In this document: piece after piece, positions 1 through 60,000 of the stretch
How the letters are laid out: each line of letters opens with the position of its first letter
Position numbering within the stretch: the stretch's first letter is position 1
NCBI RefSeq assembly: GCF_026151205.1
Contig: NC_087079.1
Span: 13,952,445 to 14,012,444 of the forward strand
DNA from: Bolinopsis microptera
Taxonomy: Eukaryota; Ctenophora; Tentaculata; Lobata; Bolinopsidae
Reading direction: 5' to 3'
DNA: 60,000 nucleotides
Made by a program: the position numbers and the translations under genes
The notes under the pieces: generated by a model
The model's input: only the letters and a program-made list of their open reading frames with translations
Told to the model about the DNA's origin: nothing
The model's database searches: none

Positions 1-253
1 TTGGATGATTTACTGGGTAAGGTGTTGATGATACTTGGGAGAGTACAGATCTGAGGTGAATAAGTGCAGCGGCTTCAACAACAGTAAATAGATTACCTGA
101 TAGTGCATCTCCTTGAAATGCTCCAGTTGTGCTTTGGAACTCAATTGATACAGTATTAAATACACTAATAAATGCCCTAAAATACTACGCTAAAATACTG
201 TTTAATGTATAGTACTAAAACTGCTAAAACGAGTATATAACACACTGGCAAAG

Positions 254-1039
254 TTGATGTTCCAACTAGCTGCTGAGAAAGGGGCAAGTGCTTGGTTAAC
301 AGCACTACCGTTAAAAGAGTATGGATATCTGATGAACAAACAACAGTTCTCAGACGCAATAGCGCTCAGATATAACCTGAACCTAAAGGATTGCCCTAAA
401 ACATGTACGTGTGGCCAGAAATATTCAGCAAACCATGCGCTCATCTGCAAACTTGGTGGATATGTGTCACTGCGGCACAACTCGTTGAGAGACACCTTTG
501 CAGAACTAATGAGAACTGTGAAATGCAAGGATGTGCAGACTGAACCAGTTCTTCTTCCAGTTGATGGTCTAGAGCTGCCAAAGGGAACAGTCCTAGGAGA
601 CCAAGCTAGGCTGGACATTTCTGCAAGATCGATTTGGAATGCTTCAGAGAGGGCATTTTTTGATGTAAGGGTATTCCATGCCCCAGCCCCCTCCAATGCA
701 AGCAAATCGATCCCAGCAATGTACCAGTCCCATGAAAATGAGAAAAAACGGTGTTACAATGCAAGGGTCCTGGAAGTAGAGAAAGGAAGCTTCACGCCGT
801 TAGTTTTCTCAACGTCTGGTGGAATGGGTGGTGAAGCTGAAAGACTAGTAAAGAAGCTGGCTAGTAAGATGGAATACCACACAGGGCAGAGGTACTCAGA
901 TGCTGTGGGATACATTAGGAAGCGCCTTCGTTTCGAAATCTTAAGAACGACGGTAATTTCTCTCCGGGGAGACAGAGGGGCGAGAAAGAACTTTGTCAAT
1001 ATAGACAGTTTAGATTTGAACTCGGAGCCGCAAGGCTAA
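254..1039 (+). CDS. Retroelement-derived zinc-knuckle plus PD-(D/E)XK-like nuclease fragment
   Basis: A 261-residue open frame without introns. Near residues 50-65 is a Cys/His cluster (CTCG, then HALIC and GG, then RHNSLRD). Around residues 120-142 comes ARLDIS and then AFFDVRVF, an Asp-rich pattern compatible with a restriction-like endonuclease core, followed by HENEKKRCYNARV and GSFTPLVFS. From memory this domain string recurs as uncharacterised proteins in many invertebrate genomes, as the C-terminal part of reverse-transcriptase-bearing mobile elements; I infer the same here. No reverse transcriptase lies upstream in the window, so the copy is truncated or cut by the window edge. The conserved start SAWLTALPL suggests the real frame began further 5' and the ATG may not be a true start. 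It sits in the intron upstream of the first visible FBXL13 exon. The nuclease assignment is inference. Confidence 0.55.
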   Translation: MMFQLAAEKGASAWLTALPLKEYGYLMNKQQFSDAIALRYNLNLKDCPKTCTCGQKYSANHALICKLGGYVSLRHNSLRDTFAELMRTVKCKDVQTEPVLLPVDGLELPKGTVLGDQARLDISARSIWNASERAFFDVRVFHAPAPSNASKSIPAMYQSHENEKKRCYNARVLEVEKGSFTPLVFSTSGGMGGEAERLVKKLASKMEYHTGQRYSDAVGYIRKRLRFEILRTTVISLRGDRGARKNFVNIDSLDLNSEPQG

Positions 1040-1247
1040 GGGTGATTTTCAAAATATTGAGTTTTTGAAGGTTTTTTAAAAATATAGTATATAGGCCATA
1101 GGGTCATGATTGTGACATTATTTGTATACTGTTTGAAACATTTTATATTAAAAAATAAAATAAAAATACAGATATAGCTACACCCATTGGCGAAGATAAA
1201 TGGGCAACTAATAGTTTTAAGTACTAATACACATTGTTCTCTCACAG

Positions 1248-1377
1248 ACACTACGTGAATATCCAGTATCTCTCCTTAGCCGGCTGCACCGGCTTCTCGA
1301 CAGCCGGTGTTTATTACTTCATGGTCGGACAGGGCCTCCACAAACTCTCCCATCTTGATATTTCTGGATGCTCACAG
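1248..1377 (+). CDS. FBXL13: FBXL13/DRC6-like gene, LRR exon a (first visible)
   Basis: First of the visible exons of an F-box/leucine-rich-repeat gene. FBXL13 is dynein regulatory complex subunit 6, an axonemal nexin-link component of motile cilia. The acceptor is CTCACAG at 1241-1247 and the donor CAG|GTACCT. The exon starts with one base completing a split codon and ends in phase 0. It encodes NIQYLSLAGCTGFST and then HKLSHLDISGCSQ, which matches the cysteine-containing LRRs of vertebrate FBXL13 (LSLAYC..FTDKGL, YLDLSGCTQ). The F-box and earlier repeats must lie 5' of the window. Exons b-i follow below and read through in the same protein order as vertebrate FBXL13. Confidence 0.85.
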
Positions 1378-1591
1378 GTACCTCTCCTAGTTTATATTCG
1401 TGAATTTCTTCAATTGATTTCCAACATGCTGGTGGATTTTCCGACAAGGTTCTCATAGTCATGTACTTGGGCTTCACATTTTCTTTATAAAGAATCTAAA
1501 CTTTTCCCAAAAATGAGTATACATTTTCTGTTATATCCCTTGGCGGAGTCTTCAAAATCAGATCTTTTATGATTATAGTGAGTAATTTCAG

Positions 1592-1701
1592 ATAACCCAC
1601 GAAGGAATGCGATACATAGCCAGAGGATGTCCTCTTCTTCATAGCTTAGTTCTTAACAAATTAGCGCGGATGAAAGACGAGAGCCTCTACTTCTTTACCA
1701 A
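1592..1701 (+). CDS. FBXL13: FBXL13-like gene, LRR exon b
   Basis: Acceptor TTTCAG just before 1592, donor AA|GTAATA. Enters in phase 0 and leaves in phase 2. Encodes ITHEGMRYIARGCPLLHSLV and onwards, equivalent to vertebrate ISVQGFRYIANSC. The 214-bp intron before it has no other feature. Confidence 0.85.
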
Positions 1702-1825
1702 GTAATAAGTTCGCTGTTTCTCTCTCAAACAATTTTGATATTGTGTTTTACATTTTCTAGGGTACAGTAATTTAATCAAGACAGTTCAATTTTTTCCTAA
1801 TATTTAACCAGATTCTTCCCATCAG

Positions 1826-1938
1826 ATATTGCCCTAATCTCAGAGCCTTACATTTAAGGCACGCTTCTTCTCTAACCGATACAGCGTTTATGCATATCGC
1901 CGAAAATCTTCCCCGCTTAAAAACTCTCTGCGTTGAAG
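1826..1938 (+). CDS. FBXL13: FBXL13-like gene, LRR exon c
   Basis: Acceptor CATCAG, donor GAAG|GTATTA. One base completes the Lys codon split from exon b, and the exon leaves in phase 1. Encodes YCPNLRALHLRHASSLTDTA followed by a second LRR half ending TLCVEG. The frame is continuous with exons b and d. Confidence 0.85.
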
Positions 1939-2113
1939 GTATTAATTTAAATTTAAAGCACCCTGTTATTTGACTTTAATTCACTAGCTCGGCTAGGTTT
2001 TAAATTAAATCAGTCGATCTCAGTGAATAATTAAAGAGTTAGCGAGCTCTAAAATACATACTCTATAACATTTAATACCTTGTTCTCAGGAACATTTAAT
2101 ACATTGTTCTCAG

Positions 2114-2223
2114 GAAATCACAACATCACTGGAGCCAGTATAAAAATGGTCGGTAGAGGGTGCCCTGATTTGGTCCACCTCTTTATCATTGATTGTATAC
2201 AGATGTGTGATACTGGTCTAAAG
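2114..2223 (+). CDS. FBXL13: FBXL13-like gene, LRR exon d (two possible acceptors)
   Basis: Encodes GNHNITGASIKMVGRGCPDL and onwards, equivalent to vertebrate GNKRVTDASFKFID. The donor is AAG|GTAAAT, phase 0. A short tandem duplication has copied the acceptor: TTGTTCTCAG ends at both 2089 and 2113, 24 bp apart. Use of the upstream site would add eight residues (TFNTLFSG) in frame. The downstream site gives the length expected from the family, so it is chosen here. Confidence 0.85.
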
Positions 2224-2431
2224 GTAAATATTGATATTTATATATTTCTGTCTGACAACGAAAATTAACCCAATTACAGATACCAGATTAAAACTTGTTG
2301 TCGTATGCATGTATTCGCCATTTTTGAACAGTTATAGCTTACTGGAATCATGCACACCATTACCCCTGGGTAATGGGTATGCAACCGTCGTGTGAACCAT
2401 GATTCGTGATCACGTGATGTAATTTTATCAG

Positions 2432-2604
2432 GGATTCTCTGGAACACGTGGATTACGGGTAGTCAACCTGGGAGACTGTATCCGGATTAGTGATCACGGT
2501 GTCCGGAACATAGTAGACGGACCATCTGGACCACATATCCGGGAACTGAACCTCACAAACTGCCTGCGAGTTGGGGATACCACCCTGTTCCGGATAGCAC
2601 AGAG
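2432..2604 (+). CDS. FBXL13: FBXL13-like gene, LRR exon e
   Basis: Acceptor TTATCAG, donor AGAG|GTTAGT. Enters in phase 0 and leaves in phase 2. Encodes LRVVNLGDCIRISDHGVRNI and then IRELNLTNCLRVGDTTL, closely matching vertebrate LTVLNLANCVRIGDMGL and IRELNLSNCVRLSD. The next exon is 22.3 kb away; the split Arg codon (AG|G) joins correctly to exon f. Confidence 0.88.
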
Positions 2605-2639
2605 GTTAGTTACATCAGTTGGTGTGTCACTGTGTTTTT

Positions 2640-2683
2640 ACCATGGTTACCATGGTTACTATGGTAACCATGGTAACCATGGT
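2640..2683. repeat. 44-bp near-perfect short palindrome built from ACCATGGTT units
   Basis: ACCATGGTT-type units on the left are mirrored by their complements on the right with a single mismatch near the centre. It lies 35 bp after the exon e donor. It could form a small hairpin or cruciform; no function is evident. Confidence 0.8.
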
Positions 2684-3558
2684 ACCCGCTAGCTTAGAGA
2701 ATAGAGTGGTTAAAACTGTAACAATTTCCACCAAACGTTCTCACAGTCAGAAAACGAATGAGTGATCAACAATTCCGATTAAATCTTCATAAAATTGCAT
2801 TGTAGGGTAGATAAGAATATTTTCTGTCATAATAAGTAGTGGATGACCTTGCTGTACGGCAAGTTAAACAAGGATCTGAAACTACTAGGTTCCGTACAGA
2901 CTCAACTCTGCACCCGTGTCAATATGTTCATTATATGCAAGCCTCTTGATTTATAATCTTAAGAATAAAGATAAGATTAGTATTCCAATATAATAAAGTA
3001 AGCTAGGAATAAATTTCCATCGTAACTTAATTTGAACAGCTGTTTTGTAAATATAATTATTGTAATGACTTCAAATTTATACAGCCATGTCCAACTCATT
3101 CATTAAAGAATATTATAATTATCACAATACGGTTGTTGATAATTCTATATTGAAATTGGATAAAAGGTAACAAATTTCAACCCTGTACATTACAATGGCA
3201 CAGCAGACCTTATTACGGCTTACACCTCGTTTTGATACATAATTAAACATCTATTAATAAAATAATTGAATACATATTTGCAAATAATCATTTATCAATC
3301 GAAAACATAATTATTAGTTAAACGAATATACGTAATTGATCAATTGGTTCAAGTTGTCATCTCATTTTATATAAATGGTTGCCTTTGTATTAACACATCA
3401 TGGTTCTTGAAGAAACCATTAAAAACTGACCGTTTTTGCTTCAAAGAATGTGAACGGCTCAATCATAGATTACCCTTTCGTCAAATCGTAATAAATGATT
3501 GGTCTCATCCAATTCGCTTTTCTCTCCATAAATGAATTTTTACAAAAATCCCAAAATA

Positions 3559-4701
3559 TCATATCATCTTCCCAGGCAGGTTTACCAAAATAGAAGGACT
3601 TAGTAATTGAGTCTCCGTATCACCACACCCCTGATATTTGATTGCAAAATGCATTTTATCAGCCGAGACTACGTCATGAAAATGTATGTCCATAGCATAT
3701 TCCTGAGTTTCAGTGCACAACTCAATGTTAAAGTTGTTGGGTTGACCTGGCAAGGCTGGAGTAACTTCCAGCAGGAACCCACAATTACCTGGCTCACCAC
3801 ACGTTTCAATATCAGGATGTTTGAAGTAAAACTTGTACTTCCGACCCACTGTCAGGAACTCTTCAAAAACAAGGGTTTTTGTCACGCGTCCACAGATTTC
3901 AGCACTGTCCATCCCCGATGTTATTTCGCTCTCTTTCATCTTGTCAATGAACTTGTTGACAATATTTCCCACACTTGTTTCGTAAGAATTATTCCCCAAG
4001 CAATAATTTACGCTCTCGTTTTTCTTGTATAAGTAATCCTGACAAATCTTGCTCCAGCCCCTCACTAAACGTATTCGATTCAACTCCTTGACAGTCTGCT
4101 GAATAACCTTATCCACGAGTCCATTATTTTGCTTTTTGGACAAGTCCTGACAGGAAACCTTGTACAGCTTGAAAAAGGAACTGAAGATATAGCAGCTTAC
4201 TGAAACCAACATATACATGTCATCAGCGTATTGCTCTACTTTATACAGCAGTTCTGGAATACTAACGAAATCCTGACAGGCAAGCGAGATGGGGTTCATC
4301 ACTGATTCAATGTCTTGAAATGATCTCCGAAATAGGTTGGGAATCATTCTAGAAGACGAAACAGCTGTCATTTGCTTTCTTTTACAGAAATCGTCCATAG
4401 ATTTCGAGTATAAGTTCATTACCATTCTCAAATCCTGTGTTGTCAAATTTTCCATGTTCCTTAACGTTTCAAACAGCTCATCAAAAGTGTCTGCATCTTG
4501 CTCTTTACCAATGCATAGTTTAATGCTATTGAGGAGATAGCTAATATTTCCATGCATTGCCTTGCTCTTCTTTATTTCTAATAGCATGTGCTTCTGAAGG
4601 CATGAAATGTGGTTCCCAGCTAAGAGAATCATCAAATCGAGCCCCTTTTCAGACAATTCGGCCAACTTCCCCGCGTAATTCCTTAACACCACGCATCCCC
4701 C
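3559..4701 (-). pseudogene. BTB gene, C-terminal part (separated by LINE insertion)
   Basis: An open frame of 380 codons continuing the BTB protein that begins at 9626. If the LINE is removed, the codons ATA CAA on the upstream side run directly into GGG GGA TGC GTG on this side without a frame change. The first half is helical with several Cys (CLQKHMLLEIKK, QDFVSIPELL). The C-terminal ~110 residues are rich in beta-type segments (VTKTLVFEEFLTVGRKYKFY, then GFLLEVTPALPGQ). I do not recognise a named domain here. No stop codon or frameshift has accumulated, so the interruption looks recent. With this part cut off from its start, it is labelled broken, but an uninterrupted allele may exist. 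Confidence 0.65.
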
Positions 4702-4702
4702 T

Positions 4703-7059
4703 TTGTCAAGATGCTGTATGTGCCTCCTGATCCACGATGAGAACTTTGATGAGTTCGATCCAAGACGCTTTAACAGTCAGTTCAATGTTCACTGCTTTAA
4801 AGCAACTAGCTACTCTGACTTGGGAAAGAACTCAAAACAACTTAACAAAACCTTAAAGCGACTCAAACCAGAGTGCATATATATCCACACGGGGATTAAT
4901 GACTTTCTCTACAAGAAAACGGGTCTTGTAGGCCACGTGAAGGAACTTTACTTACATCTGCTTAACACCACAGCAGCACAGATATGCTTCTCAGCGCTGA
5001 TACCCTCCTCTAATGACTCTTATATCAATGCTAGAACTGGCACAATGGATGACATGATGTCTAACAATAGACACCTGAAAGACTACGAACTTAACGCCCA
5101 TTACTGCAAACAGCTGACGAAACGCAACAACTCGGACCTTAAGCTGAACACAAACGGGCGACCCTTCATCGAACTCCTGCAAACAACTGGTCTAGTCATT
5201 CTCAATGGTAGGACCCTGGGTGACATTTTTGGTGCACCCACTTGTATTCAACGCCACGGTGTTAGCACTGTTGACTATATCTGCGTATCCACGAGTCTCC
5301 ACGATAAAATTCGCCAACTCAAAATCGAGAGCATATCCCAGTACTCCGATCACAGGCCACTCTCTATGACTATCTCTACCAATCATCTAAAGAGGATCTC
5401 TACCAGTAATGACACTAAAGACATCCAGGATGCACCCAAATCCTTCAAATGGAACAGATCAGAGAATCTCTCTGCCGACTCAGCAACCCAGTTTCGCTCG
5501 GCACAGAATGATCAGACATTTAAGGACAAAATAGAACACCTCCTTAACCAACCAGCGAACACAGCAGACGAAGCAACACGGCTCAATAGAGATTTGGTCG
5601 CAACATACCACAACCTTGCGAATTCGGTTACTACAACCAAACGTGGAACACGTACTAACAAGAAAAAATGGTTTGATCTTAACTGCAGGCGTGCGAAAAG
5701 TGCGGCTAGTAGAGCTGACAGGAATGCAAATCGCAACCCACACAGCAATTTTCTTCGCAATCAGCACTTTCTCAAAAAAAAGGAGTACCGGGCTATTAAG
5801 AGCACGAAAAAGGGGAAATATCTGTTCGAGATGAATCAAAAGATAAACGAAAGTGGTAATGTTAACTGGGCGGCGCTCAAGCAACTGTCCGAACAACACA
5901 AAGATGAAGAGCCATTTGACATTTATGATCTTCTCCTCTTTCATAAATTTTTTAACGACCTCTACAACCGTAAGTGTAGTAAGAATCACCACGCAGATGA
6001 TGACGTCGTCTCTACTCCCACAAACGATGAGCTGCAGAACACTAAAAACCTAGTCGACAGTTTGAATCGAGACTTCACCTTACAGGAGACAAAAGATGCG
6101 ATCAAGAAACTGAAGAACAACAAGAGTGTGTCCGATGACCTGATATCAAACGAGATGCTGAAAAACTCCAACGAGCAACTCCAACTTGTTCTAGTTAAGC
6201 TTTTTAATGCCTGTCTTCAGTGCGGAACATACCCTTGGAACAACTCTATCACCACTCCACTCCATAAAAAGGGTGACCGTCAGAACCCCGATAACTATCG
6301 GGCCATTACCATTGGCAGCTGTCTTGGCAAGCTATTTTCGAACTTGCTCCTTAAACGGCTGATAGAATTTAGGGAAATAGCTTGTCCCGACCGACCGTAT
6401 CAACTGGGATTCAGGAGTGGAGCACAATGTAATGACCACTTGCTCACCCTGAACACTATCATAGAGAAATATGTCAAAAAAGAGAAGAAGCGACTATTTG
6501 CCTGCTTCGTCGATTATCGGAAGGCGTTTGACAGTGTATGCAGGGATGCACTTCTGTACAAACTGGGCAACATGGGTCTCTCAGGCAATTTCTTTACTTG
6601 CATCAGCCACATGTATAACAACTCGTCAACCCGAGTTAAGCTGATCCAAAAGCTCTCCGCTGCTATCGACGTTACCATCGGCACAGAACAAGGGCACCCG
6701 ATGTCCCCTGAGCTCTTCAAAGTTTATATCCACGAGCTTTCCATCAGACTGGAACAAATCGAAGAGTTGAATGTCCCAATTTTAAACGGCATCAAAGTAA
6801 GCCACCTCCTATGGGCTGACGACTTAGTCCTCCTAGCACTTGACGCGTTCAGCCTACAATCGTTGCTGAATTGCTTGCACGAATATGCAGAAAAATGGGA
6901 GTTATCAGTGAACATCGACAAAACCAGTGTGATGGTCTTCAATACAAGCTCACGAACACTTAAATGTTCTTATGGCTTTAAACTAGGAAGCCTGGACATT
7001 ATACCAGTAAAAAGATACTGCTATCTCGGAATCCAATTCTCTCTGAATGGATCGTTTAA
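4703..7059 (+). CDS. LINE polyprotein, part 1: SGNH-like piece, endonuclease C-terminus, reverse transcriptase
   Basis: Residues ~1-105 resemble the SGNH-hydrolase-like domain of CR1 ORF1 (YIHTGINDF as the GTND-like block). They run directly into the C-terminal half of an APE-type endonuclease (FIELLQTTGLVILNGR, STVDYICVS, SDHRPLSM). The endonuclease N-terminus is missing, so an internal deletion has fused ORF1 to ORF2. Reverse transcriptase follows: NYRAITIGSCLGKLFSNLLL, FVDYRKAFDSV, GTEQGHPMSPELF, and the catalytic LWADDLVLLA with its two Asp. The frame is interrupted at TTTAAG (7056) by the TTAA element and resumes at 7902. As written, translation would end inside the inserted element at 7099. 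The 5' end is truncated, so the TTG at 4703 is only the limit of the open frame. Confidence 0.85.
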
Positions 7060-7897
7060 GGCCACAGGGGGGGGTCCGAGGTCGATTTTGAGATTTTGAG
7101 ATATGTTGTAGAGCTCGATCTAAATTTTCAAATGCTTTTGTCCTTACCGAAAACAAAGTTTCCTATTTGAAGATATCGCGCGTTGAATTTTGAGGTTTAC
7201 CTGTAATTCTATTGTAAATGAAAACTTTAAATGAAATCGTGTTCAAAATCTATCTTCTTTTTCAGTTTATGACTTAGAACCTTGTAACTTGGCAACAATG
7301 TTCTTCAAGGTATTTTAAGTTTTTGTTATGTAAAGATTTATGATATCTTGCTCCAAAGCTGAGATATGAGGTTAACCATGAGTGCGGGTTACAAAATTTA
7401 AAATGGTTAACCTCATAAAAAGAGTTAGGAGCAAAATTACAACAATCGTTACATAACAAACTTTTAAATTTATGTCAGGAACATAAGTTCCAAATTTGAG
7501 GTGAAATGGATAAAAACTCTAGGAGAAGATAGATTTTGAAGTCAAAAATTCGAGGTTTTCAGGAGAGGCAAAAAACTGTTTTTTATGTTATGTGATTTTT
7601 GAGAATTTTGCCTTTATTTGTATATTTTTCAAAGTTTAACTGCTGAAATAACACAAAAACAATAAAAACAAAGCTTATCGTAGTTTTCAGTTGTAATGGC
7701 ATCAATATTTCTGCCCTCCATTATCGATTTATCAAAAAAATGAGGTTAAATGAGAATTGGTTAACCTCATTTATAAAAAAAAGTAAAATAGCTACAGACA
7801 AATGAGTGGTGACAAAGTATCCACCACAAAAATATATATCGATTCAAAGCATAATGTTTTTTTGCATTTTTTGAGGCCTCGACCCCCCCCTGTGGCC
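7060..7897. mobile_element. TTAA-flanked non-autonomous element inside the LINE
   Basis: Bounded by TTAA at 7056-7059 and 7898-7901. The ends are inverted: GGCCACAGGGGGGGGTC at the left and its complement GACCCCCCCCTGTGGCC at the right. Taking out the element plus one TTAA restores the LINE frame exactly (...NGSFK|QAIDELRKK...), which proves the boundaries. There is no coding potential. The middle carries a further inverted pair around GGTTAACCTCAT. TTAA duplications are typical of piggyBac- and Kolobok-type transposases; the superfamily cannot be assigned without an autonomous partner. Confidence 0.9.
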
Positions 7898-7901
7898 TTA
7901 A

Positions 7902-8946
7902 GCAAGCTATCGACGAACTTAGGAAGAAAGCTCTACGCTCATTCTTCTCAATGAGGCGAATTATCAACACGAAAGCGCTCACTACCAGCACGATGCTTAA
8001 ACTCATCGATAGTCTAGTAAAGCCTGTAGCGACCTATGCATGTCCCGTCTGGCTCTCATCAACAAACATCGTAAAGGCTATCCTGTCGAAAAAAGAAGAA
8101 GTGAGCCTGCCTAAATCTGCAGCTAAAGATCCGCTCGAAACAACTCATCTGAAGATTCTCAAATGGATACTAGGCGTTCACAAGAAAGCTAATAACAACT
8201 TCTGCTATGGTGACACTGGTAGAACCCCCTGGACAGTTACCGTCATTCCCCAATGTTTAGCTTACTTCCATCGGGCATCCCTGGCGGTAGAAGGTAACGT
8301 GAACACTCTTTTGCACCACACCTTTCAAGAGCAAAAGGTACTGAATCTAACCTGGTATGATGCGTGGTCAACTATTGCCAAAATGAGTTCAGTCTCCAAG
8401 CCGCAGTTATCACCCACCCTAGACGCTTGTGAGTACATACATGAGACATTTGTTGACCATTGGAAGAGAGATCTCCTCAACCAGCCCAAAATGTCTTTCT
8501 ACACAGCGGTTAAATTCGAGTTTGGCGAAGAACCCTACTTACAGCTCCCCTGCCGGCTTAAAAGGGTCAATATTGCAAAACTCCGATCTAGCAGTCACGA
8601 TCTTAGGATAGAAAAAGGTCGCTACACCAAAGATCAACTCAACACAGCTCTTAAAACGTGTCGCTTCTGCTGCTCCTCAGAAACGGATGTCATACGTTTT
8701 TTAGAGGAGCTCCCCTTCTTTGAAACTCCTATTCTAGAAACCGAAGACCACGTCCTAACTGAGTGCCCCTACTACCATCAACTCAGGTCCAACCTCTCTG
8801 ACAACCTCAAAAGCCTGTTGATGCTAAAAGAATATGGAGCAATAATGAACTCACCCCATATAAAAGAGTTCGGGAAGTACCTTACAGACTCCTCAAATCT
8901 ACGTAATCCTCCTAAAACGTCCCTTAACCCTCGCAAACGGATGTAG
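7902..8946 (+). CDS. LINE polyprotein, part 2: RT thumb/C-terminal region
   Basis: Continues the reverse transcriptase after the TTAA insertion: QAIDELRKKALRSFFSMRR, then LKLIDSLVKPVATYACPVW, the usual post-RT segment of CR1/L2-type elements. A C-terminal Cys/His cluster (CRFCCSSETD ... TEDHVLTECPYYHQ) follows. It ends NPRKRM at a TAG stop. Together with part 1 the frame is 1134 codons including the stop, with no other damage. Confidence 0.85.
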
Positions 8947-9092
8947 TACTCGAACTTTATTTACTGTATTACCTTAAATTATTATAGACGATCTTCTTTT
9001 ATTTTCGTGAAATTGTAAACGGTTAAATTTTACTATTTTTAAATGATTCAGTTTTGTTAATTTTATTTATTCATTTGTTCATTTATTCATTC

Positions 9093-9626
9093 TTGTATAG
9101 CCAAGACGAGTCCGTTAGTGTTCTCTCTGGTAATTTCATGTTTAATCCTGTTTAATATGTGCCTGATAGCAAGATGAGAGAGTGAGCTGTCTTTTAGAAC
9201 ACCCTCCATGAAGCAAACCTCCTCAAACAAGAAGATCATGCTAACAAAATCCTCCTCATTTAGCGATCTTAACCTGTCCTCGAAATAATTCCGGCATTTT
9301 GCACCAATCCACACCACATTAAAAACGTGACTCAACTTGTTCATATCTCGAAAATCCTTCTCCTCAATTTCCTCCACCTTTCCGGTATAGAAACTCGCTA
9401 TGAAGCGTTGAACTATCGTCTCATCAAAATCTTTCATCTCTATAGTTTTTAGTCCCAACTCAGTGGTGAGCCTCTCAAAAACTGGGCTGTTCAGGGATAG
9501 AATGACCGAGTTAGCCGAGAGTTTCTGTTCATTTTTCAATATCAAAGTCACGTTACCATGTTCTGTGTTCTGAAGAAACTTGATCCCAAAGTTGCATGGT
9601 ACAATACTCTGCGGGAGTTGTGTCAT
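9093..9626 (-). pseudogene. BTB/POZ gene, N-terminal part
   Basis: The protein starts MTQLPQSIV at 9626 and runs through a BTB/POZ fold: GNVTLILKNEQKLSANSVIL, SLNSPVFERL, IEMKDFDETIVQRFIASFYTGKV, then FRDMNKLSHVF and CRNYFEDRL. BTB domains form dimers and often recruit Cullin-3, but no Kelch or BACK signature is evident afterwards. The frame ends prematurely two residues into the LINE tail. The reconstructed host protein is about 558 residues, encoded without introns. A possible acceptor (GCTGTAG) lies 6 bp before the ATG. The gene lies antisense within the FBXL13 intron. Confidence 0.75.
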
Positions 9627-10600
9627 CTTCTCCTACAGCTTTAAGAAATAACCACATTAATACAATTCTTTGGCCAAGTAAAAAGCAAAGCAGAAATTGT
9701 AGTTATCACAACGCAACTGTGACAAAGGTTTCGAGGTGAGAGAATTTTTGAAGTATAATACTCCGCTCATTTTCAAGCAAAGCAAAAATAAATGTTACCG
9801 AAAGCAAGGATGTTTTTATCAGCAACATTGCAATTGATGTGACGCATTTGACATGAGATATCCTGTTATGTGACCCTGGACCCACGAATGAGCACTGAGC
9901 AGGAATGCGGGGTTATATGTAGGTCCTATAGTGTAAACTGATACATCCAGAATTCGTCAGAATGTTCCGTATTTTTAACCATTTTTGATCAAATAATATA
10001 TATCAGAAGAGTAATCGAAGAGATATTTCTTTTATCATAGTGCTAAGTAATCATAATATAGAGGTAAGTGATCATAATTCATAACACTTACTTTGCAACC
10101 ACGTCGTAACATGAGCACCAATAATTTATATAAGGTGCAGTTTATATCTCCGCCAAAAGAACACTCCCCAAATTGCGCGCATTGCTGTAACTTCTCTCAA
10201 ACTTCATTAATCGAGATAAATTATTTTGCAATGTTTTCAGAGTATATAATATATGCATTTATACAAATCACTTAGAATACTTTTGAAAGATAATAACAAG
10301 CTTAAAAACACTACTGACGTATTTCTCCATGAAAAGCACAATATCGCGAAAAGTGATTTTAAACAATTCCCCGTTCAATTTTGGTCGAGGGACGCCAACT
10401 TAGTGCACAATCAAGGACGTTATAGACATATTTCATACGTATAAAATTGAATGTGCTTTTGGCGTAGATATAACTGTAAGCAGTGATTAATTGAGATGAA
10501 TGTAGGGTAATATTGTGTAATATGTAGATAGTGTAATGATTATAATAAGGCGGTCGTGGGGTCCAGTATGTGACGGTAGTATTTTTGGCATATATTAGTA
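9627..10600. other. AT-rich sequence, no feature seen
   Basis: Only short open frames without recognisable motifs; no repeat structure was noticed. It is the upstream region of the BTB gene on the minus strand. Confidence 0.5.
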
Positions 10601-10624
10601 GACGACAGTTATTGCAGTTTAAGT

Positions 10625-10890
10625 GCAGAGAGGTCAGTTTAACATATGTTGGGTCAGTACGAGGTTGAGTTATGGAGTGTTTACAGAATACTAGGGTTAC
10701 TATGTTGCGGCTATCGACAGGATAGTTAGGGATTGTTTAGCCGGGGCAAGCACTGTAGTAAGAGGTTTAACATAGTTTAGGTCAACACGAGGTGTGTTTG
10801 AGTTTGTACGAGGTTGAGTTATGGAGTGTTTAGAGAAGACTAAGGTTACAAGGGCGTGACTATCGACGGAATAGTGGAGAGAGGGTTAGC
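10625..10890. repeat. Degenerate tandem duplication at the edge of the satellite block
   Basis: The string GTACGAGGTTGAGTTATGGA recurs with a following GTGTTTA(C/G)AGAA..CTA(A/G)GGTTAC and ...CTATCGAC(A/G)G at about 10660 and 10818, which marks two or more diverged units of roughly 150-160 bp. It probably is an older edge of the satellite at 11140-15420. Confidence 0.55.
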
Positions 10891-11139
10891 TTTTGAGGAT
10901 ACAGGAGTGCCAGTTTACCCGATCGAGAGGGGGGTCATTTTGATACCGGGCAGGTTCTGTAGCTAGAACCTGTTAAGGTTAGGTCGTTCAGTTAGGTAGA
11001 TGGTCATAATGGTCAGTATAATATTGGCGGTCGTAGAATAGTGGAGCATTACGTAGTTACTATTATCAGGCTTGGTTGTGGCCGGGGTCAACAATGGTCG
11101 GTCCGACACCAAGGGATGTCTTAACAACACTGGGCTCTG

Positions 11140-11555
11140 GCAGAGCGAGAGTCAGCAATGGTTGACTCAGATAGGTAAAGCTAGATTAAGGGTAAGAGTC
11201 CGGGTGGAATAGTCAGCACTGGTTGACTTAGACAGATAAAGCTAGACTAAGAATAAGAGCCCGGGAGGAATAGTCAGCACTGGTTGACTTAGATAGATAG
11301 AGCTAGACTAAGAGTAAGAGCCCGGGAGGAATAGTCAGCAATGGTTGACTTAGACAGATAAAGCTAGACTAAGAATAAGAGCCCGGGAGGAATAGTCAGC
11401 ACTGGTTGACTTAGATAGATAAAGCTAGACTAAGAGTAAGAGCCCGGGAGGAATAGTCAGCAATGGTTGACTTAGACAGATAAAGCTAGATTAAGAATAA
11501 GAGCCCGGGAGGAATAGTCAGCACTGGTTGACTTAGACAGATAAAGCTAGATTAA
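11140..11555. repeat. 61-bp minisatellite, block 1
   Basis: Head-to-tail monomers of 61 bp with the core GGAATAGTCAGCAATGGTTG and the segment AGCTAGATTAAG. Variants alternate CAATGG/CACTGG and AGTCCGGG/AGCCCGGG. Every monomer carries a TTAA, the target of the foldback elements that interrupt the array. Confidence 0.9.
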
Positions 11556-12285
11556 GGGGGCCGGGGGGGTCTTCATCAAAATTCTCTCGAAATTGATTTT
11601 ATAGTTGTTTCTGATAGAGAGGAGTGATATCTATCAGCTGCTTTTGGTCCCATGGAAAAATATTGTTCCTAGCCAAAATTATCGCCAGTCAAAGGTCAGC
11701 GCTCATGTGTAATTGTATTGCGCGAGCGATTTTCAATCGCGCGCCCTGAAAATCGAGTCTAAAAATCTATCTTCTCCTACATTTTTTGAGCAATCACCCT
11801 GAAACTTTCAGGATATGTTCTATGGATCATTTAAAAGATATCTGTCGAGCCGAATTTTGAGATAGGCCTTAAAAGATTTTTTATTCAATTTTGAAAATCT
11901 TGGACCTCATTTTTTTACGATTTTTCCAGGTCCAAGATTTTCAAAATTGAATAAAAAATCTTCTAAGGCCTATCTCAAAATTCGGCTCGACAGATATCTT
12001 CTAAATGATCCCTAGAACATATCCTGAAAGTTTCAGGGTGATTGCTCAAAAAATGTAGGAGAAGATAGATTTTTAGACTCGATTTTCAGGGCGCGCGATT
12101 GAAAATCGCTCGCGCAATACAATTACACATGAACGCTGACTTTTGACTGGCGATAATTTTGGCTAGGAACAATATTTTTCCATGGGACCAAAAGCAGCTG
12201 ATAGATATTACTCCCCTCTATCAGAAACAACTATAAAATCAATTTCGAGAGAATTTTGATGAAGACCCCCCCCCCCCCGGCCCCC
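11556..12285. mobile_element. TTAA foldback element, copy 1
   Basis: A 730-bp near-perfect palindrome flanked by TTAA at 11552-11555 and 12286-12289. The left end is GGGGGCCGGGGGGGTCTTC; the right end is its complement with a longer C tract (13 C). The arms of about 355 bp meet at a short spacer (CATTTTTTTACGATTTTTCC) between GGACCT and AGGTCC. There is no coding capacity. Transcribed, it would give a long hairpin RNA. Confidence 0.92.
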
Positions 12286-12289
12286 TTAA

Positions 12290-12533
12290 GGGTAAGAGTC
12301 CGGGTGGAATAGTCAGCAATGGTTAACTCAGATAGGTTAAGCTAGATTAAGGGTAAGAGTCCGAGTGGAATAGTCAGCAATGGTTGACTCAGATAGGTTA
12401 AGCTAGATTAAGGGTAAGAGTCCGGGTGGAATAGTCAGCAATGGTTGACTTAGACAGATAAAGCTAGATTAAGAATAAGAGCCCAGGAGGAATAGTCAGC
12501 ACTGGTTGACTTAGACAGATAAAGCTAGATTAA
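12290..12533. repeat. 61-bp minisatellite, block 2 (four monomers)
   Basis: Four monomers carrying a characteristic series of variants (AGTCCGGG, AGTCCGAG, AGTCCGGG, AGCCCAGG). The same series recurs in blocks 3 and 4, showing that element plus monomers were amplified together. Confidence 0.9.
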
Positions 12534-13261
12534 GGGGGCCGGGGGGGTCTTCATCAAAATTCTCTCGAAATTGATTTTATAGTTGTTTCTGATAGAGAGG
12601 AGTGATATCTATCAGCTGCTTTTGGTCCCATGGAAAAATATTGTTCCTAGCCAAAATTATCGCCAGTCAAAGGTCAGCGATCATGTGTAATTGTATTGCG
12701 CGAGCGATTTTCAATCGCGCGCCCTGAAAATCGAGTCTAAAAATCTATCTTCTCCTACATTTTTTGAGCAATCACCCTGAAACTTTCAGGATATGTTCTA
12801 TGGATCATTTAAAAGATATCTGTCGAGCCGAATTTTGAGATAGGCCTTAAAAGATTTTTTATTCAATTTTGAAAATCTTGGACCTCATTTTTTTACGATT
12901 TTTCCAGGTCCAAGATTTTCAAAATTGAATAAAAAATCTTCTAAGGCCTATCTCAAAATTCGGCTCGACAGATATCTTCTAAATGATCCCTAGAACATAT
13001 CCTGAAAGTTTCAGGGTGATTGCTCAAAAAATGTAGGAGAAGATAGATTTTTAGACTCGATTTTCAGGGCGCGCGATTGAAAATCGCTCGCGCAATACAA
13101 TTACACATGAACGCTGACTTTTGACTGGCGATAATTTTGGCTAGGAACAATATTTTTCCATGGGACCAAAAGCAGCTGATAGATATTACTCCCCTCTATC
13201 AGAAACAACTATAAAATCAATTTCGAGAGAATTTTGATGAAGACCCCCCCCCCCGGCCCCC
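12534..13261. mobile_element. TTAA foldback element, copy 2
   Basis: Flanked by TTAA at 12530-12533 and 13262-13265. Almost identical to copy 1; the right-hand C tract is 11. Starts 978 bp after copy 1. Confidence 0.92.
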
Positions 13262-13265
13262 TTAA

Positions 13266-13509
13266 GGGTAAGAGTCCGGGTGGAATAGTCAGCAATGGTT
13301 AACTCAGATAGGTTAAGCTAGATTAAGGGTAAGAGTCCGAGTGGAATAGTCAGCAATGGTTGACTCAGATAGGTTAAGCTAGATTAAGGGTAAGAGTCCG
13401 GGTGGAATAGTCAGCAATGGTTGACTTAGACAGATAAAGCTAGATTAAGAATAAGAGCCCAGGAGGAATAGTCAGCACTGGTTGACTTAGACAGATAAAG
13501 CTAGATTAA
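13266..13509. repeat. 61-bp minisatellite, block 3
   Basis: Same four-monomer variant series as block 2, including the shared GGTTAACTCAG variant in the first monomer. Confidence 0.9.
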
Positions 13510-14234
13510 GGGGGCCGGGGGGGTCTTCATCAAAATTCTCTCGAAATTGATTTTATAGTTGTTTCTGATAGAGAGGAGTGATATCTATCAGCTGCTTTTG
13601 GTCCCATGGAAAAATATTGTTCCTAGCCAAAATTATCGCCAGTCAAAGGTCAGCGATCATGTGTAATTGTATTGCGCGAGCGATTTTCAATCGCGCGCCC
13701 TGAAAATCGAGTCTAAAAATCTATCTTCTCCTACATTTTTTGAGCAATCACCCTGAAACTTTCAGGATATGTTCTATGGATCATTTAAAAGATATCTGTC
13801 GAGCCGAATTTTGAGATAGGCCTTAAAAGATTTTTTATTCAATTTTGAAAATCTTGGACCTCATTTTTTTACGATTTTTCCAGGTCCAAGATTTTCAAAA
13901 TTGAATAAAAAATCTTCTAAGGCCTATCTCAAAATTCGGCTCGACAGATATCTTCTAAATGATCCCTAGAACATATCCTGAAAGTTTCAGGGTGATTGCT
14001 CAAAAAATGTAGGAGAAGATAGATTTTTAGACTCGATTTTCAGGGCGCGCGATTGAAAATCGCTCGCGCAATACAATTACACATGAACGCTGACTTTTGA
14101 CTGGCGATAATTTTGGCTAGGAACAATATTTTTCCATGGGACCAAAAGCAGCTGATAGATATTACTCCCCTCTATCAGAAACAACTATAAAATCAATTTC
14201 GAGAGAATTTTGATGAAGACCCCCCCCGGCCCCC
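13510..14234. mobile_element. TTAA foldback element, copy 3
   Basis: Flanked by TTAA at 13506-13509 and 14235-14238. The right-hand C tract is 8. Starts 976 bp after copy 2. Confidence 0.92.
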
Positions 14235-14238
14235 TTAA

Positions 14239-14482
14239 GGGTAAGAGTCCGGGTGGAATAGTCAGCAATGGTTGACTCAGATAGGTTAAGCTAGATTAAG
14301 GGTAAGAGTCCGAGTGGAATAGTCAGCAATGGTTGACTCAGATAGGTTAAGCTAGATTAAGGGTAAGAGTCCGGGTGGAATAGTCAGCAATGGTTGACTT
14401 AGACAGATAAAGCTAGATTAAGAATAAGAGCCCAGGAGGAATAGTCAGCACTGGTTGACTTAGACAGATAAAGCTAGATTAA
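14239..14482. repeat. 61-bp minisatellite, block 4
   Basis: Same four-monomer series, but the first monomer has GGTTGACTCAG instead of GGTTAACTCAG. Confidence 0.9.
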
Positions 14483-15217
14483 GGGGGCCGGGGGGGTCTT
14501 CATCAAAATTCTCTCGAAATTGATTTCATAGTTGTTTCTGATAGAGAGGAGTGATATCTATCAGCTGCTTTTGGTCCCATGGAAAAATATTGTTCCTAGC
14601 CAAAATTATCGCCAGTCAAAGGTCAGCGATCATGTGTAATTGTATTGCGCGAGCGATTTTCAATTGCGCGCCCTGAAAATCGAGTCTAAAAATCTATCTT
14701 CTCCTACATTTTTTGAGCAATCACCCTGAAACTTTCAGGATATGTTCTATGGATCATTTAGAAGATATCTGTCGAGCCGAATTTTGAGATAGGCCTTAGA
14801 AGATTTTTTATTCAATTTTGAAAATCTTGGACCTCATTTTTTTACGATTTTTCCAGGTCCAAGATTTTCAAAATTGAATAAAAATCTTCTAAGGCCTATC
14901 TCAAAATTCGGCTCGACAGATATCTTCTAAATGATCCCTAGAACATATCCTGAAAGTTTCAGGGTGATTGCTCAAAAAATGTAGGAGAAGATAGATTTTT
15001 AGACTCGATTTTCAGGGCGCGCGATTGAAAATCGCTCGCGCAATACAATTACACATGAACGCTGACCTTTGACTGGCGATAATTTTGGCTAGGAACAATA
15101 TTTTTCCATGGGACCAAAAGCAGCTGATAGATATTACTCCCCTCTATCAGAAACAACTATAAAATCAATTTCGAGAGAATTTTGATGAAGACCCCCCCCC
15201 CCCCCCCCCCGGCCCCC
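14483..15217. mobile_element. TTAA foldback element, copy 4
   Basis: Flanked by TTAA at 14479-14482 and a doubled TTAATTAA at 15218-15225. The C tract is 19. It differs from copies 1-3 by several substitutions (for example TTAGAAGA in the left arm), some of which improve pairing of the two arms. Starts 973 bp after copy 3. Confidence 0.92.
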
Positions 15218-15221
15218 TTAA

Positions 15222-15420
15222 TTAAGGGTAAGAGTCCGGGTGGAATAGTCAGCAATGGTTGACTCAGATAGGTTAAGCTAGATTAAGGGTAAGAGTCCGA
15301 GTGGAATAGTCAGCAATGGTTGACTCAGATAGGTAAAGCTAGATTAAGGGTAAGAGTCCGGGAGGAATAGTCAGCAATGGTTGACTCAGATAGGTAAAGC
15401 TGGATTAAGGGTAGGATTAA
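15222..15420. repeat. 61-bp minisatellite, block 5
   Basis: Three further monomers closing the higher-order array; the last is followed by non-repetitive sequence. Confidence 0.88.
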
Positions 15421-15699
15421 CGGCAGGAAGTGTGTTGCGTAATATTTGAGGCAGTATGAATCGGAGTAATTAGGAATTTGTTGCATAGTATTTGAGGCAA
15501 TATGAGTCTAAGTGACTAAGCGTTTGGTTGAGCAAATATTCGATTATTCGTTGTTCAGTTAAGTACCTTGGGTACCTTTATTATACCCTTTGTTTGTATT
15601 CTCACCCTATTCGATAGAGGGTCATGGTTGATACCGGACTATTATAAGGGACCAGGACCAGTTATGGTTGGGGCCTGGTGAGCACGGATGGAACGTGTC

Positions 15700-16185
15700 G
15701 TTAGAGGTTTAGAATCGACAATGGTTGATTCAGGGCGTCTAGATCAGAGCAAGTCAGCAAGAGGAAGAACCAACAGTGGTTGATTCTGGGCACCTAGATT
15801 AAGGTAAGAGGAAGAAGCGACAATGGTTGTTTCAGGGCATCTAGATTAAGGTAAGACGAAGAAGCGACAATGGTTGTTTCAGGGCATCTAGATTAAGGTA
15901 AGAGGAAGAAGCAACAATGGTTCTTTCAGGGCGTCTAGATTAGAGCAAGAGGAAGAACCAACAGTGGTTGGTTCTGGGCACCTAGATTAAGGTAAGAGGA
16001 AGAAGCGACAATGGTTGTTTCAGGGCATCTAGATTAAGGTAAGAGGAAGAAGCAACAATGGTTGTTTCCGGGCGTCTAGATTAGAGCAAGAAGAAGAACC
16101 AACAGTGGTTGATTCTGGGCATCTAGATTAAGGTAAGAGGAAGAAGCAACAATGGTTGTTTCAGGGAATCTAGATCAGGCACGGT
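15700..16185. repeat. 47-bp minisatellite related to the 61-bp array
   Basis: About ten monomers of 47 bp with the core GAAGAAGCGACAATGGTTG and CATCTAGATTAAGGTAAGA. The CAATGGTTG box and the TCTAGATTAAGG segment are shared with the 61-bp monomers, so the two arrays probably have one origin. Confidence 0.88.
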
Positions 16186-16635
16186 CAAGGCGAGTTGACC
16201 GTGCTATCCGTGTTTTATATTGCAGCGCTAGATCGCTGGGCGTTTATGGGCGATACGAGTCTGGTTAATTAGGATTTGAAGTAGAGGTTGTCGGATTATT
16301 CATTGTGTTGTTTCATAGTTTAAATTTGTGTACCCTTTATTATCACGCTCGTTTCCATTGTCCAAACCCTTAATTAAATGCAAATAAACTTCGAACCGGG
16401 AAGCAAGTGTCCACTGCTTACATAACGTTCGCCTTTATATAATCGAACCATGAGTAAAATATTCTCATGACTAGCACGGTAACGTCAGACCTTAGAATCA
16501 CAGTCAGTTGGCGAAATCTTCTGGAATAATCTATTTCTAATAACTCAATCCCCCACGCGTGATAATCACCGATCTTTATCAATATTTTTGATATCTGAGT
16601 TAAGTTCACGACCAAAAGGGTTTTAAGAGGTTGTC

Positions 16636-16674
16636 GGGGGGGGGGGGGGGGGGGGGGGGGGGGTGGGGGGGGGG
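16636..16674. repeat. Poly(G) tract interrupted by one T
   Basis: 28 G, one T, then 10 G. It lies just downstream of the last exon of the F-lectin/Ig gene. G runs of this kind also cap the TTAA foldback elements, so this may be a relic of one; an assembly artefact is also possible. Confidence 0.8.
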
Positions 16675-16700
16675 CGTCAGACAATAGATTTAAACAATTA

Positions 16701-16889
16701 TCACTTTAACAAACCTGGTTGCTTTAGCAGACTCAGTAAAACATTCACTTTACCCTCTGGCGAATCAGGGTACAAGCATGAGGTCACTACGCAAGTATAC
16801 ATCATATACTCGTCAGGTTCTGTTAAAGTTAACGTCGAGGTCTGGAGGCCCTCTGAGTTAATTTCTCCTCCATCAGATTCTTGTTGCAC
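16701..16889 (-). CDS. F-lectin/Ig gene, exon 3 (second half of Ig domain 2)
   Basis: Acceptor TTTTCAG before 16889. Encodes VQQESDGGEINSEGLQTSTL and on to YMMYTCVVTSC, the E-to-F strand region with the second Ig cysteine. The frame can end at the TGA at 16701-16703 (...KQPGLLK), giving a secreted protein of about 365 residues. Alternatively a donor CCAG|GTTTGT at 16714 would splice in phase 1 to a further exon, which I cannot find; the poly(G) tract lies just beyond. Confidence 0.7.
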   Translation of the reverse strand: MQQESDGGEINSEGLQTSTLTLTEPDEYMMYTCVVTSCLYPDSPEGKVNVLLSLLKQPGLLK

Positions 16890-17020
16890 CTGAAAATTGC
16901 AAAACTTAGTCACTACTTCTTCACAACAAAAAATGTTATCTACGAAGATTAATATGAGAGAATAAGCTATCATGAATTTGTAGATGCCGAATGTTTTCCA
17001 ATCTACCAAACTTGGTTTAC

Positions 17021-17868
17021 CTCAGAACTTAAAGTCCACACTACTGTAACAGCCACTGTTAAGCCAGAAACAGTGCACGATAGTGTCGTCTCCAATCCCT
17101 CAAAAGTCCTCTTATTGAAACCCTGAAGGCTATAAGTCAGAAGATGGACCTCTGTTGACAATGACTCTGAAGCTTGGTGTTTCTCAGATAACAGGGTACA
17201 TGTATAGGTTTTATCCTCAGTGATCGCTGCTCCCTGTATGACTAATGTCCCCACCTGCTGCTCTCCTTCAATATCATATTCTCCATTTGCAGACTCAAAA
17301 TGTTCACTTTTTGCAGAGTCCCATCCAACCCAACTTATCTGCATCTCTCTTGATATCCCTCTTACTAAACACGACAATTCCCTTTGCTCTCCGTCCACCA
17401 TCACTTCCTGGTTTACAGCCTCCATAGTCACCTCTCCTCCAAATACCTCTACTTCTGCTAACTGCACAGAATGGTTCTCATTTGCATTTGCCTCAATGGT
17501 GATCTGCTTTCCCAGGGCTCCTAGTTCTCCGAATGGGTACTGCTGCTGTCCGTCCTGGTAATTCACAGTTCCAATAATCACGTCTCCAACTTTTACCGAA
17601 ACTGCACTCAACCACACGCCCAAACCCTTATCCACGCGACTCCAAAGAACGATCGAGTCTATAAAGTAGACTTCAAAGAATGTCAATTTCCACCATGCTC
17701 CGGCTCCTTTAGTGGCAGTTTGGGTTATTGTATTACTCTGAGAACTGACCCAGTTGCCGTCCTTGTTACCGTCAATAGCTTTCTCTGCTGTGCCTAGTGC
17801 CACTCCTTGGCTTCCAACAAAGTCGTCAACCTGGGTAGCTGTCCCCTTGGATGCTATGTTTGATAAAC
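17021..17868 (-). CDS. F-lectin/Ig gene, exon 2: F-type lectin domain, Ig 1, first half of Ig 2
   Basis: Acceptor CACCAG, donor GAG|GTAAAC. Residues ~22-165 of the full protein form an F5/8C-like or F-type lectin (fucolectin) domain: NIASKGTATQ, AIDGNKDGNW, GAWWKLTF, IVLWSRVD, LAEVEVFGG. Two immunoglobulin domains follow. Ig 1 (~169-262) has LSCLV, ISWVGW and KTYTCTL; Ig 2 starts with LSCTVSG and VVWTL. In sugar-binding F-type lectins the motif is H-x24-R-x-D-x4-(R/K). Here RVD is present, but the His position is Thr and the final Arg/Lys is Val, so canonical fucose binding is doubtful. The architecture suggests an extracellular recognition protein; the ligand is unknown. Confidence 0.8.
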
Positions 17869-18039
17869 CTGGTGAATTTGAAGAGAGCTATATTTTTAAA
17901 ATCAGCTTTTATTTACCTAGATAAATCTATCTGCTAAAATCGTGCCTTAAATGATATTTTTTCATTTATTGACATTGTTCAAGAACACAAACTAGTAAAT
18001 TGTGAGAAATAAGACTTTTGGTTTTGTATTGTAACTTAC

Positions 18040-18100
18040 CTTTCGACCGAGAGACGAGATAGCTAAGTAAAACCCAGATATGCAGTGTTTTAAACAACAT
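18040..18100 (-). CDS. F-lectin/Ig gene, exon 1: signal peptide
   Basis: ATG at 18098-18100. Encodes MLFKTLHIWVLLSYLVSRSK plus one base, with a strong donor G|GTAAGT. Phase 1 joins exactly to the acceptor at 17868 (G|GT = Gly). The short basic start and hydrophobic core are a typical secretory signal, which supports secretion of the lectin/Ig protein. The 18-bp minisatellite begins about 50 bp upstream, inside the presumed promoter/5'UTR region. Confidence 0.75.
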
Positions 18101-18148
18101 CCTCAGATCAACATTCTATCAATGAACAAATGATATTAATAATTGACA

Positions 18149-18366
18149 TGGGTAATGGTGGTGAGGTGGGTAATGGTGGTGAGGTGGGTAATGGTGGTGA
18201 GGTGGGTAATGGTGGTGAGGTGGGTAATGGTGGTGAGGTGGGTAATGTTGGTGAGGTGGGTAATGGTGGTGAGGTGGGTAATGGTGGTGAGGTGGGTAAT
18301 GGTGGTGAGGTGGGTAAAGTTGGTGAGGTGGGTAATGTTGGTGAGGTGGGTAATGGTGGGGAGGTG
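18149..18366. repeat. 18-bp minisatellite
   Basis: About 12 head-to-tail copies of GGTAATGGTGGTGAGGTG, open in several frames on both strands purely because the unit is a multiple of three. It lies immediately upstream of the F-lectin/Ig start codon. Confidence 0.93.
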
Positions 18367-18874
18367 GTGCAGGTTTGCAATTTGCATGAACACAGGATTA
18401 TTTAGTTAATCAGAAAATATTTACAGTCTCAGATTTAATTGCTAGATATTTAAATTACTCCATGGTTATTGCTGCTAGACTTAAACTAGTCTTCCAGTAT
18501 GAAGCGATAGATGTTGAAACAATGAACTGTAATTTAAAAGATTTAAAACAACGAACTGTAACGGTAGACTAGTAAAAATGCCAATGGAGCTAGACACTAG
18601 ACAGTAGACCAAAGAGTACCTCACGAATCACGCCAAAGATGTGTATTTGTAGGCTGTAAGTGTGGCAACCATGAATTCTATACAAACTCCTCAGTCCTCA
18701 AATCATGGGCCATGGGTCGACCCTGGTCGTTGTCCAAATCTTAACTATTACGAGGCCATTTAGTCTACACTCTACACTCTACAGTTACTATACTAGTAAC
18801 CAAGGCTCAACCGGGACCTTTTTTTGGCTGTGACTAGGACTAGAAAAAAGTGCCGGGACCGGGATTAATAGCCA

Positions 18875-18886
18875 GGATCTCGGTCC
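18875..18886. repeat. Target-site duplication, 3' side of the I/Jockey-type LINE
   Basis: GGATCTCGGTCC, repeated exactly at 24701-24712. It borders the element's poly(A) (read as T on the + strand). Confidence 0.93.
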
Positions 18887-19117
18887 TTTTTTTTTTTTTT
18901 TTTTAAAGAGAGGCTGGGCCAAGATAGCCCACGAGAGGATAGCATTGAGATGCTCTGCCTACCTCTGGGGTGTGGCAACCTTGGGGAAGGTTGCCGGTGA
19001 AATCAGAGTGATTGGTGGAGGATGGTGTAAGATGATATATGAGTCAAAATGATACGCTTAAATGCCAGCTGGGTTTGGAAAAGTAAAACGAGACGAGACA
19101 GCATATGAAATAATACT

Positions 19118-22100
19118 TTAAGTCACCCCGGTCTGATCCAGCTCTTCCGGCACAATTAAGCGTTTGGTGCGGTTTGCGAAATTGACAATTGTGGTGATGT
19201 GTTGGTTGTCGAATATGTCATTGACAGAGAGGTAGTAGTCCTGGAAATATTGACCTCTGATTTGGGCAATAGCTGGACACTGTCCAAGGAAGTGTGAGAC
19301 AGTTTCCTCTCCGTCGCCGCACATAGGACAAGCACTGGTGTTTGATTTGCAAATGGTGTGAAGGTGTTTGTTTAAGCCGCAGTGACCCGTGATGAGGTGA
19401 ACTGCAGTTCTGTAATCTTGTCTGTTTTTGCTGAGTGTAGTGTTGAGGTTTTTGATGATTTTGGCATGCTTGTGGCCGAGTGTCAGTTTGGTGTGTCTGG
19501 GACCGTCAGTTAACCAAGTTTCCTGATTCAGTCTGTTGACTTTGTTGTCGATTTGACGCTTGATGTAGGATTGTGGAATTGGACACTTCAAAGTGGATTC
19601 ACTGGTTGTACCAAGCTTGGCCAGCTCATCTGCTTTTTCGTTCCCCCACAATCCGATGTGTGCTGCAATCCATCGTATCTCTAGCGTGTTGTTGGATCCG
19701 AGTGCATTAAGAGAGTCGTAACAGTCTCTTGTAGTTCTACTCCGCGTTGAAAGCGCAGAGATAGCTTGTATAGATGAGAGACTGTCAGACCATATGATGA
19801 TATGTGTGTTGGTATAGGTAGAGAGATATTTGCAAGCTTCAATGATGGCGGTGAGCTCTGTTTGGTAAACAGTGCAATAATCAGGGAGCTTGAATGATCT
19901 TTCTTCAAGGGTGGTGTTATTGTTGTCAGTTGTGATGATATAGCCAGCCCCGCATCCTGAGTCTGTGAGTGACCCGTCAGTGTAGCAGGTGATCGTTTCA
20001 CTGGTAATGTTGTCAATGGTGTTTTGAAGTGAATTTCTATATTCAGTGTTATCGGCTCCAGGAGTTGTGACGGTGAAGTGCCGTCCCAGCATCATGGTTG
20101 GTGTTGTTAGGTCTCTCGTTGCTCTAGGTGGAATAATGAGATCTGCCATGAATTGTTTGTTGATAGTGGTATGATTTTTGATAGTTCCCTTCCTGAAGGC
20201 GATAGTTTCAAGAGTGAGGCTGCCATAAGCTTGTAGCCTGGCCGCACCCTTTGCTGCTTCGCCTTGCAGGAACAGTATGATGTCAGAAGTGTCGGTGAGG
20301 TGATTCAATGCGATAAAAGGTGTGCTTGGCATGGCACCAGACATCATTCTGAGTGCCAATGCCTGAACACGTTTGAGTTTCTTCGCGTTATAGTCCGTTT
20401 GAGTGGCCCTGATCCATATACTACAGCAGTAGGATAGGATTGGACGGATGACAGCCGTGTACATCCATTTGCATGTTTTGGGGCTCATACCCCATGTGGG
20501 GCCGACAGCTCTTCGACATTGCATGAGGGATGCCGTGGCTTTTTTGGTGGTGTTGATGATATGTTCATTGAAGTTGAGTTTGCTGTCCAAGGTCACTCCT
20601 AGAAATTTAGCAGACTTGGAAAGACCTATAATGTTGTTGCCAACTGTTATAGGTCTTAGAGTCCACTTACTATTCCAGGTAAACATGACTATCTGAGTTT
20701 TAAGGGCGCTAATAGATAGCTCTTTGGTTCTGCACCAATTTTCTATCGTTTTAATAGTTTTGCATGTTCGGTCCCAGATGATGTCTAAATCATCCCCTTC
20801 CGCTAGAGACAACAGATCATCCGCAAAGGCTTGCAGGTAACCCGGGATGTCTTTTGCGGTAAAGGAAAGGAGATCGTCGACTACCAGGTTCCAGAGAAAA
20901 GGAGAGAGAATGCCTCCTTGGGGGCAACCTCGCCTGATCCGTACCCTTCTCGACTTATCCTTATGATTTAGTGTGATGAATCGATTGGTTACCATGTTGA
21001 TGATCCACTGCGCTGTAGCCAAGTCCACTTTCGTAGCCTTGACTGCTTCAGAGATAGCCTTGAACGAGACATTGTCGAAGGCGCCCTCTATATCTAGAAA
21101 GACACCTAGGACATATCCTTTCTTGGCTATTCTGCGCTCAATGGTGTGAGTAACTTTATGAAGTGCCGCTTCTGTGGAGCAGCCCTTCTTAAAGCCGAAT
21201 TGTCGTTTGTTGATATCATTAGCTATGTTAAGGTCATGTTGCATATGCCATAAGATCACTTTCTCCTGCAACTTTAACATCACAGGCGAAAGAGTGATCG
21301 TTCGAAATGACTTAGCTTTGTTGTAGTCGGTTTTTCCAGGCTTAGGGAGAAAGATTCCAAGAGAGTCCCTCCACAAAGTTGGGATGTGTTGCGTTTCATG
21401 GTTTTTTGTCATAATGTTTTTTGTTATGTCTTTGATATGAGCCCAGGCTTTCTGGAATATGATAGGTTTTAGAGTGTCAGGTCCTGCAGCCTTCAAGGGA
21501 TCGAAGGATAGGAGAGCCTTTTCGATTCTTTCAGGGCTGTAGATTTTGTCTAGTAAGTCTGTGGAGATGGGTAAGGGGCAGAGAGGCGGAACTGGCGGAT
21601 CAGTAACACTATCCTTGAAGTGGGTTTGTGTCATGACCTCCAGTGTCTCCTCTGCGTTTTTGGTGAGTTCGCCATTTGGTTTATAAACGGCTTCAAGTTT
21701 GTTATTGGTGTCAGTACAGGTTTTCAGAATCTTGTTCATCCTTCCAGATTCCTTAACCGATTCTGTGTCTGCGCAGAATTTCCGCCACGCATTGCGCTGG
21801 GAGTTGGACAGGATCTTGTTGTATTGCTTGTTGCTTTCTCTAAGAGCGAGCCACGAAGCATCAGTTTTGATTCGACGAGCTGTGATGAGTTTGCGTCTTA
21901 TACCCCTCTGTGCTTCCTCAACTTCTCGAGTTAGCCAGGGTGGTTTTCTGACAGCGCTGGAGATGTAAGTAATGGGACATGCCTCCTCGAAGGCCGCTCG
22001 GAGAGCAGTATTAATGGTGTTAACTTTGTGATCAATGTCGTGTGGTGTGTTAACGCAGGTGTTGTGGAGATCATTGTTGTTGTAAAGAATCTCGTCAAAT

Positions 22101-22927
22101 TTCGCCCAGTCAGTGTTCTTGACTAGGCGTATTTGTCTTGGTTCTTTTTTGGGACCAGAAGTAATGTCGAACATGATATATCTGTGATCGGAGTTTGAGT
22201 AAAGATCACTAACGTGCCAGTTACTGATCAGTTCAGCCCCCAGTTGGTTGGTAATAGTGAGGTCAATGATGGAATTATGACCTCGTGAGTTGAGGAATGT
22301 TGGAGTTGAACCTTTGTTGGAACAGGAGAGCCCTAGCGACGAGAGGAAATCAAGTAGTTCCTCTCCTCTTCTATTGCACAACCTGTTACCCCAAAGAGTG
22401 TGTTGGGAGTTGGTGTCAGAGCCTATTATGAGTGGTATTTTGTTGTCTATAGCGTATTTGGCTAGAGGTGTGGTTTCGTGGGATGGAGCTGGTCCATTAA
22501 TATCCATGTACGAAGCTGCCAGAATTACTTCTGTCGAGCTAAGTTGAATCTTAATAGCAACTTGATCCGGGGTTGTGAATTGCGATAGTTCCCAACTTTT
22601 TTCAGCTAGGTTTTTGTGTATTACTATGGCGGCACGGGGCCTAATGTCCCCAACTTTGTAATAATACTCGGTTAGTTCTTTGCTTATTGGTGGAATTAGG
22701 TGTTTGTTATTAGTGTATGGTTCAGTCGCTAGTACAATAGGATTTTTCCTGCCATGAGTGTTCACCAGCAGGGTTTTCCAAGCGTTGTACTTGCGTTTAA
22801 GGTTGATTTGAGTAACAGAGTAATATTCATGATGAGTTTTACCTGTTTTTTTGGTATTGGGGACGTGGCGTGCAGCACCTGCAGTTACCCTCACCGGTCG
22901 GGTACTAGGACCTTTTGGATTGGGCAC
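19118..22927 (-). CDS. LINE ORF2: APE endonuclease, reverse transcriptase, RNase H, CCHC
   Basis: 1269 residues, uninterrupted. The endonuclease occupies ~35-255: TQINLKRKYNAW, ATEPYT, IIGSDTNSQHTLWG, SIIDLTITN, SDHRYIMFD. Reverse transcriptase spans ~480-780: SFRTITLSPVMLKLQEKVIL, QFGFKKGCSTEAALHKV, FLDIEGAFDNV, GCPQGGILSPFLWNLVVDDL, and the catalytic AFADDLLSLAEG. RNase H is at ~980-1110 with all four acidic positions visible: CYTDGS, YQTELTAI, IWSDS, and GNEKADELAKLG. The C-terminus has CPMCGDGEETVSHFLGQC, the CCHC-type ending usual for this group. The start MPNPKGPSTRP overlaps the ORF1 end by 23 bp, so ORF2 is probably translated by reinitiation or from the overlap. Catalytically complete as far as can be seen. 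Confidence 0.93.
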   Translation of the reverse strand: MPNPKGPSTRPVRVTAGAARHVPNTKKTGKTHHEYYSVTQINLKRKYNAWKTLLVNTHGRKNPIVLATEPYTNNKHLIPPISKELTEYYYKVGDIRPRAAIVIHKNLAEKSWELSQFTTPDQVAIKIQLSSTEVILAASYMDINGPAPSHETTPLAKYAIDNKIPLIIGSDTNSQHTLWGNRLCNRRGEELLDFLSSLGLSCSNKGSTPTFLNSRGHNSIIDLTITNQLGAELISNWHVSDLYSNSDHRYIMFDITSGPKKEPRQIRLVKNTDWAKFDEILYNNNDLHNTCVNTPHDIDHKVNTINTALRAAFEEACPITYISSAVRKPPWLTREVEEAQRGIRRKLITARRIKTDASWLALRESNKQYNKILSNSQRNAWRKFCADTESVKESGRMNKILKTCTDTNNKLEAVYKPNGELTKNAEETLEVMTQTHFKDSVTDPPVPPLCPLPISTDLLDKIYSPERIEKALLSFDPLKAAGPDTLKPIIFQKAWAHIKDITKNIMTKNHETQHIPTLWRDSLGIFLPKPGKTDYNKAKSFRTITLSPVMLKLQEKVILWHMQHDLNIANDINKRQFGFKKGCSTEAALHKVTHTIERRIAKKGYVLGVFLDIEGAFDNVSFKAISEAVKATKVDLATAQWIINMVTNRFITLNHKDKSRRVRIRRGCPQGGILSPFLWNLVVDDLLSFTAKDIPGYLQAFADDLLSLAEGDDLDIIWDRTCKTIKTIENWCRTKELSISALKTQIVMFTWNSKWTLRPITVGNNIIGLSKSAKFLGVTLDSKLNFNEHIINTTKKATASLMQCRRAVGPTWGMSPKTCKWMYTAVIRPILSYCCSIWIRATQTDYNAKKLKRVQALALRMMSGAMPSTPFIALNHLTDTSDIILFLQGEAAKGAARLQAYGSLTLETIAFRKGTIKNHTTINKQFMADLIIPPRATRDLTTPTMMLGRHFTVTTPGADNTEYRNSLQNTIDNITSETITCYTDGSLTDSGCGAGYIITTDNNNTTLEERSFKLPDYCTVYQTELTAIIEACKYLSTYTNTHIIIWSDSLSSIQAISALSTRSRTTRDCYDSLNALGSNNTLEIRWIAAHIGLWGNEKADELAKLGTTSESTLKCPIPQSYIKRQIDNKVNRLNQETWLTDGPRHTKLTLGHKHAKIIKNLNTTLSKNRQDYRTAVHLITGHCGLNKHLHTICKSNTSACPMCGDGEETVSHFLGQCPAIAQIRGQYFQDYYLSVNDIFDNQHITTIVNFANRTKRLIVPEELDQTGVT

Positions 22928-23993
22928 TGTGTCGGGGGGCTGGTCGAAGTCGAATAGCAGCAGCCAGCGTTTCCGGGAGAAAACTGTGTTTCTCTAAGAA
23001 TGTCTCACCCGAAGGTGAGACATCCACCCAGATCCGCTGCCTCTGTTTAAACTCCGTCGACGGGCCCCCACCTTCATGTAGCTGCACAGCCACTGCCTCC
23101 CAGATGTTGGTGATCTGTATCCTATTCCACGGTGGGGTAGGATTGAGAGATAATGCGTTGTTGTGTATCAGTATATGGGAGATTATGTGCGCGTTCCCGC
23201 GCAATGTTGTTGAAATAGGTCCTTTAATCACAATAATGTCTGATGTTAAACGTAAATCAGGAAACCTGATCCGCTCTGCGAAAATCAATGTCTCATCTGT
23301 GTGATACATCTCATTACCGCTATCAGTCATGATTGTTTTGTAAATCCGGAGTTGTAGTATAGGGGTAATAGTGGTGGATTCCTTGGTGGTTGCTGAACGA
23401 GCACAGCCCCGATTGAAACCAGCACCCTCGCAACAAGGCTGTGAAGCCTGTGCAAGTGTGCCAATCCCACACGAGGCCGGCTCAGTCCCGCCTCCTCCAC
23501 TGGTAATCCGGAGTTGTAGTGTAGGTGTAGTAGTGGTGGATTCCTTGGTGGTTGCTGAACGAGCACAGCCCCGATAGGAACCAGCACCATCGCAGCAAGG
23601 CTGTGAAGCCTGCGCAAGTGTGCCAATCCCACACGAGGCCGGCTCAGTCCCGCCTCCTCCACTGGTAATCCGGTGTTGTAGTGTAGGTGTAGTAGTGGTG
23701 GATTCCTTGGTGGTTGCTGAACGAGCACAGCCCCGATAGGAACCAGCACCATCGCAGCAAGGCTGTGAAGCCTGCGCAAGTGTGCCAATCCCACACGAGG
23801 CCAGCTCAGTCCTGCCTCCTCCACTGGTAATCCGGTGTTGTAGTCCAAGTGTATTAGTGAGAGTTTTAACACTTTCTGCGAATCGTAGAAAGATGTTTGT
23901 TTTACTACCGCGACAGTAATGATATGCCGCTAATAAGGTAAAGGTAAAACGGGTGCTAATGATCGGTATTAAGGGCCCGACCTTGAAGTACAC
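22905..23993 (-). CDS. LINE ORF1 frame with 54-residue tandem repeats
   Basis: A 362-codon open frame. The first ~55 and last ~145 residues are non-repetitive; between them are three 54-residue repeats (SGGGGTEPASCGIGTLAQAS, GCARSATTKESTTTTPT). The C-terminal part (IRFPDLRLTSDIIVIKG, IWEAVAVQLHEG, QRIWVDVSPSGETFLEKHSF) looks like real coding sequence. I see no CCHC knuckle or RRM. True translation may start at the internal Met at about 23330 (MTDSGNEMYHTDE), leaving the repeat as 5'UTR monomers. A second frame across the repeats is also open, which favours non-coding promoter-like monomers. Function by analogy with ORF1 proteins: nucleic-acid binding in the RNP. Confidence 0.6.
   Translation of the reverse strand: MYFKVGPLIPIISTRFTFTLLAAYHYCRGSKTNIFLRFAESVKTLTNTLGLQHRITSGGGRTELASCGIGTLAQASQPCCDGAGSYRGCARSATTKESTTTTPTLQHRITSGGGGTEPASCGIGTLAQASQPCCDGAGSYRGCARSATTKESTTTTPTLQLRITSGGGGTEPASCGIGTLAQASQPCCEGAGFNRGCARSATTKESTTITPILQLRIYKTIMTDSGNEMYHTDETLIFAERIRFPDLRLTSDIIVIKGPISTTLRGNAHIISHILIHNNALSLNPTPPWNRIQITNIWEAVAVQLHEGGGPSTEFKQRQRIWVDVSPSGETFLEKHSFLPETLAAAIRLRPAPRHSAQSKRS
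23346..23832. repeat. 162-bp tandem repeat, three copies, in the LINE 5' region
   Basis: Anchors such as CCGGAGTTGTAGT recur at 23346, 23508 and 23670 (start of a fourth near 23832), spaced exactly 162 bp. Copies 2 and 3 are nearly identical; copy 1 is more diverged. The layout recalls the promoter monomers of mouse L1. Confidence 0.9.
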
Positions 23994-24700
23994 ACCCTGA
24001 ACTTCTAAAACCCTATATGCTCAGGTGTGAGTGAAGGCTGTGAGAGCTCCAAAAGAAAAAGGGATCAAATGAGGTAAAGGAAGACGGTTGGCACGTGCGA
24101 CCTACGTTCAGTTTTGCTCAGCTGAACAGTACAGCTTAGTCTCGGCTGGTCTTGTGATGCCGATTAAGCCCCCTTACCACGGCAAGGTCATTTGCTTTGG
24201 ATAAAGCACCATTACCAATCACTATAGGTGAGAGAAACAGGATAGGATTGGGTCCTGGGCAGTAACTCCAGAGCAAATGGGCAGAGTCATAAGTGGTGCT
24301 CTAGTGCTCAGGATTGACTCTGCCGCTGTACTTTAAATCAATAAGTACCTACACGTGTGACAGACGCCCCAGCCGACAAGCCCCCTGACGCGATGCATGC
24401 GAGCCCAGAACAGAGTGCCTACACCCAGTGTCACGCCATGCTAAGACAACGCCGCCAGCTATCGACCCGGATGCTATCCCCACGAGCTACCTAGCGACTT
24501 TCGTCGCTTGGGTGCTCAATGTGGACTGCCTCCGTTACGACCACCAGCTTCGCCACTCAGCACAGCGGTCCCCTGGCTTCAGCCATCCACCCCAGTCTCA
24601 GCACACACCACACTGGGAACCACCAACCAGCACATCCAGACCCACATGCCAGGCCTCATCGAAACTACCTGGTCTTTTGCCCGGAACCAGACAAAAGGGG

Positions 24701-24712
24701 GGATCTCGGTCC
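24701..24712. repeat. Target-site duplication, 5' side of the I/Jockey-type LINE
   Basis: GGATCTCGGTCC, identical to 18875-18886. The following TT also matches, but the other side is indistinguishable from poly(A). Confidence 0.93.
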
Positions 24713-24887
24713 TTGCTAGTAACTATACTATATAACCTGAAACATAGCTGCACTGTTATAGTGACGAATTATTGCCTTCCCTATAAAACTTGTGAACGCT
24801 TAAACCAAAAACCTTTACTCAGCATTTACTTTACATAAATACGAGTAAAATAAATACGAGCGAGAAAAGTAAAATATTCCTCCTCAG

Positions 24888-24994
24888 GTGCCAGAATTTA
24901 GCGTACGTTAGTTTCTGCTACAGCGAGTTTGTCACGGATGCTGGGGTGGAGTTGCTGGGGAACATGCAAGCTCTCAGATCTTTGGATCTTTCAG
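24888..24994 (+). CDS. FBXL13: FBXL13-like gene, LRR exon f
   Basis: Acceptor TCCTCAG, donor TCAG|GTAACA. The first base completes the Arg codon from exon e across the 22.3-kb intron. Encodes CQNLAYVSFCYSEFVTDAGV and ...LRSLDLSG, equivalent to vertebrate CPNLNYLSLRNCEHLTAQGI. Leaves in phase 1. Confidence 0.87.
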
Positions 24995-25146
24995 GTAACA
25001 ATTACTCTTCCACTTCTAGCTAACTAAAGTACATTAATTTTTCAAATCTAAATCTAAATCTAATTTTTCTTCAGTACTTCAAATGGCATAAGTTCTTGTC
25101 TTTGATCTCTCACCATTTGTGTGTTGAATCTCTGTCGTTATTTCAG

Positions 25147-25264
25147 GTTGTGCTGTAGGTGACGCCGGTTTAGCATCGCTCGGTAACAACCCCAACTTCA
25201 GGAACATCTCCCTTTCAGAGTGCAACCAAATAACGGATGTTGGTATCCAGAAAATGTGCTCCAG
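25147..25264 (+). CDS. FBXL13: FBXL13-like gene, LRR exon g
   Basis: Acceptor ATTTCAG, encodes GCAVGDAGLASLGNN and ISLSECNQITDVGIQKMC, matching vertebrate ELSVSECYRITDDGIQAFC. The obvious donor CCAG|GTTTGT leaves in phase 2, which does not match the phase-0 start of exon h. A weaker donor TTT|GTTATC at 25269 would keep frame but add one Phe. See findings. Confidence 0.8.
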
Positions 25265-25472
25265 GTTTGTTATCTACTGATATTTTCCTTAGTTTTGACA
25301 CTAACATAATAGCATAGCGGGGACGGAATGACCATGACGCCCAGAATCGGATCTACTCGCTCATAATTAATTGTCTCAAAATTATTGAAATAATTATCGA
25401 GGAAAACAAAAACAAAACTTTTACACGACACACTGTAGACCTTCGACTGTGATTTAGAACTAGAAATACAGG

Positions 25473-25761
25473 CAGTGGCGTAACGTTGCCTGTTGGCGCC
25501 CCCCTGCCGAAAAAAGCGCCCCCCTGTTGGCGCCCCCTCCCCTTTTGGTGCCCCTCCCTAAAATTGAACGAATTAGGTGATTTTAGAGAATACGCCGGTA
25601 AAATCTCTAAAAAAGTGTGTATCTAGAGCAAAACGCCCAGTTTTGCTAGTACTTTAGTTAAGTTTTCGAAATTGTCCCACATTCAAACGACGATTTGGCG
25701 CCCCCCTAAGACGGCGCCCCGCTGCACAGCGGGGTCAGCAGGGCCTTTCGTTACGCCACTG
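25473..25761. mobile_element. hAT-type MITE, 289 bp
   Basis: Terminal inverted repeats CAGTGGCGTAACG / CGTTACGCCACTG and an exact 8-bp target duplication AATACAGG at 25465-25472 and 25762-25769. Both traits are typical of hAT transposons. The interior is rich in GGCGCCCCCCT motifs; no coding. Confidence 0.93.
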
Positions 25762-25769
25762 AATACAGG

Positions 25770-27164
25770 AACAGCAAATGACAAACAGGAACTGAACAGC
25801 TTAAGAGAGATATATCCGATCACAATAGCTGAGAAGAATAACGTAAGGCTCATTATAGGCATTGTTCTAGAACGGTGATGATTTTAATTATAATTGGTAC
25901 TCATTAAACTGTTAAAGCTGTTTGGTCCCAATTATCCCAATTATGCAAAATCGCCTTAACATGCTCAAAACCATGCTTTGGGGTGCTTTACTTGTAGCTA
26001 CTAGTCTCCTGAACACAAATATAAAGTTTTATCAAAATTTGATAAAAATTGGCTGAGTTATGAGCAAAATACTATATGACCATATTTGGGCATACGCGCC
26101 AATTTTTATAGATTTTAGCCCATAACTTAGCCAATTATCAATATTTTTGGATGAGACAAATTTTATATGTTAGGTAAGCCTATACTTCACATTCTCTATG
26201 AATATCAGCACAATATATACCTAACTGTGGATTCTGTGTTCAAATAATGGCAAAAAAGAACAAAATTGCCCATATCTCAGTTCGCGATATTCGCGAAACT
26301 GATTTCGCTCAAAATAATATAACTCAATATGGTTTCAATATTTTTTAATGAAATTTTCAGAATCAACGTAGAATTGCCTGAGAAACTTAAGTTATGGAGT
26401 AGAATTTTAAGTCAGGCTTTTTAAACAAATTTAGCGGCCAAATTCTAAAATTTTCAGGGTATTTTTGGAAAAAATAAATTTTTTCATTTCTCATTTTCAG
26501 CCCTTCTGATATATTTTGAGGTCTTCTAAGTGCTTTTAAACGTCTTTTCGGGGGAAAATACTCCAGGAAACATCTCCTGATACAACAAAATGACCTAGAA
26601 GGGGTCTATTATAGCCTGACCCCCTTCGCGGACCACTGTGGACCTCATAGTCATAGACATGAGTCATGACCTACAAAGGCCCCTTTTAATAAGTCGATAT
26701 ACTTCTAGATACAGTGCAAGTGGTACGATAGAGTGGTCATTACCAAGACATCCGGGCAGAATATAAATTTAATCAATAGTCATTGCTAAAAACTAAATAT
26801 TTTGATGGTTAGGTGAATTTAAATCTGCGATGTGCGCCCTCACGGCTCACCGTTATCTCTCCAATTTGGGTTGATCGTGAAAGATTGTTGAAACAAAGCT
26901 ATTCAAAACTATTGTTTGCCGAAGAGCAGTATTAGGGTCGTCCGGAAAGGTCATCCTCGCAGGACAAAACTATTCAGTTCGATTAAACAACCACTAAATT
27001 ATAAATAGTACACAAAGGCCATCAGTTTTACCCCGGACAAAATCCTTTGACGATTCCAACCCCTATACAGATACTAGGGCCTAGTGTTAAAGTCTTTACT
27101 GTTTTTATATTAGTTTATTTCATATGAAGTACGTATTAATAAACTAACCACTTTTCCAATTCAG
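25770..27164. other. Intron sequence, AT-rich, no gene
   Basis: Rest of the intron between FBXL13 exons g and h. Around 25920-26620 it has runs such as AATTTGATAAAAATTGGCTGAG whose complements recur some 100 bp on, suggesting an old, decayed foldback sequence. Boundaries could not be fixed. Confidence 0.45.
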
Positions 27165-27284
27165 ACTCCTTCTCTCGAAACGTTGGACATCTCTTACTGT
27201 GTGAACGTTACTGATTACGCCACCAAATTCCTCGCCTTTTCCTGTCGAGAACTTGTCAGGCTTAACATAGCCGGCTGCACTCAG
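27165..27284 (+). CDS. FBXL13: FBXL13-like gene, LRR exon h
   Basis: Acceptor AATTCAG, donor CAG|GTCAAT, 40 codons in phase 0. Encodes TPSLETLDISYCVNVTDYAT and ...LVRLNIAGCTQ, equivalent to vertebrate LEHLDVSYCSQLSD and SLSIAGCPK. Joins in frame to exon i. Confidence 0.85.
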
Positions 27285-27489
27285 GTCAATTGATTTTCCT
27301 TTTGCACAGTTTCAATAATATTTACACCTTCATTTTGAATTACGCGTACCAGGAACCATACTTGGATACGTTTTTCAAATAAAAAATGTACGTCAACACA
27401 CGGTTTATAAAATTAAGAACGTTAACTCTATAGTTCCCTACCAGTACTATCACAAAAGTAAACCTACAAACTAAAAATGTTTTTTTTAG

Positions 27490-27652
27490 TTGACGGATAC
27501 GAGTGTGTCTTATATCTCGGGAGGTTGCCACTACTTGTCCCACCTAAACATGTCCAACATAACCAACATGACTGACAAGGCTTTACGGTTCTGAGACGTG
27601 GTTGCAAACTTCTTCAAAGACTCAACGTTACTATCTGTCCTAACATTACATA
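27490..27652 (+). CDS. FBXL13: FBXL13-like gene, LRR exon i, with a 1-bp frameshift
   Basis: Acceptor after a T run (TTTTTTTAG), donor ACATA|GTAAGT. Encodes LTDTSVSYISGGCHYLSHLN (vertebrate: ITDSAMEMLSAKCHYLHILD) up to DKALRF, where TGA appears at 27592-27594. One base further the frame LRRGCKLLQRLNVTICPNIT is perfect for the last LRR. A single missing base near 27589-27592 therefore breaks the frame: a real mutation, a polymorphism or a sequencing error. The final exon (after the last LRR) was not found downstream. Confidence 0.8.
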
Positions 27653-28592
27653 GTAAGTGTTCCAGTTAGTACCATGATTCAATAAGTTTGTTCGTAGTTG
27701 AATCTGATGTTTTTGTAATTTTTAGTTTGTACTTCTTAATATCGCAAAGGGTAACTTCGAATTATGTTAATACCTCAGGGCTAGCGATGCCCGATAATAT
27801 TAAACAGAAAGAAATATATCGACATTTAAACTATTTCAGTGGTGCGATACAGCGAGTTGAGACTGGAGGATGCGTTGTAAGCCACAGTATCGATGTTAAG
27901 GAAATGAAACTCGGTCCCATTCTGCCTCTCTCTCAGACCCATAAACGACCAATGAGTGTCGGCTACAGTATTTTCCCCATCCCCAACCACGCGTGACGAG
28001 TGAGCACCCATGAACGAACTGAGTTTAAACTCCCATTGATGTTATTGCTATCAGTCTAAATCTAATTTATTGAATACGCATTTCAAATGCAAAATAGGTT
28101 ATATCTGTATATTTTGCTTGTCACGCTGCATAGCAATTGATGATATTGTTAACGATGACATTTGTGTTTTTACAACACTTCCTCTTAATCCATGAATGAG
28201 ATGATGATAAGGAACAGACAGTACCATTTTGTTGAACGTGTGAAGAGTCAAAAGTACACAAGCAAGAAACCTAAAGTTCGTCGTATTTTTCACTTGATCA
28301 GTTGGTCGTCTCTTTAACTTATTAACTTATTAAGTCACTTGACTTTGAGTCTAAAAATTAGATACGGCATATATAAAATCAGTGCAACGGCAAAACTGAA
28401 ATATTTATTTGGGTTAGGGTTTAAATTTTAAGTGTTCAGATTGATATATTTGACGTTGTCATTTCTATGTAAAAAATGTACAATCCGATTTATTGTTTTA
28501 TGATTTATTAATTGAAGCATTGACTTGTTAATTTTACTGTCGTCATAATTCTTTTACTACTACTAGAGTCTAGAACTAAGCCAATTCGAACC
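27653..28592. other. No gene recognised; presumed FBXL13 last intron or 3' flank
   Basis: AT-rich. Short frames at 27688-27996 and nearby show no family resemblance and no splice-supported continuation. Confidence 0.45.
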
Positions 28593-28594
28593 TA

Positions 28595-29569
28595 CAGGGT
28601 GAGTTGAAAATAGTGTGTGGAAAGTAAATGGCTCTAATTTTTTTGACAAATGAAATTTCCACTTAACTTTTGCATATTTAGGTAATGAAAATATATACTT
28701 TTTATGATAATACAATTAAAATACTTAATAGTTAATAATTTGCTCAACCCATCGTCCTTTATTAACTAGGACATATTGATAACGTGTAAGACAATTGTCT
28801 ATAGCCGACTTGACTGTATTATGGGGGCAGGGGAGTCTTATGGAAATTTTCTCAAAATCGACTTTTTAGTTAGTTGTTTCTGATAGAGGGGAGTAATATC
28901 TATCAGATGCTTTTGATGCCGTGGAAAAATATCGTTCCTAGCCGAAATTATTGCCGGTCAAAGGTCAGCGCGTGTGTGGTAATTGTATTGCGCGAGCAAT
29001 TTTTGATCGCGTGCCCTGAAAATCGAGTCTAAAAATCTATTTTCTCCTACATTTTTTGAGCAATCACCCTGAAACTTTCAGTATATGTTCTAAGGATCAT
29101 TTAGAAGAGATGAGCCTGACAGAATTTTGAGATAGGCCTTTAAAAAAATTTTATTCGATTTTGAAAATCTTGGACCTCGTTTTTTGATGATTTTTTGAGG
29201 TCCACGATTTTCAAAATCGAATAAAATTTTTTAAAAGGCCTATCTCAAAATTTTGTCTGGCTCATCTCTTCTAAATGATCCTTAGAACATATACTGAAAG
29301 TTTCAGGGTGATTGCTTTAAAAATGTAGGAGAGTATAGATTTTTAGACTCAATTTTCAGGGCACACGATTTGAGAACCCCATTAGGACGAATTTAAGATT
29401 TTTTGGAAAACTGCCAAAAATCAACCAATTTATGAGTTAGAATCAAATGAGAGGCAAGAATGAAATATGTAAAGTTTATGAACTGATAGCAATTCACCTT
29501 TCAAAACTTGCTCCTTCATAAAAAAATTATCGATTTTTACTTTCCACACACTATTTTCAACTCACCCTG
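28595..29569. mobile_element. Mariner-like non-autonomous element with TA duplication
   Basis: TIRs CAGGGTGAGTTGAAAATAG (continuing for about 34 bp) at both ends, flanked by TA at 28593-28594 and 29570-29571. No transposase frame is present. The interior is occupied by a diverged foldback copy (28823-29370). Confidence 0.9.
28823..29370. mobile_element. Diverged, right-truncated copy of the TTAA foldback family
   Basis: Shares with the copies at 11.5-15.2 kb the segments TAGTTGTTTCTGATAGAG, CTATCTTCTCC-like CTATTTTCTCCTACATTTTT, GAGCAATCACCCTGAAACTT and the AGGTCC-centred palindrome. It ends abruptly in the right arm at CACACGAT, and no TTAA remains at either end. Many substitutions are shared by both arms, so pairing is kept. 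Confidence 0.85.
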
Positions 29570-29770
29570 TAGACTGCCACTATTCAATTGGTTGAACTTG
29601 AACTTAAAAAGTTCAAACTCAAAGGGTGCAGCCGCAGGATGTTCAGCTCGACAAAATACCGGTAGAAATTATTTCGTAGGCCCTAAAATTACTCCTCCAG
29701 ATACAGTATTACCCTAAATATAGAGGCTTAGTATGACCAGTCACTGTTTTTTCTTTTGTTATGGGCCTAT

Positions 29771-29930
29771 TACTACCTTATCGGACCTTATTTGGACGGA
29801 CATGTCACTTATTGAGCGCTGGAGGCCCTAACGTTCATTTTAATGTCTGTTGAAATAAATTCCGTTCATTTAAGGTCCGTCCAAGTTAAAGTCCGTTCAA
29901 TTTTTTTCAAAAATTTTTCCTCTTCGACCT
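29771..29930. mobile_element. End fragment of the TACCTTATCGG element family
   Basis: TACCTTATCGGACCTTATTT followed by GGACGGACAT, then GGTCCGTCCAAGTTAAAGTC. It matches the complemented right end of the element at 56876-59614, but without the Helitron-like insertion, so it is an empty-site paralogue. Confidence 0.75.
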
Positions 29931-31134
29931 TTTTGTCCAGAATATATGAAAACTTATATGATAAGCTTATTGTGCCGTAAGTTAACGTCGGAAAGGTTCT
30001 CCTTGGTCTGCCGGGGGCACAGAAAACTTTACTAGTACATGATGTTTTTAATGATCACTTGGCGGAAAAAGTCAATAATAAGTGACGTTCAGGAAAATTT
30101 AATGGGCGAAGAAAATTGAAAATTGAAAATAAGACACAAGTCCGGAAATGAGCTGGCGGTGGGATCGAATGATAAATTAGTTTAGCCGACTGATTGATTT
30201 AATGGAACAAGAAATATTTTAAGACTGTATAATTGGTGTGGAACAGCCCTTAAATATTCTGCAATTTCTAGAGGATTTCTGGAATTTCTAGAGGATTTCT
30301 GGAAATGATCTTACTTTCCCTCACGCGTTTGTACTCCGACACTAACAACTAAGTGGACCGACAATGGTATAGGGGTCACGACATGATGGTATGGGGGTCA
30401 CGACAATGGTATGGGGGCCAAGACTTCATACAATTACAAATCTTAATCAGGTAACCGGAAGTTAAACGTAACCCAGTAGATGAATCTACGAATCTTTCCT
30501 AGCCGTTAAGTTAACATTTACGGTAACGTAATGCTTCCCTTGACGATAACCTAGCGCGCCTGCGGACAAACTGTGTTTTTAAGATAAACATATATCTCTG
30601 CGGCTATATTTCTATCCTCAGGATGCCAGATGAAAAAAACACTTCAGTTTTGTATTACATTAGTCGTGTATTAGTCGTTCGCTTTTCTTATTCTGATTCA
30701 TTCACGGCCGACTCATTCTCCGTTTCGGCAACATTTCACGTTTAGTACAGAAACGGTAATTTAAATTGATATCATTTCCTTTTATTTTGAAAAAGGAAAC
30801 TTTTGTTACATTCCATGCACTTCATGCATATTATTACCCAATTGTGGGCTTTGGTTGAAAATTATTTCCAATGGAATTGGACATAAAATAAGTTAAGTTT
30901 AACTACGTGTATATTGTAACATGTAAAGTATTTAAGTATATCAGTGACAAATAAAAGTGTTAATGCAATGCTAACATTTATATGTGCCAATAATTTACGA
31001 GAGAGCCGCCAAAATTTTTTTCGCAATAATTTTTGGGAACTAAGAGTAAAATATAAATAGACTTTTTATTTTTAATTGTGGTACGAGAGAGCATATCATT
31101 ATAAACAAATTAATACTATCAAAATTCTTGTTAT
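29931..31134. other. No gene; short tandem bits only
   Basis: Contains two copies of AATTTCTAGAGGATTTCTGG (30267-30302) and three short repeats of GACAATGGTATGGGGGTCAC type (30360-30420). Nothing else was recognised. Confidence 0.45.
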
Positions 31135-31217
31135 TGGGCGGCGCTCGGCCTATCAATTGTCATTCCAATATATATTCAATCTGTTTATGAACAAAGAAGC
31201 CTCGAGGTCCCCAGGTA
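31135..31217 (+). repeat. Short dispersed repeat (TGGGCGGCGCTC...CCCCAGGTAA), diverged copy
   Basis: Starts TTGGGCGGCGCTCGGC and ends GGTCCCCAGGTAA, with ATTC and TTATGAAC landmarks between. Further copies are at 37041, 46175 (interrupted), 55693 (inverted) and 56322. Confidence 0.7.
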
Positions 31218-31689
31218 AAATTCTTGGGGAGATATAATTAAATTTCTCAATCGTGATGTGGTAGTTATAGGTACCCTGATAATGACTTGAAAGATATACT
31301 TATACTTAAACCTATCTAGCTATGTCTTTACTGTATACTGGTGCTACGTGTTTCCAAGAAAGCTTGATAACTTGATTCATTTTTTATTCAATTTCCCGTA
31401 AAACTAAAATAGTTCCTCCTGTCCTACCCCTAGATACTTCGCAATGTACTCATGTAATAGCGAATAATATAGGGGTGTAGGAATGATTTTTTGTGCGCCA
31501 CAGTCAGACTTTCAAATGTTTTATAAATGTCAATATTGCTTCCAGGCGTTTTGGAAGCAATATGGCAATAGAGACCTATTTGACCTATGCTTACACTGTT
31601 ATGTAGTCTGTACACCATTAAAATATTCTCTAAAACAAATATAACTCTATACTACCAGTACTAGTATTGAAGTCACCGAAATTATGTTC

Positions 31690-31975
31690 ATGAGCTAGTC
31701 CCCGCCAACATGACAAACTTGTTCCAGCAGCTCTAGATATTACGGTAAATCTTGTTGCCAAGGACATTGTCCGACGTTGTTATAGTTCATTTCAGGGGAG
31801 GTAATGGAACAGTGCTAGGAAAGCTCCACGTGATGTTAAGGTTAACCTAAAGTTGTCTAAGACAAAACCACTTCACGCCGAATAGCTTGTAAAAGTTAAC
31901 ACTGAAATGCAGGACTGGGGTAGTTTGATTAAAAAAGGTTTCCATAAAGATAGAAATCACTGATGCTTTAAGCAT
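31690..31975. repeat. Dispersed repeat shared, in inverted orientation, with 58910-59045
   Basis: Landmarks GCCAACATGACAAACTTGTT, CTCTAGATATTACGGTAAAT and CCAAGGACATTGTCCGACGT recur on the opposite strand near 59040-58950. In the latter place it is part of the interior of the TACCTTATCGG element. Confidence 0.8.
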
Positions 31976-32115
31976 GAACTAGGACGTGATGCCAATATAA
32001 GGTGTGGGTACCATTTCTACATTTCCGAGGAACAGGCAGTAAAACCAATTTCCTGGCCCAGCAGGGAGGCAGGCAGTTTATATAGTACCTATAATAATCA
32101 GCAATATGACATAAT

Positions 32116-33422
32116 CAGAGGCACATATTAGGTGCGATGGGTGCGGGATCGCACAATTTACCGTTTTCCGCACATTTCCGCATAATTTATTGTTTTCCGC
32201 ACATTTTGTAATTTTCTGCATATTTCCGCATAATCTAGCATTTTCCGCGTAATTTCACATAATTTTGAAATTTTCGCGTTAAGATTTTCGAGTGTAAAAA
32301 CCAAAATATGTTAAAGTCGGGCCCTTTTAGGATCGTGACTCAGGCCCTTTCGGGACCCTGACCCAGGCCCTTTCGGGACCGTGACCCAGGCCCTTTTGGA
32401 ACTCATACCTAGGCCACGTGACCCAGTTACCACGTGACCCAGGCCCTTTCGGGACCGTTACCCAGGCCCTTTCGGAACCGTTACCCAGGCCCTTTCGGGA
32501 CCGTGACCCAGGCCCTTTTGGAACTCATACCTAGGCCACGTGACCCGGTTACCACGTGACCCAGGCCCTTTCGGGACCGTTACCCAGGCCCTTTCGGAAC
32601 CGTTACCCAGGCCCTTTCGGGACCGTGACCCAGGCCCTTTTGGAACTCATACCTAGGCCACGTGACCCAGTTACCACGTGACCCAGGCCCTTTCGGGACC
32701 GTGACCTAGGCCCTTTTGGAACTCATGCCTAGGCCACGTGACCCGGTTACCACGTGACCCAGGCCCTTTCGGGACCGTGACCCAGGCCCTTTCGGGACCG
32801 TTACCCAGGCCCTTTCGGGACCGTGACCCAGGCCCTTTCGAGACCGTGACCCAGGCCGTTATGGAACCCTCGTCGTTACCGTACTTCGATTATAGTGTAT
32901 CAGTTATCATTCGTAACTTCACCACATCACAACGTCATGTAGCGTTGGCTTTATAGTGGGCTTAATGGATCTTGGATCAAATGGTTCACAAGTACTGACG
33001 ATCAATGCCAACAAGCGTGTCACATATTTGCGATCACGCATGGGATCTGATCGACTCTATCAAGAGGCGTCTTCAAATAACTGTCTCCTGATCTCTATCA
33101 GATCAAGTCACTGTTCTCAGATAAATGAATCTCAATATAGGTTCAATCATGGTCTTACTCTTAGTAAAGAACTACACCCTTAGTAACACATAAACAGGCC
33201 TATTTTTGATAAGAGCGGCGGTTATACGTTTAGAATTTCCAAAGTCCTTGAGAAAATGCAAAAGAAAACCGCACAATTCCCGCACAAATTTCGAAACAAT
33301 CGCCGCACATTTGCCGCATAATTGGTAAAAATTTACCGCACCTTACCGCACATTTTACCTTTATAGTCGGGTGCGGTACCGCATAATTTCGACTTTTTTA
33401 CCGCACCTAATATGTGCCTCTG
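32116..33422. mobile_element. hAT-like TIR element carrying a 22-bp minisatellite
   Basis: TIRs CAGAGGCACATATTAGGTGC at the left and the exact complement at the right end. Subterminal repeats of TTTCCGCACA / CCGCACATTT type lie on both sides. ATGACAT occurs beside both ends, but an exact 8-bp duplication does not align cleanly. No transposase. The middle is a CCCAGGCCCTTTCGGGACCG array. Confidence 0.8.
32325..32860. repeat. 22-bp minisatellite with ~130-bp higher-order period
   Basis: Units ACCCAGGCCCTTTCGGGACC occur over 20 times. Variants such as CTTTTGGAACTCATACCTAG and CCACGTGACCCAGTTACCAC recur about every 130 bp, giving a higher-order structure. Confidence 0.9.
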
Positions 33423-33589
33423 ATGACATTTCAAAACTTTAACTTAATGTTATGTTCAAAGTTTTGAAATGTCATATTGTCTTAAAGCTGATTATTATAG
33501 GTACTATATAAAGTATAAACTGCCTGCCTCCCTGCTGGGCCAGGAAATTGGTTTTACTGCCTTTTCCTCGGAAATGTAGTAATGGTACC

Positions 33590-33690
33590 CACACCTTATA
33601 TTGGCATCATGTGGTCCACACACCTTATATATGGGCATAACGTGGTCCACACACCTTATATATGGGCATCACGTGGTCCACACACCTGTG
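33590..33690. repeat. Short tandem repeat, three units of ~34 bp
   Basis: ACACCTTATATATGGGCATC followed by ACGTGGTCCAC, three times. It grows out of the right end of the foldback repeat. Confidence 0.85.
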
Positions 33691-35400
33691 CAGTCTGGCT
33701 GGGTCAGTTGGTCCACATCTTTATGCCCATTCAAATGTCTTTATATTCAGTCACTTTATTTTATTTATGGAGAATTATTTCTGGACATGCAGCTTAGAAC
33801 CGAATATTTAAGGAGCTAAGGATAAAAAAGAGATTAAATTATAAATCTGAATTTACATTGTGTCTGCATCTGTGCCCAATTGCTAGCGAGCTGCTTTATT
33901 TTGTAAGATGAGTTGGGCGGGGAGTCATACACATTTATAAGCATTAGGTTCTTGCTGAGCCCAGTAGCTGTGGTTGAGCTATTAGTATTTGCTGCCGAGC
34001 CGAGATGTCCAGTAATTCACAAAACTTCACTAATAGATCTGTGAATATCGACACAGACACCGCGCCTAGGATCGTGAGTCAGACCTTAATAAACAAGGAA
34101 ATAATCCCTACAAATCCTCACAATGAGATTTATTTTAAAAACTAAATAAACTCTTCTAAAAGTGTTCCGAGTCTTACATTACGCGAAACATGACTTGTTT
34201 GTCTCATTCAGCTTTTCCGAACCCAGCCGTCTAAGTGTCTAAGCAGGTTAATGACAGGTATGAAACTAAATGCTGTGAAGTGGGAGTGTCTATGATTTGA
34301 GGTGCTGAAATTGTGAAATCTGAACGGTAAAATTTGAGGTGAAGCTGTGACTCGTGATCATTAACAACAAACAAAATATAAACTATATAAATACTACTGA
34401 AAATAAAATGTGCTCAAATTTTTCACTGAAGTATTTGCCCATGGAACTAAAGGGTTAGAAATTACTTCATTAGGATTAGAACGTGACTACATAAAGATTA
34501 AAGTTATTTGTTATTCTAAATTTCAGCTCCTGTTGTTTGTTTGTTTTAAAACTCTAAGATTTTGGCCCCTCATACAGAAAATCATTCCTACACCCATGCC
34601 CGGCTAAATTCCCTCTTCAGGTGGACGTGTCCGACTAACTAAACAGGACCATTGACAGCGTACCTTAGTGTCCGACCAGCGTTAAAATCTCGTATATGAT
34701 TTATTGGGCAATGGGCAGGAATATCGAAAAGAACATTTAACTTCCGGTATGTGTTATTAGATCACTGATCTATTGGGTCAGAATATTCGAAGAAAATATA
34801 GGATAGGAATGTGTCGTCGATAATCATTATGCTCAAAACTTTCCTGCACAGAAAAGCAGTACCATCATTACCCACAGTCAGAACCGGAATCAGTGAAGTT
34901 TATCCTGCGACAGGGGATTCAATTAGCAAACACGATACCCGCTAAAGGAACTAGTGAGCTTGCCCTGTCATTAGCTGTGAATAACACCGTTATTAGCAGT
35001 GCCCTATTTTAAGGGCAAAGTTACCAGCCCTGCAGAGAAGTGTTCTGCCGCCCTCGTCACGCCCTAACCTGCTAACCCGAGCAGTATTGTTTTGTGGTAG
35101 TACTAGTTACTAGCCTAAATATATCCAGGCTCAGACTGCACCACTGATTTCACAGGCCCTTCACACTTTGTTTCTGTCTGGTTTTAATATACCGTTACAA
35201 TAATGACTTTAATATTAACACGAGGGTGACTTTAGTGAGATATTAATCAGGTACGGAGGTTACGGAGATCTCACATTTTTGTTCGATTTCATCTGTGAGT
35301 TTTAGAGGAGTAGTATACTTGTCAAAGGCTGCTGATGCGTTGAAGATTTACTGCTGCCACTTTATCCTATTCTTAAATAATAATATTATGTACCTAAAGT
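33691..35400. other. No gene recognised
   Basis: AT-rich. Holds GATCTATTGGGTCAGAATAT...GGATAGGAATGTGTCG at 34769-34820, the uninterrupted version of the target used by the element at 35769. Confidence 0.45.
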
Positions 35401-35768
35401 TAAACTGAAATATACCTATCGCACAGGGTTAAAACCAAAGTCGCGTGATAATTTTAAGGCGAGCGAATTAGTAAGAGCCAATTTTCAGAGCTCATACGAA
35501 ACCGAATCACAAAAGATGATCGGTGGTATTCAGTGTTGCTGACGCGAATTACGTTTATTCTTTTATTAAAGTAACTCCGTTACAATTTTATTTGATCAAT
35601 ACTTTTTTATAGTGCACGATTTAAGACTTGAATAGTAGCTGAAAGTTGACTCGTTCAATAATTACGCCGCTATTATTAACTTGGCCTAATTTTACTATTT
35701 TTAATTTTCCTATGTCAATGTGATCTATTGGGTCAGAAAATTCGAAAAAAATATAGGATAGGAATGTG

Positions 35769-36163
35769 GGCTTTAACTAATTCGCTCGCCCAAAAACTAT
35801 CACGTGACTTTGGTTTTTACGATTTTGCAGCCGAACAAAACGGTTTTACGTAAACCCTAATTCCAACCCTAACAGTAACAGTAACCCTAACCATAACCCA
35901 AACCTATCCATAACCCTAACCACAACCCTAACCCTAATCCTAGCACTAAAGAATCGAATTCGTGTTTTACTTTTACTAGCCTGTCACGTGACCAAAACGG
36001 TTTATTGCCCATAACTCTCCAAGGAAGCATTAATTTACCTTACGTCATGCGGGTGATTCGGAATCAGCGTCCAAAAATATACCGATTACGATTATTTTCA
36101 TACCCTCAGGGCCTTTTCACAAGAATTTTCTTAAAATTTGAGCGAGCGATTTAGTGGAAGCGA
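35769..36163. mobile_element. 8-bp-TSD element with telomere-like repeats
   Basis: Exact target duplication GGAATGTG at 35761-35768 and 36164-36171. The paralogous sequence at 34769-34855 has the site once, without the insertion. The ends are imperfect inverted repeats around ACTAATTCGCTCGCC / GCGAGCGATTTAGT. Inside lie degenerate AACCCTAACC repeats (35850-35950) and a TCACGTGACCAAAAC motif. A related end, GGCGAGCGAATTAGTAAGAG, lies at 35458. Confidence 0.8.
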
Positions 36164-36390
36164 GGAATGTGTCGTCAATTAATATTATGCTCACAACTTT
36201 CCTGCACGGAAAACTTGATAAATAATTTACAGAAAGATTTTAATATTAAGACGCAATGAAACTACCGGAATACGATGTATGAAGACTTGCCACCACATCA
36301 CCATGGCAACATTAAAATATATCGACTCTGTTAGTGTGAAATCCGGATTGAAATATTGTTTATGAGTCGCATGGTTACAATGGTTACAAT

Positions 36391-36632
36391 GTACTCTTGT
36401 GTAAATTTGTATTGATCCCGTTTGATGCGACAAGGAAAAATGCTCTTATCAGGAAAGGAATTACTCAACTTTTCAATGTTACAACATCGTATTCATGATA
36501 TCAACTTATTTGTTATATAGTAGTGTTGAAAGTATTACAATTAAATACTTAAAAAAAAAATACTTTTAACACTATTGATAAGAGCATTTTTCCTTGTCGC
36601 AGCAAACGGGATCAATACAGATTTACACAAGA
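36391..36632. repeat. Foldback repeat with ~55-bp arms
   Basis: GTGTAAATTTGTATTGATCC...GACAAGGAAAAATGCTCTTATC on the left is mirrored on the right (GATAAGAGCATTTTTCCTTG ... GGGATCAATACAGATTTACA). The spacer is about 120 bp and includes an inverted TACTTTTAACACTA / TAGTGTTGAAAGTA pair. Confidence 0.85.
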
Positions 36633-37039
36633 AGACTCTTTAAATCGTTTCCTGTTAATATAAAACTCAGTTATATCCCACCTCTGGGGGTTGCAGCAGA
36701 CTGCAGACTGATAACCTAATCGTCCAGGTAGCAATGATTCAAACTGATCTGAACGTCCTCTACTTTATAGAAAAAGCGTACTATTATATATAAAGCATTG
36801 ATCCATTTCCTTGATAAATCGATTCCACATATTTTCGTAATCTAATAATATCCGAGCGAGGTACCTGTCTCCTGAATTCATTTAATTACATGAGGAGCCG
36901 AAAAGGATCACTCGTTTTGTGGATACGCGTATCACCCAAGCTTTTACTTACAGCTAGAGTTCATAATTTGTTCATAGAAAATCTAGACAAGATTCACGAT
37001 AAGCGTAGAATCCTTAGCGATACTTTAGCTATTTAGTTA

Positions 37040-37115
37040 CTGGGCGGCGCTCAATCTGTCATTCCGCCGAATCTTCATTTAAGTTCATGAACATATTAGC
37101 CTGGGGTCCCCAGGA
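37040..37115 (+). repeat. Short dispersed repeat (CGGCGCTC...CCCCAGG)
   Basis: TACTGGGCGGCGCTCAATCT, TCATTCCGCCGAATCTTC, AGTTCATGAACATATTAGCC and GGGGTCCCCAGG in order. One of the better-preserved copies. Confidence 0.8.
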
Positions 37116-40100
37116 ACTGCTTTAGTTGAACTAGCAGAAACCCGTTTGACTTTGACGTGGTGTCAAGAGACAAAAATGTTTATTTATTTTGTGACACCAC
37201 CTGTGGGTCCACTTTCCGGGACCACAATTATTTATTCCTTGGCTAACTTTGTATTTTAATTTATTCATAGTGGTTAAACCGTTAAAAGGATTGATTGAGG
37301 AGCACTACCCGAAGGCATTACTCGGCACTAACGCCTTAAAATCTTTAATTACAATCAAATATAAATAAATATATGCACACATTGTATAAAATATTAATAA
37401 TGTATAAAATATGAAAAAGGTATTCGACCCAGCCAATAGTATATGATTATCTCTCACGGTTTTTTGAAAAAATTCGTATTAACGTTTATGTCGTGGTGTC
37501 GGTAATAGTCAAGGGAAAAGTGGTTTCGTTGGATTTGAATGGTAATAAGGACTTGCTATTATCACTCATAGTCATTCGAGGAATATAGTAAATCAAAGAG
37601 AATTCATGTTCATTTTTTTCGAATGAAGGTTCGTTTTTGCATTTATTTAATAGTTTGAATAATTGGATCAAGCCAAATAGTATTGAATTGTGTTTGGCCA
37701 TTTAAATTATGAGAGGCCTAGCTTCTCAGATGATCGAGATATGAAGCATAACGAGTCTGTTCATTACGTGTGATCAGGTGATTGGGTTGACATTGGGTTG
37801 ATTTGGTTGATCCGCATTATGGGAACTTTACAGAGGGCCCAATTAGAATTGCTTACAAATTTTAGAGAATATAGATGTGGGTAAAACTTAGATTTTCTGC
37901 AAGTTTCATAAAATTTCATCGATTACAGAGGGTGTGGTCCGCCACTCTCTCTTTTTCACTATTTTTGCCATAGATTGAGAACGCTTTGATTGATTATTGA
38001 GCGATGATAGCTAAGTAGTTCATTCCTGGGTTGCAGAGTCCTCCTGATTCCTCAGTCTTTGAATGTGGTTTTTGTTCTTGTTCAATGTTAAGTTTGTGTG
38101 TCAGTGTACTTAGCCATTATCTTATTTGGCTTCAGTACTTCATTTGAAAAATAAACCCAAAATAACTCGGTTGAATATGAAGATAATTGCCTAGAAACTG
38201 AAATAATTTGCTAATTTGAACTAAAAATTTGGCATTCGGCCAGCATAGCATTAGTTTCATCTGGGCGCATCAAACTGTCAAAAATATTGAATTGGTTTGA
38301 AGTTGAGCGGTTCAACTACTGAGAATACAGTAAGAATACCAAGAATACCCTGGACCCACACTTCACACAACTAGTTTATATTTGTGGGAGCTTGGTGGAC
38401 ACTGCAAACATAGTACAGTTCTTCAATTCTCCGAGCGACACAATTCGTCAGAGCCTGACTGATTGAACGATAGCCTGTCACCTGTGTTTAGAATTTGACA
38501 AAATACCGGTCCTACCTTGTATCTTCGGTGATATAATTTTTCCGAAAACACTGTTGCTTATACACTTATTTTCAGTAACTTTTATCATACATAATGAGCC
38601 AAAAATACTGAATTTTGATGAGGATTTGTCAACGTGGTTCCGTTTAGCTCTTTCCACATAATGCTTGACCTGACAAATGTCAGACCTCAAACAAAATGGT
38701 AGACCCAGCTCTCTACCCATTCAACCTTCCAGCTAGACTACGTAACTAACGATTTACAATCCCCCAGACGCTTGCAGTTAAACCTGCATGAATTTAAATC
38801 ATGACAAATATTTAATCGAATTTGTCTCAATCTCTTTACCTATCCTGCTAGCAGCTATATTTTTAGAATCACAAATCTAAAATAAGAAATTACCAGGTTA
38901 TTGAATTTGAATAAGGTTCCCGAATCTCAACAAGAAAAATAAACTTGATAAAAAATCGTTTTGAACGGCTAATCTTGATGTTAGGCATGCTAGAAAGTCC
39001 TTAACGAGACTACTTCCTTAAGTTTTAAACACATTTGATTTTATTATTTAGGTGCTTTCCTAAAATTTCAATTGTGTATTTACAATTTAAGCGATTTATC
39101 GGCACTTTATCATGCGCAGATCTCATCAAAAGCTATTTGCTATAGCGTGCAACAGTGATCAGCCACATTTATACTCAAATCCATGGATATTATTAAATTT
39201 AACCGAACAGCAGAACTATATCGTTAATTTTCTAAATTTTGTATCAATTAGCTTCAGTGATGATTAACGGATCAGCAAATTACCGGTATCATAAATATTT
39301 TCTAAATGTCACCGATTTGTGCGAGGCTGATTGTGCATGGGAAAATCATATTGGTGCATATTTGTCTATAAAGTACAAACAGATCCGTCTGAAAAATCGA
39401 TCTACCGACACAAGAAGCTTCCAAAGGCTTTTTACGTTTTTTAGTTCCATTTATAGGTCATAGGTGCCCTTTATGGCTGACCAACTTTTCCAAGATTTTC
39501 CACGTGTCTTAACTTCTTAAGGCCACTTTTACCACTTTTTGCCTCCTTTCTTGCTTGTCAAATATCTTTAGTTGTGAACATCGTAGAAGATTGTGGATTT
39601 AATCGAAGGTTTTTATCTTATCAGGGAAAAGATCACCAATATTTGTAGTTGGAGTTCAGTAAATCTCGGCAGATTTTAGTATTATCAGAAATTATTAAGT
39701 GGAAAGTTCTGAAACTGAAAAACATAAACCACACGCCTTATCAACTTTCACAGAAACTGCACCGAAGGCCCATTCAAAATCGAGCTGATAGCCTGTTGTA
39801 ATGTTGTATGTGTACTATCGTTTTATTGATTTCAATGAAGTGGGGTTAAGATAACCAAATTTGTAATAATTTGAAGCTCTATAGTCTATACCGTCAATCG
39901 TGTCAATCTATACCGGGTATCTGGATATACCAAATATCTTCTTTTCCTCCACAATCAGACCAAGTTGTGCAAGAAACGTGATTTATCATAGCCTATACGT
40001 ATTTGGTGGGTGGTGTTAGGTAGGTTATGGGACTGCTGGAGCAACGAGTGCCGAAGGCTGCTGTCCCATAACTTACTTATGGTTAATGGTACAGCACATC

Positions 40101-42700
40101 AAGATAAATAAGGCTACGATTTGCGACCAGAAAAACCAAATTTGGACTTAATTAACAATTTAAAAAACACACTTTTCTATTTTCTTCCGTAACACTGACC
40201 ATCACCAATCAGAGACGATCCACGTGGCCTACAGCATGATCACTCTTGCGTGTCACGTGAAAGATTACCTCTATTTCATTGAATGCTTATTTGTGGGCAC
40301 GTGTAAAACCGGTTTTTAGTTACAGAGCATACTCCAAACAACTTATTGAGAAACGCATTTTTTGGCAGATCTTTTAATTGAGTTTTGAGGTGAGATTTAA
40401 AGGATCAGCGTGCAAGGACCCGGTCCTATTTGATCTTTTTGTGCCAGGAATCTTCATTTATTTTGATTTCTCATCACTTATGTCTCGTGACTACGCTCCA
40501 GTGTCTGGTCCTCTTAATTATGTCATTTTCCGTTACACCTGCATCAAACAGTGTGTTGAAGGTGCTTGTTCTTAAGGAATGAAAAGTCGCCTTAATTATT
40601 ACTATTAGGAGTGAAAAAAGCGCTTTATTTAAATTCGCTTTACCATGTAGTTTTGATTTTTTAAAGATATATTTTCAAATGTTTGTTCGTGATAATTTCC
40701 TGTTCAAATTTATGAAAGTAGTTCCTTTCCGATCTACTCTAATTTAAAATGATACTTCATGCTTGACCCGTGCTGTTCTCTAGAACTATAATCATGTGAA
40801 TTCAATAAATTTCACAAAAATATTCAGAAAAACCGGTTTTACTCTGAGACGATTGTGAATGGCCATTGCAGCAGAGTTCTGTGTCACGGGGGCATGTCTC
40901 GTGACTACGTCACTCGACTATCACGTGCTAGTGCCGTACCATAAGTACATATTATCGAATTGTTTTCAATCCCAATACGTGATTTGATACCAAGAATGGC
41001 AAGGAAAGACCAGGAAGCCTAAAATTTCAACCCCCTCTTTTCAATGCTCTTCGATCCGTCCCAAATTAATCCCGAGCTGATCATCATGGCCCTCAAATAT
41101 CCTTTATTTTTGCATTGCCATTACAACATCCCAATTCCAAATCAACATCCTTAATAAAGAATCCTTCTTGATCTGTCCTGCCGTCTAACAATTTCCAAGA
41201 AATGCTGACTAGCTCCTGGAACTCTTTGAACTGGTTTGATTATTACCGTTTGATTATTACCGGAGTCAAGTGCCTTGCTCGGATATTAAATTATGAAAAT
41301 ACCATTATGAAAATAACGAGATATATTTATGTTCGACATAATTCCGGTGACCTAAATGATTTGGGAACGAAAATATGGGAATTTTTTCCGAAAACCGCCA
41401 CACTTCGTACCCCAAATTAAATCATGGTATTTGGGGATTTTTCAAATTATTTTACAATTTCAAATTGTTTTACAATTTCTCCGAATAGAAGCCTTTGAAA
41501 GTTAGTCTCAACTTAACTTATAATCCTCCAGAGAGTATAGGAGACCGACAGAGTTTGTTATCTTTCACTACTCCCGAAATTTCACCGCTGTGGCCAATAA
41601 AGTAGTACTAGTGACAGTACAGAGCTTGATTATTTTTAATTGGACGTGTCCAAAATCATTTTTTAAAGCAGGTCATGATCGAATACTGGTGTTCATTAAT
41701 TCTTTGATGAATCATATTTATAACTTACTGTATTGATAAGTTGATAGTAAATCGATAAATTCATAATTTAGGAAAATACGTGAAAAATAATTTGGGGCAA
41801 AATAATAATGCAGGTGACCTAAATTTTGGTAGTCCGAAAATATGGTGATTTTTCGAAAAACCACCGACTTTCGTACCATTTAAATGTCTCGTAAGGTATT
41901 CCGATCATTTTGAGCCGATAAAAATTGGTGATTAGCTAATTGGTAATTATCCAATTAACTGATTGTCCGATCCAGTCTTGAATCCGATTCAATAACTTAT
42001 TCAGGCTTCATTGCAGCATTTTTTGCAAAACGTGCGCCAGATTTTAGATCTAATCTTCTTCAAACTTTGGTTGATCCACATGATTGTCCAGTTTAATAAG
42101 ACAATAAAGAACATTCACGGTCCAAGTCTCATAGACAATAATACTTTGCTTCCAGAAGATTCCAGAATTACACACATATAATCTCTGATACACGTATCAA
42201 TTTATAACCAAAATATCTAGTCATGACTAAAGTGACACAATTTGAATCTGGTTGAGATTATCATCATCATTGATGAGTTGGTCGTTAGCAGCAACGTTAC
42301 TCCCTCTCTTGTTTTGTATTTAATATCAAATATCTAATATCCATCTTATTCTTCTTGTTATTGTACGCAGCAGTTCTCACTACCCAAGAAAGAAAAATAC
42401 CAACTTTTTGAATGGACAAATTGTGTCAAAAGGCTCGCAAATTTTATAGGTGTATTTATTTGCCAACATGGGGCCGGCCCAAGATTCCACTCGTTCGTCT
42501 GGTTGGAAATATTCGATTTCATCATCGTGGACTCCATGATGATGAAATCATATCCATGGAACATTGTTTTGAAAACACATTCTTGATACTACAGGCTACA
42601 GTTTATTTAAGAAGCTTTTAGATAACGTCATGACGTGTCAGTCGTGTAATTATATAATATTTTGTATTGATTCCCTGACTACCAAGTTATATTTGACAAC
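37116..42700. other. Long stretch without a recognised gene
   Basis: AT-rich, with many stops in all frames. A ~110-bp diverged pair (GGTGACCTAAAT...GAAAATATGG..ATTTTTTC.GAAAA) lies at 41340-41420 and 41810-41880. Several TCACGTGA-type motifs occur at 40220-40270 and 40910. No splice-supported exon could be assembled. Confidence 0.45.
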
Positions 42701-42750
42701 AAAAGCTTTACTTTTCTTATAAAACTCAACCCCTACAGCTAAAGACGACC

Positions 42751-44112
42751 ATGGACCTCTCTGACTCCCTAACAAACTCAACGGACACAGCATTCCTGAT
42801 TTTTTGTGGAGTCCTTGTTCTCAGCATGCAGCTGGGATTCTCTCTTCTTGAGATTGGCAGTGTCTCTAGGAGAAATACGAATAACATCATCTTTCAAAAT
42901 CTCATGGATGCATCTGTAGGGGGTGTATCCTTCTATATCTTCGGATACGCCTTCGCATTCGGTAAAGGCTCACCATTTATAGGTTTCTCCGACTTTGCTA
43001 TCTCCGGGCTATCCACCAGCCAGGACTATGCATTCTGGTTCCTTCAGTTCGCATTCGCTGCTACAGCTTCCTCGATAGTGGTGGGTGCCATTGCAGAGCG
43101 GACCAAGTTGGCATCTTACTTTGTATTTTCAATGGCACTCACGGGCCTGGTATACCCGGTGGTTGTTCATTGGGTGTGGTCTGGAACAGGGTGGGCTTCG
43201 ACTGCTCTACCTGCAGCCTCTCGGCTCTTTGGGGTCGGAGCTATAGATTTTGCTGGTTCCACTGTGGTGCACTCTGTTGGAGGTCTGACAGCCTTGATAG
43301 CTTGCATTCTCCTGGGAGCAAGAAAAGGCAGGTTTGAAGAAGATGGACATGTGAACCACCTTTCACAGCAAAGTACTCTCCTTCAGACTACAGGAACTCT
43401 GGTCCTCTGGATTGGATGGTACGGGTTTAACACCGGCTCAGCCTTGTCGATTAAAGGAAACATGGCCGTTATCTGTGGCAACGTGGTGGTCAATATGACG
43501 ATAAGTGCTGCCACTGCTGGGTTGACAAGTGCAGCCCTGAGTCGCTTCTTCAATGGATCCTTAGATGTTCCTGTCGTCAACAATGGTATTCTCACCGGCC
43601 TAGTCTCCGTTACCGCTGGATGTGGGGTTGTAAATGCCTACACCTCTCTTATAATCGGCTTCGGTGGTGCCGTCTTTTACTTCAGTGCCTGCAAGCTCCT
43701 CCTCTGGTTCAAGATAGATGATGCCGTTGAAGCAGTTCCAGTTCACTTAGCCGGTGGAGTTTGGGGCACCTTAGCAGTGGGTTTCTTTGCTGTTCCCGAG
43801 CATGTAGAAACATTGTACGGTACAGCAAGTTGTGGAATACTCTACAGATCTCACTGTGACCCAGGCAATGCAGAGAAACAACTTGCTGCTCAGGTTGTGG
43901 TAATACTAGCTAACCTAGCGTGGTCCGGGGTGATGGCTACGTTGGTATTCGGAGGGTTGAAGCTGGCTGGCTGGTTACGAGTAGATGAGGAGAGTGAGAG
44001 GGTGGGTCTAGATACTGCGTATCATGGTGGTGACGCTTATGAAGTTGACGTGATCACACCTAAAGCTCTTCCAGCAAAGGAAGGAACTGAGATGACAGAT
44101 AATTTGATATAA
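42751..44112 (+). CDS. Ammonium transporter, Amt family
   Basis: A single-exon frame of 453 residues, the usual length for Amt proteins, with about 11 membrane helices. It conducts ammonium/ammonia across the plasma membrane as a trimer. Family landmarks: FWFLQFAFAATASSIVVGAI (outer gate Phe region, ~95-114), HWVWSGTGWAS (~140-150), the signature DFAGSTVVHSVGG (166-178), LWIGWYGFNTGS (~219-230, second gate Phe226) and VPVHLAGGVWG (329-339). The twin pore histidines are His174 and His332. All expected pore residues are present, so it should be functional. The C-terminal cytosolic tail is acidic. Introns are absent, unusual for animal genes, but base composition resembles other genes here. A CTACAG acceptor-like site ends 12 bp before the ATG, compatible with a 5'UTR intron or trans-splicing. 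Confidence 0.93.
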   Translation: MDLSDSLTNSTDTAFLIFCGVLVLSMQLGFSLLEIGSVSRRNTNNIIFQNLMDASVGGVSFYIFGYAFAFGKGSPFIGFSDFAISGLSTSQDYAFWFLQFAFAATASSIVVGAIAERTKLASYFVFSMALTGLVYPVVVHWVWSGTGWASTALPAASRLFGVGAIDFAGSTVVHSVGGLTALIACILLGARKGRFEEDGHVNHLSQQSTLLQTTGTLVLWIGWYGFNTGSALSIKGNMAVICGNVVVNMTISAATAGLTSAALSRFFNGSLDVPVVNNGILTGLVSVTAGCGVVNAYTSLIIGFGGAVFYFSACKLLLWFKIDDAVEAVPVHLAGGVWGTLAVGFFAVPEHVETLYGTASCGILYRSHCDPGNAEKQLAAQVVVILANLAWSGVMATLVFGGLKLAGWLRVDEESERVGLDTAYHGGDAYEVDVITPKALPAKEGTEMTDNLI

Positions 44113-44155
44113 TGAAGGACACAATTAAAAAACCGATTGGATACCTGATATATAC

Positions 44156-44307
44156 CTGGTATCTAGCTCGGACGATGTCTACTCTGACGAAAGCACTATT
44201 CTCATTTAGGGTTCCCTGACGCACTGCACGGTCTCTCAGCTCTCTGACTCCCATTTCTGCTGCTTCTATTGCGTCCTTATCATCAACACTCAGCTCCGTG
44301 ATACCTC
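44156..44307 (-). CDS. Cystatin-like protease inhibitor, first inhibitory exon
   Basis: Acceptor GTGCTAG, donor CAG|GTATAT; 50 codons, entering with two bases of a Gly codon. Encodes GG-ITELSVDDKDAIEAAEMG, then VRVDIVRARYQ. This matches the cystatin N-terminal Gly-Gly, central helix and the strand before the QxVxG loop. In vertebrate cystatins an intron falls exactly between ARxQ and VAG, and the same split is seen here, which strongly supports the call. Cystatins bind and block papain-like cysteine proteases. The QVVAG-loop exon and signal-peptide exon were not located. The following exon must lie below 44112, so the Amt gene may be inside the cystatin intron. Confidence 0.75.
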
Positions 44308-44708
44308 CTAGCACTGTGATGGGGACAGTTTAGATTAAATTCTACATATTCATTGCATGATCTCAACCATGTACAGTGGGGACAGTGTAGATTTTAGATG
44401 TTCATTGCATGATCTCAACTATGTATTATCTTGTTATGTTTTTGGCTAAATCACTCGTAGTTTAAAAATGTTGGTAGAAATGTTTATTATTGCTTTAGTG
44501 AAGAAGTGGTGAATTGAAACTGGAAAGCTCACATGAATCTAAGCTTTATAATGGTGATTATAGAAATGATCACAGAGGCAACATATACGTTCTTTTTGTG
44601 AGCGTAATTGAGCCAGAGTGTTCAATATGGTAACTTTACAACATTAGATTCAGCTACACACTGTGTTTGTAAGCTAAAATTCCCTCAAACTATAATATCA
44701 TGTAACTA

Positions 44709-45061
44709 TCTTACTATATATAAAGCGAGACGATATATATATATTTATTTATCCGCACCATTTTACTGACACCACGGCATCAACTTTAACACGGGTTTCC
44801 GCAAAAACCGTACAAGATATAAAACTGAAACTTTTTTAACTGATTCAAATGCTTTAATGGCCTTCAAATCAGCATGAAAAAATCGAAAATTGGCCAAGGA
44901 ATAAGAATTTTAGTACCCAAAATTTGGACCCCCAAGTGGTGTCAAAAACGCGAATTAAATAGGTAATAATTATTTTCACTGGGAGACTTTAGGGTAGGAA
45001 ACTGATCCGGCCACCAAAGAGCCTTGACACCAGTCTTAAAGGTTTGACGGGTTCCTGCTAG
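44709..45061 (+). mobile_element. Helitron-like non-autonomous element, family A, copy 1
   Basis: Begins TCTTACTATATATAAAGCGA after an A and ends GGGTTCCTGCTAG before a T. This fits the Helitron pattern A|TC...CTAG|T with no target duplication. Two more copies with the same ends lie at 56938 and 59232. A 3' hairpin is not obvious. No coding. Confidence 0.78.
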
Positions 45062-45372
45062 TAACTATAATACATATAAACGTGCAGCTAAAGTGACTCA
45101 ATTTCAATATATTGAGTATTCAGTATTGTAACTTTACAGCATTGTATTTCAACACATTGTGTGTAAGTTAAAATTCCTGGAAATTATAAACTTATCATCT
45201 AACTATATCTATAAATATAACTATGATACATCTTAACATGGCTAAAGACAAATGCAAAGTGACTCAATTTCGATCTTTTGTGTTTGAGTATTCAATATAT
45301 TGTAAGCTTAGATTCCTGGAAACTGTAAGTATAATATCATCTGACTGTAACTGTAACTATAATATTAATATA

Positions 45373-45921
45373 CTAGTGTAACCCGGCCTTCGGCCGGGAT
45401 TTCACTGCCGCAGTTAAAAAGGGTAGGAGCATTTACCCGTTGAGTCAAAACCCGCATTAGGTAAGCAATTCTATTCGGAGTGCCCTCACGTATCCAATGG
45501 TATCTTAAACAATAGTAATAGTATCTTAAACAATAATCAATAGAAATTAACCCTTTACACCACACCCGCCTATCATATTTGTGAACACGCATAACATTGT
45601 CGTATGAAAGTATGAACTCTCTCTCTGCAGTCCAAACAGTGCCCCCTCCCCTAATTAGATTATAGTATAGACAGCGAATCGTATCCAGGTAACTCAATTA
45701 CACTAATTATGCAGCTACATATGCGAGCCCCGTAACTCTTACCGTTCTGCTCAAGCCATTTTATGTAACATTTGTGGTGCAAAACCATCAATTAAACCAC
45801 TTACCAACGACAGATTTAAAAAACCTTTATCATTTAACTTCGTCAGAGTTTTGTCGGCACTTTACCGAAAAAATCAGTCCCGCAACTCTTACCGTTTTCT
45901 TGATTAAGCCGCTCGGAAATT

Positions 45922-45958
<37 letters not shown>

Positions 45959-45987
45959 AAACACACATTCTGGGATTATTAGTTAGA
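45373..45987 (-). mobile_element. Helitron-like non-autonomous element, family B
   Basis: On the minus strand it starts TCTAACTAATAATCCCAGAA after an A and ends CCCGGCCGAAGGCCGGGTTA-CACTAG before a T. The GC-rich hairpin (CCCGGCC-GAA-GGCCGGG) close before CTAG is the classic Helitron terminator. A CAGA microsatellite lies near the 5' end. The 110-codon open frame within it has no recognisable domain. Confidence 0.9.
45924..45958. repeat. CAGA microsatellite
   Basis: About eight CAGA units, inside the family B Helitron-like element near its 5' end. Confidence 0.95.
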
Positions 45988-46174
45988 TCTATTATCTAAT
46001 CGTGGCTAAACTTATGTAACTGGTATAACTCAATTTAAATCTCTTGAGGGTCAGCTTCCAGTTCCAGTTTTATGAGTTTTTCATTTGCCGTTTTGCCAAG
46101 ATTCCCCTTTTTATTTTAACAAGAATTACGCCCGTTTTTTCGTTGTAGCGGACGCTAAATTTCTGTTCACCTCT

Positions 46175-46695
46175 TACTGGGCCGCGCTCAGCAAGGTTGT
46201 TAAATACGTATTAGGATGGAATACGTATTGAAATACGAATACGTATTAATCCTCGAAAATTGACGTATTACGAAAACGTCAAAATCATTAAATATGTCTT
46301 AATATGTAATTGATAATTTCGCAAAAAATATTAGCTTATCGGATTATCCATGAAATTTGATTACAAATTTAAGTTATCATGTACTCCTTAACTGCACTCC
46401 TTTAATGCATGATCAATGATGAGGGTGGCGCGCAGCTGTATACTTGTATAATGTTTAATTTTGACAAATCAGCGTATTACGGCGTATTATGGCGTATTCG
46501 TGGACGTATTTAACAATCCATAGAAATTACCGTATTACGGCGTGCGGCGTATTACGACGTATTCTTTATTAGAACCGAATACGTCGTATTATTTTACGAA
46601 AATTTGACGTATTTAACAACCTTGGATGGCGCTCATATCAGCTTGTCATTCCGCCGAATCTCTATGAACACGATAGCCTGAGGTCCCCAGGTAAT
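46175..46695 (+). repeat. Short dispersed repeat, split by a TIR element
   Basis: TTACTGGGCCGCGCTCAG at 46175 continues at 46630 as GGCGCTCATATCAGCTTGTC, ATTCCGCCGAATCTC and GAGGTCCCCAGGTAA. The intervening part is the insertion described next. A further left-end piece (TTACTGGGCCGCGCTC) is at 46862. Confidence 0.78.
46191..46625. mobile_element. TIR element (CAAGGTTGTTAAATACGT) of about 430 bp
   Basis: Ends CAAGGTTGTTAAATACGT and the exact complement ACGTATTTAACAACCTTG. The interior is made of GTATTACG/CGTATTC-type repeats on both strands. Flanking CGCGCTCA / GGCGCTCA may be an eroded 8-bp duplication, compatible with hAT, but not exact. Confidence 0.8.
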
Positions 46696-46948
46696 TCACC
46701 TCAAGCTCTGGTCAGTTAACTTGTTGCTTGTGATCCGATTCAATTGACGTAGAACTTAACTCAAACTGTTATCTGTAATTTAAGAAATTGGAAGCAAAAA
46801 CGAACTTTGTCTTCACTCATTTTCTACACATTACACGTGTCACGTACAAATTGGGCTTCTTTTACTGGGCCGCGCTCACCCAGAAAACTTTACTGGTATG
46901 GGCCGAACTTCGAAAATAAAAGAGATACTGATATAGAAACGTCTGGTT

Positions 46949-47248
46949 TCAACAAAATGTTCGTTTCGTAAATCTATGTCTATAGTGCACAGACAAAAAA
47001 CAAATTTTGTGTCTTAATGAAGAACTCGTATCTATCTTCCAAAACATTGCCGATGTAATTCTTCCGACAAAGGGTCCGAGGAACAATCCAGATAGGAAAA
47101 TGGCGGGCGGAAAAAGAAGACAAAGGATAAAGCCCAAAGCTCCGTGGTTTGATGTCAGTAGCATAAATGTTGCATAAATGGCAAGCGGGAGTTGAACAGA
47201 CTGTCCAAAAGTTACGGCAAAAATCCTACGAATCAAAAACTCAGACAC
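46949..47248 (-). CDS. Hydrophobic open frame, possible membrane-protein exon
   Basis: About 100 residues with two or three membrane-spanning stretches (LPLAIYATFMLLTS, GALGFILCLLFPPAIFLSGL). The start is GTG, so a real start or acceptor must lie elsewhere. I do not recognise the family. A plausible donor GTGCAC lies after ICFLS. Could be a chance frame. Confidence 0.3.
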   Translation of the reverse strand: MSEFLIRRIFAVTFGQSVQLPLAIYATFMLLTSNHGALGFILCLLFPPAIFLSGLFLGPFVGRITSAMFWKIDTSSSLRHKICFLSVHYRHRFTKRTFC

Positions 47249-47299
47249 TCTTACTATGAAAGTCGACGATCATAACAGAAACTTATCACGAAATCCTCT

Positions 47300-48735
47300 C
47301 CGAACCTCCACGTGGTGTGGCCTCGTTGGCACTAACGGGTGGTGTGCTCTCTTGTTGAATGTTGAGTACAAAGGTTGGGACTTGCCAACTCATAGTTCCC
47401 ATAGGAACCAGGAAGTCAACACTAACAGCTACCAAGAACCAGGGAATTTCTCTTTCAGATATTGCAGGTTACAAGATAGTACACACACAAATGACGATAC
47501 GTTAGACACAGATACCTAGCTCTAGGAGCTATTAAATCACCAGGAAATTCTCTTTCAGCTTTCAGGTCCCATCGAAGTCACCCACCACAGAGCTAGGGAT
47601 TCCAATTCGCTCATCCTGACTACAAGTACAAGGACACACTGATTATGAGTAGTCTTGGCACTTCTCCCTCCAGTAACCACTTTTCAGGTCTTTTCAGTTA
47701 AGACAGCTAATGCGTAAGGGCTGACATACGCTTGACACAGGCTCGTGATAAGACAGAATTAGGGATTTCAACTCTGACTACGAGGACATACTGATAGCAA
47801 GAATTCCTGGCACTTCTTCCTCCAGTAACCACTTTTCAGGGAACCGGGTTAGCTTTGCCACACTCTTTATTGAAGTGTGACTGGACGCTCTACAATCATC
47901 TAGTAGCAGAAGAGTTTGACTGACAGCCTTGCTGGTTCTATTCAGTTTCTACAGCGGAAGTTCTCAACACTCGAAACAGTTCATCTCGGACATCCTGCAG
48001 AGATGCTTTATCACAGCCTGCCCCATTACACGGGGAACCCTTAGATCTACAGTACCCTGGTGGACAGCATAGCTCACTAAAGCATAGTGGACCTCTTTAG
48101 TTCTGAGACGCAAAGCTAACCGGACCAGGAATACACATCACTGCAATGCTTAGGGGATGCAAATAAGACATACATCGTTTAACGATTTAGGCCACACTCA
48201 GTGACAAAGGAACATTCCACTTGAGATGTTCCTCCACAAATATAAATACAGGAACTTTAATTTTTCTGGAACTCACATCAGATGGCTAACATGGTCGCTT
48301 TCAGAATAGGTCACAGCCCACTAGTTTATTTTCAGAACGTGGCAAACAACGTCAACTTCGAGACGCAAGATTGTGAACACTTTTCAGGAGAAGCAGAAAC
48401 ATCCCAGCACCTCCTCTGCAAGTGCATCCAGATCATGACGTTCAGAATGAGGATAATTGGTAAACTCTACCTTAACAACAGTAAACTACAATCATATCTT
48501 CAAATTTGTGGAACAGTCGACAAGACTGGATAGGGAAAACCCTTTTGGGTAACCTCCTAGGATTCTTCACCAGGAACGTTCGCTACATCCCATACTGGGA
48601 ACTCAACCTAGGCCCATCTCCGCATAGAGACATATCTCCCAGGCTTTGAGCTTGCTCGGAAGTCCCTTGTCTGCCCGCAGAAGTACTACAACGGAAGTGG
48701 GTTTGCTCTGAGACAGGTAGTGACAGCTTCAAGAC
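47300..48735 (+). pseudogene. Decayed LINE 3' region (I/Jockey-like)
   Basis: The clearest part is 48282-48533, encoding CEHFSGEAETSQHLLCKC with upstream FRIGHSPL, the CCHC-type C-terminal signature of RNase H-bearing LINEs (compare CPMCGDGEETVSHFLGQC in the intact element at 19118). Upstream frames are broken. Endpoints are approximate. Confidence 0.55.
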
Positions 48736-48883
48736 TCCAGGGGTCTGTTGCATTGATATTTATTATTTTATGATTTCGTATATACTTTGGGAGTCCTGGC
48801 GTGCAGCTAGCAGGAGTTGCATTCTGTGGGCACGGTGATAAGGCCTCCATCTTTTTAGTAAGAGGCCAGAAACCGTTGACCAG

Positions 48884-48885
<2 letters not shown>

Positions 48886-48916
<31 letters not shown>
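48886..48916. repeat. AG microsatellite
   Basis: About 15 AG units. Confidence 0.95.
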
Positions 48917-48919
<3 letters not shown>

Positions 48920-49932
48920 AGAAACTTATAAAACCATATCTCTGAACTTAAACTAGATAATGGGTTTTACCCATTTTTACCCGCATGACATAGGGTTAAA
49001 ATTCTCCCCTACATCTACTTCTAGCGAGTAATCAGTGAAAAACTGTATCAATCACGTGATATGACATAAAAAGAAGTTGGTCTCATTTCTCGAGATTTAG
49101 TCCAGGGTTGAAATCCATGGGAAATACAACCTCCACGCCCCACTAATTATACAATCTAGATCTATAAAACGAAGTACGAGTTTCCGGTACGGCACCTTTG
49201 CAGCTGAACCACATTGTGATAATTTCACGCTAATAAGTAGACATGATTCTTCACATATTCTTCTGCAAGATGTTAATTGAACAAAGATATGAGAGTTGAA
49301 GATAAGATCTTTGGTACAATTCAGCACCCAGTAAGATAACATGTTCTTTGAACTTGTATTAACTTGTATTAATACTTATTGATTGTTTCTCGGAATCTTG
49401 AGACTTCATGCTGGAAAAACACGCACAATAAAAATACAGATTCACGTATTCTAAATCCCGGTATCTCGTTCTCCGTTTTATAGATCTATATTTTAGAGTT
49501 CATTGTATTTACCACAGATTTCATCCCTTCTACAAAATCAAGGGAAAAAAGCGAATGATCGACAGTGTTCAAATCATGATGTTATAGTTGCCCTAAGGGC
49601 TACTATTATAACAGGTCAATGCGATACTGACGGAGACATCGAGTTGTTTCAACGGGTTTTCTTTACGCGACTCTTACGTGGAAAAACACGCACAATAAAA
49701 ATAAAGACTCATCGTCACGTACTACTATAGTTTAACTTTAATATAATACCGGCTTACGAGCATTCAGTACAGATACAGATACAGTACAGATACAGATAAT
49801 GAATACGACGACCAGTTTCACTTTATCAACGTCATGAGACACGTTTTATTTTTCTCTTTCGTCGTGATTATCGACGACATTTAGCTTCTTTCTTCTTTCG
49901 GACTTCGTTTTTAGACTGAACTGAACTGTAGT
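48920..49932. other. No gene recognised
   Basis: AT-rich. The phrase GGAAAAACACGCACAATAAAAAT appears twice in shortened form (49410 and 49680), and ACAGATACAGATACAGT repeats near 49770. Confidence 0.45.
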
Positions 49933-50492
49933 TTAAAGGACCAGTTAACCGAAAAAAAAGTTATCCTCATATTTTGACAGATTGTGACAAATAGCAAACT
50001 ATAAAGCAACGAGTCGAAATTCCTAAATCTCTAACTGCTCTCTAACGCGTGTAAATAGCGTTTGTATTATTTTGGCGATGACGTCATAATAAAGTCCCTT
50101 GCGCGCGCAGAAGAGCTCGTGAGACTGTATTTTACAGGTAGAAAATGGACGTAATACAATGTTTTTCCCCGAATAACTCGAAAAGTAAGTAATTTAGGGT
50201 ACATGTTGCTTCATAAGTTGTATACTACTATATAACAAATAATTTGAGGAAACGATGTAACAGAGTCGATATATTTTAATGTTGCCATGGGGTGGCAAGT
50301 CCCCATACATCGCAGTCCGGTAGTTTCATTGCGTCATAATATATATATATATAAACATGGCCATTCTGCACAATTTGAATTTGCACACATTCAAAAACCT
50401 TTAGGGCCTTCATAGCCCAATTCACCAGATACCCATAGTTTTGCATGATTTCTGGAACCGAAAATCAGTTTTTCGCCAATAACTGAAAAAGT

Positions 50493-53161
50493 GGCACTAT
50501 CCGTCGCGGAGTCGAGTCCGCGGCGGAGCCGCCGGACTCCGGCCGGACTCCGAGCGGACTCCGGCGGAGCCGCCGGACTCCGAGCGGACTCCGGCGGTGC
50601 TCCGCCAAAATGTATTTACAGTGGACTCGAGTACATTTTGGCGGACTCCGAGCGGAGCCGAGCGGACTCCGAGCGGACTTTAAAGTCCGCCGCGGACTGC
50701 GAGCGGCTCCGCGGCGGCTCGGTGGAGTGTCCGCCGCGGACTAAGCCACTAAGCGGACTCCGGTCCGCCGTGGACTCCGGCGGAGTGCTTGGCGGACTCC
50801 GCCGGACCTCTCCGCCAGACTTGAATCCGGCGGAGTCCGGCGGAGCTTGGCGGAGTCCGCCAGCTCGGCGGACTCCGCTCGGAGTCCACCGGACTCCAAC
50901 AGAGTCCACTGACTTCCGACCTCCGTCTTCCGACCCTCGGCTAAATTTGTCACGTGACATACAACATAGCATTTTGCAATATTGTGGTCAGATGAAAAGG
51001 TCGCTAGTGATAAACCTTAACCATTACCCTCACAATGTCAATAGTGTCAAGTGTACAACTCTAGTCCTAACTTTGACCCTATAATGTATAAACGTTGACC
51101 CTAACCCTCCACCAAACCGTCCGCAGCGAAATATCAATGTCATTGACTGGTCACGTGACCAAAACAATTTTTGTCATATTATCTCATATGGGGAAGCGTT
51201 TTTAGCAAGCAAAAATACGTCGACCATCACAGGACGACGCCAGCCAGCACTCTCTACGCTCTTCGAGCTCCGATCGTCCTGTGACGAAGTAAGGACGAAG
51301 CCTGAGGTCCTCAGGTAACATCGACCACCGATTGAAAATTCAAAGATTTTTTGACATAAAGGTCAAATGTAAAATTAAAATCTTGATGTTGATTGATTGA
51401 CGACGTCAATTTTTGAGCACAGCGCGAGCGCATATTGCGGAAAAGGACCGCGTAGCTAGTCAAGATGTTGATAAATATTTGGCTTGTGGCGCGATGTGTT
51501 GCTCTAACTATAGCCCTCTCGCTTGCAGTAGCGCGCGACCGCCGGAGGCGGAAATGACCTGGTTAGCTAGGTAAACGCGATGTGCCTTGTAGGATGAAAT
51601 CCTACTAGCTGACGCCATTCGCAGCTGTGCTGCTCGCTGTACGTCAGCGATCGAAATTTATACGCGTATCCCCCGTTAAGATGTGCCACTCGACGCGCCA
51701 CACAATTTTTTTCGTTGCTCGTCGCACGTCGACGAACAACGAAGCTCGTTGCGACGCGCCGCGCAATGAGCTGCCAGGCTAGGACATCGTCCTGGTCCAA
51801 CAAATTTTGGCGAGCGATTTTCTCCAAAAATTTAATGAGGGCGTCGACGTGCGACGAGCAACGAAAAAAATTGAGTGGCGCGTCGGGTGGCACATCTTAA
51901 CGGGTGATACGCGTATAAATTTCGATCGCTGACGTACAGCGAACATCACAGCTGCGAGTGGCGTCAGCTAATAGGATTTCATCCTACAATGCAAGGCACA
52001 TCGCGTTCATTTAGCTAACCAGGTGCTTTCGCGCCGCTGCGGGCGCGCTTGTTCCACAAGTCATTTCCGGCGGTCGCGCGCTACTGCAAGCGAGAGGGCT
52101 ATAGTTAGAGCAACACATCGCGCCACAAGCCAAATATTTATCAACATCTTGACTATGGACTAGCTACGCAGTCCTTTTCCGCATGCGCTCGCGCTGTGCT
52201 CAAAAATTGACGTCGTCAATCAATCAGCATCAAGATTTTAGTTTTACATTTGACCTTTATGTCAAAAAATCTTTGAATTTTCAATCGGTGGTCGATGTTA
52301 CCTGAGGACCTCAGGCTTCGTCCTTACTTCGTCACAGGACGATCGGAGCTCGAATAGCGTAGAGAGTGCTTGCTGGCGTCGTCCTGTGATGGTCGACGTA
52401 TTTTTGCTTGCTGGGATCCGGCCGAATGACGCCACATGCAACGTGTAGGGTAAAACTAAAAACGCTTCCCCATATGAGATAATATGACAAAAATTGTTTT
52501 GGTCACGTGACCAGTCAATGACATTGATATTTCGCTGCGGACGGTTTGGTGGAGGGTTAGGGTCAACGTTTATACATTATAGGGTCAAAGTTAGGACTAG
52601 AGTTGTACACTATTGACATTGTGAGGGTAATGGTTAAGGTTTATCACTAGCGACCTTTTCATCTGACCACAATATTGCAAAATGCTATGTTGTATGTCAC
52701 GTGACAAATTTAGCCGAGGGTCGGAAGACGGAGGTCGGAAGTCAGTGGACTCTGTTGGAGTCCGGCGGACTCCGAGCGGAGTCCGCCGAGCTGGCGGAGT
52801 CCGCCAAGCTCCGCCGGACTCCGCCGGATTCAAGTCTGGCGGAGAGGTCCGGCGGAGTCCGCCAAGCACTCCACCGGAGTCCGCGGCGGACCGGAGTCCG
52901 CCTAGTGGCTTAGTCCGCGGCGGACACTCCGCCGAGCCGCCGCGGAGCCGCTCGGAGTCCGCGGCGGACTTTAAAGTCCGCTCGGAGTCCGCTCGGCTCC
53001 GCTCGGAGTCCGCCAAAATGTACTCGAGTCCACTGTAAATACATTTTGGCGGAGCACCGCCGGAGTCCGCTCGGAGTCCGGCGGCTCCGCCGGAGTCCGC
53101 TCGGAGTCCGCTCGAAGTCCGGCGGCTCCGCCGCGGACTCGACTCCGCGACGGATAGTGCC
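50493..53161. mobile_element. 2.7-kb GC-rich palindromic foldback element with 8-bp TSD
   Basis: Exact duplication GAAAAAGT at 50485-50492 and 53162-53169. Ends GGCACTATCCGTCGCGGAGT and its complement. Arms of about 1.25 kb are nearly identical and meet around 51740-51840. Each arm has an outer GC-rich array of CGGCGGACTCCG-like units, then CCCTAACCCT-type and TCACGTGACCAAAAC motifs, then an inner unique part. The right arm has a ~45-bp extra segment near 52413-52460. Open frames here are by-products of the repeat. Confidence 0.93.
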
Positions 53162-53169
53162 GAAAAAGT

Positions 53170-54715
53170 AAGCACTTTAAGGCATATGTTTGTTCGTAAG
53201 TCATATATTAATATCTATCACGATCCTATCGAAAATGGGCTCGGCACCACGCCCAAAATGGTTTTTGGCGAATTTCTCGAAAAGTAAGGATTTTAGGCCA
53301 TGTGTTGCTCAATAACTCCTATATAAACATGCATATGCGGCTTCGTTCAAGCCTATTTTGAAGTCTCTACGACCTTCAAAAGCAAGGGGTCGGTTACGTT
53401 ATTGGGTCAATATGGGCGTGGCCCTCCTGGGTTTTCTCCACGGTCAAAAAAATGTCTCCAAACGAAAATCGTTTATTCATTCCTTCGGGAAGGTCTGTGC
53501 AAAGTTTCGTGAGTATTTGAACATTTGCAGGTTCATTTCCATAAATGTCCATAAATGACTGGACTACACAACTTTAGAGTTAACTTTAGAGAAACTCATT
53601 AGTCATTTATCTCAAATCAAGCTGTTAGTGTCCATGATCAACCTGTGGCGACAATGTTTTACGTGAAATGTAAAAATCAGGAGTAATATAAAAAGTGTAT
53701 TTTTAGAATAAAGTGCTAGCTCATAGTTTTAGAATTGTATAGATTATAACTTTGGTCGTTTAGCCATCTAACATTCGATCGTGCCGTAATATATGGCCAG
53801 AGAATAATAGGGTCTTGGAAATTCTATAGTTTTTCAGTGGGTCGATTGACTGAACACGTTTGCACTTGGTATTTAAACTTACCAGCAGTTTATTTATGTT
53901 ATGTACCGCTGATAATGCAATTAGGATAACAACTAGGTAAGCCGTAAGTCTAATTCAAAACACACCGCACACATAGTACACTCCGATCAGTATTACTATT
54001 TGGTAGACCCGAGACCGGGTATTTTGGCGGGAATTCTGTTCCCACGGCACTGTTTGATAGAAGCTACTTCTACTAATGGTCCCAGAGGAACGGCCGTAAA
54101 GTAGCCAGACTTCTTGTCTCCTGTACTGGCTGCAGACACATGCGGATTAAAATTATAAATTTCGCTATGCTATAAATATAATTGCTCTCGGAATTGAACA
54201 AACTCCTACTTATCTAGATACTTTCTAAATTCGTTAGAGTTTCATGGACTGGGGAAAAATAATCGGTACAGTCTCCCTAGCTGCTTGTGTAATTAAGCAA
54301 TGAAAACAATCCAAAATTATCACATATGACATAAGTTGTAATAGCAGAAACTTTCTAACCGTACATTCACCCGCCACTGTTCAAGAACCTATATCACTGT
54401 TTAAAATCATGACGTGAGCACTGTACATCCAATCAGCTATTCCTTTAGTTAGAATGATATTAGCCAAAACTATGAGGATTTTGGAGAACTAGGGTAATAG
54501 TCATAATTCTAAAATTTGAGTGAGTTACACGTGTTTTATTGACGATGATAAACATTTGTAATGTAAATTACGCTATGCACTGAGGGACTTTATGACGTCA
54601 CGAGGCCACAGCTTATTATTGCAATAACACGCGTTACACGTACGCTAGAGAGTTGGTTCTTTCGGCGATACGATTCTTTACCAGTTTGTCACAGCTGATT
54701 TAAATCTTAGCCAAA
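53170..54715. other. Right interior of the TTAA element, no gene
   Basis: Contains CTCGAAAAGTAAG (53278), matching 50179 on the left side of the palindrome, so the host element seems to carry internal direct repeats. Confidence 0.45.
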
Positions 54716-55097
54716 TTGGAGACTACAAATTTTTCAGTTAACTGGTCCTTTAACTTTTAAGGATTATCTCTCGTGCTGTCAGTGAGCAGCAGTGAGCAGC
54801 AGTGAGCATCAGTTTCTTTGCACTTAGCCCCGCCTGTGTCATGGGCTTCACTAATCGATGTCTTGAAGAATGAGCAAGACCTGACAGACTGCAAAATTAA
54901 CCAAAATATCAATAGACAGCCCATTCTCCTAGTATAATATACTTAAATTTCGGCAGGCCAGGACTTGGTCAGATCTTTATCTAGCTTGCTAGTCTATTGC
55001 TTGCTAGTCAGTTTATTTGCTGGATAAGCAATAGACTAGCAATTAGACTCTAATTGCTAGTACATAGTAGTAGTCTATTGCTCATCGCACGTTTCTT

Positions 55098-55290
55098 ATC
55101 AGACCTTATAATTGAAAGTTCAAATAAGGCCCGACAAATTAAAGGGACATTAATTGCAACGCTGAAGCCCCTAGGGCCTAGCGTTCATTTTATTTTTAAT
55201 GTCCGCGTCCGTTCTGGTTCAATTAAAGTCCGTTCGTTTATAAGTTCGACCTAGCTAAACTTGATGTCCGTTGATTTTTTTCCACTGCGA
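55098..55290. mobile_element. Diverged end fragment of the TACCTTATCGG family
   Basis: TATCAGACCTTATAA, then AATAAGG, GACATTAATTGCAACGCTGA, GGGCCTAGCGTTCATTTTA and TCAATTAAAGTCCGTTCG in order, as at 29771 and in the right end of 56876-59614. Confidence 0.6.
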
Positions 55291-55689
55291 GCTTAATTTT
55301 GTCCAGGCAAATTATAGAACAACTTTTTAATTTCAGTCATATTCTATCATCGGACTAAAAGTAAAAGTAAAAGTGAATTAAAATTAAAATTATATTATTG
55401 GACCAATAAAAAATAAGTTATATGAAATTTAAATATTCTAATGATCACATTATGGCATGGCCATGATCACTTACCTAGCTTGAGCTAGTCTATTGCCCTC
55501 TCCACTGTTCAGTGTTCAGGAAGCTTGAAGTTGAAATAAAAAGAGCACCGCGCATATGATATATAATACAATATTGAAACAGGAAGTCATGGCATAAATC
55601 ACCATAAGCAAGGTATGCAAACACTGTTCTACAGAAAATGAAGAGTCACTATAATAGTATAGACCTTCATCAATTCTGGAGCTTCCATT

Positions 55690-55790
55690 CCTTACCTGGG
55701 GACCCCAGGCTATTATGTTCATAAACATATACGCCGAATAAAGATTCGGCGGAATGGCAGGCTGAGCGCCGCCCAGTAATCCATTCCTCG
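55690..55790 (-). repeat. Short dispersed repeat, inverted copy
   Basis: TTACCTGGGGACCCCAGGCT, GTTCATAAACATATACGCCG, AGATTCGGCGGAATGGCAGG, GAGCGCCGCCCAGTAA. The most complete copy; it shows TTACTGGG / CCTGGGGTCCCCAGGTAA ends. Confidence 0.85.
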
Positions 55791-56321
55791 ATCCTATCAT
55801 CGGAGATGAGCTTCATGTATTCCACACTTTCCGTCTTTGTGAGATTGTTCTGAGTTGTGCAAGTTTTTTTATAGTCTGCACTACTGTACGTGACCGTAGA
55901 TCGATCGACAAATATGTTTTTGCAACTAACCGAAGCTTGCCTTGATGAGTTTGTAAAATCTCAATTTTCTGTTGAGTTCTCGCTTTTTCTTCCATTGTTG
56001 AACAAAAAGAGTTTTCACTTTTAGCCTCGCTGATTTTTGAGGGGATTGAAAGTTGATTTGTTACATGTTACTGGTACATGTTACATTTGTTACATGTTAG
56101 CATTCATGGCCCACTTCATGAGTGGTAGGTGGACTTTCTTTAGGGTTTTTTTTGCTGTGTCTTGTGTTTCTGTACGTGTTATAGTCCGTACTACCGTTTG
56201 AGAAAATTGTGCTCCAAACGGCAATTTCTAATCTCAAACAAATTGGTTTTTTTCCTCACTAATTTATTCTTCATGCTTCAAATGCAATGACCTTTCTTAT
56301 CAATTTCCAGGATAATTAGGC

Positions 56322-56392
56322 GGCGCTCAGTTTTTCATTCCCCGGAATCTCTATTCGGCGGAACATATGTTTCCAGGTAATTTCCAGATACC
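56322..56392 (+). repeat. Short dispersed repeat, shortened copy
   Basis: GGCGGCGCTCAGTTTTTCATTCC, shortened centre with ATTCGGCGGAACATATGTT, and CCAGGTAA. Confidence 0.7.
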
Positions 56393-57172
56393 GCGACCGT
56401 AACCAGATTAGATAACGGACTTTATTAAATCTTCACAACTTGAACTACTTAAGCGTGCGTAACCAAAGTTAAATTCAGTTTATAGTAGGACTCAACACAA
56501 TATGCTGAATTTATTCCTTATCCTACTTGTTCAACTTGATATTGCTATTTTCTGTATTTTTAAATCTTTATGTAAGATTATTGCATTTAGATTTTTACTC
56601 AATCTTTAAACCTTCTCATTTCTTTTACATATATGTTATATTTTAAACTTGACAAAATCCCCCCGGCAACGGGGACTATATATCCTTCTGAAATCTGATA
56701 ACTTCGATAATAACATCTGGTAATAATTTTCGATTTTAGTTCGAATTATAAGAATAAATGCTCTTACTTGTTACTAGTCACTGGTGGCTAAAAGTATGTA
56801 CATTTTAAAGTTTGCCCTCTTAAATCTTAACACAGGGTGGTCCATAAGTTAGTGTCCGATTCTCTATAATATAGGTATACCTTATCGGACCTTGTTTGGA
56901 CGGACATTATATGAACGGACATAATTATGAACGGAAATCTTACTATATATAAAGCGAGACGATATATATATATATGGTTCCGTGCCATTTTACTGACACC
57001 ATGGCATCAACTTTAACACGACTTTCCGCAAAAACCGTAAAAGATATACAACTGAAACTTTTTTGACTGGGTCAAATGCTTTAATGGCCTTCAAATCAGC
57101 ATGAAGAAATAAAAAATTGGCCAAGAAATAGGAGTTTTAGACCCCCAAGTGGTGTCAAAAACGCGAATTAAA

Positions 57173-58589
57173 GGCAGTATCTAGATAGCCCGACCCCTGT
57201 CCGCGGACAACTGTCCACGGACAACTATCCACGAACACCTGTCTACCAGATCATATTATAACTGCATAATAACAGTGAATAGTTGATTGGTTACCAGATC
57301 ATATGACCGCAAATGTTATGAAATTGAATGGTATGTATGGTACCTTAATTCCCAAAAATTTGGGCGACCAAAAATTTGAGCGGGCCTCTCGCCCAAATTT
57401 TTTGCAGACCAAATTAATTGCATAAATCTTTTCCGTATGCTAAATTTTTTGCTAACCAAACTTTTGGCATTTGGCCTGTGGCCCTGAAATCTATAAAAAG
57501 ATGGCTTTTTCTTCATATAATCCAAGTGAAATAATATTTGAAATTTTAGTTTTCTAATCTGTCATTCATGGCTTGACCAAGTAAAAAGGCTTATATTTTA
57601 AATGAATAGAAATAACTGGAATTAGACTTCAAGACCTTTGGTCCGGGTTTACAGTAGTTCGCTACACACAATTATGTACACCTTTGTTTCCCCCAAAGCT
57701 AAGCGTATGTGCCGCTTAGTTTGATAGATCATGATGTAAACCTTCTAATTTTCTTCCAAACCTTTCGACCATCTGGTGAGGCGTCATAATGATAATTGTA
57801 TGTGAAAGGGGTATGATAAGATATGCTGAGTGTAAGTAGACTAAACTATCTGATTGAGAGACTAAATATCACTATTGTATATCTATCATTTTGTACTGTG
57901 CCATCATCACTGTATTTTTTACTTTTTTTTTAAGTTACTGGGCAGATCGTAAATTTCATAATGTGAAACAACTCAGACTACCACCTACATGCTTAAAATT
58001 GAAAGCAAAATGACTGGAATAATAAGGAATAATAATGAACTAAGGCAAATATCTAACTGAAATTTTAGTGGAAAATCGTTCATTTTTCGAAGAATTTGTG
58101 CCCAAATTTTCGGTCGCCCAAATGAGTTCAAATTTTCTGCCCAAATTTTTCGGGCTCAAATAAATTGTGCTCAATATAATGGCACACAAATTTTTGGGAA
58201 CTAAGGTATCTTGGATGCAATTAGTTACGACTAGCATAGTCAAAAAATTGATTACGATTCAAATGTGGTCTCTCGGATATAATTAGTTGCGAATAATATT
58301 GATTGTAGCGTAGTATATTCCTGACATGGTACTCTTCTGTCTAATGGACAAAATTAATGGACCCACGGCCTCCTTAGAGAATGCTCGAGACTTCCTATTC
58401 CAGAAAAACCTCCTAAAGAGCTCCATGTCCTGTCCTGGGTGTAACGCATCTATGTCCCTGGTTCCCTGCTCGTAAGGTTGCGTAATCGTTTCATAAGCCT
58501 TGACACCACCGCTGATTGAATATTATCTGGTAGACAGTTGTCCGTGGACAGTTGTCCGCGGACAGGGGTCGGGCTATCTAGATACTGCC
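57173..58589. mobile_element. 8-bp-TSD TIR element (GGCAGTATC), 1.4 kb
   Basis: Exact duplication GAATTAAA at 57165-57172 and 58590-58597. Long TIRs begin GGCAGTATCTAGATAGCCCG and continue through GACCCCTGTCCGCGGACAAC; repeated GTCC(G/A)CGGACA units occur in both. The uninterrupted Helitron copies show GAATTAAA once. The end GGCAGTATC resembles GGCACTATC of the 2.7-kb palindrome. No transposase. Confidence 0.92.
57343..58206. mobile_element. Mariner-like TA element nested in the GGCAGTATC element
   Basis: TIRs CCTTAATTCCCAAAAATTTG and CCTTAGTTCCCAAAAATTTG (complemented at the right), flanked by TA at 57341-57342 and 58207-58208. CCCAAATTTT-like motifs recur inside both ends. No transposase frame. 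Confidence 0.82.
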
Positions 58590-59231
58590 GAATTAAATAG
58601 GTAATAATTATTTTAGTCTCTTGAGTCTTGACACCACTTTAGGGTTAGACGGGTTCCTGCTAGTTAATATGAACGCTAAAGGCATTCAAAACCATCACCG
58701 AATTTTTTCATCTTTTTTTAACGTTTAAAAAAATTTAAGCAAATGACTATTAAATCCATTTTTCATACAGTAAGCAAGAAAAGCAGTCGCGGTTGAACAT
58801 AAAAATGTTAAAATATGTGTAAATGATCAGTATCTAATATCTCATATCATTTTCATCAAATGGGTTTTCGTGCATTAAATATTCCATGCTTAAAGCATCA
58901 GTAATACCCGCTTTTTAAAAACCTTTTTTCATCAAACTACACCGAACTATAGCAACGTCGGAAAATGTCCTTGGCAGTTGGCAACATGATTTACCGTAAT
59001 ATCTAGAGGCTAAAACAAGTTTGTCATGTTGGCGAGGGTTAGCTCATAAACTAGCTGTCAAAATTTATAATAAGTTTGTTTTCATTGATTCAACGATATA
59101 TTATATAGTTTAGTTTAATGATAGCTATTGCGAAATCGACTGAACAAAAAGTTCGAAATGGATAAAATTTTGGAAAAAAATTCAACGGACTTGGACGGAC
59201 CTTAAATGAACGGACTTTATTTAGACGGACA

Positions 59232-59547
59232 TCTTACTATATATAAAGCGAGACGATATATATGGATGTGTTTATCCGTACCATTTTACTGACACCACGG
59301 CATCAACTTTAACGCGACTTTCCGCAAAAACCGTAAAAGATATACAACTGATACTTTTTTGACTGGGTCAAATGCTTTAATGGCCTCCAAATCAGCATGA
59401 AAAAATAAAAAATTGGCCAAGGAATAGGAGTTTTAGAGCCCAAAATTTGAACCCCCAAGTGGTGTCAAAAACGCGAATTAAATTGGTAATAATTATTTAG
59501 TCTCCTGAGTCTTGACACTATTTTAGGGTTATACGGGTTCCTGCTAG
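59232..59547 (+). mobile_element. Helitron-like element, family A, copy 3 (compact)
   Basis: A|TCTTACTATATATAAAGCGA ... GGGTTCCTGCTAG|T, 316 bp. Shares GACACCACGGCATCAACTTT, TTTCCGCAAAAACCGTA and CCAAGTGGTGTCAAAAACGC with copies 1 and 2. The sequence at 29830-29845 is the matching empty site. Confidence 0.82.
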
Positions 59548-59869
59548 TTAAGATAAACGCTAGGGCCTCCAGCGTTCAATTAATGTCCGTCCAAATAAGG
59601 TCCGATAAGGTATACTATTGTTTTGCTTATCGCTCCCTAATCTAACTAAACTAATGCTGGCTAGTTTAACGAATATATGACATCTAACTTAGCTCAGCAA
59701 TTAATACATTATCTTTTGCCGCGATTTTGCCTAGTTTGGCTTGTCGCGGCGCCCCGATTTTTGACCTAAATAATCGCGATTTTCTTTAATAAGTCATACT
59801 GTCATAGATTGGTTCATAATTTATCTTTCATCTTCCAGTATATATATACTCGGCAACTCGGTTATCTGC

Positions 59870-60000
59870 CGATGCACATCTGGGGAACACCTGGGGCACA
59901 CCTCGGGCACAAACTCGGGCACACCTGGGGCACACCTGGGGCACATCCCGGGCACATCTCGGGCAGAAATCACACATCGGGCACACCTCGGGCAGAACCA
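59870..60000. repeat. ~11-bp minisatellite at the window end
   Basis: Units of the CACCTGGGGCA / CACCTCGGGCA type, at least ten, running beyond the window. Confidence 0.88.

Follow-up and report, generated by a model that had tools for sequence, protein, structure and literature searches.

The window, by which we mean the whole 60,000-nucleotide stretch of Bolinopsis microptera DNA analysed here, contains four TTAA-flanked palindromes of 725–735 bp each, which alternate with blocks of four 61-bp monomers and lie within a long terminal repeat (LTR). The features are listed by position, with the strand where one was assigned.

10471–10474: TAAC, left target repeat of the solo LTR, equal to the right copy
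10475–16422, + strand: solo LTR, TGTAAGCAG...CTGCTTACA, 5.95 kb; matches to the LTRs of the C8 element begin at 10475 and stop at 16422
11150–11551, + strand: left flank of the 61-bp LTR minisatellite, L-type monomers
11552–11555: TTAA to the left of foldback copy 1
11556–12285: foldback copy 1, 730 bp
12286–12533, + strand: spacer 1, four monomers bounded by TTAA on either side
12534–13261: foldback copy 2, 728 bp
13262–13509, + strand: spacer 2, four TTAA-bounded monomers with exactly the sequence of spacer 1
13510–14234: foldback copy 3, 725 bp, its body that of copy 2 except in the C-run
14235–14482, + strand: spacer 3, four TTAA-bounded monomers with one base changed relative to spacers 1 and 2
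14483–15217: foldback copy 4, 735 bp
15218–15225: TTAATTAA, the target TTAA and one extra TTAA
15226–15408, + strand: right flank of the 61-bp minisatellite, R-type monomers R1–R3
15759–16175, + strand: second LTR-internal minisatellite, 47-bp unit, 8.9 copies
16423–16426: TAAC, right target repeat of the solo LTR
28823–29370: fifth foldback of the same family, truncated, degraded and diverged, 86% identity

Measured from TTAA to TTAA, the blocks holding copies 1–4 span 11552–12289, 12530–13265, 13506–14238 and 14479–15221, and the second TTAA beside copy 4 occupies 15222–15225. The copies start 978, 976 and 973 bp apart, with the terminal C-run as the main source of these differences in spacing; each of the three spacers measures 4 × 61 bp including one TTAA, or 248 bp including both. 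The TTAA flanks, palindromy and periodicity of the four ~730-bp units are all as the first-pass annotation had claimed. Within the copies the ungapped arms are 341–352 bp long and 96–98% complementary, and they are separated by 20 nt in copies 1–3 and by 41 nt in copy 4, which also carries a one-base gap. Copy 1, folded as single-stranded DNA, has a predicted energy of −416 kcal/mol; 20 shuffled sequences average −76.8 kcal/mol. None of the four copies contains a reading frame of 130 aa, and the tandem-repeat listing reports no tandem array inside them. The span 11556–15217 takes in the array, not the surrounding LTR (10475–16422).

The sequence from 10475 to 16422 is a solo LTR with 4-bp TAAC target repeats, enlarged by the four foldbacks and the two minisatellites. 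A full copy of the retroelement on C8 has LTRs of 1.73 kb that are 99.4% alike, with TG..CA ends and a 4-bp repeat, GAGG. The sister copy L001 encodes a CCHC zinc-knuckle ORF; no reverse transcriptase was seen among the frames scanned (four of the seven of at least 120 aa in L001, none of the six in L003). The 61-bp monomers recur as same-orientation pairs some 6–12 kb apart at several places in the genome, and their occurrences elsewhere are largely at paired LTR-like places. Because they are found in paired LTRs, we conclude that the monomers are a minisatellite internal to the LTR, and their reading as a free satellite was dropped. The long many-unit head-to-tail arrays of a satellite are likewise missing, the array consisting of four units at one locus. 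The earlier proposal that a foldback had landed in a minisatellite and been amplified with it stands in all but the nature of the host repeat. In the C4 copy of the LTR, the monomers bear a single TTAA and have no insert.

The palindrome itself is a dispersed, non-autonomous, non-coding DNA element that targets TTAA and consists almost wholly of its two inverted arms. Exact TTAAGGGGGCCGGGG ends occur genome-wide 338 times in the forward and 321 times in the reverse orientation, against once in each for a reversed-pattern control, and a longer end pattern gives 244 and 235 occurrences against none in either orientation. Copies are present on all 13 long contigs, and family members range from about 36 to 751 bp; short, non-coding, bounded by inverted ends and with ends numbering in the hundreds, they have the properties of MITEs and foldback elements. 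At 20 loci picked by similarity from 39 places outside the array, TTAA is present at all 20 left ends and at 18 of the 19 recognised right ends; the query contained the right TTAA and some monomer sequence, and the left TTAA was absent from it. Of 58 fetched loci, 38 of them selected with TTAA in the search pattern, 41 had both ends recognised; TTAA adjoins 39 of their left ends and 40 of their right ends. The element is a mobile family, as suggested earlier; its genomic copies do not lack TTAA flanks and are not confined to the array, so that neither of the findings that would have counted against the first-pass reading was made.

How the four copies came to stand side by side can be read from their private changes. 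Three arm states are common to all four and, across 16 loci of the same subfamily, occur in at most one arm out of 32; copies 1–3 share three further derived states, seen in 0–2 of these arms. Because the four copies share private changes, there is strong support for the conclusion that they all stem from one insertion, amplified together with monomers next to it. Foldbacks do enter tandem repeats repeatedly, as at L016, L026 and L037, each inside a different array, but four separate insertions into adjoining monomers would have to yield copies that agree in their orientation and in private changes, with near-identical spacers of four monomers between them, and we regard this as extremely improbable. 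The spacers connect right-flank-like with left-flank-like monomers, in the order R-like, R-like, R-like/L-like, L-like. The third monomer, which in spacer 1 is a hybrid of an R-like 5′ part and an L-like 3′ part, is weaker evidence than its appearance suggests, as the left-flank monomer L-6 is similarly composed (two differences). Spacer monomers 2 and 4 each have one state that is missing at their flank counterparts, and site 146 of the left arm is at odds with a simple order of duplication. We propose that the insertion and its adjoining monomers were amplified by in-register unequal exchange or by slippage between the monomers flanking the insert; the two are indistinguishable here.

A further possibility is that misassembly accounts, in full or in part, for the count of four copies. 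Copies 2 and 3, like spacers 1 and 2, are identical save for the C-run, as an assembly duplication would leave them. Substitutions between copy bodies nevertheless number 0–6: copy 4 has five relative to copies 2 and 3 and six relative to copy 1, which is itself one substitution away from copies 2 and 3, and spacer 3 is one base off the others. We consider such an error unlikely.

The ends of the foldback, 5′-GGGGGCC..GGCCCCC-3′, follow the pattern 5′-RR..YY-3′. PiggyBac ends are of the CCC type. The first-pass annotation had proposed mobilisation by a piggyBac- or Kolobok-like transposase. PiggyBac likewise targets TTAA, which flanks the foldback, and PF13843 has 26 matches in this genome, four of them with near-identical scores and open frames of 678–681 aa. 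The foldback, however, begins GGGGG rather than with a CCC-type end, the single local piggyBac border that was placed (from two copies) is TTAACCCATTAGGG, i.e. TTAACCC, and GGGGGCC is absent from three piggyBac loci, L008–L010. In the available part of PMC9587614, piggyBac ends are not RR..YY, and the Kolobok superfamily is defined by a TTAA target repeat with 5′-RR..YY-3′ ends, both of which the foldback has. Because the foldback ends are 5′-GG..CC-3′, of the two transposases proposed Kolobok fits and piggyBac does not. PiggyBac was ruled out as a partner on its ends, and a piggyBac-type non-autonomous origin is very unlikely. A Kolobok-type DDE transposase recognising TTAA and the G-run end would instead mobilise the foldback.

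Candidates for such an enzyme are encoded in the genome. Among the sixteen THAP or PF20700 loci fetched, L082–L084, L089, L091 and L092 yielded no borders. Three elements (L077, L079 and L082) combine THAP, a PF20700 transposase and P2RX7_C (KolX-like); L079 has TTAA at both borders, and L077 at the single one identified. Two PF20700-coding families have the ends TTAA-GGGGGCATACACC and TTAA-G(9 or more)-TTCA. The GGGGGCATACACC family has inverted ends of ~740 bp, and its ends form at least 26 short inverted pairs at about 84%, mostly spanning ~1.36 kb as judged from coordinates. None of the Kolobok-like coding families found with TTAA and G-run ends shares the subterminal sequence of the foldback. 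Comparison of its arms with the inverted ends of the GGGGGCATACACC family yields nothing significant (best E 0.82), those ends having only TTAAGGGGGC in common with the foldback, and comparison with the poly-G family yields one weak 23-bp match (E 2.6e-4). For three tested ends of the poly-G family, 6, 12 and 182 of 200 shuffles scored equally well, and for three unrelated control ends 8, 174 and 38 of 200, so that this test does not separate the two sets.

The autonomous relative envisaged earlier, which would share the GGGGGCCGGGG ends, was not found among the limited candidates scored, namely piggyBac and Kolobok. When the first long frame of the GGGGGCATACACC family served as a protein query, the 28 matches were copies of the family itself and decayed clusters on C11 and C5, with no foldback partner among them. 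Foldback ends without a listed mate were also treated as possible borders of an autonomous element: 18 were fetched with 1 kb and five extended to 6 kb. For several of them the mate was present within the fetched kilobase, and no transposase was seen by eye among frames of at least 110 aa in the five 6-kb pieces. Two of these five, L069 and L070, proved to be foldback remnants of about 40 bp adjoining single-copy DNA, and a 14.9-kb stretch of C2 between opposite ends holds separate old copies only, with no 150-aa frame.

Sola3 is another superfamily that uses TTAA. The failure to find a partner with identical ends among the candidates scored would be expected if the foldback derived from it, or from an undescribed TTAA-using superfamily. 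The same genome nevertheless holds the Kolobok-like coding families with TTAA and G-run ends, and we think such a source improbable.

Comparison of arms indicates that the two halves of the foldback family have been homogenised over time. Among changes diagnostic of subfamilies, some of which may be shared between subfamilies, 64 are present in both arms and 25 in one, and arm divergence averages 1.9% within elements against 5.6–9.2% between subfamilies. Arm-to-arm conversion or hairpin-templated copying is probably responsible. In the commonest subfamily (16 loci) there are 80 departures in one arm and 8 in both, from which we conclude that homogenisation is slow or episodic. The likeness of the arms might instead reflect a new palindrome formed in each subfamily out of its own half-element: the loop of L048, which stands alone in its subfamily, is a different one, and that of L047 is longer. 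In the other four subfamilies, by contrast, a homologous 21–22-nt loop lies at the same place (that of L021 was unmatched by the search), which points to a single origin of the palindrome, and we hold repeated formation to be rather doubtful. Overall, we consider it likely that a TTAA foldback moved by a Kolobok-type transposase inserted once in an LTR minisatellite, was amplified to four copies and had its arms homogenised.

A more far-reaching combination, that the element is an obligate palindrome through an arm-templating life cycle, with recurrent Kolobok origin and multiplication in minisatellites, is put forward only tentatively. A hairpin or cruciform intermediate would then copy one arm from the other whenever a new master formed, making the arms evolve in concert; Kolobok transposons capped by G-runs and bearing very long inverted ends would repeatedly yield palindromes in this genome; and palindromes landing in TTAA-bearing minisatellites could multiply without transposition.

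Each of the ingredients is already known; their nesting is unusually clear. As described in the available parts of PMC6004289 and PMC9587614, Kolobok elements and the Xenopus T2-MITEs resemble the foldback in their TTAA repeat, 5′-RR..YY-3′ ends and short non-coding derivatives in high copy. They differ in ending in AGG rather than in G/C runs (GGGGGCC-Gn), and the foldback differs from them in being palindromic over nearly its whole length and in having no partner found with identical ends. The GGGGGCATACACC family recalls KolobokD, as far as PMC9587614 is available, in combining a PF20700 transposase exon with a second ORF that is DnaQ-like by eye; the DnaQ similarity lies below the Pfam cut-off (E 0.043), and the ORF has no PDB match. 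Tetris of Drosophila virilis (available part of PMC4079207) is likewise a non-autonomous foldback tied to tandem amplification. The tandem repeats of Tetris lie within its own arms and became a satellite, whereas the window foldback, with none reported inside its four copies, is a passenger amplified with the minisatellite of another element to four copies at one locus. Retroelement tandem repeats seed larger arrays here as in the satellites treated in the available part of PMC7004042; in contrast to those, the present array stays within a single solo LTR, and each of its units includes a DNA transposon.

The locus is a clean example of two unrelated kinds of repeat combining, with a transposon joining a tandem unit by landing in a minisatellite; satellites with complex units could have one of their origins in such events. 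The arm comparison makes it possible to test for concerted evolution between the two halves of a transposon. Elements of the Kol0-like type (THAP, transposase and KolX-like ORF) described in PMC9587614 likewise occur in B. microptera, and the Kolobok elements reported here, these included, belong to a phylum, the ctenophores, that is missing from the distribution list in the available part of that paper.

Analysis of the window revealed four near-identical, TTAA-bounded palindromes (foldbacks) separated by spacers of 61-bp monomers, with periods of 978, 976 and 973 bp that are unequal mainly through the terminal C-run; TTAA, palindromy and periodicity, the direct sightings of the first-pass annotation, are all present. 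The features are as follows.

Foldbacks and second minisatellite of the window
11556–12285: foldback copy 1, 730 bp, TTAA on both sides
12534–13261: foldback copy 2, 728 bp, TTAA on both sides
13510–14234: foldback copy 3, 725 bp, TTAA on both sides
14483–15217: foldback copy 4, 735 bp, TTAA on both sides
15759–16175: LTR minisatellite 2, unit 47 bp (minisatellite 1, unit 61 bp)
28823–29370: further foldback copy, diverged and truncated, beginning GGGGGCAGGGG and preceded by TTAT

The ungapped arms of copies 1–4 are 341–352 bp long and 96–98% complementary, and the gap between them is 20 nt in copies 1–3 and 41 nt in copy 4. Each spacer consists of four monomers, with no difference between spacers 1 and 2 and one base changed in spacer 3.

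Elsewhere, 61-bp monomers occur at several places as same-orientation pairs some 6 to 12 kb apart (among the best 40 of 55 candidates) because, as the fetched copies reveal, they sit in the LTRs of a retroelement. A full element on contig C8 has 1.73-kb LTRs that are 99.4% alike, with TG..CA ends and 4-bp GAGG repeats, and the terminal repeats of a copy on contig C4 are 99.5% alike across 1.35 kb. Between the window and the C8 LTRs, matches start at 10475 and stop at 16422, with TAAC on either side, and the window therefore holds a solo LTR, its length of 5.95 kb being due to the four foldbacks and two minisatellites inside it. The monomers, described at first as satellite units, do form a minisatellite, but one internal to an LTR rather than free, as the paired occurrences and the C8 and C4 copies indicate. 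The foldback is absent from all seven fetched pieces of other copies of this host element. One of these copies, the sister copy L001, has a frame with a CCHC zinc knuckle; of its seven long frames, four were scanned and showed no reverse transcriptase. Just beyond the solo LTR, at 16636–16674, lies a 39-bp G-run.

The proposal that a foldback landed in the minisatellite and was then amplified with it is supported by private arm states, and the order of the spacer monomers fits it. Three arm states common to all four window copies are seen in at most one of the 32 arms of 16 loci of their subfamily, and three more that copies 1–3 have in common are present in 0–2 of these arms. At one conflicting site a state is found in copies 2–4 and is absent from copy 1, which could be explained if the window copies convert each other. 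Monomers to the left of copy 1 (L-type) differ at several positions from those to the right of copy 4 (R-type), and every spacer reads R-like, R-like, a hybrid that is R-like 5′ and L-like 3′, and L-like. This is the order expected of in-register exchange between monomers flanking one foldback, which may have generated the array. Two details call for caution: left-flank monomer L-6 is similarly mixed, with two positions different, and spacer monomers 2 and 4 each have one state absent from their flank counterparts. TTAA is offered only by GATTAAG monomers; the matched monomers in the C8 and L001 copies are GACTAAG, and the C4 copy has both kinds. Overall, we conclude that the locus is a well-resolved nested repeat, in which a Kolobok-like foldback sits within an LTR minisatellite and was amplified there; its ingredients are ordinary and its history is unusually readable.

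TTAA-flanked copies are dispersed through the genome. Exact occurrences of the 15-mer TTAAGGGGGCCGGGG number 338 forward and 321 in reverse, against 1 and 1 for this 15-mer read backwards; with a longer end pattern there are 244 and 235 matches, against 0 and 0. Fifty-eight foldback loci were fetched. Twenty were drawn from 39 places outside the array found by a similarity search, whose query carried some monomer sequence and the right TTAA but lacked the left one; TTAA is present at 20 of 20 left ends and 18 of 19 recognised right ends, the exceptions being L019, which reads TTAT, and L029, whose right end was not recognised. The other 38 were picked with TTAA in the pattern and are therefore biased for it; both ends are recognised in 41 of all 58, of which 39 have TTAA on the left and 40 on the right. 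Lengths are mostly 725–751 bp, with variants of 194–654 bp. At L069:5875–5918 and L070:52–97 the element is reduced to a remnant, about 36 and 42 bp long respectively, in which the two foldback tips are joined with the interior gone. At L041 there are three spaced GTTTAAGGGGGCCGGGG-type sites without foldback arms, the end-pattern match there reflecting chance or descent.

Entry of foldbacks into tandem repeats recurs: three of 41 loci lie in such repeats (L016, 24-bp; L026, 62-bp; L037, a G-rich array), each with a single foldback in the fetched stretch. Four others (L017, L031, L034 and L044) carry a foldback of about 572 bp inside another repeated sequence with flanks 97–100% alike, and passenger amplification therefore also proceeds by dispersal; L017 has a second foldback at the border TTAA of the surrounding repeat.

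Arms were compared in 30 full-length elements, comprising 26 loci and the four window copies. The arms of one element differ by 1.9% on average, against 5.6–9.2% between subfamilies. Relative to the commonest subfamily, the four others have the same change in both arms at 12, 15, 19 and 18 sites and a change in one arm at 9, 1, 5 and 10, some changes possibly being shared between subfamilies. Four of the five subfamilies have members with a homologous loop of 21–22 nt, so the palindrome probably arose once; L048, the sole member of its subfamily, has a different loop, that of L047 is longer, and L021 gave no match. In the commonest subfamily (16 loci), 80 recent changes are one-armed and 8 are in both arms. 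Arm homogenisation is thus real, yet it is either slow or linked to the rise of new master copies; it would proceed by conversion or by hairpin-templated copying, which the data do not separate.

TTAA targets are used by Kolobok and piggyBac alike, and Kolobok ends are 5′-RR..YY-3′ (PMC9587614). Of these two mobilisers, both named in the first-pass annotation, Kolobok is favoured by the GG..CC ends of the foldback, which fit RR..YY, and piggyBac is disfavoured by the only local piggyBac border placed (from two copies), TTAACCCATTAGGG. Ctenophores are absent from the Kolobok distribution list in PMC9587614. The genome holds 18 matches to PF20700 and 43 to THAP, and 16 loci were fetched. Three (L077, L079 and L082) have a THAP and PF20700 frame of 742–749 aa with a P2RX7_C-matching frame (P2X7-ballast, KolX-like) nearby, a predicted architecture in keeping with the Kol0 and KolX arrangement that PMC9587614 describes; TTAA is found at both borders of L079 and at the single border seen of L077.

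G-run ends following TTAA also mark two more families that encode PF20700. In the first (L086–L088), TTAA bounds L086 and L087 on both sides and L088 on the left, and pN/pS is 0.12 to 0.85 (five comparisons, three open frames). The second (L085), with four near-identical copies, has ends TTAAGGGGGCATACACC, inverted over about 740 bp, and TTAA at all six fetched ends. Its ends are closely paired in inverted orientation at at least 26 places, at about 84% (best 40 of 432 candidates, coordinates only); most such pairs span about 1.36 kb, a length from which we infer that they are non-coding. In a sister family of this genome, the step from long-ended Kolobok-like transposon to foldback is therefore likely to have occurred.

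A search for an autonomous relative with the foldback's own ends had been proposed, and no coding partner for the GGGGGCCGGGG family was found among the 16 fetched PF20700/THAP loci. The foldback arms have no significant similarity to the ends of either G-run family. The best E against the L085 ends is 0.82; against the ends of the poly-G family (L086–L088), 6, 12 and 182 of 200 shuffles were as good (control ends 8, 174 and 38), with one 23-bp match at E 2.6e-4. The diverged foldback copy L070 ends TTAAGGGGGCAGGGG and has TTAAGGGGGCA in common with the L085 family, a hint of kinship that is suggestive only.

C11:16.64–16.92 Mb and C5:5.23–5.35 Mb contain clusters of fragments, many of them interrupted by stops, that are related to the L085 family's first long frame. 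Within the window, a second, unrelated-looking palindrome of about 2.7 kb (50493–53161) has arms 95–100% complementary in blocks, ends GGCACTATCC..GGATAGTGCC and an 8-bp direct repeat, GAAAAAGT, on both flanks. An 806-aa reverse transcriptase frame (PF00078) is located at 4679–7099, and a single 471-aa open frame at 42697–44112 encodes an ammonium transporter (PF00909, E 1e-103).
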